From: Picocystis sp. L7
Lineage: Eukaryota; Chlorophyta; Picocystophyceae; Picocystales; Picocystaceae
Assembly (NCBI GenBank): GCA_020975725.1
Contig: QXJR01000010.1
Span: 658,371 to 722,370, forward strand
Length of the DNA stretch: 64,000 nucleotides
Direction of reading: 5' to 3'
Shown: piece after piece, positions 1 to 64,000 of the stretch
Layout of the letters: each line of letters starts with the position of its first letter
Position numbering within the stretch: position 1 is the stretch's first letter
Notes under the pieces: generated by a model
What the model was told of the DNA's origin: nothing
The model's input: only the letters and a program-made list of their open reading frames with translations
Databases searched by the model: none
Made by a program: the position numbers and the translations under genes

Positions 1-2300
1 CCACAAAGATAGTGTCAACATAGAGTGTTCTCTCTAAGCTCAACCAACATCCTTTTCCCATATGTACCGTCTCGCACTTTTATTCTTCATAAACGAGAAG
101 TCTTTTGCACAATTTGCCATAGCTTATGCGGAACCAATGTATTTTCACCATTCTAAGAGGCTTAGAAGGATAACTCGTCGTACAAAATTGAAGGAAAAGG
201 TATGAATATTGTGTGAGACTTCCCTTGATCGCAAACGCGTGATGAGCACTAGCTCAACGCTAGAATTTTGTTGCTTATGCCGTGCACTCCACCTTTGTGT
301 AGGAAGTTACCTTCGAATGTTTCAAGGCGCTTGAGCTCTGTTTATGGTTTCAACACCAGGAGCAACATAATTGATCGATTTAGTTGAAAAGAGAAAAGTT
401 AACCTTCCTCTTCCGAAGGTTCCTACTAGCGGACGGGTATCCAAGCGGCAGCTCCACAAATCAAAAAATTTCCGCCCGGAGCTAGTGTGATACATTAAAA
501 ACAAACTACAACGTTGAATATTAATGTATTGTTTGTGTTTGCATTGGGATGTTCGGAAAGTCGACTATCCGTGATTTACTAACGGATAAGGCAACGAAGG
601 AAATTTGTCATCGAGGGTTGGGAATCATTCTTCCTTTTTATTCTAGCATTGCATATATCGATGGAATGATTGACTATGAGGTTGTATGTTGCCCGTTCAA
701 AATTCAATAGCGCAAAGGAAGGGAGAATGGTTGTTGCTATTCCAAGAAACGTCCATACGCGACTCAAAGTGACTTAAGCAACTGGTAGCCTTAGGATCAA
801 CACTCATATGGCAATGCAAAACTTTTTTTTATGGAGAATGGCCATATTTCGTTTGTGTTAAGTATAATCAACATGTTGTGCAAGAATTGGTGGTACTCTT
901 GCTACTCTTTTAATTTTAAAGATATATTCGCTTCAATGGTGCAAGAATCGTAGTGACACAAGCACTTCTTACCTCAAATTGTTCTCTTAGAAACTGAGGC
1001 TCAACCCCGCCCCTAAAGCTATTCACAATTTCGAAACAAGCATGTGCGGCAAAATTATACTGTAGTATGCATCGGAAAAAGAGAGCTTGTAGACAATCGA
1101 AATCCGAAACTGCTTGAGCATTGGTAGACTTTGAGAACGCCTCGTCATGTGCACCCTTGATGTTTTGCATCTTTGCAATCGTCATTGCTTGTACCTTTTT
1201 ATTAAGCGGCCTTCATCACTCTTCATCTCACCAATAATGCCTTCTTGCAGTGAGGAGGAACTTGTAACCACCGGCAAATTCATGCCTCCTCTGTGAAATG
1301 GACTTGGATAGAGAAATAGGCAACCGCTTGAGGTAAAGTTGACCATCTCATAAGCCGTAAGGTCTATGTTTCAGGATTTTCGAAAGAGTTTACGAGCAGC
1401 TAATGAGAATGCTTGGATATGGTAGGCGTGGTAGCCCAACGGTATGGTGCTCTTAGGCTTAGGTCTGCGACCCCGCTTCGCGGTGTTGGGTCTGGCGAGA
1501 ACAATATAAAAGTCACGAGTTCCTTCATTCCTTACCAAGTGCCCTTAGTAATTACTATCAAAGCGTCCGTGAGTGTTTGGCGCTCCCACACGTACCTTGG
1601 AGGCGAGCTTGGTCGAGGGAAAGACGAGGAAATTGCCCGTTCTTGGACAAGTGGGAGGAGCTCCCCTTGCGCTCTGGTAAACCACTCCTTGATGGATTCG
1701 AGGCTTCTAGCCAAGTGAGGTGACTCTCTTAACCGTTTTGTGGCGGGCGTGAACAACGTGTGATTCCCGGCCGTCCATCGTACGGTCCTGGAAGTCTCTC
1801 ACGCTCGCCCGTATCTTGGTCGCTTCATCCTCGCCCTTGATCTCCCTTTTCCGAATCTGTGGAGGAGATGCCCCGCAGGTAGTCCGACTCCACCCTCCTT
1901 TCAGTCGGGGAACCCTTCCGATCGACGTCACCCTTGACCGGAGTCTTGCTCCCGATAAACCGGCCCGCTCACTTAGGAATCGGGCACCTACTACCATTGC
2001 ATGGCCTTTTTGACTATGTCGATCCGGTCTCCCGGTCTCGACACCCCGGCTGTATCGAAAGGGCCGCTACTACCCTAGGCCTCGCTCATAGGAGGCCCCT
2101 ACCATATGCAAGAGTAATGTGGTTGGAGTTAAATTGACTTAAGGGGCTAAATTTCAATATTATTCTTGAATGCGTACCTCCCAAAGAGGTGTTCCATCTC
2201 GCTCGCGTCTTGATAGGGCAACTTTTTTAATCCCGGGCACTCATTGACACAAACGAAGAGAATGGGTGGAGGGTAGCTAATTTTACCTAACAACTGCCTA
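1..2300. other. No gene seen; AT-rich then mixed intergenic DNA
   Basis: The first 1.4 kb is AT-rich with only short open frames and nothing recognisable. From about 1.4 kb the base composition rises and the stretch contains one copy of a dispersed repeat, listed separately. A tRNA A-box-like string lies near 1430-1450, but no matching B-box/T-loop follows at the right distance, so I do not call a tRNA or SINE. Confidence 0.5.
1554..1743 (+). repeat. Dispersed repeat, copy 1 (about 190 bp)
   Basis: This stretch matches 27836-28026 in the same orientation with scattered substitutions. Long shared blocks include the segment around 1640-1665 (cccgttcttggacaagtggg) and the one around 1690-1712 (cttgatggattcgaggcttc). 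Neither copy has a convincing reading frame, and the flanks of the two copies do not match. It is probably a fragment of a non-autonomous or decayed mobile element. Family unknown. Confidence 0.75.
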
Positions 2301-3061
2301 CTAGGCTTCTAGGACATAAACCAATCACGGCTCCCGACTTCGTGGACGCTCAAAGACCAAGAATGACACCAATAGCATGCGATCTAGGATGGGGGAACAA
2401 AGCAATTGGAAGGGCTATCCATTTTCACAGTATAAGGAACAAGCGAGTGTGAAACTCAAGACTTCGCGCTTGATTGGACTTGGTCGCATAGCATTTGAAC
2501 TCCATGCTTTGACGCAAACGGCGTTGTCCACCGGTAGCACGCGAGATCGGGTTCATCTTCGGCACTTCAATACGAAGTTCACATGGCACCCTCTTGGCTC
2601 TCCATCCGTGGAGGAAAGAGCATCCTTCCTCACGTTCCATTTTCGTAACCGGACGAATCTAGGATCGGCCGGCCACGTTGCGACCTATGCGATGCTTGCA
2701 AGGGACGCCCGACCCGCACGAGCGCGCGTCGGTGGGCCAATCGAGCCTCCAATGCCATGGTTGGCGCGAGCGTGGATGGCCGTTTGGTCCTTGGTGCCAC
2801 CTTCCACTGCTCTTCTTGGATCGTCCGAACTCCAACGGTCCCCCACGCCCCCATTCCCCTCCTTCCGAACCGTCCCCTCCCCCTTCCCGACGAGGACGGT
2901 CCCCTGTGGATCGGTGCCCGTCCTCTGCGGGTCGCGGTGTCCCTCGTCCGAGGGAGGTGGGATCGTTCCGAGAAAAACGTGCGAACTCGGAGGGACGAGT
3001 TCGTGGAAGGTTCTGGAACACAAACGACGTGCTTCGTTCCAAGAGGAAAGGCGCAAAAAGG

Positions 3062-4957
3062 ATGGCTTCCGAAGGATGGAACAGGTACCAAAGGGAACGT
3101 GCTGGACGCATGGAAGGATCAGCAGACGCACCGGCCGGACGGGAGGAACGAGACGTGGCGAAAGAGGTGATGGAAACCGTGAAGGAGATGCTGCCGGACG
3201 TGGAGCTGGGACCTGAAGACCACCTGGCCGAAGCTGGGCTGTCCGATTCCATCTCCCACATGCTGCTGCGAGACCAACTGAGGAAGAAGCTGGGATTGGA
3301 GCTGCCAGAGACTCTGGTGACCGAGTATCCGACGGTGAAAGCCATCACCGAAGCAGTGCTGGCCGCCACGCAGGAAAAAGTGCCACCTCTCCTCCTTCCC
3401 ATCCTCTACCAAGGAAACGAGAGAAGCAAGCTGGAAAAACCGGGTTCGACGCCCTTTTTTCCCTGGTCCGTCAAGATCGTATCCTTCTTCTCTTGGCTGG
3501 CGTTCGCCATCACCAGCCTGTTCCGATCCAAGAGAAGAAAGGCTCAGTACAAGAACGGATCCGGTGATACGGTGTACCACCTGAAACCAGAAGTGGAAAT
3601 TCCAAAGACCACATGCAAGCTGTCTTGGGACGACATGCTCCTCATGCGCATCGACCTCACCGCATCCTTGCACTTGCCCTACAAGGCCGACGATGAACAG
3701 ATCATGGAGGGCTTGCAAAAGGCCGTTGCGACATACCCATCCTTCACGGGACACTTCGAACCATTGGGAAGCGGAGCCTGCCTCGTCTTTGGTGGAGAAC
3801 ATGCGTACGTCGAAGTGACGGTTGGTAGAAACACAGAGCTGAAAGGCACGAGTCCTAATCTACCGTCTGCGGTGGATGCGAAAAAGACTCCTGCGAACCT
3901 TTACATAAGGTCGATGGCCTTCCGGCTGTTCTCTCGAGCCTACTCGAGACTCTTCCACAAGCCAGCCTTCCGGGCTTGCATCCTTCACAAGAAAGCCAAG
4001 GCTTCCTCGAAGGATGTAGAGTCCGGCAGAGGGGAGCAGGAGCAGACTGTGCTCCAAATCCTTTGGAGTCACGGACTGGCCGACGGAAATACTATCAACA
4101 AGTTCTTGTCATGCTGGGCGTCTTGCTGTCGAGGAGAAGTGAACTACAGCACCAGCCAGGGCCCCTTCAAGTCTCTGACGAGCGGACAGCGTGCAGCATT
4201 GGCCGATGATTTGCTGCGTCCAGGCTACCCCACAATGCGACACCAGGTTCTGCAGCTCAACGACTTTCACTTCAGAAGGCTGCACATCCCCAACAAGAAA
4301 CTGCAAGAGCTCAAAGGCATCTGCGGTGGGAACTGCTCTGATGCAGATGCTGTCTCTGCCCTACTTTGGGCTGCAATGATCGATGTCAGCGCCAAACCCT
4401 CGGACCCCAAGTCTAGTGAGATTGTGCGAGTTAGTTTCATGGACGATCTTAGAAACTATGTACCAGAGCTGCAGTCCTTCTGTGGCAATTTGCTCTGTTT
4501 TAGATCCCCCATCTCGCTGGATGGATCTGAATTGAGAGATGCCTTGCGAAGCAGTGGAATGAATCGATGCCACCAAAGCCAGCCTGTCTTGCGCTATCTA
4601 GCAAGAGTCATAAGGGAAGGCAGGGCAAGAAAGATCTACTCTCTGGAGGAGATAGAGAGGACATCCGTTGTTCCTGGTTGCCACCTGTGTGAGATGCAGT
4701 ATAAACTTACTGACGAGCGAAAGCAGTCTTGTCTGGCTGTCAACGATGCCATTCCGGGTACAAGAAACATCAATATGAAGTTCAGAGCGGAGGGTCCTCC
4801 TGCTCTTGTCGATGAAGCATCCATCCAATGGTTCCCTGACATCCCAATTTTCAGCTTTGACGCCTTGAAAGCTCTTTCAGATTGCCCGCTTTGGCAAGTC
4901 CACCTCTACGGGGCTCCTGACGGCGGGGTGCACTTCCAGTTGATGACTGCACCCTGA
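3062..4957 (+). CDS. Acyl carrier domain fused to a BAHD-type acyltransferase
   Basis: The predicted protein has 631 residues. Residues about 25-95 resemble an acyl/peptidyl carrier domain: the phosphopantetheine site reads GLSDSI with Ser63, followed by a helix and EYPTVKAI, typical of PKS/NRPS-like carrier domains. Residues about 131-153 form one hydrophobic segment, probably a membrane anchor, followed by basic residues. The rest (about 185-631) resembles the plant/fungal BAHD transferase family: the catalytic HxxxD motif is HGLAD (His337, Asp341) followed by G. The usual DFGWG near the C-terminus is not recognisable; GAPDGG lies in about that place. BAHD enzymes move an acyl group from acyl-CoA to an alcohol or amine. 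The attached carrier domain suggests the acyl group may instead be presented as a thioester on the same chain; that is inference. The frame is open back to 2678, but that upstream part is low-complexity and GC-rich, so the start was placed at 3062 (next ATG 3110). Confidence 0.72.
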   Translation: MASEGWNRYQRERAGRMEGSADAPAGREERDVAKEVMETVKEMLPDVELGPEDHLAEAGLSDSISHMLLRDQLRKKLGLELPETLVTEYPTVKAITEAVLAATQEKVPPLLLPILYQGNERSKLEKPGSTPFFPWSVKIVSFFSWLAFAITSLFRSKRRKAQYKNGSGDTVYHLKPEVEIPKTTCKLSWDDMLLMRIDLTASLHLPYKADDEQIMEGLQKAVATYPSFTGHFEPLGSGACLVFGGEHAYVEVTVGRNTELKGTSPNLPSAVDAKKTPANLYIRSMAFRLFSRAYSRLFHKPAFRACILHKKAKASSKDVESGRGEQEQTVLQILWSHGLADGNTINKFLSCWASCCRGEVNYSTSQGPFKSLTSGQRAALADDLLRPGYPTMRHQVLQLNDFHFRRLHIPNKKLQELKGICGGNCSDADAVSALLWAAMIDVSAKPSDPKSSEIVRVSFMDDLRNYVPELQSFCGNLLCFRSPISLDGSELRDALRSSGMNRCHQSQPVLRYLARVIREGRARKIYSLEEIERTSVVPGCHLCEMQYKLTDERKQSCLAVNDAIPGTRNINMKFRAEGPPALVDEASIQWFPDIPIFSFDALKALSDCPLWQVHLYGAPDGGVHFQLMTAP

Positions 4958-5697
4958 TTCTCTTTACTTTCCAGATGGCGGGAAGGATCTTCTTGTAAAT
5001 CCTTTGCTTGGATGGCATCACCAGCTGGAGCCTATACGTCCTCCAACATATATTCTCTAGAACACACCCTCGTACCAGCTTCAATCATTGCACTCGGCAT
5101 GGTGAATTGTTGGCAAAAACATGCGGTCGGACTGATTTCTTCCCTCATCCTTCGCTCCGTCTGCTAAAACAGCAAGTTTGTTTCTGCAGTCTCTCTTTTT
5201 GTAGCTGTGGTGGAAAGTTTGGGTGTCTACTCTCTGGAAGCATGTTACGGCTCAGTTGTCTTCATGGACACCACCATGTTGTATTTGTCTATCAGTCGGA
5301 AGTTTCCACTGGCATAATCGCTAATCAGGCATGGAGGTGCTGGCAGCGCAAGCAGCTTTGCGGCTGCTAGCAGTACGTCCAAAGTTGTTGCGAGGAACGA
5401 TGCCCTCACGAACAATCTTTCTGGAAGTTTGTGTGCTCTCTCTTCTTTGTTTGCAGAATTGCAATCCTACCTTTAGCACTGCGTGCACAAGTGTAGGCCT
5501 CCCAACAGTGGACCACTTGTAAAAGGCAAGAATGTTGCTAAGCCTTGCCGCTCCGGCACGTTTCAATCCTTTGTTAGGATTCAACACCCCAGCTTTGAGC
5601 AAGTCCTTGATGGAGGTTGTCTTCCAAAGCTGGTTTTAAAACTTCCGGAACGAATCCTCCTGGATTGAAGGTAGCAAATGAAAAGGTGCACTCTCTC
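4958..5697. other. Intergenic, no gene seen
   Basis: Only short overlapping open frames on both strands with no recognisable domain. It lies between the 3' end of the acyltransferase gene and the 3' end of the converging frameshifted gene, so it may hold the two 3' UTRs. Confidence 0.4.
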
Positions 5698-6703
5698 TTA
5701 CAATGTGCTTTCCTGCTCTTCCATTTGTACTTCTGGCGCAACCACTTGAGGAGAGATCCTGGTAGGCTTACGAACAGAAAGTTGAGGGATGTCCCAGACC
5801 AAGTCAAAAGGAAATTTACCCAGAACTTCCATCACTTCGTTCCTGGCCTCTTCGCTCGCCAAGTGTTTCTCCAGCAACATTCCCAGTGTGGATGCTCGAA
5901 CAAGCTTCCTTTGGAGCGGTGGAGCCTTTCTGTTGGGTTTCAAGGCATTTCTCCTTGCTTGAAGAAAACGGGTGAGGAAGTAGATGATCCTCCTGGAAGA
6001 AAACCATAGTTTCTTATTTAAGATTCGGTAGATGCCCCTCATACATCTTGTTTTTTCAACCAAAGTCTCGATCGTGGCCAAGAGCAACTCCAAGGAAGGC
6101 ACTACCTTCGACTGACCTGGAACGATCCCCGTAACTTTCTTCGCTCCGTTCTTCATCTCCTTGCTGGGCTGGAACGATGCATTAATGCAGCAAGTGCTGG
6201 CCTTCCACTTTTTTCTTCAGAATAAAGCGGCACGTTGGGAAATCTTCATACCCATACACTTTGCCGAGCCAGGCAGGATGGTTGGAAGCAAGTTCGTTCA
6301 GGTCACTGTGCGTCACCAACTGCTTCAACACGCCCATGGGCTTCACAAGCGGGCCACCACGAAGGTGCGTGCGGACGTGAATCGCTTCGTCTTCTATGGT
6401 TTTGCCACGGCCACTGGAGATCAGCTTGTCGATGTACACCAACACCTCCTCTTTCATTCCCGGGTAGCCTCTTTCCTGGAGCTTTCCCATTCCTTTCTCC
6501 AGGAAGGACAATTCTTGTGTTTGCTCATGGAGACCAGGTCCGTCCACCTGGCCTCCCGACCTGGAAGGTCCTTCGCTTCCCTCTTCGCTCGTGGACAAGC
6601 CATGGAGGTAGATGGTCCGCCATGGATGTTTGAGACGTCCGCCTCTGCACTGCACAGGATCCAATGAGCACCTTCCCACCATGGAGACGCAAGCCTCATC
6701 CAT
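5698..6703 (-). pseudogene. Frameshifted paralogue of the unrecognised protein at 40675-42156
   Basis: Two reading frames on the minus strand (6703-6182 and 6156-5698, the second open upstream past its first Met) together align with the intact gene at 40675-42156. Shared signposts in order are: DLNELASNHPAWLG against DLDELPLRHPHWFG, ILKKKVEG against LLSCKEKGG, VTGIVPG against RTGIKPS, and a block ending SRRIIYF against PNRIVVC. The two frames are offset by one position, and the switch falls around 6185-6205 just after VEGQHL. The protein ends with a charged tail. No known domain was recognised. Either the gene is broken by one indel, or the assembly has an error there; a normal intron is unlikely because no residues of the alignment are displaced. 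ATG at 6703 is the first plausible start. Confidence 0.55.
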
Positions 6704-7670
6704 CGGACCACCACAGTGGCTGCACTACATAGGAAGCCTGGGTTTGAGTCATGGTTCTCGCCCCATGAAAGAAAGGAAAACAGGGTCGGGTCCAATGGGG
6801 TCGGGGAAAGGACAGACTGCCTTTCTAGGGACCAACTCCTCTCCCAGCGAGGATTGTGGGAGGTCAGCTCTCCGGCACCAAAACGCTGCCTCTGTTAGCT
6901 GTGGTGCATAGAAACGCAATCGCCTAACATCCCCCGTGTGTGGTGTCCCTTTCCAATGTGGCGTGCCTCTCTCGTCTTGGACGATACGAGAACGACGGTG
7001 AAGATTCGCCTGTTACTGTTGAAAAGCCAATCCACCACATTGTAGGGATACGGTTGGCGACGATCCGGAAGCCTACCATCAAGTGACCACGGATCCTTCT
7101 GACGAAACCAGTCTGGCTCAAGGCCTACGACCCACGCGTCTTCGTTGTGGATGTGCCATCAAAGTTGACCAAACTTCGATAGAGCAAGCTTGTGATGTTC
7201 GTCACGCATTCTCCTTCGAAGGTTTGATTGTAAACATCCTTCTCGTCCGATCAAAGAGCCCCAAGACTGAAGCAATGGCTCCCGAGGTCGGGAAGGTCCG
7301 CCATGATGCGCACCGCATCGTTGGAAGGCATTTCAGCGTGCAACAAGGGATCCTTGGTAGGCACTTGATTGGGATCGCGCTTTGATCCGTCATGCCATAC
7401 AAAAGGTTCAAGGCCCGATCTTCTTCCCGGTCCAAGGATTTCTTCTGCCCCTTGTTTGAGAGATTCGTGTGGATAGTGCGCCTGCTCGCTTCTTGCACAC
7501 CTTGGTCCATCACAGGATGCCCTTTCCTTTCCTCTCCCACAGGGCGTACGCGAAGCTTGCGTCCGCTTGTACGTGGAGTGGAGCTCGTGGCTCCCACGTG
7601 GTGGCACACTCCCTCCCTTGTGTCCAAGAACGGAGTTGTACTCCAATGCCACCAAGATTGTGAGCTTCAA
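6704..7670. other. Intergenic, no gene seen
   Basis: Contains several overlapping open frames of 60-140 codons on both strands, none with a recognisable domain. It probably includes the upstream region of the frameshifted gene that starts at 6703 on the minus strand. Confidence 0.35.
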
Positions 7671-7947
7671 CCCATCCATCCAAGCAAGAGGTTGTGCTTC
7701 CACCCATTCCAAGCAAGCAGGAGGTTGTGCTTCCACCCCTTCCATCCATCCAAGCAAGAGGTTGTGCTTCCACCCATTCCATCCATCCAAGCAAGAGGTT
7801 GTGCTTCCACCCATTCCAAGCAAGCAAGAGGTTGTGCTTCCACCCATTCCATCCATCCAAGCAAGAGGTTGTGCTTCCACCCATTCCATCCATCCAAGCA
7901 AGAGGTTGTGCTTCCACCCATTCCATCCATCCAAGCAAGAGGTTGTG
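7671..7947 (+). repeat. 39-nt tandem minisatellite, about 7 units
   Basis: Units of 39 nt are built from ccattccatccatccaagc and agaggttgtgcttccaccc. Two or more units are shortened by loss of the inner catccatc. Because 39 is a multiple of three and the unit lacks stops, several frames on both strands stay open through the array and produce long artefactual peptides. Confidence 0.9.
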
Positions 7948-8823
7948 ACCCTTGACAAAGGGATGGATGGGACGAACTCGACTCGTGGCTGAACCGAATG
8001 GAAGTTCGCCGCATTCCGCGCATGGGAACGTCGCACCGCGCGAATTCGCAAGGAACGGATGCAGTGGAGCGGCAGGTGCACGTGCGGAAGCATGCTCCCA
8101 CGTGGGACTCGTGAGCTCGCGAGAGAGAGAGACCTGTCGAACGTCTCGGACGAAGCCGTTCGGACGCGACGTGCGAGCTTGTCGCTCGCCTGGTGACTTT
8201 TCCGCAGTTGGATCGCAAGAGGACGCGGCTTCCAAGCGGCTGGTGTGTGCCGTCGAACCTCCTTATCTCTCGTGCCGGAAGCGCCTTGGGAAAGGAGACG
8301 TGGACCGCCATCGTGCAGGATCCCTGTCTTTGCCAACGTCCATGCGTTCGTGGAGGAACCTGCAAAGACACGTGGACGATGGAATCGAAAGGACCTTCGC
8401 GACGAAGCGCTGGTGCGCCATGGCCGTGGCCATGTCGCTGGAAAGTCCTAGGCGAGGGTCGCGACGGCGACGATAAGGAATGCTCGACGAAGAAGAGGGA
8501 AGAGGACGAGAAGCTCCCATTGAATTGCACGATGGAAGGGAACGTGAAGGAGCTGTGCAATGACATCTGCTCGGCCTCACCGCATTCGGACAAGATCAAG
8601 CGAAACCCAAGGGTCTGGAGAGAGGAGCTCGAGTGGGACTTGGGACTCGGAAAGGCCTGTGCAGCGCGTGGATGAAGGGCACCTGGAAAGAATTGAAAAG
8701 CACATCGTGCAGGCGATGGATTTCTTCCGGAATACGCCCAGTCCCTCCGGATTTGGAACGGTGCAGCGTCAAGGCGTGGTCCTCAACACGCGATGCTAAG
8801 CCCACCAACTTCCACGCAAGCCC
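7948..8823. other. GC-rich intergenic DNA, no convincing gene
   Basis: Overlapping open frames on both strands, mostly Arg/Ser/Pro-rich translations typical of GC-rich non-coding DNA. The end of this stretch (8500-8800) has two frames with more natural composition that could be upstream exons of the hypothetical protein at 8824, but I cannot connect them with splice sites. Confidence 0.3.
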
Positions 8824-9327
8824 ATGATTGACCTCCTGGATCACGCTCGCACTTGTTTTTTTCCCGAGAGAGGCAGGAGAATGAGTCGGGCGGCGGAAAT
8901 GGTATCGACCAAGTGCATGCGGATCGTCAGTGGCAACACAGAGAATCGGCTGCGGCTGCAAGAATCAATGCAGTTCCTTACTCGTGATTTGAAAGGCGGG
9001 ATCAGCCGAAAATGGGAGGTGGTCTCCATCTCCCAGATGAAGACATGGACTACGGACAGGTCGATCGCTTTGCTGAGGAAGGCGATGGAGGATGTCTTCG
9101 AATCTGGACCTGACACGGCGGTAAATCTGTGTGGAATGCCGCCACAGATAGGGCACACATTTATCCAGTGGATAGAACAACTGGCACCCTCTATCACGCA
9201 GCATCCGGTGAGTGAAGAGGAAAGAGGAATGATCCTTCACGTTGTTGGTTTCAACGACTTTATGAACATAAAAAGGCTGATGGATCCTCCTGCTACCATT
9301 CAGGCCTGTCAATACAGCGAATTTTAG
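8824..9327 (+). CDS. Hypothetical protein, possibly partial
   Basis: A 167-codon frame starting at an ATG with protein-like composition: helical segments rich in Glu, Met and Ile, for example SIALLRKAMEDVFESG and FIQWIEQLAP. No domain or family recognised and no signal peptide. Base composition is more balanced than in the surrounding spurious frames, which is the main support. It may be the last exon of a longer gene, or a remnant. Confidence 0.3.
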   Translation: MIDLLDHARTCFFPERGRRMSRAAEMVSTKCMRIVSGNTENRLRLQESMQFLTRDLKGGISRKWEVVSISQMKTWTTDRSIALLRKAMEDVFESGPDTAVNLCGMPPQIGHTFIQWIEQLAPSITQHPVSEEERGMILHVVGFNDFMNIKRLMDPPATIQACQYSEF

Positions 9328-10389
9328 CCATTACGGGCGTAATTGTGTGCAGGGATTGGGGTCTTGGTTGTCCCGATATGTGAAGGGCAAGTTGCCTGTG
9401 CACCTTTACCCATGCATGTCCCTCCCAATCCTCTCTGGACGCGATCAGAAGGTCAGTGGGATTGCGCTGCTGCTGTGTGCTTGACTTGACCAGCAAGGAC
9501 CAAGACCTCTGCCAAGCAGGATCGAAGCTTCCCTTTCTTCGGGCGGCGCACTCAAAGGAATCTAGAGAATGGGTAGAATTTGTGCAGCTGGTTGAGACAG
9601 AGTGGGAGGGAATAGTTCAAGGGAACCTCTGGTAGAAGACGTGCTCGACTTTTGGCCGGAGGTGTAGTTCAACTTTCGTGATCCGAAAGTTGTCTGAATC
9701 AATGAAGATGCGGCAATGTGTCACATGGATCGGTCAGACAGCGAGCAATCGGCGGTTTAAAACACAGAACGCATACCCCTGACCAGCCACCACATGGCAA
9801 CATTGTTTGCTTGAATCGGTGAGACCAAGGAAATCTGATCAGCACAGAATCTGAAGATCGCTCTCCTCTCAACCTCGACGTGCAGGGAAGGAATCTGTGT
9901 GGGCAGACAATCCCTCTTACTTGGCAGTGTCCTTGTCCAGCTTGGTCCAAATCAGTTGCAGTGATCGGTGCGTCATTTCATCTCCCATTTCCAGCTCTCT
10001 CCAGTCCCTTCCCCTGAAATCCTGTGTCCCACATTAAGAGCTAGGAAGGGTGCAGGCATGCGTTTCCCCTGCCGTCAGCAACGTTTGCATTCGCTGCCTG
10101 GTGTGCGGACATGTGCACGACCAGAGTGCTTGGATTGAAAGGTGTGCAGAGAACTGACCCCTTCAAACGAAAAGATCATCCACGGCGTTCTAGGAGCACC
10201 GTGAACCACTGCGGGAATGAGGTAGGTCTGCCTTGGATTGGACAGTGGAGGGGGCACAGACCTTGTAGGAAAGGGCAGGGCCGTTTGGATTGAAACAAAT
10301 CAGAAACAAATCAGGAGATTTACAGAACGATGAAAGATGCAAGGAATTAAGACCAGGCCCGAAATCGGAGTGAGGGTAGAATCCATGCA
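9328..10389. other. Intergenic, no gene seen
   Basis: Short open frames only. It lies between the 3' end of the hypothetical frame at 8824 and the 3' end of the amidase gene, which converge. Confidence 0.45.
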
Positions 10390-11910
10390 TCAACGTGCCC
10401 CAGAGTGATCCTGGCTCAAAGCATCAACAGGGCCAGCAACTGGAAACGCGTCCTTTGGAATGATTGCGTGCATGCCCCAGTTTCCATCCACCACCTGAGT
10501 GATGCCAAAGTCCACGCCAACCGTGATTGCGCTCATGGCCAAGTCCTCTGACCAGTTGAAAACACGCATCATCCAGTCCCTGGTTTTCAGATATGCGTTG
10601 TCCATGGCCCGGTTCAAGTTGTTGCCATTGTCATATATGCTGGACATGGGATTCTCAAGCTCGTAAAGATAGTCAGCAAACGCATATGACTGGATCACAT
10701 AAGCCGTGTCAGTGGAGATCAGGGGAAAGTCCAGGTCTTGCACGATGAGAGGAAGACCTTCTGACTTCTTGTGCAGCGTGATCTTGAATTTCCCGTTGAT
10801 ACTTGTCTCGATACCCGTTCCATCCAGTTCGGAGTCACCCTGGGCCATGTGAGCATCTCCCATGGAAAGGAGTCCGCCTGCCACTTGCACCGGAAGGTAC
10901 AGGGTAGATCCCTGGTTGATCCTTCTGTTGTCCATATTTCCACCGGTGGGGAGAGGAGGCACGGAGTCTACAGGTTCATCGTAGTCTGATGCAAGCCCGA
11001 TATTTCCGACATGGATATTTGCTGGCATTTTGAATGCTCCTGTCCCCGTGTAATCTGCGTATGCAGCCTGCGAAGGATTATCCCTGTTGACTACGCCTGT
11101 GAACCACAGGCCAGGCCACGTCTGCTCTCCGTCATCGCATGGAATTTCAACTCCTGAATACACCCGTTCATCATTACTCCAGCCAAAGTCGGTCCCTTCC
11201 AGCGTACCACTGGAAGGCGTTGTGCAGTTAGTTGATGGCTGGGCTTCATCATACCTGTACGAGTAGTCTGGTTGCACATAGTATTTTCCATCTTCTTCGA
11301 CAACCTCATAGATGGTGATCACATCGCGCTGATCATTGGGATCCACCATGTTGTTTGGCAGGCCCATGTGGTTGCGATTCTGGTAGCCCCACCATGCTGC
11401 TGCATTGACCCCGTACGTCTTCCCCGTTGATGGATTGGGTCTTGGCGTCAGCTCAAGAATGTCAATCTGGACCACATCACCAGGTTCCGCGCCGCAAATG
11501 TGGATAGGGCCTGTGAGCACATGAACTCCGTCGCTCGTGCCTTTTGCACCGCGTTGTGGCACTGACATTCCTTCTGCATCCCACTTGTAAATGCTCTCCA
11601 TTCCTGGATCGCCGTACACCATCTTCTCCGGATCGTCTCCTGCATGATGAGTGGCCATCTCCACATGAATGGTGTCCCCGGAAGTGACGGTGGCAAGCGG
11701 CGGTAGGCCTTTGTATGTGTACCCCCAATGCACAGTGCTTGCATTGGCTTCGATGGAAATATCATCGAGGTTGCTGGTCCTTTCACACATGCTTGACACC
11801 TGTTCAGTAGTCAAGTCATTCGATCGACGGCCATGAACGCCCACTACGTCATTCGCACTCAGCCACGTGAGCACAAGCAGAGCACCAGCTTTGCTGAGGA
11901 CTGTTGGCAT
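10390..11910 (-). CDS. Secreted acetamidase/formamidase-like protein
   Basis: The product has 506 residues in one exon with an ATG start and TGA stop. It matches the FmdA/AmdA acetamidase/formamidase family by overall layout: an N-terminal beta-rich part with GDTIHVEMATHH, VLTGPIHICGAEPGDVV and DILELTPRP, then the middle SMGDAHMAQGDSELDGTGIE block, and a C-terminal DFGITQVVDGNWGMHAIIP. The family hydrolyses formamide or short amides to ammonia and the acid, and the GD.H..QGD.E block is its best conserved region. Residues 1-27 look like a signal peptide (hydrophobic run ALLVLTWL, then a plausible cleavage near VVGVHG), so the enzyme is probably secreted or enters the endomembrane system. The length exceeds that of typical bacterial formamidases (about 300-410), partly because of inserted segments in the middle. 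Substrate cannot be told from sequence. Confidence 0.85.
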   Translation of the reverse strand: MPTVLSKAGALLVLTWLSANDVVGVHGRRSNDLTTEQVSSMCERTSNLDDISIEANASTVHWGYTYKGLPPLATVTSGDTIHVEMATHHAGDDPEKMVYGDPGMESIYKWDAEGMSVPQRGAKGTSDGVHVLTGPIHICGAEPGDVVQIDILELTPRPNPSTGKTYGVNAAAWWGYQNRNHMGLPNNMVDPNDQRDVITIYEVVEEDGKYYVQPDYSYRYDEAQPSTNCTTPSSGTLEGTDFGWSNDERVYSGVEIPCDDGEQTWPGLWFTGVVNRDNPSQAAYADYTGTGAFKMPANIHVGNIGLASDYDEPVDSVPPLPTGGNMDNRRINQGSTLYLPVQVAGGLLSMGDAHMAQGDSELDGTGIETSINGKFKITLHKKSEGLPLIVQDLDFPLISTDTAYVIQSYAFADYLYELENPMSSIYDNGNNLNRAMDNAYLKTRDWMMRVFNWSEDLAMSAITVGVDFGITQVVDGNWGMHAIIPKDAFPVAGPVDALSQDHSGAR

Positions 11911-14248
11911 CGCAGCAGTCCTTTCTCGGATGCGAAGGTGCTGGGAAACTGGAACTTCGGGCCTGTTGACTTTGAACTGCAGGAGGCAGTTTGCAGATGC
12001 GTCTCTTCACCTCACTTGCAAGAACCGATCGAGAGGTTGGAGGAAGGCGCAGCTTCTCGAAGCGAAGGTGCAGACGTAATAGGTGTAAGGATGGTCTCTT
12101 CGAATTTCATCGGACGACGTGTGTTCCTCGTCCCTTCGCCAACCTGGCACGTGGACCCACCGGCCCACGTGCCCCCCCACCTTCTCGTGCAACGGACGGT
12201 GGGGATCGCACGTGCTCTCGTTCGAGCATTGGATCTCCCTCGATCGGACGCACGTGGGACCCATGGGTCTGGGCAAACTCTCGGAAGGATCGAGGGTTCC
12301 ACCCGGGAAGGTGTCGGTGGGAACCATGGGGACCACTCGTCCAGGGTCGACCGGACTCGATGCCGGGTTCACTGGGGCGGGACCCTCCTCCACGCCACCC
12401 GGGTATGGAGCGACCGAAGGGACGGGGCTCGCTCCCTCGATCGGGTCCATCGAGGACACAAGCGCGTCGAGGATTCGCCGTGCTCTTGGGTCCGAAGACC
12501 GACACGTGCGTGGTTTGTTCTTCGCCTCCGCTTCGGTCACACCGTTGTACGAAACGGGCCCGAATCCGAAGGAAAAAGCCAATGGTCAAAGGAGGAGGCG
12601 GAACTCCTCACATTCAAAAGGCAAAGGAACAAGCCCCGCGTGCTCCAGCCTCCACTTGAAGGACGAACCCGAGACGGCCGAGATCGAATCCAAGCGGGGT
12701 CTGTGCACAGAGCAAGTACGCGATGTACCTACAAGCTCGAGCGTTCCAACCCCTCGAATTGTCTTGGGCATGGGTTCCGCAGATGTCCAACCATGTCCTT
12801 CCGAGCCGTGCCGCGGCCCGCTTCAAGAAAGCCACCAACCAACGATCGCAACTCTACCACCTCCTGCACCCGATCGTTGGCCTTGTGTCCACAAAGCAAC
12901 ACCCTTTTACTTTGCGGTAGAGCGAGGCGTAGGCTTGTTGGCACTCTTCACATCTAGGATGTGGTCATGGCGCATTGGTCTTGCACACGGTACCTTGGAA
13001 CGCCCCGAATCCCACAAAGGGACGTGTAAAGAACTCGACATGACCCTAAAGGCCGAGCGATGGGAGCTCGTGCCTCCTATCTTGAACTTCACCCGTGTGA
13101 AGGAGGTTGCCAAGAAAGGAAGAGGCGCCGGTGAAGGTCTTTCACTACTCCCGAGGTCAATTCAAGTCTGTTACATTGGGTGCGGTGGGAGTCAAGTGTC
13201 CCACTAGCTTTCGGCTGAAACGGCCAAAGTAAGAACGATGGAGGCATTGATTATTTTGCTTCATCTTCTTTCAAAACTGACCTTTGTCTTTGCATCCGAT
13301 GCCAACATGGTCCGTACATTTGCATACGTGGTTGCGAATCTCGTCAGTCGGGCACGTGTTATTCGGTTTGGGCAGCCCTCCTTGAGAATCATCCCTTTTG
13401 ACAATCGACTTATTTTGGGAGTTGTTTGCATTGGTGAAAATTGTGTTTTGGCTTTTCGGAGCCTTGCCGTTTCCTTACAACACTTGGTATATCGAACACA
13501 AGCCCCGGATTTTGCCGAATGTGCCTTTGATATAGCAATGGAGGGAACACATTCCATGAAGTTGGAGAATTTGTGATTTGTCACGTCCCCCGTGCAATAG
13601 CTACAGAGCTTTCGACCCGTGGCGACACAATGTGTACGTACGAATTGAAAGCTTTTAATTGTTGAAAGCGATTTCGTGGTTGTCGGCCAGCCCACCCCTC
13701 CCTCCACCTTCCTTCGGGACTCCTCCCGAGGCGCAGGCGACCGTCCAAGACAGGGGAACCCGCCCATTTCCTCAGATCCCAAGGTGGATTCGAAAGCCCC
13801 AAGGGGAACGGACAGGGTCTCTCAAGCTCTCGTGCCTCGTCGCTTGGGAGATATTTTCGGGGTGGGGAGGCCGCCCCGTTCCTCTTCGGTGCCGGTTCGT
13901 CCCCCCAACCAGACCCTGGCGTCCACCGAGGCAGCTCCTCCACCGGGACCGGGGTGCGTGGAGGAAGTCCAAGATGACTGTCCCCAGGACGCCCCAGTCC
14001 CTTCCAGGCTGGACGTCTTCCCCAGCCATCCATGTGCAATCCAAGTCTTGGATTCTCCCATTTGCACTGGTCGCAAAGGCAACAAGCAACAGGTGCGTGC
14101 ATCGACTCTTCCCTTCGAAAAGGCTGTGCACCAGGACCAAGGAAAGAGGGCTGACAAGGGTCTTTCGAAACAATGCGTCTTTGCTCGCACGTGAGAAAGG
14201 TGGTAGCACTCCATCCCACGTGTCGCCCAGGAGTGAAGAAACACCAAC
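11911..14248. other. GC-rich intergenic DNA with spurious open frames
   Basis: From 11.8 to 13.2 kb frames of 190-374 codons overlap on both strands (the longest at 11833-12957 and 12119-13207), with no recognisable domain and Arg/Pro/Ser-rich low-conservation composition. On the minus strand near 13.3-13.8 kb a frame carries a few Cys-rich motifs that faintly recall a transposase zinc ribbon, but it is too weak to call. The 5' end of the region should hold the amidase promoter. Confidence 0.4.
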
Positions 14249-14593
14249 ATGCGTCTCTCTTTGATGTTCTTCCTATTGGCTGCGACCATGCTGGTTGCTG
14301 GAGGCTCCAGGGAGTTACACAGCAGCGGTACCTGTAGGTGCACGTGTTGCCTGGGCAACGACTGTGATCCAACGTACGTCGGGAATGTGGATGTGAGCGG
14401 TCCTTCCGGGTGTACTCTTCCTGCGTGTAGGAATACATATCCTTCACAGTGCCCTGCTGAAGGACAAACAGGCTCGGTGGTTGCCGCCTATGATTCCTCT
14501 GCCTTCAAGACGGAAAACCTTCCAAGCACCAAACTGCTTTTGGGTATCCTCATGCTGCCCTTGCTTCTCCACTCCAGCAATGCCTTTCTTTGA
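14249..14593 (+). CDS. Small secreted Cys-rich protein, probably GPI-anchored
   Basis: The protein has 114 residues. Residues 1-20 form a clean signal peptide (MRLSLMFFLLAATMLVAGGS). The mature part carries a compact Cys motif, CRCTCCLGNDC, then PTYVG, then two further Cys and YPSQCP. The C-terminus is hydrophobic (STKLLLGILMLPLLL) after a small-residue stretch, as expected for a GPI attachment signal. I have the impression that short secreted proteins with a CxCxCC...YPSxCP core occur in other protists, but I cannot name a family or function. It sits between two other genes with secretion signals (amidase and chitinase). Confidence 0.65.
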   Translation: MRLSLMFFLLAATMLVAGGSRELHSSGTCRCTCCLGNDCDPTYVGNVDVSGPSGCTLPACRNTYPSQCPAEGQTGSVVAAYDSSAFKTENLPSTKLLLGILMLPLLLHSSNAFL

Positions 14594-15825
14594 AGAGATT
14601 TCTGCAATCTATGGTCATGGTGAGGTAGATGTAGCATACTTTGTGATTAATTGACTGTGCCTTTATCTATATTCGACATGCATTCAATCTCAGTGAGTCA
14701 GTTTCCATCCTTGGGGTCCGTTTAGAAACTCTCAGTTGAACCCGCATCTCTCTCAATCGCATGATATAGTCTGGGAGGACAGGCCTCTTGTTCAAAATAT
14801 CAACATGGAATGTGGTTGTTCCAAGGGCACACGGAAAGATTTTCGAAGCAGGAAGGAGATATGTGCTTACAGGGTCGCAACCATCTCGTGCAGTGTACCC
14901 CAATTCGCTGTCGAGGAACAGGGACAGCCTATCTCGAAGAAAGGCACATGGCCAAAGCATCTCCATGATAAATGGCAGCATTCGTCTTCGAAGAAGTTGA
15001 ATTGAGGAGAGACCTACCTGAATACGTAGGGTATCAGGTAGCTGAAAGGAAAATGAACTTGAAAGATCACAGGTAACAGGCGCGCGAGCCTGCGGGTGCT
15101 GGCGCGTTATTGACTTGCAGGTTGCGATCGTTATGTAGAAGTGCGAGTACTTTTTAAGATAAATTCATTTTCTTATCAGACATAAAAGCTCGAATTCGAA
15201 GCCAATCCATGGTAGAGTCCACACCCATTGTCGATATTAAATCAGGAGAAATGCATCAATCCAACCCAGCAACAACAAAACGGCTTGGGAAGCTCATTGG
15301 CGAATGCAGAACATCTTTCAGACAGGATGTTGAATACGGAACACAAACACACATCCTTGCATTGCTTGGTTGTCCTTTCGGCGCTAATATGGAAAGATCT
15401 AGCATGGCATTTTTCTTTGCAGTTCCCTGCTCGGTGAAGGTCAGAGCATGGGACCCTTCTGTGTTCAACGTATTGGACAAACTCATTTCTGAACAAGAGA
15501 GGTGACACTCAATAACGAACAAATGATCGGCGTAGTCGACCAGTGTCAAAGGTGATGTTACGTCTACTCTGTATGCTGAGTGCTCTTCTTTTTCTTAAAG
15601 ATGAGTTGTTGACTAGATTCAATCTGCTTGAAATCTCGCCGCTGAGTAACGCACTGACGAGACTTTGGTTTCAAACATCACTTACAAAACACCAAGAGTT
15701 GCTGGATAAAAAGCCTCATTCCAGACCACTCTACACAAAATTGCCAGATCGACTTGTTTGCTGGACTCTTTGACTGTCAGATGCAGGTTCAGGCCCCTAT
15801 ACGGATCATATTTGAAAGGTAAGAC
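14594..15825. other. Intergenic, no convincing gene
   Basis: A frame at 15209-15505 (98 codons, ATG start) is the best open frame but has no recognisable feature. The rest is AT-richer DNA with short frames. Confidence 0.35.
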
Positions 15826-17517
15826 CTAGAGCCGCAAACTGCAATAGAGAAAATTACCAATGGCAGCAAAAGTAGCAAGCAGAGCTGGCAGGGGTCTCCA
15901 CCCTGAAGAGTGGGCTCCTGCTTCTAGATCCGTGTTGTTTAGGTCTGGGTTGGGGGCAACACCCAGAAGAGGTCCTTCACACGAAATCTGTAAAGGTGCG
16001 TCGAATCTCTCCAGGCAAGGTCCAGCTTGGCCACAGGAGTCAGGATCATAGCAAACCTGCGATGGGGCAAACTTGCAGTGCCCCGGTCCGTGGAGGGTTA
16101 AATCATTGGTAGCGGAAGAACAGGTACTACATTGGGGCACTCCTGTAGGACCTGGCGCCACATCACAGATCCCACCGTCGCCGCAGTCCTTGTCGTTTCT
16201 GCAGCCCCAGCTGGGCTGATTGCGACATATACCTGAACTGGGAAGTGTAGAACACGTATCCCCTGTACCACAGTCAGCGTCCTTCCAGCAAGCCCAATCA
16301 CTGTTTGTCTTACAGAGCGAGGAGCCGGGAGGGATTAACTTGCAAGGCGCTGCTTGCCCGCAGTCCGTGTCCTTTCTGCATCCAAAATTTTCGTTTCCAT
16401 AGCAAACACCCAGATTGGGTAAATTGCACGGGCCTGACTGCCCACAATCTGCATTCTTCCAGCAGGCCCATCCAGGATTTCCAGAGCAAGTTCCTTGGTT
16501 GGCAGGCAGATTGCATGGTCCGCTCTGACCACAGTCCGCATTTTGCCAACAAGCCCAGTCTGTTTTACCTGCACAGGTTCCTTTGTTTGCAGGTATGTTG
16601 CAAACTCCTCCTGTTGTCTTAAGGCCACAATCTGCATCGCAAGTGCATGCCCAATCAGTCTTGAGGGAACAAGTTCCCCGCGGTCCCGTATTCGGACAGG
16701 CCATGTCGAAATCGTCACAATCGACCCCAGCTGCTGAGCAAGCGGCCTTGAAATTCTTGATGCGATTAGCCACCCTTGGATCGTCGACCCCTTGAGGATT
16801 GGCTGGAGGGCATTCGAGTGCTCCGTTAATCGTGGCGTAGGTGCCGCCAAAACTACCCTGCTTGGGCCATTTGATGGCAGGTCCCTGATTTCCCACGCCT
16901 GGATTGGTCATGTAGAACAAGATGGAGCCCCCCCATGCAAGGGTCGCGTTGGTGGCCATTAGATCCGGATCGTCACAAATTCCAGGTACTCCGTAGACGT
17001 CACCAGTATCGGCGTACGTGGAGCAGCAGGAGCCACCCCAGCACGTCATTTGCAATGCTCCACGTCCAAAAAACTTGCCGTAATTCTGAGCGCAGTTGCC
17101 GGAGGCAATGGTGCAGGGACTGGTGTAGTCTGGTGGCGCCAATTCCACGTTGTACTTCAACCCTCCAGTTTCTTGGGCCACGTTGCCGAGGAAGGAGGCC
17201 AGCAGAATCTTGTTGAGCGTGTCGTTTTGCGTCAAAAAAGGTTGGTCGGGGTTCTGGTCATCCCAAGATCGTATCGAGTCCCACAGTCCTTGGACGGTGA
17301 AGACAGGTTGCGGCGTCCCTTCGGTGATGGCTTGGACTTGTGCCTGCAGGAGGTGACCATCGAGTCAGCGCTTGCTTCTGCGATTGGCGATGTTCCAGTC
17401 CGTACGTTGTCGCCTCCGTCTCACCTCCACCCATTCCGGCGGGGTCGCTGCGCCAGCGAAGGAGGTCATCAGGCGCAGGGTCATCGCCATGGCGGCGAGA
17501 TGCATCGTCTGCATCAT
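15826..17517 (-). CDS. GH19 chitinase-like protein with Cys-rich repeats and C-terminal anchor, two exons
   Basis: Proposed CDS: 17517-17425 joined to 17343-15826, 536 residues. Exon 1 encodes a signal peptide (MMQTMHLAAMAMTLRLMTSF, cleavage near AGAA) and ends GAG|GTGAGA. The 81-nt intron ends CTCCTGCAG and the phase is 0. Exon 2 continues with a GH19 domain (residues about 45-225): FLGNVAQETGGL, whose Glu89 corresponds to the catalytic Glu of the family's HET(T)GG motif, then FFGRGALQMT and INGALECPP. GH19 enzymes cut chitin or related GlcNAc polymers. After it come about six Cys-rich repeats of about 29 residues built on WACWKNADCGQSGPCNLP, and finally a hydrophobic tail (LPALLATFAAIGNFLYC) that may be a membrane or GPI anchor. 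A secreted, surface-tethered enzyme is likely. Without the intron, the frame has no ATG at its 5' end, which supports the splice model. Confidence 0.8.
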
Positions 17518-19164
17518 CGCAGGTGTCCTTGTGCGTGGTTTGGAGGCCGTGTGCAGATCCTTGGACCAGGGTCTGGCGTGTGTCCTTCCCTCCAGGAACA
17601 GCTTCCACCACTCGAGAGCTCCGAAACGTGTCCACTCAGCAACCTTGGATGAGCAAGCTCCCCTGGGGCGTGTGCCAAGGGAAGAGGGAGGAGGACCCCA
17701 TCGTACGGTTCGCCTTTGCAAACCCGAAGTGCATCCAACGACCCCTCTTGAAGGGTATTGGTAGGAACCCAACCTGGGAGGAAATCGCACGGCCCGTGGA
17801 CATTTCCGAATGGACGTGCACGTTCGTGCACCGATCTTTTGAGGATTCGTCTTCTCTCTATCGAAATCGGAGCACCGTCCGTGTCTGGCTTCGCACCGAG
17901 ATCAACTGGGTCTTGAGGTCGAGCCTTGTGGGTGGAGACCGATGGTTGGGAAACGCACGTTAATGTACTGTGTCGAATGTTGTGTCCTTTTCCAAGTAGT
18001 GCATCGCGTTGTACAAACGCTATCGATGGGATCGTCTATACAATGTCGCAGCATTGAACTAGGTCGTAGCGACCACTTTGAGGTTGTTGCTTACAATGTG
18101 AAAGGGACTCTGGGTCCTAGGCTCCCGTGCGAGGAGCCTCTCCCCTCCATCCTAGGTCACCCACTGAAGGGCCTTGGGATTCATATACTAGCCTATGCGT
18201 GGGTGGCCCCTCTTGGCTTGATTGAGGACGGACAGTCCCCCCAGGGGCGGACCACTTTTTAAAGGGTATGGTGAGGGATAATTCCCTTCTCCCCCTTCCT
18301 TCTCTCCATCATGTCCTCAAAGGAGGAGGGGAGTCTTCCCTCTCACCACCACTCGCTCCTCGTGCCTCCCCCTTGAAATGGGCTCGTGTCCCTCCATGAG
18401 CTCGGCGTGACGTCCCACCCAAGTGGAGGGAACGGGAGAGGGGGGGTCTCGAACCCATCGAGATTCCTTCGAGCGACCCCATGTTCTTGGGTGCACCGTC
18501 GGAAATTTGGGAGCGTTTGCGTCCAAAATCTAGGATGGAGTAGAGGAGCCAACCACACGTGCTTGCGTCAAAAAGTATGGAGAACGGATCCATATTCGAG
18601 GAGGGAGGCCCCTTCAAACGAGACCCTCCAAAATCCCTGCTCGTGACCCCACCCACGACGGATTTCGACGATTTTTGCACGCGAAAGAACGGCCGATGGC
18701 GGAAATTTTGGCGGGAAAAGGAAGAAGAGGTGGAACTTTTTTTAAGTCCGTCGGTGGGCGACCGCCGTAGGCGCACCCCCCCCCCCGAAGGACTTAAAAA
18801 AGGAAAAGGAACGCCGAAAAACGAGACTTTCAAACGTTGCAGAAAAAGTGGTCCTGGGATGTTCGGCCCTTGTTGGACAAGGCGGGCGTCCGTTCCGAGG
18901 GGAGAGGGATGGAATCCCATCTATGAGAGTTTCAAAGTACACACCCAAAAAACCGGACGCAACGTCCTTGTCAAGCAAGATCTACTGCCTCTAAAGCAGG
19001 GCCTGGGGGCTTTGGCCCTGAAGTGCCCTCCGGTCATTTTAGGTGAACCCCCGGTCCCTATAGAGAGGTCGGTCCCTACCTCGAGGCCCCAAGACAGCAG
19101 GGTACTCGAGGGTTCCCCAATCCCGAGGCTTTGCCCTGGAGGATGGGACGGCCATAAGTGTGTA
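17518..19164. other. Intergenic, GC-rich, with a hairpin
   Basis: Overlapping open frames on both strands, none convincing. It contains the inverted repeat at 18738-18801, listed separately, and ends at the left terminus of the piggyBac-type element. The proximal part should hold the chitinase promoter. Confidence 0.4.
18738..18801. repeat. Inverted repeat able to form a hairpin
   Basis: Arms at 18738-18754 (ttttttaagtccgtcgg) and 18785-18801 (ccgaaggacttaaaaaa) are complementary over 17 nt with one mismatch, around a 30-nt GC-rich loop. It could be the end of a small inverted-repeat element or an RNA hairpin; nothing ties it to a gene. Confidence 0.6.
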
Positions 19165-19198
19165 AATCCCCAGCTCATTGTCCTATATATAGGACAAT
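19165..19198. repeat. Left terminal repeat of the piggyBac-type element
   Basis: Begins aatcccca and contains the perfect 22-nt palindrome at 19177-19198. Matches the reverse complement of the right terminus. Confidence 0.65.
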
Positions 19199-19565
19199 CG
19201 GGGACAATGACGTTTGGCCCAAGTGAGCCACCATAACCATGCGTATTTCTTTTGCGCGTTCTAGGACGTGTAGAGAACTCTTTGAAGGTTCTAAGTCCAC
19301 GCGCATGAGCGGAGAGATGGCCCGTGTCGTCATCCAGCGCCCCGTACATCCGGCCCTTCGTCGACCCATAGGACAATAGCGCCCAACTTCGCGCGGTCCG
19401 TGTACACGGATCGCGCAATCCCACGTCGCGTGGCACGGCTCATTTGAAAGCTTAGGAGGTGAACGTTTCGATCTATTACTCTGTGGAGCTACGCCTCCGA
19501 CCTCGCATCAAACGGGCTGGTGCAGGTGTGTGCAAGTCCCCCCCCCCGACACCCTCCGGCGTCGC

Positions 19566-21829
19566 CTAGAGGGGACTCCTGCATATGTGCAGTGTAGCGC
19601 AATCACGGCCCGTGTATGGCCCACACAGGTAGGCAACGATGCCTTCGCTTGGCTTGGGACATGCCTGGCATGCGGCCGAGGGTTTCCTACCGCACATGAC
19701 GCAATGACGCTGTGTCACCTTCCTCGCCCGCGTGTCTTCGCCACTCGTCCTCATCACTTCCTCCCGTGCCACCAGACGGTGTGCACTCCCTCCACCCAAA
19801 TCACCCATCGCAGCGATCAACGGACGTAGACGGAGAGCTTGCTGCCTCTCCGTCTCCAACTCTGCCATTATCCACGGATTCTCTAGCAACTCCTTTGCGA
19901 GGAGCATCCTACAGTGCTTCTGTCGCACCTGCTCTGTTCTCTTCGCACGCATGAGCAAGAAAGTGTTCACCTCCGCCAACCCAATCAGCTCACTCAACTC
20001 GCGAATTCGAATGTCGTGCGTTTTCCACACGTCGTGGAACGCAACGCTACCTGTTCGCAGCCGGTTGTGCTAGTCCACGATGTTGTACTTGGATCTGTAC
20101 ATCTGCGTTGTCTCATCTACTGGGATTTGCTTTGCCAGCAGATGAGTGGTGTCCGTTGGATGCTTGATCATGTACTTCATGGTGCCTGCTGGCTGTGTGG
20201 TGAAGCAGGAAGACACCAAGCAGAGTGGTACACCAGCAGGCCCACGATGGGCAGTTGCCTTGATCAAGGTGCGGGTCCTGCGCACAGAGACTTCTCCTGG
20301 AATGCAAACAGTCAGTCCAGGTTGGTTGGGCTCACTCGAAAGGAAACGTTGAAGTGCAGCCTTGGGGTAACCCCTGTGTGCTGTTTTCACATTCAACACG
20401 GAGTACACACCGCGCTCTAGTAGCGCATAGCATGTCTTGAGTATCCCAAACCAGCTATCACCAAGGCAGACACGCCCACTGCCAAGGAACGGCTTCATGA
20501 GCCCGAGGGTGGTTGCTATGGTTGTCCCATATTCTGCATAAAATTCTTTCTCCTTCATCAAGCCTGCATTCTCCACTGGTTCCATGCGAGAACAGACACC
20601 AGTCAGCCCATCACACACAGTTTTGAGCTCCCTGCCCAGCGGGTCAGGTTTCCTGCGCAGAAACATCTTGGAGGGCATGCACTTGCCCATCCATTTCAAC
20701 ATGTATTCGTCCACAACCACCAGCCAGCTTGGAGTGTAATGCCGGGATGCATGTGCATTCCATGCATCCCAGAACCTACGCAGTTCCCAATGAGGATCAT
20801 CCTGCAGTGTATGCAAGGTGCCTGTGGGTCCCTTGCAAGGTCCAGCTTGCTCAGGCCTGTCCTCTCTCGCTCCTCGCTCCGCTGTGTATTTTGGCACACT
20901 GACTGCCAAGTATTCCAAGATGCGGTCAAAGTCCCTCCTGCAGAGAAACTTGTTCAGGTCGAACTGGACCGCCAATGGGACCTTCTCCACATCAATCACC
21001 TGCCAGAATGCCTTCGTGCTATGCCCAGGGTGCAACAACATGTACACGAAGCACCTAGACACCCTCAACAACATACCAGGTGAACACTCTCTGTCGTAAC
21101 ACAAGAAAGTGTCACCCGGCTTGTTGTACTTGCTTCGACCGCGCTTGGTTATCTCAGCACTCCAATCAGGCAACAGTTCGTACGGGAAGAAGCGCAGGAA
21201 ATGCTACAATGCTTTTGTCTCACGAAAAGGCTGTGGTATGTAAGACGAAGGCGAACCATAGCCTTGTTGCCTGTCCATGACGCCATTGGCTGCACGTGAG
21301 TCGACCATCACGTGCGCCTCTTCCTCCTCCCACACCACTCCAAACCATTCCCAGCCACTTCGTTGACGTCCACGCCATCTCCAAGCGGGTCCAAGTCTTC
21401 CTCGTGGAGCGTTGCGCACTCCTGGACGTCGAGGAAGGCCTCCTCCGGTGGTACCTCCGTGGGTGGAGGTACCAAGTCGTCGTCCCCACCGGCATCCATT
21501 CCGGTGGGTCTTTCTTCCTCCATGGCCGCGTGTTGCGGTTCTTCATCCGGTGGTTGCTCCACAAACGTGTAAAGGTTCACCGTTTCCTCGGTGACCGGCC
21601 ATTCCTCCGTCGAGGTGCCCGTCGTGTGGCAGCAAACGATGGCCTCCTGCTCTCCTATTCGTAAACGTATGAGGCGGAGCACCACGCCGTCATACCACGT
21701 GTCGCTCCACGCCTCCCCATGCGCTTCACGAGCCCATTCTTCGCCAAACTCGGCTGCTGGAATCCGAACGCGCGCTCCAATCAGCGGATTGGGCGGCCGT
21801 TGCCGCCGTTGCTTCCGCCGATGCGCCAT
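19566..21829 (-). pseudogene. piggyBac-like transposase (DDE_Tnp_1_7 type), broken
   Basis: Reading from 21829 (ATG) on the minus strand: an N-terminal part with YDGVVLRLIRLRIGEQEA and an acidic linker, then a change of frame near 21310, then the catalytic core. The first catalytic Asp is in VVVDEYMLKWMGK and the second in VCLGDSWFGILKTCYALLERG, both matching piggyBac family signatures. The third conserved region reads NIVD then a TAG stop (20070-20072) then HNRLRTG, where the family normally has VDQHNRLR. A second in-frame TAG lies at 21204-21206, between ETKAL and HFLRFFPYELL. The C-terminus (about 19590-19720) has the Cys-rich zinc ribbon typical of these proteins (CVMCGRK, ACQAC, CGPYTGRDC). 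One frame change and two stops argue for a dead copy. Confidence 0.75.
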
Positions 21830-22035
21830 GCGTGATCACATCCGAAAACCCGTAGGGCTTCCTTCCTCAGCCGACAACTCGAGATTCAATACTGAACTTG
21901 CCCATCAGAATTCCGTCCCATGATTGGAACATGTCTTGGGTACCTAGGCATCAATTCTCCCATCTAAATTGGGCAATTTGCAGAAAAACGTTCCTATTGG
22001 GAAGATTGTCCCATGTATAGGACAATAACACCCTC

Positions 22036-22066
22036 ATTGTCCTATATATAGGACACATGGGGATTC
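22036..22066. repeat. Right terminal repeat of the piggyBac-type element
   Basis: Contains the 18-nt perfect palindrome tgtcctatatataggaca (22038-22055) and ends tggggatt. A related imperfect palindrome lies just inside at 22005-22026. Confidence 0.65.
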
Positions 22067-23104
22067 GTACAGAAGGGCTCCAACAGACCTTGCCCCCCGG
22101 CACAATGGACCTCGACCGTTGGGTTGGGCACCAGACCAACCAAGAGATCTTTACTATCCAGATCTCATGTTGGATAGGGCCTGGAAATACCACTCCCTTG
22201 TGAGAAAACACCTAGGACTTCCCACAGGATCTTGTTATTGAATAAGAACCTTCCCGATCTCGGCTCCATGTGCGCTTTGGTTCTCCGTACCTCCCAACTC
22301 AACCCGGAACCTTCTCCACACGCAAAGTGCCAGAAACTTGGGCTGTTGCACGACCTCTTGTCGCTTCACAACCTGCCCAAAACTAACAAACCACAACATA
22401 TCCTTGAGACTCGTTTCCTCAATTCACCACGTTCATCACAGTTGAACTTGTCCTACTAGGAGCCCCTTTCATGTAGGAAGGGGCATGCCTACGATAATAA
22501 TGGCTATCGCATTGTTTCTCATCTTTCTAAGAATTTCTCACATACCTCCTATTGCGATCTTCATCGCAACACTACCACCACACGAGCAACTCATGGAGAT
22601 CATCACCATTCAAGCAAGAAGTTTTAGAACGCTAGAGAAGTCGAAGCCTCCATGCCGGTCCCATCTATTGGACCACTCGTCCCCCACCAAACGGCCCCAA
22701 TCCAATACTCCGAACAGAAATTATTGGTCTTCATCCAGGAGCGATTCTTAAGGGATTTGGTAGCGGTGGCTCGAAAGTGACCGATTCCGGTGAAGAGGGG
22801 ATCTTCAAAGAATCAAAATCTAGGATGTTATGGTGGAGAACAATAGGGGCAACCATAAGCATAGGTCCTTGACCTCTTAACCCCTTTTCTATTCCTCCTC
22901 CACTACATGATGATTTCCAACCAAGCCAAAACAACGATCCGTAGGAGAACAACCGTGTCTATTCAACGACCGAATAGTATCATAATATGACGAGGGATCA
23001 AATGTTTTGAAACGAAAGACTATTTGAAATAAAAAAGTTCGAGTGATGTGCATTGTACCTAAGGTAGGTATATTGCAGCCGTCCATGCACCAAGCTAAAG
23101 TTTC
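22067..23104. other. AT-rich intergenic DNA, no gene seen
   Basis: Short open frames only. It lies between the transposon's right end and the 3' end of the kinase gene. Confidence 0.5.
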
Positions 23105-25249
23105 TTAGCGCATTGATACCAATTGCTTGGAAATATCTTGAAAGGTAGGACGCTTCTGGGGGTCTTGCGCCCAACATGAAACCATTAATCCTACATAGTT
23201 AGGGTGTTTTTGCTTCATACTGCTGGATATCTCTGGTCGTTTACCATCTTCAACAATACGTGATACTACACGCGGATCCACACCTTCAAATGGAATTGAC
23301 TGTGTTGCAACGGCATACATCAACATCCCAAAAGCATACACATCAATGCTTGGCTCTCGGCTACCCTGTAGATCCGTGAACATCTCAGGGGCTGCATATA
23401 GAAGCGACAAACCGCTTGTAGGAGCCATTGTATGAGTATACGTTTGTACTCTTGAAACACCAAAGTCCACCACAACTGCAATGCCTTTGTCGTTGAACAT
23501 CACATTTTCAGGTTTAAGGTCCCCGTGCACAACCCTCTCAAAAGGTCTTGAGTGCAAATAGGCCATTCCCCTTGCGATATCTGATACTGCAGCAATTTTC
23601 CATTCCCAAGGCAAAGGGTTGCTGTCTTCCAGCGCGGTTGCCAAGGATCCACGTCCATAGAACTCCATTACCAGCGCAAAATGGTCCTTTTCATCGACAA
23701 GGCCGTAGAAAGTTGCAATATTAGGATGACGTAAGAGACTCATGATGTAGGCTTCTTGATGGACCATGCGCTTCATGCGTTCTGTAAGTAGCGGCTGGGC
23801 AAGTTCTTTCACAGCTACCTGAAAAGCGCTCCAATGTCCCCTGTATACTTTCCCATATCCTCCCTGACCTACTACATTCGAAAGCTCTATCTCATCCCAT
23901 GAGATTTTCAAGTCCTGTATTTTTTCCTTGATTGTCCTACGGCGTTCTTGCCTCATGAGCTCTTTGATATTCAAACCATGTGTTTGAAACTGCTTCTCCA
24001 AATCCAAGCGCTGTGTCTTACTCAACGATTCCCATGACTCACCATCCTCTGTCAGGCTTTCAGCAAGATCTTTGAGGTCCTGCTTCGTGTCCTCAACATC
24101 TTCGTCCTCCGCACGAGAGGGAAGGAATGCTTGCTTTGCAAGTTGTGTTTGCACCACTGCACCATCCGTAAAAGTCTGCATTTGCATTTGCAGTGCTAGA
24201 TTCAAGTCATTGAAGCAGTCAGAGAGATCATGAGATAGTTCTTGAAACTTGGCTCCGTACCTTTCCGATTTGGACATGCTGAATACCAATGAAACAATAG
24301 ACTTTTCCCTCGAAGACCACTTTTCGATGGTGGCCGCAGCTGCATTCAGCACATCTTGCAGTTGCTGCAGCACAGGTTCGAGTGACTTTGCCCGTACGTC
24401 TTGCTGGTCCCCATTATTAGAAACCAAATGCTCTTGAAGCGCATTCAAAAGAGGGAGCATTGCACCAATCCGAAGAGATAATCGTTCACACCTAGCATGA
24501 TTAGCGACAACCCGTCGTGCCATGTTTATCACTGCTGTAGCTAGACTGACACAAATATCCAACGCTGCAAATCCAGTTTGTGCAAGCCTGAACTCTGTAA
24601 CACTCTTGTTTGTCCACTGTTTGTTGGATGAACTGCTCATACTTGAGATTTGAGGAGAACGCAATTGCCCTGATGATACCACTTGTGGTTCGCTGAAGCT
24701 TTCAACTTTTGGTGCGTATTGCCGGCTATCTCTTGAGCCATAAGCGCCAGATCTTGAAGTATATGAGCTGGTCTCAGCACGTGAGTGAAAAAAGATGCAT
24801 CGTACAGCCAATAGACACGTTGCAAAAGCTAAAAAACCAAAAACTATCCACATGTCTCGCTTGTAGTCACTAGAACTATAAAAGTTACCTGACTCAACAA
24901 TCGCTGCATATACACCCACACCAATCGAGGTAGCATAGAATAGGCCAAAGACTACCCACTCAAAACGATGTTTCCAGTGTGTACACCCGTAGTGCACCTT
25001 CCAATCATATCTGCCACTAGCTTTGGAAAAATACAAAAAGTAAAAAAGAACTAGTACAGCAAGAAAGAGTGAAATTGCAAATCCTGCCCAAAAACCTGCT
25101 TCTTTTGAACCATCATCATAATCATAGTAGCTGTAGGAGTCAATACTTAGAACTGCGGAGGTAAGAAAAACAACAGCTAGGATGGTTGATACCACAAAAG
25201 TCAACCATGCGACTCTGTTAGGTTTTGTCATACATCCAAAGTAAACCAT
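23105..25249 (-). CDS. Membrane-anchored protein kinase (TKL-like)
   Basis: The product has 714 residues from the ATG at 25249. The N-terminal 170 residues contain four hydrophobic helices (around WLTFVVSTILAVVFL, GFAISLFLAVLVLFYFLYF, VFGLFYATSIGVGVYAAIV and IVFGFLAFATCLLAVRCIF). A middle region with Ser-rich and helical segments follows. The C-terminal 270 residues are a complete protein kinase domain: GQGGYGKVY Gly loop, VAVKEL with the Lys, the catalytic loop VVHGDLKPENVMF (HGD in place of HRD), VVDFGVS and LLYAAPEMF. The layout fits tyrosine-kinase-like Ser/Thr kinases of plants and protists. The cytosolic kinase would be tethered to a membrane by the four-helix module. Codon use is clearly more AT-rich than in the genes at 29-57 kb, matching its AT-rich surroundings. 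Confidence 0.88.
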   Translation of the reverse strand: MVYFGCMTKPNRVAWLTFVVSTILAVVFLTSAVLSIDSYSYYDYDDGSKEAGFWAGFAISLFLAVLVLFYFLYFSKASGRYDWKVHYGCTHWKHRFEWVVFGLFYATSIGVGVYAAIVESGNFYSSSDYKRDMWIVFGFLAFATCLLAVRCIFFHSRAETSSYTSRSGAYGSRDSRQYAPKVESFSEPQVVSSGQLRSPQISSMSSSSNKQWTNKSVTEFRLAQTGFAALDICVSLATAVINMARRVVANHARCERLSLRIGAMLPLLNALQEHLVSNNGDQQDVRAKSLEPVLQQLQDVLNAAAATIEKWSSREKSIVSLVFSMSKSERYGAKFQELSHDLSDCFNDLNLALQMQMQTFTDGAVVQTQLAKQAFLPSRAEDEDVEDTKQDLKDLAESLTEDGESWESLSKTQRLDLEKQFQTHGLNIKELMRQERRRTIKEKIQDLKISWDEIELSNVVGQGGYGKVYRGHWSAFQVAVKELAQPLLTERMKRMVHQEAYIMSLLRHPNIATFYGLVDEKDHFALVMEFYGRGSLATALEDSNPLPWEWKIAAVSDIARGMAYLHSRPFERVVHGDLKPENVMFNDKGIAVVVDFGVSRVQTYTHTMAPTSGLSLLYAAPEMFTDLQGSREPSIDVYAFGMLMYAVATQSIPFEGVDPRVVSRIVEDGKRPEISSSMKQKHPNYVGLMVSCWAQDPQKRPTFQDISKQLVSMR

Positions 25250-28200
25250 GGCAAGCAAAAAACGGGTTTGACCAAACTCAAATCACAAAGAGATATTGCT
25301 GACTTCTTGCTTTTAACTATCAAGTGACTCTGTTGGAGGGCCTTGCAAATGATTTTGATCTGGAAAACGAACACAACTACTGGTCAGCTCCTTGACTCCC
25401 CAAGTGAACAAGATATCGCCGTTCATTTTCTGCCTCGCATTTTCAGCCACATTGCAACACTAGGGAAGAGAATCAGCCTAGTCAAGAACCTTGCTTGTGA
25501 TATAAGCATATTTTCTTGCTGGAAAGTTGAATGGCCTCAAATACTTTGATCGATAGAAACTGTATTGTCGAACCAGGGTTGGAACAAGTGTAAAGAATGG
25601 AGGTGCAGCAATCTAAAAGCCAGCCTCAGGCAGTATCCCCTCCAAAACTGTGGCAGGTAAAACTTAAGAGTTCCTAAGCGTTGGCTTTCTCAGAGTTAGG
25701 GATTCCATGTAGTTTCTGGGAGGAAAGTCTTGAATTTCTTTCGCTGGAGATTTGCAAGCAGTAGCAAGGATTCACCATGGTAGCTTATTTTCTAAACCAT
25801 GTATCCGAGTGAGGTCCCAAATGAGTGATCAAACCTACATCCTAGCTACTTAGATACAGTCCTTCGGACCAAATTCAATTCTGGGAGGACTGGGTGAAGA
25901 CTAGCAACATTCCTCACTGCATTGAAAGCACGTTCGCCCTGACTGGAAAAGAATACCCTCTTGAGTGGTCTTGCTTTCTCTCTCTTGACAAACTATGCAT
26001 TGGCTCACTTGTTTCATGCAGCACTAGGGAACACTGCTGGTATGGGCGCAAGGTTTGCTCTCAAGCAACGGACGAAAAGCAAGCTTACCTGTGCGAAGCT
26101 TGGGGAGGTTGCCTCCGAGCTCGAGCTGGTGTTGTCGAAGTAATCGAACGGCGACTGCTACGCAATGCGAAGGAACTAGGGTCAGTGTTCGTGTTCAAAC
26201 TCCTTACGACTGCGACCCTATCCTGCCTGCATCTTGCTGAAGCGCGATAGAGCTGATCTTCCGCTTAGGTCATCTTTTTCGACGGTCCAGCTACCACCAG
26301 GGTTGACCCTGCACGCAAACCTTGCCTCTATCAAATCATAAATCTTTGACGATTCCATTGGAAGCAGGCCAACCGTTCGCACGTCTAGGAGTTCTCACCG
26401 TTTGCGGGTACGAGCTTGTATGTGGTTGCTGTGGCGATGCGTTTGGCCGCCCACGGATTGTAACAGGCGGCGATCTTGTGGACACCATCGAGGTTCGCCC
26501 CGCTCAGTTGCAAACGATTCCAGGGCTCGGGTGGAAACTCCCCCCGATATAGCCGAGTTGTAGATGGAGGTTTGTTGAAAAACTGCCCCTGCACCAAGGA
26601 CATAGCCCCACTCTTTGTGAAAAATCTCGAGTCTTTCCACGAGACTGGACAGGTGCCCCAGGTAGAAGGTTCAGATTTGGTCGAAAGTAAACCTTCTGTT
26701 CCGTTGCGCCCCAATCGATGTAGTCATATTTTTTTCCGGTGGAAAAAGGAAATCCCCTTTTCTTCCCCAAAATAGTCCCGAAAGAGAGGGTCCCGTCCCC
26801 TGCGTTATTAGTGAAATATCGATGATTTAATACCGAAACGAAGAATCAGTCGATTTGACGCGAAAAGAAACCTTCATTTGAAGAACTTCGTTTTCGTTTG
26901 GTGCATCCGGGTAACGTTCACAGATGTGACCCTCTTGTGAATATGCCTATAGGGTTTCTTTCTTTTCTTGCCTACGTTCACTCCTTGATCCGGTGTGTCA
27001 TTGCGTCGTAGGATGTTCTCCTTGCTTGGTCGAGCTCCCTTGATGATCTCGATAGAGAGGAAGGGTACATTGATGTGTCGTGCTAATTTTCGATTTCTAT
27101 TAAAAGTAAGGTGTTGCGCTCTTTACAAAGTCTCTTGGGTTTGTTAGTATACTGGTGACCTATTGGTTTGTTTTGCAATGATTGACACAAGTTTGTGAAT
27201 GTCGCGTGTTTGATCATCGGGCGAACGGCTTATTTCATCCCACGTTCTGTTTGTCTTACCACACGTGGATCCGCCGGTCGGTCCCTCGGTTTGCACCAAG
27301 AGAGGGCTCCTCTTGGTTGAGGGTGTCAACTTCATTGGTACTTTTGGTATTGTAACAACCTTTTTGCTTCCTTTTCTAGACAATGATCCAAATGAAATAC
27401 GCAAAATTCCATCTACCACGTAAACTTTCGTACACTACATGGCTCGACCAAGAAGCAAGATTTCTTCATCGAGCCATGGCATTTAAATTGAGCGCACGAT
27501 GGCAGCATCTCGGCGCACGAGCCACTGAGAGTGATGGATGACAACATCGACAACGCAATAGTGATGGCCGGTGAGCCAACGAAGGTGAAGCAAAACATGT
27601 GGAACGAAGCGCATCATACATCGCTCGTAAGTCAGACGTACCTGGACAAATGTTGCCCGATTGGCAAGAGCTCTCACCAAGAAATTAGAGTAGACAAGTT
27701 GAGGTTGTTGGACGTGCTTGCTGAATATCGGGATGGAGTCTTTGGCGACTTCAACCTTTCATGGCGATAGATTCAGCGCCAATTGTCCACATCGATGTAG
27801 GAATAAGAGAAGCAAAATGCCGAGGCCCTCCAAACAACTACCAAAGCGTTCGTGAGGGTTGGACGCTCACACACGTGCCTGGGAGGCAAGCTTGGTTGAG
27901 GGGAAGGCAAGGCAATGGCCCGTTCTTGGACAAGTGGGAGGAGCTCCCCCTGCGCTCGGGTAAACGCTTCCTTGATGGATTCGAGGCTTCTAGCCAAGTG
28001 CGGTTACTCTCTTGAGCGTTTTAGTGGTGCATGGACCCCGACAAGACGTGGAGGTGTAAGGTACATAAGAAGAAAACGGGAATGTAAAAGTGGTCCCCAC
28101 GAACGCTTTGTAGCAATTGAGGTTTGTGTAGTGGTGCACTTGCGCTCTCAGTATTTGGAGGACTATGCGATACCAACTTCTATGAGCGCAACACGGACAT

Positions 28201-29222
28201 CCAGAATAAGCGTCATCAATTAGCAACTCTCTTCGTCTCAAAATGGAGTATTGTAGTGAGATCTTGTTCAAGGATGCTCGCACCTAATTCTCTCCATTAT
28301 GAAAGACTTGTACCATCAACGGATTATTGTCGTCAAGGCCCAACACGGATAGCTTCTTCGCTTCTCTTGGTTGGTATTTCACCTCCTTCCCACGCAACGA
28401 AACGCATGCTTTTGTTAATTGAGGACGAAGGACTACATTGCATGTGGAGTCTTTCATCTCGAGACGTTTGAGATATAAGTAAGTGTCCCCTACTTTTCTA
28501 TTCCTATATTTACTCCAAGTAATTCTTCTTCGGTGTTTGTTTCGATTTACATGATTTCGCCTTGAGTTGGTTCACATTGGGCATCTTTCCGTAGATCTTG
28601 GTGGTTACGACGATGTCTTAGCATAAATAAGCATTCTTTTCAACTTGAGCATCTTTCATAGGTACTTCAATTGTGCCAAACGAATCAATGAAAGTGGAGC
28701 AAACAAGTATGCCACAGCTATTCGCTTGTCCGAGGTGCTATAGTGAATCCCTCTACAAGTTTCGAGCGACTTCTCTATAGCTTGTTGTGAAACATACGAC
28801 GAGGGGTACGCGTTCATTGATCCATACAGTCCCATCGTGCACTCTCACGCTTGGATGGTTCATGTGATGGAGTTGTCGTAGCAATGTCGAAGCGTTGACA
28901 TTGGAAGACGAACCTTTGACGAGGACACGGTGACGGACATTACACGGAGTGCATTGTCGTCGCCGAGAGGGAGGAGCGAATTTGTTCGCAGGAGGTATTC
29001 ATTCGTGGAGGGCGGGAGAAGAACGGTCCGGGTTGGCGAGTTCCGTCATTATCATCCACGCGGCCCTTCCTTTCGTTTCATGTTGCCGACGATGTCCTCC
29101 CTCGACCGCATCGTCGGTAGGATGCATCCATCTCATGGGCATGGCTTCCCTATGACGCGGGAGTCACCTCGCCCACACGCCTCTTCCTGTCCTCCCTTCT
29201 CTCCCTGTTTCTCTCCCTTCTC
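25250..29222. other. Long stretch without a convincing gene
   Basis: About 4 kb with only short overlapping frames. It holds copy 2 of the dispersed repeat (27836-28026) and, at its end, the start of a pyrimidine-rich region. The first few hundred bases should contain the kinase promoter. Composition shifts from AT-rich to GC-rich near 28.9 kb. Confidence 0.45.
27836..28026 (+). repeat. Dispersed repeat, copy 2 (about 190 bp)
   Basis: Direct-orientation match to 1554-1743, described there. The two copies are about 26 kb apart. Confidence 0.75.
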
Positions 29223-29450
29223 TCCTCCTTCTATCCTTCTGTTTCTCTCCCTTCTCTTCCTGTCCCTTCTATCCTTCTGTTTCTCTCCCTTCTCTTCCTG
29301 TCCCTTCTATCCTTCTGTTTCTCTCCCTTCTCTTCCTGTCCCTTCTATCCTTCTGGTTCTCTCCCTTCTCTTCCTGTCCCTTCTATCCTTCTGGTTCTCT
29401 CCCTTCTCTTCCTGTCCCTTCTATCCTTCTGGTTCTCTCCCTTCTATCCA
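29223..29450 (+). repeat. Pyrimidine-rich 38-nt tandem array
   Basis: Five to six units of 38 nt made from ccttctatccttctg and ctctcccttctcttcctgtc, almost pure C/T on the plus strand. It ends about 190 bp before the TCF25-like start codon, so it lies in the promoter or 5' leader region of that gene. Confidence 0.9.
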
Positions 29451-29638
29451 TTCCCTTTCGTCCCTTTCGCCCCGGTCATCGAAGGGGTGGCCCACACCCC
29501 AACAGAGAGAGAGGGAGGGAGTTTCTTCTCTCCCGTTCGTGTCCATCGTCCATCGTCGCGCTTCGCGCGGCTTCGCACGAGCGCCATCGTCTGCTCGTCT
29601 GCTCGATCCCTGATCGGACGGAAGGAAGGAAGGAAGGG

Positions 29639-31519
29639 ATGGCGGGAAGGGCCGTGCAGCGCGCCTTGGCCTCGCGGGAATCGCATGCGCTTCGAGACGA
29701 GGAGGTTGGACGTGGAAGCACCTCCGACACTTGCTCGGAGGAGTTGGAAGACGATGCGAAACCTTCGCGACGTGGAAACGCGTTCGACCTGCTTCTTGGC
29801 GAAGGAGATGGAGAAGATGCAGATGCAGATGGGACGGATTCGTCGGATGGACAAGAGGCGAAGGTAGAGGCGAGAAAGGTCGTACCGCCGCAGAAGGAAC
29901 CGAAGAAGAAGAAGAAGAAGAAACAGAAGAAGAAAGAGAAGGAAGGAAGTGGACGAAACAAAGCATCGGAAGGAGACGAACTCGATCGTATCTTGAAAGA
30001 CCTGCAGATCGTAACGAAAGAACAAGAAGAAGAAGAAGGAGGACGGAGAGGGAAGACGGACAGCGACCCGACCACGCCGCTGCTGGGCACCGACAACCGA
30101 CAGCTTTCGGTGGAAGCGGAGATGAAGCGCATCTTCGGTGCCAAAGTCGTCCAAGAAGGCATCGCCGAAGACGAAAGGAACAAAAGGATGCCCAAAGGTA
30201 GAAGAAGGATCCTGCGAAAAGGGACCATCATCACACCCAAGGAACACTGGAACAAGTTCGAAGGGGGGCTGTCCATGGAATACCTAGGATTGGAAGACGG
30301 ACGAAAGGTGTTCGAATACAAATACAGCGTGGCATATCAAGACGTCCAAAACCAGTACGACTCCTTGTCCAACACGCACGATCCAAACACACTGGTGGCG
30401 TTGCTTCAGTATCATCCGTATCACGTGGACACCCTCCTGACTGTCTCTGAACTGTACCAGCACATGGGTGAAGCGCAGGTGGCAGGGGAGCTGCTCGAAA
30501 AGGCGCTGTATGCACTGGAATGCGCGTGGCATCCTTACTTCAAGCCTGCAGAAGGGAACTGTCGCTTGAATTTTTCCCACGAGCCCAACAAGCCGTTCTT
30601 CCTGGCGCTGTTTCGATTCGCCCAGAACTTGAGCCGAAGGGGTTGTCACCGCACCTCCCTCCAGTGCGCCAAGCTGCTGCTGGCGTTGGACGACGATGAC
30701 CCCCTGGGCGTGCTGCAGGCGATCGATTATTATGCCCTTCGTGCAAGGGAATATCGTTGGTTGCTCCGCTTGTCGGAGGAATATTTGGACGGGCAGTGTA
30801 CCCTATCCCTGTATCCCAATTTTGCGTTCAGCCTCTCACTGGCCAAGCACAGGATCGAACTGGAAGCCGGATCCTCGGAATCCGCTGGTGATGCGAGTGA
30901 TGAGATGCTCCTTCAGGCCGTCATGCTCCATCCAGCGGCCGTGAAGATGCTGATTGAAAAACTGCAGGAGAAAGGTGTTGCTCGAGAGTCAAAGTGGCAG
31001 GAAGTTCTTGGAAGAGCTCTGTTCAAGGAAGCTCGTCATGACAGTGCAAGCTTGGAGCACTTGTCGCGCATCTTCGTAGAACGGCAGCATCTCATGTGGA
31101 AGCCCGAGGAGATTCTCTCTTGGCTCCGAAAGACGGCAGACCTTGCGGCAAATATCGAGGAAGGGAAGGAGAAATCTAGCTTTTGCGCAGGTGATTGGCA
31201 AGTTGTTTGTGCAGAGTTTTTCCCACCCTCTTCGGTGAATTCCTACCAACACTTGCATCTTGGCGACTTCAGCGATAATCGTGCCTTGCTCCCTCAGGAG
31301 GACCAGGGGGCTGGAATTTTCGGCATGGGGGAACAGGCGGCGGGGAATAACCAACCGGCAGGAGCGTTTCCGATGGAAATGCTAGACCGAGAGGATTTGG
31401 AGGAGGGGAGCCCTCTCTTGATGCTACTGCGAACGCTCCTTCCATGGGTGCACGTTGGTGATGAGGAGGATAGTCCTCGGGATCCTCCGGGCCCACGAAA
31501 TGGTCAAGCCGGTGAGTAA
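29639..31519 (+). CDS. TCF25: TCF25/NULP1 (Rqc1) family protein
   Basis: The 626-residue frame is open from ATG to TAA. The N-terminal 150 residues are acidic with a long Lys run (KEPKKKKKKKQKKK). Then come the family's conserved core motifs: RILRKGTIITPKEHWNKF, DVQNQYDSLSNTHDPNTL, LLQYHPYHVDTLLTVSELYQ, AWHPYF, NKPFFLALFRF, LLLALDDDDPLG, LYPNFAFSLSLA and a C-terminal PLLMLLRTLLPWV. The human protein TCF25 and yeast Rqc1 act with Ltn1 in ribosome-associated quality control, where stalled nascent chains are ubiquitinated; the same role is inferred here. The stop overlaps a good donor site (ccg|gtgagt at 31509-31517), with a possible acceptor at 31564, so an alternative spliced C-terminus cannot be excluded, but the frame already reaches the usual family end. 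Confidence 0.92.
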   Translation: MAGRAVQRALASRESHALRDEEVGRGSTSDTCSEELEDDAKPSRRGNAFDLLLGEGDGEDADADGTDSSDGQEAKVEARKVVPPQKEPKKKKKKKQKKKEKEGSGRNKASEGDELDRILKDLQIVTKEQEEEEGGRRGKTDSDPTTPLLGTDNRQLSVEAEMKRIFGAKVVQEGIAEDERNKRMPKGRRRILRKGTIITPKEHWNKFEGGLSMEYLGLEDGRKVFEYKYSVAYQDVQNQYDSLSNTHDPNTLVALLQYHPYHVDTLLTVSELYQHMGEAQVAGELLEKALYALECAWHPYFKPAEGNCRLNFSHEPNKPFFLALFRFAQNLSRRGCHRTSLQCAKLLLALDDDDPLGVLQAIDYYALRAREYRWLLRLSEEYLDGQCTLSLYPNFAFSLSLAKHRIELEAGSSESAGDASDEMLLQAVMLHPAAVKMLIEKLQEKGVARESKWQEVLGRALFKEARHDSASLEHLSRIFVERQHLMWKPEEILSWLRKTADLAANIEEGKEKSSFCAGDWQVVCAEFFPPSSVNSYQHLHLGDFSDNRALLPQEDQGAGIFGMGEQAAGNNQPAGAFPMEMLDREDLEEGSPLLMLLRTLLPWVHVGDEEDSPRDPPGPRNGQAGE

Positions 31520-32207
31520 TTTGTACATTCGTCTCTACACCAAAGCCTCTTCCTCTTTTCGTAGCTCAGATCTCTTCATGTGCCTTTATACAGCCATTCT
31601 CAAGCACTGCGGCTCCTCCGCTTGCCAAGTTTATGGCAAGCACAGACTCAACGTTCTTGACGAGCCCCGCCATAGGGCATCGGAGCAGATCACCTATTCT
31701 GTGCCATCTTTCCAGCCAGCCTGCTCGCTGTCGGCCATGTATCTCTCTCCCATTGAAATCAAAGACACACCCGCTTGGAATTCGCCACAGCTGGACTTTT
31801 TGCAAGACACGGTCGTCCTGCGAGTGGCCCATACAACCTCCATGCATGGGATTGCTCAGGGAGGAATGTCAACCATGGATGCACCTGATTCAACCCTGGA
31901 TCTGCTCCACAAACACTTGCAGCCAAATGGAAAGGTACCAGGAAGCCTTCTCATCCCAACTCTCCCACCACACAATGCACTTGGTGTCCTTGCTGGGACA
32001 CCTCGACATCCTCTCCAATCGGTGCACCTTTCAAAGGGTTTTCTTTTCCCATCTAAAACGGGGATCCATGGGTTCCTTTCGGTTCGATCCTTTTCTTCAA
32101 AGGGAACGAGGAAGAGGCGCAACGCGTCGCGAGGAGCCAGGCGCGAATTCGCCGTCGCAGAGACGCTTGGAGGAAGATTGGCACACTTGGAATCTGTCCT
32201 GGCGAGG

Positions 32208-34055
32208 ATGTGGCCCACCATGTCTGCTTGGAGTTGCGCCTTGGCCGTGGCGGTCATTGCTGCGTTTGCCAATGCAGCAGGGACAGGTGGTGGACCTCTC
32301 TTCGTGCCACTGCTGGGAGTGCTCCTGAAAATCGACACCAGAGATGCAGCTGCACTCTCTCAAAGCCTGGTGTTCTTTGGATCGATCACCTCCACCATCA
32401 TGCATGCAAACCGCAAACATCCCTTGCTCGCAGACAGGCCTTGTTTGGATGCAGGATTGGTCCTGGCCCTGCAGCCCATGTTCATGGCCGGTGTGGGCTA
32501 TGGGGTGGTGGTGAACACCACGGCACCAAACGAATTGGTGTGTACGAGCCTCATGCTGGTGCTGACCATGGTGGCGGCCATGACCATGAGAAAAGGGTTG
32601 AGCATGTGGCGGAAAGAAGGGAGGGAAGGACGCACGGTACAATACAGCACCTACTTCAGCTCAGTCTCGGGGCTGTTTGCCGAAGAGAATAGGATCATGC
32701 AAGCAGATGCAGGAGTCACCGACCCCGAGGCAAGGATAGGCCTTCCAAGCTCACCCCGAATGGAAACGCCTCTATTGAAAAAAGACCGGAACGGAGATGA
32801 AAGCACTCCACCGGCACCAACCGAATCAGAACGTTGCGTCCTGGAAGAAGCCCATGCTTCTCCCGTGGCAAGCAACGAACCGCTCACCCCTGGAGGGGTG
32901 GAGACGAAATCGATCAACATGGACCGTCAGCGATCTTTCCTCTGCGGATGCGGCTTGATCGCAGCAGCGAGCTGGGCCTGTTTCCTGCTCATCGCGATTG
33001 TGCGGGCTGCTTGGAAGCATGATTGCGGGGCACTCTATTGGGGTTCTCTTGTGCTTGAACTACCTGTTGCCCTGGTATGGGAGAAGGTCGCTTTGTGGTG
33101 GGTGCACAGTCCTTCCGGGACGGGGCTGACACTTCTCAACGAATTCCTAGAGCCAAACCATTTGTTGAGTGGGGACCCTGGCGGTTCCAGCAGCATTTCT
33201 CGCAGATCGACACCTTCGGTAATTCAAGTCTACTCTGCAGCCGACCTCGCTAGCATCGACGACTCGATGTCGCGTGGAAACGTTCAAAGTGGAACCGAGA
33301 CACTCCCGAAGCACGCAAGCACTTCGGAAGAAAGCGTAGATCGCTTGGTGAGAGTGAGATTGCAACACGATCCAGATGCAGATGCAGATGCGGGTGAAGT
33401 ATGGACCGGCATATCTGTCCTGCCACCGAGAAACAAGGAAAATCTCGGGCTTCTTCCCGAGCACACCAGCATGCATCCCCCAGTCGAACCCCACGCAATG
33501 CTCCTTGACGAAGAGCGGCAGAGGCTTTCCCGCCCGAGTGAACTAGCTTCAGCAGAGACAGCGCGAGGCGACCCCGTCCCCGCACCAATCTCCGACCCGG
33601 AACCGTCCGTTGTGCAAGGGAAGAAACAGAAGGAACTGGGCTGGTTGCCAATATGGGCATTGGCTGGCGGTGTCGCTGCAGGGGCATTGGGCTTTGGTGG
33701 AAGCGTCGTACTAGGCCCGCTGCTCCTGTCTTTGAATGTCCACCCTCAGGTGACCGCCGCCGTGTGCTCGGCCATTGTTTTCTGCTCGTCCTCCCTGGCC
33801 GCCTTGCAGTACTGGCTGGCTGAACGAATTGCACCGTTGGAGGCGGTCGGATATGGGTTGGCAGCGATGGGAGGTTCGACGCTGGGAGTCCTTTGGATCA
33901 GCGCTGCTATCCGTCGGACCGGGCGGGCATCCATCACCGTCTTGTTGCTGAGTGCACTGATCGGTTCGAGTGCGCTCGTGGTGTTGATTTTCAAATTCAT
34001 GCCAGCGGTGGAGAGGGGCGACATGCGCTTTCATCCGCTGTGCGGGGCGACCTGA
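32208..34055 (+). CDS. TauE/SafE-type membrane transporter
   Basis: The product has 615 residues from the ATG at 32208. The family hallmark is two related membrane halves, and both are seen: the first starts with ALAVAVIAAFANAAGTGGGPLFVPLL and continues with three more hydrophobic helices; the second starts with ALAGGVAAGALGFGGSVVLGPLLL and also has about four. Between them lies a poorly conserved hydrophilic linker of about 300 residues that contains two to three further hydrophobic segments (near CGLIAAASWACFLLIAIV and SLVLELPVALVW). TauE/SafE proteins export sulfite, sulfoacetate or related organic anions in bacteria; in plants and algae the substrate is mostly unknown. The frame stays open back to 31455, through weaker sequence that may encode a targeting leader, so the start is uncertain (alternatives 31842, 31866, 32220). 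Confidence 0.8.
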   Translation: MWPTMSAWSCALAVAVIAAFANAAGTGGGPLFVPLLGVLLKIDTRDAAALSQSLVFFGSITSTIMHANRKHPLLADRPCLDAGLVLALQPMFMAGVGYGVVVNTTAPNELVCTSLMLVLTMVAAMTMRKGLSMWRKEGREGRTVQYSTYFSSVSGLFAEENRIMQADAGVTDPEARIGLPSSPRMETPLLKKDRNGDESTPPAPTESERCVLEEAHASPVASNEPLTPGGVETKSINMDRQRSFLCGCGLIAAASWACFLLIAIVRAAWKHDCGALYWGSLVLELPVALVWEKVALWWVHSPSGTGLTLLNEFLEPNHLLSGDPGGSSSISRRSTPSVIQVYSAADLASIDDSMSRGNVQSGTETLPKHASTSEESVDRLVRVRLQHDPDADADAGEVWTGISVLPPRNKENLGLLPEHTSMHPPVEPHAMLLDEERQRLSRPSELASAETARGDPVPAPISDPEPSVVQGKKQKELGWLPIWALAGGVAAGALGFGGSVVLGPLLLSLNVHPQVTAAVCSAIVFCSSSLAALQYWLAERIAPLEAVGYGLAAMGGSTLGVLWISAAIRRTGRASITVLLLSALIGSSALVVLIFKFMPAVERGDMRFHPLCGAT

Positions 34056-34239
34056 GGTCCCATCGGACCCTTTGGCGCGATGAGCGCGCACGCTTCCTAC
34101 TGCATCAGCGCATGGGCTTGGGCGCGGGGCGACGATGTTTTCCTGCAAGAGGAGGACGGTCGGTCGTCTCTGCGCAGGTTACGGGTGCGCTGGCGGGTAG
34201 AGTGATCCGTTCTTCCCCGTCGACCTTGTTCGCACCTCT

Positions 34240-35184
34240 TCATTTGAGCAAACGCAGTGCTTTTTCCAGGTTTTCCTTGGCCGTGGCCACGTCGTTGAAC
34301 TGCAGTGCGCTGACGGCGTTCCTGGCGTGTTTGGTGGCTTCCAGCACTTGTTTGGGCGGCAGGTTGGTTTCGTAGCTGTCTCCGCTGTTTTTATTGTTTT
34401 TTTCTTCCTTGGGGTTCCGTTTCATCTTCTCCTGTTTTTTCGGTTGGTGCTTCTCTTGTTGTTCTTCCTTGTCTTGTTGGTCCAGCTTGGCGAAGGCCCG
34501 TTCCAGCTCTTCTTCTTCTTCTGGGGACGTGGGCGCTACCTCTTCCGCTTCTCCTTGTGTTTCGGATGCGTTTGGATCTCCTTCCTCGACGGTGGTCTTG
34601 GTCTGTCTTTCTCTCTTGCGTTTGGCGCTTTGCATCAGCTGTGCGGCTTTCCAGTTGGCGTAGTTCTCGATCTCTTCCTTCTTGTCTTCTTCCATCCCTT
34701 TGGATCCATCTTCTCCTTCGGGACAGGCCCGGCTCGCGTCCAGGAACGTCGCTGCTGCGTACATTTTCTTCGCCAGTTCCGCTTCGTACCGTCCGTCTCC
34801 TTCCCTTTCCATTCCGTCCATCTCCCAGGCACGCACCGCGCCGTCTGCGCTGGCGAAGATCTGCATGGCGAATCCTTCCACGCGTGCACGATCCTTCCTT
34901 CGATCCCTCCTGACCTCCATTCCTTCCTCTTCCTCTCCTTCGCCATCGCCTCGTGTTGTTGTTGTTTGTTGTTGTGTTTGTTCCAATCGCAGCAGCAAGG
35001 ACGTGACCTTGTCTTCGTGTCGACGATCGAGCTGGGAAGCCTGCAGGGCGTGTTCTGCGGCGCGCATGAGGCAGTAACGGGCCAACCAGGGATGCACGTG
35101 CGCCACCTCCTCGCCGCGCCTGCAGAGGCGGTCGTGGGCGCGCAAATGACGCCGACAACGCGACACATCCTCCGCCGACGCCAT
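34240..35184 (-). CDS. VTA1/LIP5-like ESCRT-III cofactor
   Basis: The product has 314 residues. The N-terminal 190 residues look like a pair of helical MIT-type repeats (around HPWLARYCLMRAAEHALQA and RVEGFAMQIFASADGAVRAW, then AELAKKMYAAATFLDA), as in Vta1/LIP5. A long charged, low-complexity linker follows (Glu/Lys/Gln-rich). The last 35 residues (ATKHARNAVSALQFNDVA, ENLEKALRLL) match the C-terminal VSL dimer domain that binds and stimulates the Vps4 ATPase. The role would be in multivesicular-body sorting and membrane scission. It is transcribed divergently from the nucleotidyltransferase gene, with about 280 bp between start codons. Confidence 0.83.
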   Translation of the reverse strand: MASAEDVSRCRRHLRAHDRLCRRGEEVAHVHPWLARYCLMRAAEHALQASQLDRRHEDKVTSLLLRLEQTQQQTTTTRGDGEGEEEEGMEVRRDRRKDRARVEGFAMQIFASADGAVRAWEMDGMEREGDGRYEAELAKKMYAAATFLDASRACPEGEDGSKGMEEDKKEEIENYANWKAAQLMQSAKRKRERQTKTTVEEGDPNASETQGEAEEVAPTSPEEEEELERAFAKLDQQDKEEQQEKHQPKKQEKMKRNPKEEKNNKNSGDSYETNLPPKQVLEATKHARNAVSALQFNDVATAKENLEKALRLLK

Positions 35185-35464
35185 CCCAACTGCACCACCA
35201 ACCTCACCACTTCACAACCTCACAACCCAGCTTCACCACCCAACCACCCAGCTTCACAACCACCCAGCTTCACAACTTCACAACCCCCGAGGTTCCCCCC
35301 CCCTGTCTGTCTGTCTGTCTCTCTCTGTGTGTGTGTGTGTGGGTCCGGTGTGGTGGTGATGGTGGGACACGTGGTGGGTGGTGTCGCGTCTTCCCCACCA
35401 CCACCACCACCGCCACCGCCGAGGAGGACACCACGGGGATCGGGGCGTAGGTCCATACCCTGCC
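35185..35464. promoter_or_regulatory. Divergent promoter region with simple repeats
   Basis: A 280-bp gap between two head-to-head start codons. It contains repeats of cacaacc/caccacccagctt (35210-35285), a CTGT/CT/GT tract (35301-35341) and a (CCA)n run (35396-35417). No TATA box is evident. Confidence 0.5.
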
Positions 35465-37435
35465 ATGCCCTCCACGCCCCAGGCCATGGCGTCGGATGCC
35501 GTGCTGTGGGGGGTGCTGGAGAGGACCCGGGTGAGCCCACACGTGGAACGGCGGAGAAGGAACGTCCTGGAACGGTTGCAAAGGGCGGTGGAACGATGGA
35601 TCCGAAACGAAGGACAGCTCGCCCACAAGGTCGTCCGTTCCGAAGATCAGGGATCCCAACACGTGCAAGAAGGAACGTGCCAGGAAGGGAAACAGGGAGA
35701 CGGGAGGGAAAGGGAGGCGCCGTCGGACGTCCAAGTGGTGGCCTTTGGATCCACCACCATGGGACTCAGTAATCCACACAGCGACATGGACGTCTCCGTG
35801 GTGATGCCCCACTGCTGTCCAGAAGACAGAGGAAAAGTGCTCCAACGGATCGACAAGGTCATGAGATCCATGTGCAGGGGCACGAGGACAAACGTGAGGC
35901 TCATCAAGAACGCCAGGGTCCCGGTGCTGCGCTACCTGGATGCGGTGCACAAGGTGCAGTGCGACGTCACCGTCAACGCGGGAGGGTCCGCATACAAGTC
36001 CGAGGCGATCGGACTGCTCCTTGGCCACGACGAGAGAGCGGTGGGGCTGGCGAAGCTGGTCAAGATGTGGGCCAAATCCCAAGGAATCAACGATCCTTCC
36101 GGAGGGACCTTCAACTCCTACTCCCTCGTCCTGCTGGTCATCGTCTTCCTGCAGTGCCAACGGCCCGCCGTGCTACCTCCCCTGAAGGAGGTACTCTTCA
36201 GCCCGAACGTTCCTGCCCGCTTGTCGAAGAAAGACAGGAAGAGAACGGAACCTTGTGGGAACCCGGTCACCTGGTCCATCCTCCTGCAAAACCTCCGAGT
36301 CCACGGAACGGACTGGAAGTCACGGAGCGATGCTCGGAAGAATCAGAAGCCGCTGAGCGAGCTCTTGGAAGATTTCTACGTCTTTCAAGACGAAAACCTC
36401 GCGCAATGTCGTCCTCACATGAGGGCCTGTGCTTACCATGGACGGGTCACGGGGACGTTGCTGAGCCGTGGAGGACCGTTCCTCGATGTGGTGGATCCCT
36501 TTGACGAGGAGGAGAACTGCGCCAGGACTGTGCGGAGGCTCGGATGCCTCGGGAGGATCAAGAAGTCGTTCAGACTCGCCGCGTCGAAGGTTAGGGAAGG
36601 CCGTGGAAATGCTCACCTGTGGCTGTGCCCGGGAGACGAATGGTTCGCTGCAGAATGCCTGCACGGCATGGCCGAGATGAGGCTGGATGAGGTGATGAAC
36701 GAAGGACCCGACGGCAATCCCGCGCAGGATTGGGAAATCGACCATGCGATGCGGCAAAAGGCTGTCCCTCAACCACCCCACCAACCAGCCAAGCCCAAGC
36801 AATCCAAGTCAGGGAACAAACCAGGCCAGGAACCCGGAGTGCGTTCCGCAGCAGAGAAGCCCAAGCAATCCAAGTCAGGGAACAAACCAGGCCAGGAACT
36901 TGGAGTGCGTTCCGCAGCAGAGAAGCCCAAGCGCAAGGACTCGCCGGTCAAGTCTGGGCCGACGATCCCTGCCCCACCCCATCCCAAAGAAGGCTCTGCA
37001 GTACAATCCGCTCCGAATTCAGAACTGTATCGATGTCCTTTTTGCCCGTTCTCTTGCGAGGCTACCGACTTGAAAGCAAAAAAGAGCCACAAGAAAGACG
37101 TGCAGCACGTGGCAAACCGGGTGCTCCAGTTGTACAGTGACTGTATAGTGCGTCGGGGAAAAAGCCTTGCCTGCAAAGGTTGCTCGAAAGCACAGTGCAG
37201 CATGAAATCCAAGGAGAATATCGTGGCGTTTGAAAAGCACGTGAGGCTGCTGCAGTCTTCAAAAGGGAAGACACTAAAGGGTTGGAAGAGAAAGTGTTCT
37301 GTCCCGCACATTGAAGAGGTGGAAGGATGCACGGCATACATTTGTATGAAATGTGCGGTAACGATAAACACGAGCAACGTTTGTGGCATTCTAGCACTGC
37401 TGGAACACGCAGGACCACACGAACAATTCAAATGA
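35465..37435 (+). CDS. Trf4/Cid1-type nucleotidyltransferase with C-terminal zinc-finger module
   Basis: The product has 656 residues from the ATG at 35465. The nucleotidyltransferase signature is VAFGSTTMGLSNPHSDMDV, giving metal-binding Asp107 and Asp109, with the third Asp167 in VQCDVTVNA. The central domain follows (LVKMWAKSQGIND, FNSYSLVLLVIVFLQ) and a PAP-associated block ends with VDPFDEEENCARTVRR. This layout is that of non-canonical poly(A) polymerases and terminal uridylyltransferases, which add A or U tails to RNA 3' ends; which base is added cannot be told. After a linker with two 22-residue tandem repeats comes a Cys-rich tail: CPFCPFSC, then CKGCSKAQC, then CMKC, a probable zinc-binding RNA or protein interaction module. 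A shorter paralogue follows at 38753. Confidence 0.85.
   Translation: MPSTPQAMASDAVLWGVLERTRVSPHVERRRRNVLERLQRAVERWIRNEGQLAHKVVRSEDQGSQHVQEGTCQEGKQGDGREREAPSDVQVVAFGSTTMGLSNPHSDMDVSVVMPHCCPEDRGKVLQRIDKVMRSMCRGTRTNVRLIKNARVPVLRYLDAVHKVQCDVTVNAGGSAYKSEAIGLLLGHDERAVGLAKLVKMWAKSQGINDPSGGTFNSYSLVLLVIVFLQCQRPAVLPPLKEVLFSPNVPARLSKKDRKRTEPCGNPVTWSILLQNLRVHGTDWKSRSDARKNQKPLSELLEDFYVFQDENLAQCRPHMRACAYHGRVTGTLLSRGGPFLDVVDPFDEEENCARTVRRLGCLGRIKKSFRLAASKVREGRGNAHLWLCPGDEWFAAECLHGMAEMRLDEVMNEGPDGNPAQDWEIDHAMRQKAVPQPPHQPAKPKQSKSGNKPGQEPGVRSAAEKPKQSKSGNKPGQELGVRSAAEKPKRKDSPVKSGPTIPAPPHPKEGSAVQSAPNSELYRCPFCPFSCEATDLKAKKSHKKDVQHVANRVLQLYSDCIVRRGKSLACKGCSKAQCSMKSKENIVAFEKHVRLLQSSKGKTLKGWKRKCSVPHIEEVEGCTAYICMKCAVTINTSNVCGILALLEHAGPHEQFK
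36791..36932 (+). repeat. 66-nt in-frame tandem repeat inside the nucleotidyltransferase
   Basis: Two 66-nt units (36791-36856, 36857-36922) and the first 10 nt of a third encode a 22-residue linker repeat beginning KPKQSKSGNKPGQE. The two full units differ at only a few bases, so the duplication is recent or kept by conversion. Confidence 0.9.
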
Positions 37436-38752
37436 ACATTGCAGCTTCCGTGGGTGTGCTTTCTATCCCGCAGAGGATGGTGGTGCGAGAGGACGTTGAA
37501 CCTGCACTTTGATGCCGCTTGGATGTTCCTTGGAACAAACTTGCGCATCAAAACCACCGGTGCATGATCCAGCGCCCTGTGGCTTCGTGTGCTTGACGTA
37601 TCTAGCCGCATCGTCTTACACAGTTGTTGTTGCTCGCTAGAATTGCCGATGTGCAATACTGACGCCTGGAACCTCCAGGTCACCGAGCTAGCTGCCGTGT
37701 CAGGACTTTGCCCTTCTTCAGCGTTTGGTGCAGCTGCAGAATGCTTGGCACAACGACTGGATGGGTTGTGAAATAGCGACCTGTGGACGAAGAAGGGGAG
37801 GGGGTCGCATGTCTTCCAAGCTCCACCTTGGCAGTTGCTTGGCGACGTTGTTTCCTGGTCATAGGTTGGCTGCAGGCAGGGACTTTTGCCCTCGGGGCAC
37901 TTATTCCTTTCATGCTCGATGCACATGATTGGTTTGCGGTGTGCCGGTCTTGCCAACTTGCTTGTACCGTACGTCGTTTCTCTTGTCCGTTCCTTCAGAA
38001 ACAGGAGATGGGCCGATTGACCTGAATGCACTTGAATCTGGATGCAGCGTGTGGCTTGGGTTGATCTTCCACAGCCTCCTGCGGCAAGGATTGCACTGTG
38101 CAGCAGCTGGTATCTTCTGAGCATTGCGCAGATTGGAACTTCACGGGATCCTTCCCGAAGCACCTTTTTTTAGATGTATTGGAGATGGCCAGTCCTTCGA
38201 CGCACCAAAGGCCATTCTTCTCGCTTTCAAGGACTTTTGTTTCCCAAAACGGCTCCGGAGAAAGGTCCTGCGCCCCGTCCACCCACGCAGGAGGTCCGTT
38301 TCCTCCATCCATCCATCCATCCCATATCATGCTCGTCCCGTCCCTTTCTTGGTGTGCTGTGTTGGGTGGACCCAGGCGTGTCCATGTATCTGGATCCAAC
38401 CTGTGCAGCCGTGGCCATCCCATGGCTGTCTCCTTCCCTGTGGTTGTGTTCAGGGTTGGACCTCCACGCTCCATCTTCCTTCCAGGATCCACCACGGATT
38501 CTTCCATGCCTGGTGGATGGTGGTGCAGTGCTGTGAAAGTGCTCACATGGATACCTCCATCCAAGTGTTGGCCCCTTCATCCCCCGAGTGGTGATGTGGG
38601 AGAAGGATCGGGTCGGATCCACCCTTTCCATCGGGGAAGCGGATCCCTTCTGGGATGGAAATAGAAGGGAAGGACCAGGCCTTTCCATTCCCATGGGATC
38701 CCCTTCCTCTCGGGTTTCGACCGTCCCGACGTGTCGGAAGGGAACCGCGGCT
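37436..38752. other. Intergenic, no convincing gene
   Basis: Separates the two tandem nucleotidyltransferase genes. Several overlapping frames exist on both strands, none with a recognisable domain. Short ccatccatccatcc and ggatccacc repeats occur from 38.3 kb, near the start of the downstream gene. Confidence 0.45.
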
Positions 38753-40009
38753 ATGGCGTTCTCCCAGCCGAAACGCGCGAGCAGACGTCGCGACGGGAAG
38801 GAAAGGAACAAGGCACGAGCGCGTACGAACGTGGCCGTCCCGGACGGGAAGCTGTGGGAGGTGGCGATGGACGTGTCCGACACGGTGGACGTGCAACGGA
38901 GGAGGAAGAAGAGCCAGAAGACGGTCCAACAAGTGGTCCACACCTGGGCAGCCAGGTACAGTGCACTGGCCTTGCATACGGAGCTGGCCATCCGAGACAT
39001 GAGCTTGTACGAAGCGTCCGTCCAAGAAAGGATGGTGGAACGGCGCACCCGACGAAGGATCAAACGGACAAGCATCCCAACCCGCGTGGAACTGGCTGCC
39101 TTTGGTTCCACCTTGATGGGAGTGGCTGCACCAAGCAGTGACCTTGACCTGGTCATCCTGGCTCCGCGTTGCTTTGAAAAAGACAAGACCAAAGTGCTCT
39201 GGGCACTGAGGCGTCACATCGCAAAGACCGACATCGTGAAGACCACCAAGGTGCTCGTGGTACCTTCCAAAAAAGTGCCCTTCATGAGGTTCACTGACCA
39301 AAAGACGCAGATACGTTGCGACGTGGTCATCGGCACACGCGGCACTGTCTTCAAGTCCAGGGCGCTTCGGATGCTGCTCGGGTACGATCGAAGGGCCAAA
39401 GTGCTCGTGAAGCTCGTGAAACAATGGGCGAAAAACAAACGCATCGATTCACCCAAATCTGGTACCTTGAACTCGTACTCGTTGGTCCTGCTGGTTGTGG
39501 TCTACCTGCAAAGCGTGTATCCAAGGGTGCTCCCTGCCCTCGAAGAGGTGATGCTCGACGGAATCGAACGGGATTCGATTATCTTCTGGAGAGCGAGGTG
39601 TCACGCCGTTGGTCTGCCCGAAACGGCACAGGAGAACCTCTTGACATCCTTGCGGTCCAACTCGCAGCGGTGGAAAGCTCGAAAGAAGGCTTGCAAGAAT
39701 GAAGATTCCCTGGGAACGCTCTTCGAAGGCTTCTTCGGGTTTTGCATCAAGAGCATGGACGTAGAAGGCGGCACGCCTGCCTTTAACGCTTTTACGGGCA
39801 AGGCGCATGCGTGCAATCGCCATCAGAAGGCTGCTTTGGTGCAGATTACGGATCCCTTTGACGAGGGAGAGAACTGCGCGCGTGCAGTAAGACATCGGTT
39901 ACCCTTCGAACGAATGAAGGAGGCTTTCCTGGGCACGGCCGCAGATCTCGGCAGAATCCACACGCCAGGGAAACGGTGGGAATATCTTGCAAGCATTTCC
40001 AGCCCGTGA
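38753..40009 (+). CDS. Trf4/Cid1-type nucleotidyltransferase, shorter tandem paralogue
   Basis: The product has 418 residues from the ATG at 38753; the frame is open upstream to ATG 38594. The signature AAFGSTLMGVAAPSSDLDL gives Asp130 and Asp132, and Asp190 lies in IRCDVVIGT. Central-domain motifs LVKQWAKNKRID and LNSYSLVLLVVVYLQ and the block TDPFDEGENCARAVRH line up with the upstream gene. It lacks the repeat linker and the zinc-finger tail of that gene and ends soon after the PAP-associated block. The N-terminus is basic (KRASRRRDGKERNKARAR), possibly a nuclear or organelle targeting signal. The two copies probably arose by tandem duplication and then diverged. Confidence 0.82.
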   Translation: MAFSQPKRASRRRDGKERNKARARTNVAVPDGKLWEVAMDVSDTVDVQRRRKKSQKTVQQVVHTWAARYSALALHTELAIRDMSLYEASVQERMVERRTRRRIKRTSIPTRVELAAFGSTLMGVAAPSSDLDLVILAPRCFEKDKTKVLWALRRHIAKTDIVKTTKVLVVPSKKVPFMRFTDQKTQIRCDVVIGTRGTVFKSRALRMLLGYDRRAKVLVKLVKQWAKNKRIDSPKSGTLNSYSLVLLVVVYLQSVYPRVLPALEEVMLDGIERDSIIFWRARCHAVGLPETAQENLLTSLRSNSQRWKARKKACKNEDSLGTLFEGFFGFCIKSMDVEGGTPAFNAFTGKAHACNRHQKAALVQITDPFDEGENCARAVRHRLPFERMKEAFLGTAADLGRIHTPGKRWEYLASISSP

Positions 40010-40674
40010 TTGTCCATCGAATTCAGTCCGTGGCCGATGCCTCCAACATTCCGATTCGTACGACTCCAGGACTCGTTTGGATCGGAGGATTTCTCTAGCG
40101 CTGCAGAGGCTTGCACGTGGCGACGGCAAGACCCATGCTCCTCTCAATGTACAAAAGCAGAATTTAGAGCCGCAGGGGTTCCTCTGCCCACGCAGGGGCA
40201 AGCCCATTTTACATCGTTGGTCAAGTTTCATCGCTCGTATCCTGCATTGGAGTGCGACAGGACGGGTCGGGCCCCTTTGCCTTTGCGCGCGCTTTGTCCG
40301 CTGGCCTGTCAAGGAGGGGGGCTACCCTGCCAACACGGGTCCTCCTTTGGCAGCCTCGTGGTGCTAGCGTTCAGCTGCTGGACGATGACAACGCCGATGA
40401 CGGCACGGGTGTTTCTTCGAGCTGCATAGGCGACGTTTGTGCGTTGGCATGCACTCCCTGCCCATGAACCTTGGCTCTGTTCTCGACCTCTCCCTCTTGA
40501 ACTCCCACCCACATCCTCCTCCCTGGCGTCCTTTGGTTTGTCCTTTGCCATCCATCTCCTCCCCTCCTGGATCCGATGGGCATGGCCCAGAGTCTGGGAC
40601 GGTGAGGGAGAAGCAGGGACGAGTGGTTGGGATCGAATCGACTGGATTCGAACACGCTTGGCGCCATCTGCGGC

Positions 40675-42156
40675 ATGCAAGATCCATCCGACACGCCATC
40701 GACAGCAGGAAGGAGAGGATGCGAGGATGGGAAGAGGCAGAGGAGCGATGCACCACGCGATGGCGACAGTTTGTTGCCAGACCGCCGAAACACGGATAGA
40801 ACCGCACTGGTCGGTGGCGGGACGTGGACATCACCCAGGAACACGCGCACGTTGGACACAAACGAACTGCTGGAGGGAGCTTTCGCGAAAACGACGTCTG
40901 GAGAGGGTCCGGATTGGCTTGCCGAGTTCGAAGGGTACGTGCGAGCGCTGTACAAGCCGCACTCGAATGGTTCTGAACGCAAGGAAGCCATCACAACCCT
41001 CAAGTACATGACGCAGATGCAACCACTCGAGCCCGCGGATTTGATGGATCGCTTGCTGCTTCAAAAGGATCTGGACGAATTGCCGCTCCGGCATCCTCAC
41101 TGGTTTGGTGTCCTGCACCAACACAAATTGAAGGTGCCTTGCTCCATCTTGCTGAGCTGCAAGGAGAAAGGCGGCCACCTGCGGACGTTCGTCTCTTTTG
41201 AGGCCCCCGGAGGATTGACGGAAGGCACGATCCGACGCACCGGGATCAAGCCCAGCACAACGAGGATCATACCCACCACTGAGTTCTTGCTCGCATTGGT
41301 GGAAAGCCTGGTGGACCAGCAGATCGGCCTGAAGGACGTGTACGACTTCACAAGAAGCCTGGTGTGGGTGCCCAATCGCATAGTTGTGTGCGCGCTCCAC
41401 CGCTTTTGCCATTGGAAGAAGCTCAAAACTAATGTGCAACCATCCGCACAGCCACCGTCCATCCAACAGGACCGCAAATCGTCGAAAGAGGTAGCCCCGA
41501 CAGTCTTCAAGCCAGTGCTGCAAAGACCCTGTCCGATAGAAACAGTCCAGGCTGCAGACTCACAGCCCTGCCGCATAGGCCTTGATCCGTTGGGGCGAGT
41601 GACCCCCAGTGCCTTTAAGCCAGTGGTGCAAAGACCTCGTCCATCAAAAATAGTCGATGCTGCGAACTTCCATCCCATGTGGCTGGGCTCCGAACCATGG
41701 AAAGGGGTTGCCATGGAAAAAGCAACTTCCTCCGAGCCAGATGCTGGACCGGCAAGGGTGATGACACGCAAAAGCTCACCGTCAGGAGAACAAGACTCCG
41801 AACCCTCGACAGCAGTCGAGGATGTTGCCTCACAATCAACAGGGGGGGATGTCAAAAGGTCGGAAGACGTGCTGGCTGAAGAACCACAGACAATTGACGA
41901 GAGCGTTCAGCTTTGGGAGTTGATACATCTGATACGTAGGAAGAATATCTCGGTCCATACGATCAAAAAGCTTCTCATAAACATGAAGGAAGAAGGTGTT
42001 TGTGCAGCGGAGAGCGATTGCCCGCGTGCCATTCATCAAGAACAGGAGAAGAAGAGAGCCAAGACAAACCGTTGCGGAAAGGAGGGGGCAGTTGCAGCCA
42101 CAACCATGTGGAAGGAGGTGGACGTCAAAACGCTGCTTGACCCACGAAACAAGTAG
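40675..42156 (+). CDS. Unrecognised protein, intact member of a two-copy family
   Basis: The product has 493 residues from the ATG at 40675. Residues about 85-265 form the conserved core shared with the frameshifted gene at 5698-6703: DLDELPLRHPHWFG, LLSCKEKGGHLRTFVSFE, RTGIKPS, TTEFLLALVESLVD and PNRIVVCALHRF. After this the protein is low-complexity, with a degenerate repeat built on PTVFKPVLQRPCPIE (three imperfect copies), and ends with a short charged helical region. No known domain is recognised; the core is mixed helical and strand with no obvious catalytic triad. It follows the tandem nucleotidyltransferases on the same strand, 665 bp downstream of the second one. Function unknown. 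Confidence 0.6.
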   Translation: MQDPSDTPSTAGRRGCEDGKRQRSDAPRDGDSLLPDRRNTDRTALVGGGTWTSPRNTRTLDTNELLEGAFAKTTSGEGPDWLAEFEGYVRALYKPHSNGSERKEAITTLKYMTQMQPLEPADLMDRLLLQKDLDELPLRHPHWFGVLHQHKLKVPCSILLSCKEKGGHLRTFVSFEAPGGLTEGTIRRTGIKPSTTRIIPTTEFLLALVESLVDQQIGLKDVYDFTRSLVWVPNRIVVCALHRFCHWKKLKTNVQPSAQPPSIQQDRKSSKEVAPTVFKPVLQRPCPIETVQAADSQPCRIGLDPLGRVTPSAFKPVVQRPRPSKIVDAANFHPMWLGSEPWKGVAMEKATSSEPDAGPARVMTRKSSPSGEQDSEPSTAVEDVASQSTGGDVKRSEDVLAEEPQTIDESVQLWELIHLIRRKNISVHTIKKLLINMKEEGVCAAESDCPRAIHQEQEKKRAKTNRCGKEGAVAATTMWKEVDVKTLLDPRNK

Positions 42157-44394
42157 CTTCTGTCCCACAACCTTAGAACGGCCTTTTTTCAAAGCAAAGA
42201 TGCGGAAGAGCTTTTGAAGCATGCTAGAGATCCTTGGACAATCAAGAAAAGGGCCAAAGATAGGTTGCTACCCAACAATGTCAGCGTGAAAGATTGGTAA
42301 AACCGATACCCCTACATCAGTTTTCAGGACCACCATCCAAATGGGCCTCGGCGGGAACAATGCAGTGTGAGCTGCAAAAGGAAGCTTGCACAAGGTACTG
42401 AAACCGCTCCACAACTGGCAATCATAGTCCAGGTGATGGCTGCGTTTTGCAAATCACGCGAACATCCGGCATCGCCCTTGAATGGCATACCCCAGGTGGA
42501 CCACCACACAAGATAGCGATACCCGAGAAACGCGTTCTTGAGCCTTGGGGAATCAGTGTTATACTAGCAAGGGAATTAAGGAAATTGTACGTGGTGAGGG
42601 CCTTTGCCTTCCTCGTATTCATGAATGGAAGGAAGCGACCTTCCTCTTGTTGGAGACTATTTGCTTGCCTTGCGCTCGTTTCCTGCCTCTTGATGGGATG
42701 CAGAGGCGACCAACCAGTGCCCGCAGTTCTTAGCCGTACATGGAACTAGCTGTACCATGTCGTGATGGAGCAAACGGGCAGATGCAGTTTGGACTTTGCA
42801 AAGCGCCGAGGAGTATTTTAGCTCCTCGTTCGCTAGTTCATAGAAAACAAGTTACGTCCACTCAAGCTGACTCTCAACGATAGTATGACAAGCATTGTTT
42901 TGAAGTTCCTTGCCAAGAAGAAGCACGAGAAGCATGCTGAGAAGATTATACTTCAGACAGGACGTCCCTACGAAACCCTCATATGTTCCTCGCCCTTACA
43001 AGAAAGCCATTGCTGGTAGTGCGAGCGGTTGGTCAGCTTGCGGATAATAATGGCCTGGTCCGTGATGCCGGCTTTGCAAAGAGGGACTGTACCAATGACA
43101 GCGAGTGAATTGGATCGTTTGATATTTTTCACAGCAAAGAGACAGTCAAGCAAGAGGTATACATGTACGATAGGGCCCAAGAAGCCTAAGCACGCCTTGG
43201 GGGTAGTACTTTTCACATTGCCTTCCGGATACAACTGGAAATCTATCGTATCTGAAATTGGTGGTCGCAAAAGACTCTTATGCAACATTGATGGGAAATT
43301 GAGTTTGGCATGGTATGATGGACAAGCCTTCGAAGGGACTCATCCTACGGAGGGTTCACTGCCTGCTTCTCGGTAGAACTGGAGTAGCATTTCTAGTCCA
43401 ATACTGGAGAGAATGCATCGATGATATCAAGGATCCAGTCATGCAAGGACGAGAGCAGGAATTCGCTGTGACCTTAAGACAGCACCAGTACACATGATTG
43501 GTTTCTGTCGATCCCTACAAACTACCGTTATCGGAAAGCCAAAGCGGTGGCATTTCATGCAGAGTGCAGCATTTCCCCTGTAACCGGACATGTATTTTTT
43601 CGTACGCCACCGTGGATTTTTAGCCTGCCAAGCCTATTTTGAGAGGACGTGACCTGAATTTCGTGAACACGCCGCATATATATTCCACAAATTGATGCGA
43701 TCTTCCATTCAGCTGGTCTAGTTCCATACCTCATTCCCAAATGCCACAACAATTTGCAACGAGTGATCCTTTGTTTCACAGACAAGTAGGAGGGACCTTC
43801 ATGTCACTTATAGATGGCGGTAATGGGAGACACACGTCTGGTCAAGAGCCAGGTTGATTCCAAGAAAAAGGTAACCTAGTAATTGACCGGGCGAAAGAGA
43901 GAAGAGAGCAAGTCTCCTCTGTCTCGACACCAATTGAAAGACACATTCCATTTTACTGCTCTTGAATCACACCAACAAGTAGACTTGGATGTTGGAATCA
44001 TTGTGGACGTGCAAGCTTCAGCGATGGACAAGCCAGGAGAAGCTTCGGACCGACCACATCGAGTGTGTAGTGGGCAAGTTCGTCGTGTCTATGGGTCCCA
44101 TCCAGCGGCCAAGCCGTTGTTACCTTTGCATGGGAGATCGTCCACTTTCTTACCTAGGTGTAGAAGAAAGATGGAGGCGTTATGGTAGGTCCTATTCCAC
44201 CAAGACATCCAAACATTCTTTCGTGCCTTGGTGGAAAGTCGAAGGCGAAGAATGGTGCACGCATTTGTCCCTTTCTCCATCATCCATTTGCTCCGGCACT
44301 GTTTTTTATCCCTTTTCTCCTCGATCTTGGTGTGCGATTGAAAGGCATCCTTCGGGTCGGATCAACATCCCCATCCGGGTAGACGGGATAGAAA
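42157..44394. other. Intergenic, no convincing gene
   Basis: About 2.2 kb, AT-richer than its surroundings, with frames of up to about 140 codons but no recognisable domain or signal. It ends at the purine-rich array. Confidence 0.45.
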
Positions 44395-44915
44395 GAGAAG
44401 AGAAGGGATCGAATGGATAGAAAGAGAAAGGATAGAAGGGATGGGATGGATAGAAAGAGAAGAGAAGGGATCGAATGGATAGAAAGAGAAAGGATAGATG
44501 GAGAAGGGATAGAAGGAGAAGAAGGGATAGATGGAGAAGGGATAGAAGGAGAAGAAAGGATAGATGGAGAAGCAATAGAAAGAGAAGAAAGGATAGATGG
44601 AGAAGGGATAGAAGGAGAAGAAAGGATAGATGGAGAAGCAATAGAAGGAGAAGAAAGGATAGATGGAGAAGGGATAGAAGGAGAAGAAAGGATAGATGGA
44701 GAAGCAATAGAAGGAGAAGAAAGGATAGATGGAGAAGGGATAGAAGGAGAAGAAAGGATAGATGGAGAAGGGATAGAAGGAGAAGAAAGGATAGATGGAG
44801 AAGGGATAGAAGGAGAAGAAAGGATAGATGGAGAAGCAATAGAAGGAGAAGAAAGGATAGAAGAAGGGATCGAATGAGAAGAAAGGATAGAAGAAGGGAT
44901 CGAATGAGAAAGCAG
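44395..44915 (+). repeat. Purine-only 33-nt tandem array
   Basis: About a dozen units of 33 nt (aggatagatggagaagggat plus agaaggagaagaa), with a variant in which ggg is replaced by gca, flanked by related 24-36-nt variants. The plus strand is nearly all A and G. It ends 115 bp before the phosphatase start codon at 45030. Open frames that run through it on both strands are artefacts of the repeat. Confidence 0.9.
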
Positions 44916-45029
44916 AGGTGAGTGCACGTGCACACGTGAGGTGGAATGCGCGTCGCGTGCGTCCCAAGCATCAGGTCGGAGGGGAAGGTTCCGCGTCCAC
45001 GTAAAGCAAGTGCGATCCCGACCACGAGG

Positions 45030-45611
45030 ATGGCGACGAACAGGGGTGGATCCGCAAGGGACAAGAAGAAGATACTCTTCTTGTGCCTGGGGAACATCTG
45101 CAGGAGTCCCACCGCAGAAGCCGTGTTCAAATCCGTGGTCGAAAGAGAAGGACTCGCGCACGAATTCGAGATCGATTCCTGTGGAACTGGTGGTGGAAAC
45201 CCATCCTGGTACGTGGATGGTGGATGGTCCTACCACGAAGGCAACCCAGCAGATTCTAGGATGACCACCGTGGCCTCCGCGAGAGGTGTGAAGCTCACCT
45301 CGCGCTCCAGGCCACTCAAACCCACGGATCTGGAAGAATTCGACATGATCGTCGGCATGGATCCAACTAACAAGGCGTCCATCCTCACTGCAGTCGAATA
45401 CTGGCATTCCAAAGGGCACCTGCCCAAGGATTCCTACGACGAAAAAATAAGGCTGATGTGCGAGTTCCTGAGCGAAAAGTACAGGACGTACGACGAAGTG
45501 CCGGATCCTTACTTTGGAGGCATGCAGGGGTTCGAGCTGGTTCTAGATCTGCTGGACGATGCATGCGTTGGCTTGCTGAATCATGTGCAGGAAACATCGT
45601 TGGATGGATAG
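45030..45611 (+). CDS. Low-molecular-weight protein tyrosine phosphatase
   Basis: The product has 193 residues from ATG 45030; an upstream in-frame ATG at 44946 would add 28 residues rich in Arg, Ser and Pro, which could be a targeting leader. The P-loop is FLCLGNICRSP with nucleophile Cys19 and Arg25 (CX5R), and the general-acid loop is VPDPYFGG, both diagnostic of LMW-PTPs. Conserved DSCGTGG and FDMIVGMD segments are present. The family removes phosphate from tyrosines and some small phosphoesters. It is slightly longer than usual (about 155-165). Its 3' end faces that of the MEKHLA gene, 32 bp away. Confidence 0.93.
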   Translation: MATNRGGSARDKKKILFLCLGNICRSPTAEAVFKSVVEREGLAHEFEIDSCGTGGGNPSWYVDGGWSYHEGNPADSRMTTVASARGVKLTSRSRPLKPTDLEEFDMIVGMDPTNKASILTAVEYWHSKGHLPKDSYDEKIRLMCEFLSEKYRTYDEVPDPYFGGMQGFELVLDLLDDACVGLLNHVQETSLDG

Positions 45612-45643
45612 AACGTTGGATTTCACGATGCGTTGGCAGTGAT

Positions 45644-46519
45644 TTATTGCAGGTCCTCCAGTTCTTGCTTCAGTTGCAACAGCACTGCGACTTCCTTCTG
45701 GACCTCTTCGTCCTGGTTTGTCCGTCCCGATTCTTTCATGCCTCTTATTTTGTTTCCTTGTTTTTCTACCTGGATCTGGAGATCTTCGATTCGGCGTGGA
45801 GGAGGCGCTTCCTCGGAGGTCTCCACCATCTTTCCCCTTAGCTTATCGGGGGTGAAGAGATCTTCAACGTCGTCGCAGTCCACGAATTCCCACTCCGAAA
45901 AGACGGCAGCTTGTCCGACGCTTCCCCCTTCCCCGGTACGTATCGTCCAAAGCGTGGCATCCTTGATTTGGAAGCGTTTCCCTTGGCTCGAAATCCGCAC
46001 GCCAGAATAGTTCTCTACGAATCCTTTCTCCAAAGCCTCTTGCAAGGCGCTGGCCCTGTCTTTTTGCACGTCTTCGGATTCTTCTGCTGATTTCCTCGAT
46101 GGAACGCCCACGAGATCGTCCCATTCTACTTCCCAGAGCTTCAGTGCGGCTTCGTTGGCGTAGGTGAACACTGGATCTTCGCCACCGTCGTGGGCCAGGC
46201 ACACGAAGGGAGCCTCGTACAACGCTCGAGGCGCGTCTGTGATCTCCATTTCTCCTTCCATCAGCGTCCTTCCCGTTTCCTTCTTGTAGCTTTCCACCAG
46301 CTGCAGGGTGGTCATGATGACGTCGCTGGACAGATAGCGAAGTTTGTCTGCTGCAGTTGTTCCGACTTCTTTCTGCTTGGCTTTCTTCCCGCTCTTGGCA
46401 CCCGATCCTTTGGTTCCTTTTCCTTTCTTCTTCGCCGCACACACGTCCATGGATGACCTGCGCCTTCCTCCCTTCCGACCAGCGCCGTACGTCCCGTGCG
46501 CGACGGTCGACACCGCCAT
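45644..46519 (-). CDS. MEKHLA-domain protein, probably plastid-targeted
   Basis: The product has 291 residues from ATG 46519. The N-terminal 60 residues are basic, Ser/Gly/Lys-rich and free of acidic residues up to about position 24, as in a transit peptide. The MEKHLA (PAS-like) domain follows: APFVCLAHDGGEDPVFTYAN, AALKLWEVEWDDLVGVPSRK, GVRISSQGKRFQIKDATLW and GQAAVF. This domain occurs in cyanobacteria and plastid-bearing eukaryotes, and in plants at the C-terminus of HD-ZIP III proteins. A ligand- or redox-sensing role is only inference. The C-terminal 70 residues (LQIQVEKQGNKIRG, LLQLKQELEDLQ) are a coiled coil. It is head-to-head with the SOUL gene. Confidence 0.82.
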   Translation of the reverse strand: MAVSTVAHGTYGAGRKGGRRRSSMDVCAAKKKGKGTKGSGAKSGKKAKQKEVGTTAADKLRYLSSDVIMTTLQLVESYKKETGRTLMEGEMEITDAPRALYEAPFVCLAHDGGEDPVFTYANEAALKLWEVEWDDLVGVPSRKSAEESEDVQKDRASALQEALEKGFVENYSGVRISSQGKRFQIKDATLWTIRTGEGGSVGQAAVFSEWEFVDCDDVEDLFTPDKLRGKMVETSEEAPPPRRIEDLQIQVEKQGNKIRGMKESGRTNQDEEVQKEVAVLLQLKQELEDLQ

Positions 46520-46581
46520 CCTTGCGCTTGCCAGCCGACGCGGTGTGGCTTCGAAGCCGACGCGCCACCCCTTCTTCGATC

Positions 46582-46710
46582 TCCCTGTCTGTCTCTGTCT
46601 GTCTGTCTGTCTGTGTCTGTCTGTCTGTCTCTGTCTGTCTGTGTCTGTCTGTCTGTCTGTCTCTGTCTGTCTGTCTGTCTGTGTCTGTCTGTCTGTCTGT
46701 CTGTCTCTCT
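46582..46710. repeat. CTGT microsatellite in a divergent promoter
   Basis: About 130 bp of (CTGT)n with CTCTGT variants, between the divergent starts of the MEKHLA gene (46519) and the SOUL gene (47098). Followed by ATGGATCC-rich degenerate repeats to about 46.83 kb. Confidence 0.9.
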
Positions 46711-47097
46711 ATGGACATGGATCCATGGCTCCATGTGTTTCCACTGGATCCATGACTCAACGAATCCATGTGCGTTTCCACCGGAGTCATGGATGGATGG
46801 ATCCTTGTGTCCCATGGATCCATGGATGAATGACCCAAGACGCATGCCCCTGCCATTGGATCCCCGTGCTTCCAACCCTCCCCTCCCAGGGGTTCCTTCG
46901 ACACCAAGGGAACCCCACCCTCCTTCTCCACGGGTCCCGATGGGGTCAGAAGGGATCGATCGACCCAGATCCAACCCGAGGGAAACCGGGACTCGTCCCC
47001 ATCGATCGACACGTCCCTGGAACGGAGAATCCACCGTCGGGAAGAAGACGCGGAGGAGTGGAGGGAGAAGCGGTGCAACTGGACCGCGAAGCACGCC

Positions 47098-48276
47098 ATG
47101 GAAATGACGGTGCGAGGCAACGTGCGGGTGGGAGTCAGGGCAGGAACGCGAAAAAGGGAAGGTGCGTGGAAAGGTGGCACGAAGGGACGCTCGTGGCCGG
47201 CACCACGACCGTGGTCGAGGACCGTACCAAACGGCAGACCCACCTCCTTCGGACGTGCGCTGGAGAAACCCATCCAAGGAGGGTCCGAAGGCGCGACCGA
47301 GACAGACAGGATGATGGAAGACATGAAGGCGTTCCTCCAGGTGGACCTCGAAAACCTGTTCAACGAAAGAGGCATCGATCGTACCAAGTACCAGGAAGAA
47401 ATGGAATTCGAAGATCCCATCACCTCGTACAGCACCCTGAGTGGCTACCTGCTCAACATACAGATGCTGCGGTACGTGTTCAATCCGAAGTTCCAACTCC
47501 ATTCGGTGGAACGGACCGGAACGTTCGAGCTGACCACCCGATGGACCATGAAGATGGAGTTCTTCGGGAAGTTCCTACCGACGCAGCTGTGGCGTCCAGA
47601 GATTGCCTTCACCGGGGTGAGCATCATGCAGGTGAACCCAGAAACAGGCAAGTTCTGCAAGCACGTGGACAGGTGGGATTCGATCTCGGACAACTCCTAC
47701 TTCAGCACCGAAGGGTTGCAAGACCTGCTGCGCCAAGTCACACAGATCTACCAAACCCCAGACCTGGAAAGCCCCAGCTACACGGTGCTGCGGCGGTTCA
47801 GTGACTACGAGGTCAGGCTGTACGATCCCTACCAATTCGCCGAAGCCCAGGCATCGGACGGGAGGAGCAAGGGAGAGGCGTTCATGAAGCTAGCCGGGTT
47901 CATATTCGGGGAGAACCAGGAGAATAAAAAGCTCGCCATGACGACTCCGGTGTACACCACCCGCGATAGCCTGCAGTTTGTCATCGGATCGGACGCGGGA
48001 GGCTCCGCCATCACTCCGGTGAGGAACGACATCAAGTGCGCCTCCGCTGGCGGGGGGGTGTACGCGGCCGTGAAGTTCAACGGTTTGGCCACGGATTGGG
48101 AGGTACAGGAGAACACGCGCCACCTGCTTCGTAGGTTGGAGGAGGACGGGTATCCGGTGGGCGGCGAAGAGCTCCTCGCGCAGTACAACGATCCAGGCAC
48201 CTTGCCCTTTTTCCGGCGGAACGAGGTCCTCGTTCCACTGGCCATCGAAGCCTCCTCCCTCTTGAAGGACGCGTAG
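47098..48276 (+). CDS. SOUL heme-binding protein with DUF2358-like N-terminal domain
   Basis: The product has 392 residues. The first about 70 residues are Arg/Gly/Ser-rich without acidic residues at the start, compatible with a plastid leader. Residues about 72-190 match the NTF2-like DUF2358 domain (FLQVDLENLFNERGID, YQEEMEFEDPITSY, IAFTGVSIMQV). Residues about 215-385 match the SOUL/HBP family (TVLRRFSDYEVRLYDPYQFAE, KLAMTTPVYTTRD, VKFNGLATDWEV, YNDPGTLPFFRRNEVLV). This domain pair is known from algae and plants, where SOUL proteins have been reported in plastids and eyespots and bind heme or tetrapyrroles. A scavenging or carrier role is inferred. ATGs at 47098 and 47104 are both possible starts. 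Confidence 0.9.
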   Translation: MEMTVRGNVRVGVRAGTRKREGAWKGGTKGRSWPAPRPWSRTVPNGRPTSFGRALEKPIQGGSEGATETDRMMEDMKAFLQVDLENLFNERGIDRTKYQEEMEFEDPITSYSTLSGYLLNIQMLRYVFNPKFQLHSVERTGTFELTTRWTMKMEFFGKFLPTQLWRPEIAFTGVSIMQVNPETGKFCKHVDRWDSISDNSYFSTEGLQDLLRQVTQIYQTPDLESPSYTVLRRFSDYEVRLYDPYQFAEAQASDGRSKGEAFMKLAGFIFGENQENKKLAMTTPVYTTRDSLQFVIGSDAGGSAITPVRNDIKCASAGGGVYAAVKFNGLATDWEVQENTRHLLRRLEEDGYPVGGEELLAQYNDPGTLPFFRRNEVLVPLAIEASSLLKDA

Positions 48277-48849
48277 ACGTTGGCGCGCGGGCATCGACGG
48301 TGGGTCGGCTTCCGTCTCGTACGCGGTTCCCTCTGCCCGAGCACCCGCGGCGCATTCCTTCACCAAGAGGTTCGCTGCACCGGTTTGGAACGCTTGTGTC
48401 CTCCTCCTCCTCCCGTGTGTTTGTGTTTGTTTGTGTGTGTGTATATAGACGTGTGAAGGGTGGTGGGGTGTCCCTTGGTCCTGTACGAGGTGGGGTCCTT
48501 CCCTTGCCTGGGAATCCCTCACCCCGGTTCGGAGCCTCGGGAGATCCCACCCCGCCGCCTCCCTCCCTCGGAGACCCGACCTTTTCTCCCTTTCGCGTTC
48601 CGACTGTCCTTGGGATATAACCGGGTCCCTTTCCGGTTCGACCGCCCGTCCCCAAAGGGGGGGAAAGGGGAAAGGGGAAAGGGGAGAGGAGCACAACCCT
48701 GGGTCCTGTGGTCTCCCCTCCCCTCAACCACCACCGTTCGACTGCACCGTTCCGGCCATCACCGCCACCTTCCGCAGCAGCCGAGGCGAATCGAATCGAC
48801 GCGGTTGACCGCGAGGAATCCGTTCAACTCGGGAGAGAGAGAGGAGAGG
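48277..48849. promoter_or_regulatory. Upstream region of the CBS gene with polypurine tract
   Basis: Contains a GT-rich stretch with tatata (48415-48450), a ggatataaccgg string near 48611 and a polypurine run ggggaaagg repeated at 48654-48690, about 160 bp before the CBS start. No promoter element is certain. Confidence 0.4.
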
Positions 48850-49890
48850 ATGAAGGAAGTGCAGGATTTCTTGGAGTCCACCACCGTGCAGGACGTGGTC
48901 CGGCACAAGAACGCGTCGCCGGAGAGCTTGTTGGTGCTGGAGAGCACGATGACCGTGGAACAGACGCTCGAGCACCTGGCGAAGAAGGAGGTCCTCTCTG
49001 CGCCGCTGATCATCGGTCCGGACCTCGACACCCTGCGTGCGGACGGTCACGCGGTGCCGGAAGGCGTCACGAAGAAACATCCGTGGTACGTCCAGAACCA
49101 CATGGTGGACGTCGGCATCGTGGACATGGGCACGTTGCTGATGGCCTTGGCGGAGACCATCAAGAAGTGGCAGCAGGAACACGGAGGAGAACTGCCCGAC
49201 CCGCACGACGACATCGGACCGCGCTTCCTGGCCAAGACCTTGGACGACATGCCCACCTGGTGCAGGGACGGTCGCTTCGTCTACGAGTCGGAGATGGAGC
49301 ACACCAGCCTCCGGAAGCTGATGGAGCTCTTCTTGAACAGCCTGAGCAACGGCGTGACCAACCACAGGGCGGTCCTCCTGGACGGCGAGGGCATGGCCGT
49401 CGGCGTGCTCTCCCAATCGGACCTGGTGCAGTTCCTGTACGCGAATCGGAACCGCCTGGGAGGGATCACGAGCGCCACGGTGGACGCGTCCGGCATGGCG
49501 CAGAGCCCGGTTTCGGTCGTGTGCGCGGACGCGCCCGCCATCGAAGCCTTCCGGGAGATGGAGGAGCTGAAGCTGTCCGGACTCGCGGTGGTGGACAAGG
49601 TGGGCGGAAGACTGGTGGCCAACATCAGCGAGAACGATTTCCGAGGACTGTCGCCCAAGGCGCTGTTCGATTGCTTGTCCATGCCGGTGACCGAATACCT
49701 CTCCAAGGAGAGCGGTGAAGAATCGCTGGTCCCCATCACGTGCAAGAGCAACCACACGGTCGAAGACGTCATGAGGCGGATGATCGACAGCCACGTGCAT
49801 CGCGTGTACCTGGTGGATGCCAGGTACGATCCCGTGGGGGTCGTGACCGCCACCGACGTGCTCCGACACTTCCTGGAGAGATCCAGCTGA
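48850..49890 (+). CDS. Four-CBS-domain protein (AMPK-gamma-like)
   Basis: The product has 346 residues from ATG 48850. Four CBS motifs in two Bateman pairs can be followed: residues 1-100 (TVEQTLEHLAKKEVLSAPLI, VDVGIVDMGTLLMAL), about 150-200 (NHRAVLLDGEGMAVGVLSQS), about 215-270 (EAFREMEELKLSGLAVVD, ANISENDFRGL) and about 280-346 (TVEDVMRRMIDSHVHRVYLV, VGVVTATDVLRHFL). Such proteins bind adenine nucleotides and include the SNF1/AMPK gamma subunit. This one resembles plant and algal SNF4-like proteins; energy sensing is inferred. Codon use is strongly GC-biased (C or G third positions), more than in the 23-25 kb kinase, suggesting high expression or a GC-rich isochore. Confidence 0.85.
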   Translation: MKEVQDFLESTTVQDVVRHKNASPESLLVLESTMTVEQTLEHLAKKEVLSAPLIIGPDLDTLRADGHAVPEGVTKKHPWYVQNHMVDVGIVDMGTLLMALAETIKKWQQEHGGELPDPHDDIGPRFLAKTLDDMPTWCRDGRFVYESEMEHTSLRKLMELFLNSLSNGVTNHRAVLLDGEGMAVGVLSQSDLVQFLYANRNRLGGITSATVDASGMAQSPVSVVCADAPAIEAFREMEELKLSGLAVVDKVGGRLVANISENDFRGLSPKALFDCLSMPVTEYLSKESGEESLVPITCKSNHTVEDVMRRMIDSHVHRVYLVDARYDPVGVVTATDVLRHFLERSS

Positions 49891-50305
49891 GGAATGGAAC
49901 CAACCCTTCTTGTTCGTCCGTGCTCGAAGCGCCCGTGCGTCCGAGGGAGAAAAAAAACGTGGACGATCGTCGTCTCCATCCGTCCGCCGGACCGTCGTGG
50001 ACGCGTCTACGGGACGGATCCTCCGGCTTCCTTTCCGATCGCAGGACGTCCGCTGGACGCGAACGGATCCACGTGCCGTTCCACTCCTCGTTCCTTCCCG
50101 CGCGCGCGGGAAGGATCGCATCCTTCGAGGTGCGCCTCGGCATGGCATGCATCCATGGACCACCACGAACCACCGAAACCCAAACCAGGGACGAAGGATC
50201 CTCACCACGTGTCCGAACCGGTGCGGAAGGATCCCCATGAAACACCGCCCGAGCCATGGCCGCGCGGGGTCCCCACCGGGAAAGGCGGGGAGGGAGGGGA
50301 TCGAA

Positions 50306-51889
50306 TCAAGGACCGCGCCAGCGCTTCTCGATGGCGTCCACCCTGCTCCCGCTCGCCTTCAACTGCTTCCTCAGGTCCTTCATCTCCCCGGCCAGGGACT
50401 TGAAAGATTTCTGCAGCACGCTCACGTCTTTCGGCGTGCTGTGCAGCGCCTTCATCTCCTTCTGGAGCTGTTGCAGGAGCTTCGCGTGCGACTCGTGCTC
50501 GGCCTGTTGGTCGGCCGATCTTTCGTCCTGGGCGCGCAGCTTGTCTTCTATGCCCTCGAATCGAAGCTGCTGCTCGTCCAACGCCACCGCGACCAAGGAG
50601 AGGTGGTAATCGATCTTGTCCTTCAGGTGAGGCTGTAGGGTGCACACGACCAGGTTGCTGGAGCAGCCGTAGTGGGCGAAAGGACAAACGACCGGTTTCC
50701 TGTCGCACACGGTGGTGATGTGTTTCTTCATGTTGAAACGCGCGATCTTCTTGCCGCAACCCTGAACGCAAAGGACCGGCTTGTACACGCACGCATCGTC
50801 GTGCAGCGCAAGACGCTTGAAGGAATGCACCTGCTCGCACCCTTTGTTCGGGCACTCGACCGGACGCCACTGGCACTCGGACATGTGCTCGATCAACTTT
50901 TCTTCGTCCAGGAAACCGAGGTTGCAGTGAGCCACGTTGACAGAATCGTACCTGCGGATCAGTGCCTTCGCAAGCTCCATGCGCTGTGCCAGGGGCCAAC
51001 CTCCTTCCTGGAGGCTGAGCTTCCCCAGTTCGTCCGAGATCTTTCGCAGCTGATTGGCTCTCTCGGCCTTTCCGTGCGTTCCGAACATCTTGCCCACCAG
51101 CCTTTTGTTGGAGTTCGCAAACCTCAGCAGCACGTCTTCGAGATCGTTGAGTGTTTTCTGTTTGGTGGGCGTGCTTTCCAAGTGCTCCACCAGCTTCGGC
51201 CGCAGTTCCAAGGCTTCTCCCGCCCAGGTGGAGAAGGGCTTTCCTTCCGCCGCGTTCCTCGCAGCTCTGGCGAGGGCTTCCAGAAGCGCGTCTGCGACGT
51301 TCCAGATGGTTTCCACGTCTATGTGTCCGCAGTAGGTCTGTTTCTCGGCTTCAGCCAGATCGCTGGAGCTGTCCATGAGGACTCTCTTCTGTTCTGCGCT
51401 GGGCACCCGCTGGGCATCTCCATCCGTCCTCTCCACGCCCAGTCCACCTTCTTCGTCTTCTCCTTCCACTTGCTGCGGCGTGTCTCTCCTGGGAGGCACG
51501 GGAGGCGGCATTTGGACGGCTTCATCGTCCGGTTGGTTTCGTTCCGGTTCCTGGAGGTTGGGCGAGGCCGGCACCGACGGTTCGTCGCCTTCCTTTTCTG
51601 CGACCGTTTCGTCGACGCTCTCCCCTTCTCGTCCTTCCTCTCGTCTTTCCACGCTCTCTTCCGAGGAAGGGGAAGCTTCCAGCTCGTCTCCTCCGCCTCG
51701 TCTTTCCTCTCCGGAGGTGCTTGGAACCGCTTCCACCGGCCGTGTCGACTCGCGTCCTTCCCCTTGGGCGTCCTTCGAGGGCGTTTCGCTCCGAGACTCG
51801 GACACCACCTCGCCGAAAGGCGTCTGGAGCACTTCGGATCCTTCGGCGACCTCCGTGGCTTCGAATGGATTCGAACTGGCGGCGGACAT
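50306..51889 (-). CDS. TRAF-type zinc-finger protein with coiled coil
   Basis: The product has 527 residues from ATG 51889; the frame is open much further upstream, but that part is low-complexity. Residues 1-170 are acidic, Glu/Ser/Pro-rich and probably disordered. A helical region follows (about 180-320). Residues about 335-430 contain two to three TRAF-type zinc fingers: CQWRPVECPNKGCEQ, CVYKPVLCVQGCGKKI, CDRKPVVCPFAHYGC, each with paired Cys and a following His. The final about 90 residues (LQKEMKALHSTPKDV, LRKQLKASGSRVDAIEKRW) form a coiled coil. No RING finger or MATH domain is seen, so a ubiquitin-ligase role is not supported; an adaptor role is more likely. It is head-to-head with the MFS gene, about 520 bp apart. 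Confidence 0.82.
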   Translation of the reverse strand: MSAASSNPFEATEVAEGSEVLQTPFGEVVSESRSETPSKDAQGEGRESTRPVEAVPSTSGEERRGGGDELEASPSSEESVERREEGREGESVDETVAEKEGDEPSVPASPNLQEPERNQPDDEAVQMPPPVPPRRDTPQQVEGEDEEGGLGVERTDGDAQRVPSAEQKRVLMDSSSDLAEAEKQTYCGHIDVETIWNVADALLEALARAARNAAEGKPFSTWAGEALELRPKLVEHLESTPTKQKTLNDLEDVLLRFANSNKRLVGKMFGTHGKAERANQLRKISDELGKLSLQEGGWPLAQRMELAKALIRRYDSVNVAHCNLGFLDEEKLIEHMSECQWRPVECPNKGCEQVHSFKRLALHDDACVYKPVLCVQGCGKKIARFNMKKHITTVCDRKPVVCPFAHYGCSSNLVVCTLQPHLKDKIDYHLSLVAVALDEQQLRFEGIEDKLRAQDERSADQQAEHESHAKLLQQLQKEMKALHSTPKDVSVLQKSFKSLAGEMKDLRKQLKASGSRVDAIEKRWRGP

Positions 51890-52220
51890 GGCGTCGGACG
51901 AAGCGAAGGGACGGAATCGGAAGGGATGTGACCCCCCCTCGCCATGGACGTCCCCTTCGCACCCAGGAGACGAGGCCCAGGGGAGGCAAGATCCCCCCGG
52001 CATGGCGCACCGGGGAATCGACCCCCCCTGCGAGAACGTTCGGTGAAACGAGGGTCGGATCCGATCCGGGGGGTCGATTCGCTTGCGAAAAGGGATTCGA
52101 ACCCCCCTTCGCATCGACCCCGAATGGTCGTGGCTGGGAAAAGGGAAAGGGGGTCGATGGGCTTGGACGTACGTCCCTTGGTGACGTGGTGGGGCCTGGG
52201 AGGGGAACCAGGAGCACCCA

Positions 52221-52299
52221 GCAAAGGGAGAAAGGGACAAAGGGAGAAAGAAAGGGAGAAAGGGAGAAAGAAAGGGAGAAAGGGAGAAAGGGAGAAAGG
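52221..52299 (+). repeat. Polypurine GGGAGAAA microsatellite
   Basis: About 80 bp of gggagaaa/gaaagggag repeats between the divergent TRAF-type and MFS genes, ending 113 bp before the MFS start codon. Confidence 0.9.
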
Positions 52300-52411
52300 T
52301 GCACGACAGACGAGGATGATCTGAAGCGAAGCGCGTCGACAAGAAGCGCGCGAAAGGCTCTCCTGGAGAGCATCCATCCGTCGGAAGAGGAGAGGACGAG
52401 GAAGGAACGAA

Positions 52412-53935
52412 ATGCTGGCCGTCGAAGAGGTGCTGCAGTCCAAAGCACACCGGCTCATGCTGGTGCTCCTGTGCTGGACCCTCGGGTTCGGCATCCTGCT
52501 GCCGTTCCTCCCGCAGATACAGACCAACTTCTTCGCCAGCGAAACCGTCGGCAGGCACGTCACGTGTGAGGACATCACGCCCGACTCGGAAGAAGCCGTG
52601 CGACAGGCCTGCAGGGATGCTCACTCCGAAAGCGTGTACTGGAGCAGCATGACCAGCTTCTTCAGCCAGAGCGTCGTCTCCTTCCTGCTCAATCCGATGG
52701 TCGGCGTATGGAGCGACAAGTATGGGCGCAGGCCCTTCCTCATCGCCGGAATATGCGGGGCAGCGATGCCCATTTCCGTGATCTACCTCCACGTCCAGCA
52801 CGGGGTCTCCTTCTACTGGTTCTACCCGGCAAGCGTGGCAACCAGCGGTATCTCGATTATATCCGTGACGCTGGCCTACATCTCAGATTCGATCAGCCCA
52901 CCCAACAGGGCATCGGCATTCGGCCTCGTCCTGGCCTCCTTCTCGCTGGGCATACTGATCGGACCCATCGTCGGCGCCTTCGTGAGCATGGGTTGGGGAA
53001 TCAACCTGAGCATGCTGGCCGTGCTGCTGAGTTTGCTGGCGACGTTCCTGTTTGTGCCGGAATCCTTCCAACGCCACGATCCAGACGAGCCGATTCCAGA
53101 CCCGACCGAACGCAAAGCAGAACGCACCTCTTGCAAGCTCTTCTCCTCTATCGAGGGTCTTTCGATCCTGTGCCGGTCCAAGCTTTTTGCCATGCTGGCG
53201 GTTTGTGCGATGATCGCTGGTATCTGCCAGGAGGCCATTCAAGATCTGCTGCTTCAGTACCTTCAGATCAAGCTTGACTTTGTGTCCCGCGACCAAGGTA
53301 TAGTTCTTGGTATATTCGGAGCGGGCGGCCTTCTCGTCCAAGTCCTTGTGCTGCCCCTGCTGCTTGCTGCGGTGGGGGTGAAGCACCTGCTTGTCATCGG
53401 TCTGGTGGCAACGATGCTGCAACAGTTTTGCATGGCATTCGTCGTGGAAAAATGGCAGGTCTATCTTACGATCGGCCTGGGGACCATCGGATCTGTCTCT
53501 TTCCCCGCCATCAGCAGCATCAAGGCGAACAACGCAAGCTCATCCGAGCAGGGCACAGTGCAAGGTGCACTCTTCGGTGCGAGGGCGCTCGCCCAAGGAA
53601 TAGGCCCGGTGATGTTTGCAGCGATATTTTCCGCGTTCACGCGCAGTGATACGGATTTGCCCTACTTTCCAGGGGCCCCCTTTATTTTCGGGACCGTCCT
53701 CATGCTGGTTGCCGTGGCGATCGCGGTCATGTTGGAGACGAAACCGGAACCTGCAAGTCCAGACTTGGAGCACGCCTGGGAGGGTTGGCTGCCATACTTC
53801 CTCAGCATACCTTCCAGAATATCCACCAAGCTTTCAAGAAATTTGCAATCTCTGCAGGACATGGGAGGGAACGAAACAGGGATCGAAGAAGGCAGGCTGC
53901 TAGAAGAGGGAAACGCTTCGGATGCGTACACATAG
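52412..53935 (+). CDS. Major facilitator superfamily transporter (TetA/HIAT1-like)
   Basis: The product has 507 residues from ATG 52412 to TAG. Twelve hydrophobic helices can be traced. The MFS signature between helices 2 and 3 is GVWSDKYGRRPFL. An extracytoplasmic loop after helix 1 is long and has two Cys. Helix 5 carries ASFSLGILIGPIVGAF, typical of the drug:H+ antiporter and HIAT1/MFSD families. The substrate is not predictable; sugar or drug transport are the usual annotations in this group. The C-terminal 60 residues are cytosolic and charged. No targeting signal is obvious. Confidence 0.9.
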   Translation: MLAVEEVLQSKAHRLMLVLLCWTLGFGILLPFLPQIQTNFFASETVGRHVTCEDITPDSEEAVRQACRDAHSESVYWSSMTSFFSQSVVSFLLNPMVGVWSDKYGRRPFLIAGICGAAMPISVIYLHVQHGVSFYWFYPASVATSGISIISVTLAYISDSISPPNRASAFGLVLASFSLGILIGPIVGAFVSMGWGINLSMLAVLLSLLATFLFVPESFQRHDPDEPIPDPTERKAERTSCKLFSSIEGLSILCRSKLFAMLAVCAMIAGICQEAIQDLLLQYLQIKLDFVSRDQGIVLGIFGAGGLLVQVLVLPLLLAAVGVKHLLVIGLVATMLQQFCMAFVVEKWQVYLTIGLGTIGSVSFPAISSIKANNASSSEQGTVQGALFGARALAQGIGPVMFAAIFSAFTRSDTDLPYFPGAPFIFGTVLMLVAVAIAVMLETKPEPASPDLEHAWEGWLPYFLSIPSRISTKLSRNLQSLQDMGGNETGIEEGRLLEEGNASDAYT

Positions 53936-54770
53936 TACCACCAAGTATGGTTCTACTTGGCGGTCTGCCCTTGGATGGGCGTCCTTGGATCCGCACCAAA
54001 GAGCATCGCCCTGGGTGTTTTCAGACCCGCGTATACCACGATCGCGTGATGCCGATGCAGCCGCGCCGATTGATCCTCGGGCTTGTTGGAGGTAGCGTGG
54101 ACGGGAGGCACCCGTGATCGCGCTCGCAGCCGTGTTCCAGGTGTTGGAAGCATAAACCGGTGTCCATGCTCCGCCTCCCGAAACCGGTCGTGCGCTTGGT
54201 CGGTCCATGTCTCGCGACCCTGCCATCGCAGTACGGTTTGGGGTTCCTCGGACTACCGGAAAGCCTCGCGTCCACCATCGCAAGCGTTGTGGCGAGAGCT
54301 CGTTCGCGAGGTACACGTCTTCCCCCGCGGATGGAGGGGCTGGCCTGAATCCTTCCACTCGATATCTTGTACGGGTAAGGCATGTGCACTATTTATCGTG
54401 TTCCGAGTGGGTTCGAAGCATTCGTTGCGTGCGTAGTACGACAGCGACGGACTTTGCCGACGTCCTGCTGTTTCCGTCGTAGGACCAGAAACGCGTTTGT
54501 CCAAGTCCCATGCGGGGTCCCGGGACGTTTCACCTCGTTGGGGCGTCCCCTTGGACGCGGACCAACGCTTTGGATCCTCAAGGCTTGCGGGTCTGTCTCC
54601 TTGCTGCAGGGTCCATTCCTTTCCTCGGTGCTACCACAATGCAAGGACCCTTCGTGTCCCCAAGCTCGATCGCCATCGATGGCCATCGAATGCAGTGGAG
54701 GGATCCAGTGGTGAGAGGGGGAGAAGACCATGGGATGGGCTGGGCAGATGGGAGGGTCGGTGGGAAGGGG
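53936..54770. other. Intergenic, no convincing gene
   Basis: Overlapping short frames on both strands only. The distal part is in frame with the downstream pseudouridine synthase (frame open from 54510), but it lacks conserved sequence. Confidence 0.45.
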
Positions 54771-55727
54771 ATGATGCAGACGATGGCGATGGCCAAAGGT
54801 GCGCGTCGCGTGCGCGCAGGATTCGAAGTGGTGGACGAGGCGAAGGTTCCTAAGATGGAAGGGGACGCGAGGATGCCGCACGCGTTGCTGGCGGCCATGC
54901 CGGACCGATTCGCGACGCTGACGGCGGCCAGGAAGGCCTGCCGAAGGTGTGAAATCCTGGTGGAAGGGAAAACCAAACGCTGTGGAGATGAAGTGAAGCC
55001 TGGTGAAACCATCCGATGGATCCGAAGGTCCAGCAATGCACCACCACCGACGTGTCGACCCGCTCCTCCAGAAGCGAAGCGGGTGGAGGTGATGTTCGAA
55101 GATGACCACCTTGCCGTTCTCGTCAAACCAAGAGGATTGGCCGTCCAAGGAAGAGGTAAAATGACGTTGCAGCAGCTGCTGCCCTACCTGCTCCAACCTG
55201 CTCATGTGCTTGGTGCACTGCGCCGACCGCACCACGTCCACCGGCTAGATGTGCCAACAGGAGGGCTTCTGGTAGCAGCGAAGACACAGGCTAGCATCGC
55301 TCAGATGGGCAAGCTGTTTCTCGAACGGCAAGTGACAAAGCGCTACCGGGCACTGGTGAATGGATTCGTGGAAGGGGAAGGAATCGTCCACCGGCCATTG
55401 AAGGGACAGGAAGCGAGCACGGCGTTCAAGGCCGTGAAACACTACAGGACAGAAAACACTCGTGGTTGGCAAACGGCTGTGGATGTCTGGCCAGCCACGG
55501 GAAGATACCACCAGATTCGTAGACACATGGCTAGCATAGGGCATCCCGTCGTTGGCGACGAAGTGTATTGCCCCAGGGATCAGTTGGACAAAAGCGACGG
55601 CCTGTTCCTTTGGGCTGCCGAAATCACCTTCCCTCATCCAAGCACCGGAGAAATTGTATCTTTCACCTCCGAGCCTCCCGCTTGCTTTCACAAGCATACG
55701 CGCGACGAGCGGGATGCATGGAACTAG
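54771..55727 (+). CDS. RluA-type RNA pseudouridine synthase
   Basis: The product has 318 residues from ATG 54771. Residues about 40-80 resemble an S4-like RNA-binding domain (AARKACRRCEILVEGKTKR, GDEVKPGETIRW). The catalytic domain starts with VEVMFEDDHLAVLVKPRGLAV. The RluA signature is HRLDVPTGGLLV with catalytic Asp160. Further family motifs are VTKRYRALVNG, ATGRYHQIRRHMASIGHPVVGDEVYC and LFLWAAEITFPHP. Members convert uridines to pseudouridine in rRNA or tRNA; the target site cannot be told. Upstream in-frame ATGs (54510 and others) would add up to 87 residues, which might be an organelle leader. Confidence 0.9.
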   Translation: MMQTMAMAKGARRVRAGFEVVDEAKVPKMEGDARMPHALLAAMPDRFATLTAARKACRRCEILVEGKTKRCGDEVKPGETIRWIRRSSNAPPPTCRPAPPEAKRVEVMFEDDHLAVLVKPRGLAVQGRGKMTLQQLLPYLLQPAHVLGALRRPHHVHRLDVPTGGLLVAAKTQASIAQMGKLFLERQVTKRYRALVNGFVEGEGIVHRPLKGQEASTAFKAVKHYRTENTRGWQTAVDVWPATGRYHQIRRHMASIGHPVVGDEVYCPRDQLDKSDGLFLWAAEITFPHPSTGEIVSFTSEPPACFHKHTRDERDAWN

Positions 55728-56539
55728 GTCAACTTCGTCGGTGGACAGATCCGTGCAGGGATCGCTTCCTGCATGTTGCGCCCCGCTTGCTTTAGCGATT
55801 CGATCCAGAGCACTGAAACATGAGCCTGGGCAACGACGTCAACATACACAATGAATATCAGTATTTACAGAAGAGTCTACTCGGTACAGGCACACAATGC
55901 ATCCGCTCGGGTAGTGCTGCTTCCCACCACGTGGCATGCTGCCCACGGTCTGGAACAGGATGCCCATGGAGGCACAAGACCAAGACCAGGACCCCACCTA
56001 CACCGATGAGGACAAAGCCTCCGGTGTTGCTGTGCTGTTGGATGCTAAGGCTTGCATCTTGTGCTAGGAAGGAGCAAGCGTTCCCTGCGTGCACGTGGTA
56101 CTTTTCTGAGGCTGCTGCCTGTATCCGTTGATCTTTGGAGCTGTCCGATCGCCCTTGCATGGATGAGTCATCCTTGGCGAGCTAGTGGCCCATGCAAAGT
56201 GACAGCCTTTCGTCCTTGGGGCGGTGTGTGTGAATCGAGAACAATAAAGCCTCCACTCTCGCCTTCCCGGGCCGTCTTCTCTCCCTTGATCTCCACTGCA
56301 GCTCCACCACCTCCTTGTTCTTCCCTTGGCAGGTGCATGGACCCCCACCTTCCCCTTTCGCCGCGCCGAGATCAGCCCAAGTATGCACATGTGCAGGGTG
56401 GTTCGACGCGTCCGAAGGTCTCCACCACACGCAGGTGCGCCTCCAGAGTTTCCCTTCTCCTCGAACCTTGGACCCGCATGTCTCCTCTTCCATGCTTGAG
56501 GATTTGGCCGCGCACTCGAGCATCGGTTCACCCTGTTCA
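55728..56539. other. Intergenic, no gene seen
   Basis: Lies between the 3' ends of the converging pseudouridine synthase and RbcX-like genes. Only weak overlapping frames. Confidence 0.45.
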
Positions 56540-57070
56540 TCACCCCGAGGTGTAGCTGTTCCTCACCAGGTGCCTCTTGACCGTGTCCAAGTTGCTTGCC
56601 CGTACGACGTTCTCGAGGTCTCCTACTTCCTTGGCCAAGGAACACCTCGTTTCCATGATCCTTTCTGCCATATCGTGTGGCACCACGCGGTGTTCGGCGT
56701 TGTTGATCTTGTCCACGCGCGTGGCGGGTAGTTCTCGGAGCAACGCGAGCAAGAACTCGTCTCCGTCCAAGGGTCGATGTTCGGAACAGAATCCTTCCAG
56801 CCATTGGGCAGCGTACAAGTTGGTTTCGGAGAGCTGCATGAGCACCCTCTGTGTGGCACGTGCGGTGAGTGCGCGCGTCACGATCCTCCTTGTGTCCCGT
56901 ACGAATCCGTCGTCTTCCAGGCCTGCGTTCTCTTCGGGTCCCGACCGATCTCCCCACTTGTTGAGTTCGTTGGCGCGCACGTGGAGCCTTCCCCTCGCTC
57001 GCACCGCTTTCGAACGTCTCTTGGTGCCCACGAGCGAGCACGTTCGTGATCGCACCCCCAAACGCGCCAT
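56540..57070 (-). CDS. RbcX-like Rubisco assembly chaperone (divergent)
   Basis: The product has 176 residues from ATG 57070. The first 34 residues are basic, with many Arg and Ser and no acidic residue, ending HVRA, as in a plastid transit peptide. The part from about 65 to 170 matches RbcX: TRALTARATQRVLMQLSETN followed by LYAAQWLEGF, then a short acidic patch with DGDEFLLALLREL, then MAERIMETRCSLAKEV. RbcX is a dimeric all-helical chaperone that binds the Rubisco large subunit C-terminus and helps assemble form I Rubisco in the stroma. Unusual here is an insertion of about 14 residues (centred on residue 125, KINNAEHR) between the DGDEFL helix and MAERIM. The frame is open further upstream but without an earlier ATG of note. 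Confidence 0.7.
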   Translation of the reverse strand: MARLGVRSRTCSLVGTKRRSKAVRARGRLHVRANELNKWGDRSGPEENAGLEDDGFVRDTRRIVTRALTARATQRVLMQLSETNLYAAQWLEGFCSEHRPLDGDEFLLALLRELPATRVDKINNAEHRVVPHDMAERIMETRCSLAKEVGDLENVVRASNLDTVKRHLVRNSYTSG

Positions 57071-58408
57071 GTCTCCTGTTCTCTCGCGAAGCCCCCGGGG
57101 TTGTGTTTCCAAAACGCACGTGTCTCCTTTCGAGCACTCGGATCCCCACTTCACCGGAAATCACCACCCCGGTACCACCCCCAAACAAATCCAAGGATAC
57201 CCCGGGCCTCGACTGGACCATCCCCTCGATTCGAACGGAGTCTTCACCCCCTTCGGATAGGATATAGGATGCCGGTAAAAGCACCGTTTTTGTCCTTGTA
57301 AGTGCTAGGGTGCACTCGTTCAACTCGACCGGTCGTGGGGTACTCGAGCAATGGGACGACATGCGTCCACCCCAAGGCCACTTTTTCTTCCTAAGGAGAG
57401 AGGGGGTGTCGCTGTGGGATCCGTGGAGCCTCGGGAGGACCTCTCCGGACGTTGCTGCTCCAATCGAAGTTGTAGAGCACTCCGTGTTGAGGGGTTTGAA
57501 TCGATGGACCCCGACCTGGTTCGGCCCGTGCAAGAGCAGGGAGGCCCGTGCACGTCCCAGGGTCTTTCGGGGCTGGATCGTGCCTCGTTTCCCCTGGCGG
57601 GTGCTCCTTCCTTTCGACGCGCGTATCTCTTCGAATATGGGCTCACATCGAGCGAACGATAGCTCGTTGGATAGGTCTCAACGTGTTCGTTTCCGAACGG
57701 TGCTCTCAAAATGCCCAACTTCTGCCTGGCGCGATTACTAGAGGCGAAAAACCAGCAGCAGGTGATGGGGACCCCAAACGGCACCGCTGCTCAACACCTC
57801 CCCGAGGGCAGCCGAGCGCCCACGGGGAACCGGAACGCCAAACCGGGGGAAAGGAAAGCTGGTAAGACAGGACACGCGCATGAGAAAAATCGGATCGAAA
57901 AACGATGCCGCCGGTGCCATGGAGCGCATGGGCAGCTCCCTGCCAAAAACGCCCAAAAAAGGGCGAATTTTGGGAACCCCCCAGGCCAGCCACGCCGAGT
58001 CCATGCGGAAGGCAAACGATCCAGGACCACGAAGGCTCAGATTCGGCTTCACCTCGTCGAACCACCCAGGTAAGCGACGAACAGGAACGGGAAACACGCA
58101 ATAGGCGAAGAAAAAGCCCGAGGACTCACGCCCCCCCCCAAGCGGCGGTGGGGTGGGTAGGTGGGGGGCGTTTCGGGATGTGCTGGATTGGGGAGGACGT
58201 GGCGCCCGAAGTACGAGGTATTTGGTCCAGAAATTCAAACCATAGTTGATCCGTGGGACGTACAACTCACCTGCGAAATCTCATTGTCCTACCATCACTC
58301 TGTGAGTGGCAGTGCCCCCGAGGGTCGCTCCTGCTTGGTACAATGTGATTGGAGGGGGGCCGTTGTCAGCCCCCCTCCCCAGGCACACAAGGGCAAGGAG
58401 GAGAGGCT
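57071..58408. other. Intergenic, no convincing gene
   Basis: GC-rich with overlapping frames on both strands. It should contain the RbcX-like promoter and the 5' flank of the Tc1-type fragment. No terminal repeat of the latter was identified. Confidence 0.4.
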
Positions 58409-59062
58409 ATGGGGTGGAATCGAAAGAGAAAAGACCAACTACAGCACCGACTGGATTTCAAGGCAAAACGCTTCGTGATGGGGAAGAAGCGCACAAAAAT
58501 GCCAGCACCAGGCCTCATGGAGGAAGCGGCCATCCAGGCCACCAAAGCGGCGTACAAGGTGCTGAGTGGGAATCTCTCCGCCACGTCCAAGGTTATGAAG
58601 CGGAGTTGGGTGACAGTGAAATCTTGGGTGAAGGATCGTAAGCCCAAAGCTCCTTCCTCTTCAAAACGTCGTTCCCTCTCTTATGCCCGTGGTCATGGCA
58701 AGTGGTTGTGCAACTTGCTCAAGTCTCGTGCACTTGAAGGCCAGGCCATGGGGACAAGGGATGTCATGAACGAGTGGGAAGCACGGTACGGACGGAGAGT
58801 ACCCTTGAGGACCTTGCAACGGCTGTTGAAGGATTTGGGGGTGAAGACCAAGGTCCAAAAAAAGGTGATGAAGTTGCAGGCCTCACACAAGGCCAATAGA
58901 GTGAAGTTTGCGGAACGGCACTTGGGGGATGATTTTGGGCGGGTTCTTTTCACGGATGCCCACCAAATTTACCTGGGAACCACCAAGCACAAAGGCTCCA
59001 AACGAACCCTGGTCCCTCCTGGTACCACACCCCTCGTGGAATTCAACAAAAGCCTCCCATGA
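58409..59062 (+). pseudogene. Truncated Tc1/mariner-type transposase
   Basis: A frame of 217 residues. The first 160 residues are basic and helical, with two probable helix-turn-helix units (ATSKVMKRSWVTVKSWVKD and RTLQRLLKDLGVKTKVQKK). The catalytic domain then begins with VLFTDAHQIYL, where the Asp corresponds to the first D of the DDE/D triad (family: VLFTDE). The frame stops about 35 residues later, so the second and third acidic residues are missing, and no continuation is visible downstream. Loss of the 3' half makes it a dead fragment. A TTTAGGG-like string follows closely. Confidence 0.65.
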
Positions 59063-59893
59063 ATTAAATTACATGGTTTAGGGTTTAGGTATAGTGCTAT
59101 ACTACTGATGTCGGCCGAGAAAAGATAACGGTTGTAGACTTTTCGTCACCCGAGATCGAGCTAGATTTGGGGTTCGGTCATCTTGGGAGGGTGAAGAAAT
59201 GACTTGAACACGTGTTCCTTCGTATTGTTCTCCCCATAGTTTATTTACACAAGAGCTTGGAGGATGGGAAATCCGGATAATTTCATCACCCTTTTAGGAA
59301 AGCGCCGACTTGAACATCGAGGCCATGGCAAATGAACCATGTGTGCGTACATGACAATTGCAACTCGACGTGCGTGTGATTGCGATTCCCGCATAGAGAA
59401 GAACACGAAGTGTTGTTCTTGATGGAGATGGGGACTGTGAGCAAGAGATCCTTCATGACGGCGATGGAGGACAAATGGATCAAGTGGATGAGTTGTGTGG
59501 GAGCACATATATGTAAAGACGGGACCGTTACAACAATGGTGATGCGAATTTCCTCTTCCCTCTCTACAAGAACGGAGATGTTCCTCTTACCTTTGCTCTC
59601 ACTTTCGAGTTGATGAGGGGTACCCCAAAATGCCCGTGCCCGAATAGGGATTAGGGGTTGTTTTGGGGGCGTCCCCCAAAGGACATCGAACGTCCCCCAG
59701 AGGACATTTTGTATGAATTTGAGAGGAAACGTACCGGGATCCCCCCATCTTGATACGGTTTACAAAAGGAAATCCGCACCTATGAGTAGGGATTCCCTCT
59801 CTTCGATTGGTTAAGGGTTTAGGTAGAAGTTTTTTGCGATGCGATTGGGGGGGTGTAGGGGTTAGGGGTTAGCATTTCCTCTCCAAAACGGTT
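59063..59893. other. Intergenic with TTTAGGG-like motifs
   Basis: No gene seen. Contains tttagggtttagg at 59077-59089, ttaagggtttagg at 59811-59823 and a variant ggggttaggggttag near 59858-59872. These resemble plant-type telomere repeats but occur as at most two units. Confidence 0.5.
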
Positions 59894-60227
59894 CGAGCTA
59901 AGCTGAGTTGCGCAAAGTAGTTGCTGGAGGTCGAGCTAAGCTGAGTTGCGCAAAGTAGTTGCTTGCCCCCCTTTTTGAAATCGTCCGTGCCCCCCTTTTT
60001 TTCTTCCGCTTCTCGTGGGGCAGCTCCCCCGTCCTTCGTTCGTTCCTTTTTTTTTTTCGGGCGTGGGGGATTCGGGTTGGGGGGCGCGGAACCCGCCATC
60101 GCCCCGGGACCTCGTTCATGGGCGTCCTTTCGGTCGGGGAGCGGGGTGGGGGCGTCGGCGGGGCCTCTCCATCGCCATCGCGCGTGGGGCGCATCCCACC
60201 CCGTCGGGCGCGCCTGGGTGTGGGGGG
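59894..60227 (+). repeat. GC-rich direct repeat flanking the Harbinger element, left copy
   Basis: Starts with two 38-nt units containing cgagctaagctgagttgcgc (59894 and 59932), continues with gcttgccccccttttt and a GC-rich block to gggcgcgcctgggtg. Nearly identical to 63365-63663 in the same orientation. Confidence 0.88.
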
Positions 60228-60443
60228 GGAGGAGGGGCGCAGAGCCCTGTTCACAGGCTCGATTTCGGGCAAGTCGGGCAAGTCGGGCAGGTTGCCTGCG
60301 CATTCACAGGCTATTTCGGGGGACGGGACGAACTTGATTCGTGCTTCGAATATTCGCTACTGATTCGCACGGAACTCTACCCGTACAGGCTCGAAGCATA
60401 ACCCTAGGAACGTGGATGGTTGTTCATCGCGCGCAATTCCGAC

Positions 60444-61925
60444 ATGGATTGGCTTGCGTTTTGGAGAAGACCTCCCTCGATCGACGTGGAAAAGGCCTTT
60501 CGAACCTGGGTCGCAGCGAGGGAACGAAGGGAGCAGCATGAGGAAGAGGAGAGACGAGAGGCGAAACGAGCAAGGAACGAACGTATCACGCGCATGACGG
60601 CGAGATTGCTTGCTTGTGCTCAGGTTGCAAACGCAGCCTCACATGTGCTCGTCTTGCCCAATGCGGTGCGAATGGAGGGGGAGCGGGAATGTTGGAAAAG
60701 GGATAGGAGACAGAACAACTTCAGCGAGTTGTTCGATGACAGGACGACCGACGAAACGTTTAAACGCCTCATGCGTATGACACGGGCCAGTTTCGCAAAG
60801 CTGTTGGGCTACGTGGAGTCCGACTTGATGCCTTCACCTTATGCAAGAGGCGATTTCATATCCCCCTGCAGAACTTTGTGCCTCACCATACTGAGGTTGG
60901 CGCATGGCACTAGTTTTTTGGAGTTGAGCCAGACATTCGCGATTGGAATCTCTACTGCCCACAAATGCTATGCACGTGGGATCCAAGCCATTGTGAAGTT
61001 GGAGAGGCACTTTATTTGCCCTCCATTAACTGTTGATGATGTCAAGGCTTGCATTGATTGCTTTGCTCAAAGGGGATTCCCCAATGCATGCCTTGCTGTG
61101 GATGGCTGCCACGTACCGGTGGAACTCGCAGATCAATATGAAGGACTGCAAGATTTTATCTGCTACAAGGGGTTTTACTCCTTAAATAGTATGGCGTATG
61201 TGGATGGCAAAGGACAGTTCCGTGCAGTATTGTGTGGATGGGCTGGGGCATCTGCAGATGGGGGCGTGTTGAAGGAGATGGAGTTTACAACTTTGCTGCA
61301 GGTACGGCGTGCAAGTGGGTGCCTAGCTTGGAGTTCATGACGACTGACTGTGTGATCGTGCTTGATTGCTCACTGTCTTCACCATTGTTGATAGAATGGG
61401 CTACTCACTGAGATGACCGAGCTATATAGGAAAGTGGAGTACAAGGATATTGATGGTGAGGTTGCCACAGTCTGGGTCCCTCCTCTGGTTCTCGCAGATT
61501 CAGCTTTTGGCTTGGAAACTTGGCAGATGACCCCATATAAACGTGACAATGGATCAGGTACGGGGTCAGAGAGGCGGTTCAACTGGCAGCACAGTTCTGC
61601 ACGGGTATGTGTGGAGCACTCTTTTGGGAGGTTGAAGGGCAGGTCCCGACTTCTGCTGCAGAAGCACAAGACATCTTGGAAAATGGGTGCACAGTCGATC
61701 ATGGCAGCAATGGTATTGCATAACTTCCTTGGTATGGAGAGGGACAGCTTCATAGTTGAATGGGCTGCAGGGGTAGATGAATTGGAAGGGGTCAGTCAAG
61801 CGCACTGTGGAGGAGAGGATGACGTGGAGGACATAGGTACGGAGTCTGCGGTTGTCATTAGGCAGGGACTGACCATGTTTGTTTCTCAGCAGGGACGAAG
61901 AGCTCGAAGAGAGAGGAATAGATGA
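60444..61925 (+). CDS. PIF/Harbinger transposase (DDE_4), two exons
   Basis: Proposed CDS: 60444-61301 joined to 61395-61925, 462 residues. Exon 1 ends CTGCAG|GTACGG, the 93-nt intron ends GTTGATAG, and the phase is 0; splicing joins TTLLQ to NGLLTEMTELYRKV, where the family also continues. Catalytic residues of the Harbinger DDE domain are visible: Asp in CLAVDGCHVPVE, Asp in LVLADSAFGL, Glu in CVEHSFGRLKGR. The N-terminal part (about 1-150) is helical with RLMRMTRASFAKLLGYV. A helix-turn-helix-like LRLAHGTSFLELSQTF follows. No stop or frameshift interrupts the model, so the enzyme may be functional. The ATG at 60444 is the first in frame after a stretch of open sequence, so an earlier start is possible. 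Confidence 0.8.
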
Positions 61926-61974
61926 ATTGATGAGGTAAGGCTGGTCGTACTATATGGCATGTAGGTTTGCAGTT

Positions 61975-62997
61975 TTAATTACTGAACTGACAAGTCTTTC
62001 GTAATACTTCTTGCAGGTTGAGTACCTGTTGGACAGCTTCTTCCGCAGTTGGTTTCTGCCCTATTTGGCTGATGATGTCGGGGGGTGGGATCTTCTGAGA
62101 AACGAGAAAGGTGTATCGTTCTTCCCAGTTGGTCTGGATCTTCAGAGCACGGTCGAGAACCTGGGCTTCCATGTCCCCAACCTGAAGCTGCTGTTGCAGA
62201 GTTGTAATACACGTCGTTACATCTCCGAAGCTTTCACTCGTTGCCGTAGTGTGCTCTTGCATGGCATACATGATATCCGTGTGCCTCCGGTCAGCATTGC
62301 TTGGCCTTCTGCCCTTTCTTTGTGGGAGGTCGTGTCGTGGTGGGCTGTTTGCTTCGTCTTGACGGGCTGACCTCTTCTTCTTGCTTGGTGTGTTCAGTTC
62401 AGGAGGTGGATTATTCTCCTTTTGAGATTCATGCAAGCCGCTACGGTTGTCCATGCTATTCCCTTGGGGGACATCGACGGGGACGTAGGCAGGTTGATCG
62501 ATGAGTCCCGCTGTACTCTGCAATATGGTGGCACGAGGTGGACAAACCGATGGTCGACATAGCATGGCCTGCTGCATTAAGTCGAAGAAAGGCCAATCTA
62601 TGGGATCAAGCTGTTGCTCGCCGGTGCAATTGGCCTTCTTCTTGACGACTTTCCCATCGTCGTCAATGAAAGTGACTGTCCTTCTTTTCTTCTCTTTAAA
62701 CTTGTCTTGCAGATGTTTCCATTTTTCAGATGCCTTCGTCCTGAAAACATCCTCGAGATACGCAGCTTCGTTCACTCCGTGGTCGTTGCAAAACCTGGCA
62801 AACGCATCACCACCAACCACGAACCATGGTGCAGTCACACCAAGCCTTGTAGCCATCGCTTGTCGCACCTTCTGCCATCCAGTCTCGATGTACTTGCCCT
62901 TCGACACGTCGAATTCGGAGGCCAACTCAATCCCGCGGACGTGAATGAACATGGACGTGCACTCTGCATCCCATATAGCTCGCAGGCTTAGCGCCAC
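61975..62997 (-). CDS. Harbinger-associated Myb/SANT-like DNA-binding protein
   Basis: A frame of about 340 residues, convergent with the transposase. Residues 1-110 resemble the MADF/Myb-SANT-like domain of these accessory proteins: RAIWDAECTSMFIHVRGIEL, TGWQKVRQAMATRLG, EKWKHLQDKFKEKKR. A polar linker with PSKKKRSARQDE follows, then a helical C-terminus with LQQQLQVGDMEAQVLDRAL and EEAVQQVLNLQEVL. In the family the protein imports the transposase into the nucleus and helps it bind the ends. There is no ATG at the 5' edge (the first codon is GTG); an acceptor-like cacttttacag lies just upstream (63009-63019 on the plus strand), so a short first exon is probably missing from this model. Confidence 0.72.
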   Translation of the reverse strand: MALSLRAIWDAECTSMFIHVRGIELASEFDVSKGKYIETGWQKVRQAMATRLGVTAPWFVVGGDAFARFCNDHGVNEAAYLEDVFRTKASEKWKHLQDKFKEKKRRTVTFIDDDGKVVKKKANCTGEQQLDPIDWPFFDLMQQAMLCRPSVCPPRATILQSTAGLIDQPAYVPVDVPQGNSMDNRSGLHESQKENNPPPELNTPSKKKRSARQDEANSPPRHDLPQRKGRRPSNADRRHTDIMYAMQEHTTATSESFGDVTTCITTLQQQLQVGDMEAQVLDRALKIQTNWEERYTFLVSQKIPPPDIISQIGQKPTAEEAVQQVLNLQEVLRKTCQFSN

Positions 62998-63195
62998 TCC
63001 CTTTGGAGGCTTCTGTAAAAGTGGACGTTGTGTCTCGGTCCTGGGAAATTCGACCCTTCGATTGGCGACGAATCACATGCGAGATCTCGTCGTTAATGCA
63101 TATTCCCCTCGGAAAGGTTTTAGGAAGAGGATTTTTGCGATGCGCGTGGGACCAATTAAGGTTTAGGGTTTCAAAAAGAGGCTCGCGAAACGGTT

Positions 63196-63663
63196 CGAGC
63201 TAAGCTGAGTTGCGCAAAGTAGTTGCTGGAGGTCGAGCTAAGCTGAGTTGCGCAAAGTAGATGCCTGCCCCCCTTTTTGAAATCGGTTTTAGGAAGAACC
63301 TTTTTGCGATTGCGATTGGGGGCATTAGGTATTAGGTGTTGCCAAGTAGGGTTGCAAATATGCTCGAGCTAAGCTGAGTTGCGCAAAGTAGATGCTTGCC
63401 CCCCTTTTTGAAATCGTCCGTGCCCCCCTTTTTTTCTTTTGCTTCTCGTGGGGCAGCTCCCCCGTCCTTCGTTCGTTCTTTTTTTTTTTTCGGGCGTGGG
63501 GGATTCGGGTTGAGGGGCGCGGAACCCGCCATCGCCCCGGGACCTCGTTCGTGGGCGTCCTTTCGGTCGGGGAGCGGGGTGGGGGCGTCGGCGGGGCCCC
63601 TCCATCGCCATCGCGCGTGGGGCGCATCCCACCCCGTCGGGCGCGCGCATGGGGGTGTGGGGG
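63196..63663 (+). repeat. GC-rich direct repeat flanking the Harbinger element, right copies
   Basis: Two units of cgagctaagctgagttgcgc at 63196 and 63234, a partial block, then a third unit at 63365 that runs into the long GC-rich block to about 63663, matching the left copy (59932-60227). A ttttaggaag motif followed by gcgat recurs at 63118 and 63287 and resembles tttaggtagaag at 59819. Confidence 0.88.
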
Positions 63664-64000
63664 GGAGTGAGGCGCAGGGGGGGAAAGGGGGGTACAGGGG
63701 CTCGGGGGGTTTGTGGGGGGTTTGAGGGGGCCAGGGGGGGCATTCGCGATCGCGAGAGGGACAGGGGGAGAGGCGGTACTGGTAGCGCGACCGAACCTGC
63801 GCACGAACGCGACACCGACAGACGCGGTCCCACGGACGCGCGCGACGCGCACGCGCCGTCGATCCTCCTCCGTGGGGGGTCGACGCGTGCGTGCGGAGCG
63901 TCTCCCGCGCCCGTGGCACCGCGTACGGCCCGTGCGACGCAGGGCCACGGACGGCCGACGCCACGGAGGTCGGCCCGACCGCGACCGACGCGATCGAAGG
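63664..64000. other. Very GC-rich, CpG-dense end of the window
   Basis: G-runs (63664-63740) followed by a CpG-dense stretch with no plausible gene. It could be subtelomeric repeat or spacer DNA; nothing in the window decides this. Confidence 0.4.

Follow-up and report, generated by a model that had tools for sequence, protein, structure and literature searches.

What does a single protein chain do that joins a carrier domain to a BAHD-like acyltransferase half? This question is raised by a gene, P0001, in a 64,000-nucleotide stretch of DNA (the window) that forms the final 64 kb of contig C8 in the Picocystis sp. L7 genome (20.5 Mb, 30 contigs). The original prediction, made from the letters of the window, described a carrier fused to a BAHD acyltransferase through a membrane segment, knew of no described enzyme with this order, and proposed either self-loading of an acyl thioester or recruitment to a polyketide synthase (PKS), NRPS or lipid pathway at a membrane. 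The gene and its parts are listed below in window coordinates.

3062 to 4957, plus strand: P0001 gene, encoding a 631-aa carrier-BAHD-like protein; on homology a paralogue of the tail of a giant PKS (C8:629219-657643)
3140 to 3385, plus strand: carrier (PP-binding) domain, residues 27-108, recognised by PF00550 and by a profile of the PKS's own carriers
3248 to 3250, plus strand: codon of Ser63, the phosphopantetheine site expected from the sequence motif GLSDSI
3467 to 3523, plus strand: hydrophobic segment, residues 136-154, with a basic stretch behind it; may be a membrane anchor (Kyte-Doolittle 1.64)
3614 to 4954, plus strand: BAHD-like half, residues 185-631; PF02458 scores below the cut-off here and above it in the PKS paralogue
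4070 to 4084, plus strand: HGLAD, an HXXXD motif by sequence, residues 337-341
4775 to 4795, plus strand: MKFRAEG, residues 572-578, placed by eye at the DFGWG position of canonical BAHD proteins

P0001 encodes a carrier domain and a BAHD-like half in one frame

Translation of positions 3062-4957 on the plus strand yields 631 aa without a stop. The stop-to-stop open run around this frame comprises 764 codons, compared with a maximum of 542 in 40 random windows drawn from an order-2 Markov model of the window. With codon statistics modelled on the neighbouring PKS the frame was the best of six in two of five segments, and homology is the better argument for its status as a gene. The start at 3062 is putative; ahead of it the frame continues without a stop and contains a further in-frame ATG, at 2687. 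Scans of the window with Rfam (gathering threshold) and for tRNAs gave no matches.

That a carrier and an HGLAD motif share one 631-aa frame was confirmed. Absence of a PF00550 hit had been named beforehand as grounds for giving up the fusion; what was found is a match to residues 41-99 with an E-value of 9.7e-8 and 32.6 bits, above the curated cut-off of 20.8. Five carriers of the neighbouring synthase were made into a second profile, which matched residues 27-108 at an i-E of 1.9e-13, and on these profile matches the carrier is classified as PKS-type. When P0001 was compared with the PDB by phmmer, matches were sub-threshold only, to 12 carrier or PKS chains (best E 0.024). Ser63 lies within G59-L-S-D-S-I64, where D62-S63 provides the Asp followed by Ser at the start of helix 2; the AlphaFold model of P0001 has a helix at 63-77, at Ser63, with a pLDDT there of only 52-67. 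Before Ser63 the motif is one residue longer than in all 32 other aligned carriers, many of which are near-identical copies of each other. Two PPTase loci are present in the genome.

For the BAHD-like half, DFGWG served here as the second motif of canonical BAHD enzymes, beside HXXXD. The predicted BAHD identity stood in part. As in canonical members of PF02458, HXXXD is present and followed by G (HGLAD, residues 337-341; HGLADG, 337-342), and the central part of the profile matches weakly (residues 331-478, 17.8 bits, E 0.0015; 17.2 bits for the BAHD half alone). Unlike canonical members, P0001 has a carrier and a hydrophobic segment in front, stays below the curated cut-off of 22.7 bits and lacks DFGWG, with MKFRAEG at the corresponding place by eye. 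Because neither a score above the cut-off nor DFGWG was found, the protein is termed BAHD-like. The BAHD domain of the PKS tail scored above the cut-off (24.6 bits, 26.8 when trimmed). A joint profile of P0001 and the PKS tail retrieved four PDB chains at E <= 1, every one of them a BAHD-family protein (CsCER2, 0.023; EPS1, 0.22 and 0.23; vinorine synthase, 0.85); none is significant alone, and it is the agreement of all four that argues for kinship. A phmmer search of the PDB with the PKS tail alone gave two chance-like matches, neither to a BAHD protein, and AlphaFold models built from an alignment of two rows were too poor to test the fold (mean pLDDT 35.9 for P0001 and 33.4 for the PKS tail). 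A PF02458 family search of the genome found no matches and missed the two known BAHD-like places too; it therefore gives no evidence that other copies are absent. In sum of motif and profile, the half probably works like a BAHD enzyme.

The predicted membrane segment was borne out as a hydrophobic stretch at residues 136-154, but its best 19-residue Kyte-Doolittle mean of 1.64 is borderline. The low-confidence AlphaFold model has a helix at 135-151. Nothing in the PKS tail corresponds to residues 146-158, which take in half of the segment together with the basic residues that follow, so that a possible membrane anchor would belong to free P0001 only. A true single membrane pass would place carrier and BAHD half on opposite sides, a separation that a surface-lying helix would avoid. 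The suggested self-loading found no support, as the chain carries no loading domain and a membrane pass would part the carrier from the BAHD half.

P0001 adjoins a giant trans-AT-like PKS

Outside the window, at C8:629219-657643 on the plus strand (equivalent to -29151 to -727), lies a frame of 9,474 aa from its first ATG that runs uninterrupted to its own stop (9,489 open codons). P0001 follows downstream on the same strand after 3,788 bases. Pfam searches on ten pieces covering the whole frame identified an AMP-binding ligase with its C-terminal domain, carriers, KS, DH, ER and KR domains and a terminal PF02458 domain. Combined with self-comparison and motif scans, these pieces yield a layout that starts with the ligase and two carriers, continues with KS-(no domain label)-carrier, KS-(no domain label)-ER-KR-carrier and three KS-DH-ER-KR-carrier modules, and ends with KS-(DH-like)-(carrier-like)-BAHD. 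All six KS have the Cys, HGTGT and the second His, and none of the seven Ser-bearing carriers lies after the last KS. In none of the ten pieces was an acyltransferase family matched at E <= 0.01, and the whole genome has two AT loci, in frames of 708 and 377 aa. With several KS/carrier modules and the AT elsewhere, the upstream gene shows the features of a trans-AT type I PKS, while P0001 is itself no PKS and contains no KS. By domain content, the upstream gene is classified as a multimodular trans-AT-like PKS of green-algal type.

The last KS is 99.8% identical in DNA to the preceding KS, and the DH-ER-KR-carrier parts of modules 3-5 (residues 3933-8141) share 3244 to 3254 of 3255 bases. Judged by this identity, the tandem modules reflect a very recent duplication or gene conversion, and the last KS may be intact simply because it was copied recently.

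Two further genes lie ahead of the synthase: a close relative of the Chlorella fatty acid photodecarboxylase about 2.2 kb before it (C8:625218-627011, plus strand; best PDB match 5ncc, E 1.1e-195) and, ahead of that gene, a P-type cation ATPase (C8:619536-622727).

Two more pairs of PKS genes were found on C15, at 476641-515631 and 517157-533377 on the plus strand and at 541242-573329 and 573356-592390 on the minus strand, with frames of 12,996, 5,406, 10,695 and 6,344 aa. Facing each other, the pairs form inverted copies with about 99% identity along extended tracts, and one KS match of the minus-strand pair is divided between two frames. The C15 synthase ends examined have ligase and thioesterase domains, with a thioesterase in both of the two ends.

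P0001 is a paralogue of the terminal unit of the PKS

Searching the genome with P0001 gave 34 matches, including itself. One other match covered residues 69-626 (26% identity, E 5.3e-34) and fell at the end of the giant PKS (C8:655958-657592); the remaining matches concern the carrier region, most of them in giant frames on C15 and C8. Two carrier-region matches, C15:423961-424245 (minus strand) and C15:432702-432986 (plus strand), lie in short frames that are each interrupted by three TAG stops, and are possible PKS relics near the C15 cluster.

P0001 and the PKS tail align from P0001 residue 3 to 627 with 28% identity. In shuffle tests the real score exceeded every shuffled one for residues 1-30 (38, maximum 34, 0 of 500 reaching it), for the carrier segment (44, maximum 37, 0 of 500) and for the BAHD part (288, maximum 61, 0 of 200). 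We regard descent of P0001 and the terminal carrier-BAHD unit of the PKS from a common ancestor as well supported by these alignments. The predicted link to a PKS has gained strong support, P0001 being the paralogue of the end of the very synthase that precedes it. The carrier-BAHD order is real, but it is not unique here, since the PKS ends in a degenerate version of the same order. An isolated self-loading fusion was set aside as less likely because this PKS paralogue exists, and the original interpretation as a whole is partly supported.

When the PKS end (KS, DH-like, carrier-like and BAHD) was used as query, none of 30 scored matches fell into the stretch that separates the PKS stop from the P0001 frame, so that this search gave no KS or DH copy ahead of P0001. 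Relatives were also sought in a prokaryotic contig collection (86 pattern matches) and among viral contigs (50 pattern matches), and in neither was any match confirmed.

The arrangement of the two genes allows for splicing from a point behind the last KS of the PKS into the P0001 frame, which would give two forms of the synthase, one ending in the dead tail and the other in the live one. The common strand, the homologous endings and the open in-frame leader before the P0001 ATG agree with such alternative tails. Nevertheless, we hold this to be extremely improbable, given the gap of 3,788 bases, a PKS frame that is uninterrupted to its own stop, and homology that starts at P0001 residue 3, as for a gene with its own start.

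Residues lost from the PKS end are kept in P0001

The DH motif of the PKS reads DHVVLDRMIFPG in modules 3-5 compared with DSFVNGRCVLPC at the end, where the DH-like stretch lacks the His. The terminal carrier-like stretch has no Ser, and the terminal BAHD domain has NRGIAD at the HXXXD position, with Asn for His and the Asp kept. Downstream of the last KS the profile of PKS carriers found no match, even at a reporting threshold of 1000 with all filters off, which leaves the last KS with no functional-looking carrier in its own chain. P0001 keeps both what the tail has lost, namely the carrier Ser63 and an intact HXXXD. As far as motifs can tell, the PKS tail looks catalytically dead and P0001 looks intact.

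One explanation for this pattern is decay, in which both carrier-BAHD ends are being lost, the free copy at a slower pace, and neither still serves a function. The additional residue in the carrier motif, the missing DFGWG and codon statistics that favour the P0001 frame in only two of five segments point in this direction. Against it, the copy is old (28% identity) and yet stop-free, and Ser63, HXXXD and an ACP-like profile score have all been kept, which makes decay very unlikely.

Alternatively, the free copy may have left the service of the PKS and become an independent enzyme, for example one that forms membrane-lipid esters or is loaded from another carrier or CoA, self-loading included. 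Such a history would agree with the deep divergence (28% identity) and with a hydrophobic segment that is missing in the PKS tail. It is hard to reconcile with the PKS-type carrier, with the position of the gene beside the PKS, and with a PKS that is short of exactly the residues that P0001 has; we consider it unlikely.

A third explanation comes from plants, in which BAHD proteins of the CER2-LIKE group alter the length of the chains that condensing enzymes make, apparently without acyl transfer (PMC5489795). Like the PKS tail, they are BAHD-like partners of a condensing enzyme, and their His is dispensable and their Asp important, which fits NXXXD: H166N is tolerated in CER2, and OsCER2 is impaired by H172D, D176A and D176H (PMC5489795). 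They differ in being free-standing, in having no carrier and in partnering a KCS of the fatty acid elongase (PMC5489795); P0001 also differs in keeping the His. By analogy, the fused and free BAHD halves would both shape the KS pocket or the chain length, with no acyl transfer, and P0001 would be a second, carrier-bearing version. The fused BAHD domain indeed sits in the module of a KS with His replaced by Asn and the Asp kept, and the best of the four sub-threshold PDB profile matches is CsCER2. However, that match (E 0.023) is not significant on its own, and P0001 keeps a His and a carrier Ser that a purely structural partner would not need. For the two halves together we judge such a role unlikely; for the fused tail it is a serious option, which can be combined with an active free copy.

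Proposed role of P0001 in chain termination

The reading that we favour, with about even confidence, is that P0001 is a free-standing copy of the PKS terminal unit which acts in trans as a chain-termination protein for the upstream trans-AT-like PKS. We infer this mechanism from the homology, the adjacency, the motif status of the two ends and the lack of an AT match in the PKS. In contrast to the two C15 synthase ends examined, the giant PKS has no thioesterase match in any of its ten Pfam pieces and thus needs another exit for its chain. Its ligase-activated acid start and three fully reducing modules lead us to expect a long, largely saturated chain.

In the first step a PPTase would load phosphopantetheine onto Ser63 of P0001. 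The last KS, intact by motif, could then extend the chain or pass it onto the P0001 carrier; in an alternative hand-over, the BAHD half of P0001 would collect the chain from the module 5 carrier. The BAHD half, its His337 serving as general base, would hand the acyl chain over to the presumed acceptor, an alcohol or amine, and an ester or amide would be released. The dead-looking PKS tail might still serve for docking or for shaping the substrate, and P0001 might be held by its hydrophobic helix at a membrane near a lipid-like acceptor. A lipid- or wall-type product would be consistent with release onto an alcohol or amine at a membrane.

More specifically, the last station of the synthase may have been outsourced, the fused end being a dead docking scaffold and the free, membrane-tethered twin carrying the live carrier and the releasing acyltransferase. 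This version is put forward tentatively. If true, one system would combine a split terminal module with a BAHD-based PKS release that takes place in trans at a membrane. Counted against termination in trans are the one-residue insertion in the carrier motif, the PF02458 score below the cut-off, the absence of DFGWG and the separation that a membrane pass would impose, and also the possible origin of the intact last KS in recent copying and the agreement of the Asn-for-His change in the PKS tail with a CER2-like, non-catalytic role.

Other features of the window and the genome

Several observations in the window stand apart from the PKS locus. The protein encoded at 23105-25249 (minus strand) combines membrane-like stretches at its N-terminus with an MLKL_N-type domain (E 2.7e-12) and, further, a protein kinase domain (E 9.8e-49); in layout this algal protein is MLKL-like. 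Three types of transposase piece (DDE_Tnp_1_7, Tc3-type HTH and DDE_Tnp_4) lie at 20070-21074 (minus), 58409-59062 (plus) and 60444-61340 (plus). Neighbouring genes with MTPAP-like nucleotidyltransferase domains at 35465-37435 and 38594-40009, both on the plus strand, are probably a local duplication. At 45644-46519 (minus) a MEKHLA (PAS-like) domain is joined to a WHEP-TRS domain, an odd pair. Tandem arrays at 7672-7947 (unit of about 37 bases) and 44473-44910 (about 33 bases) overlap open frames that are probably spurious. In the genome, 18 LHC-family matches were obtained, the best of which matches chlorophyll a/b proteins of plants and green algae in the PDB; these matches suggest a genome of the green lineage.

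Discussion

A system similar to P0001 in outline is PapA5 of mycobacteria, a free-standing HXXXD acyltransferase that takes chains from a PKS carrier. P0001 is likewise free-standing and has HXXXD; it differs in its carrier domain and hydrophobic segment, as PapA5 is not known to have a carrier domain or a membrane segment.

Green-algal multimodular trans-AT type I PKSs have been described (Shelest et al., 2015; PMC4661987). The giant PKS resembles them in its very large size, N-terminal ligase, lack of an integrated AT and near-identical duplicated modules, and some of them also end with an unusual terminal KS followed by a release-type domain (PMC4661987). In some of these the terminal KS is a KS0 before a hydrolase-like domain (PMC4661987), whereas the last KS of the giant PKS keeps its motifs. 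The giant PKS further differs in the degenerate DH-like, carrier-like and BAHD parts after the last KS and in the free copy of the last two; the main text of PMC4661987 contains neither the word BAHD nor any word beginning with 'transferase'.

Fungal PKSs with a C-terminal carnitine acyltransferase release their chain onto an alcohol (PMC10901484). In luteodienoside synthase LtbA, an acyltransferase at the PKS end likewise offloads the chain onto an alcohol; LtbA differs in that this domain is a carnitine O-acyltransferase and not a BAHD protein, is fused and active, belongs to an iterative PKS and has no free carrier-bearing copy (PMC10901484). A BAHD domain in a PKS, or a BAHD-PKS fusion, was not found in the open-access literature searched, outside which most subscription papers lie. 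PKS release by an acyltransferase domain is a known kind of mechanism; a BAHD-like domain in this role, together with a detached copy whose active residues are intact, would be a new form of it.

Almost all algal giant PKSs have an unknown product (PMC4661987), and how their chains are released is mostly open. A BAHD tail with a free copy offers a concrete, testable release mechanism for such synthases, and the finding brings an acyltransferase family of plant type together with modular polyketide synthesis. The pairing of a dead-looking fused with a live-looking free version also asks what BAHD proteins do beside ketosynthases, which is the question that CER2 poses in plant wax synthesis.
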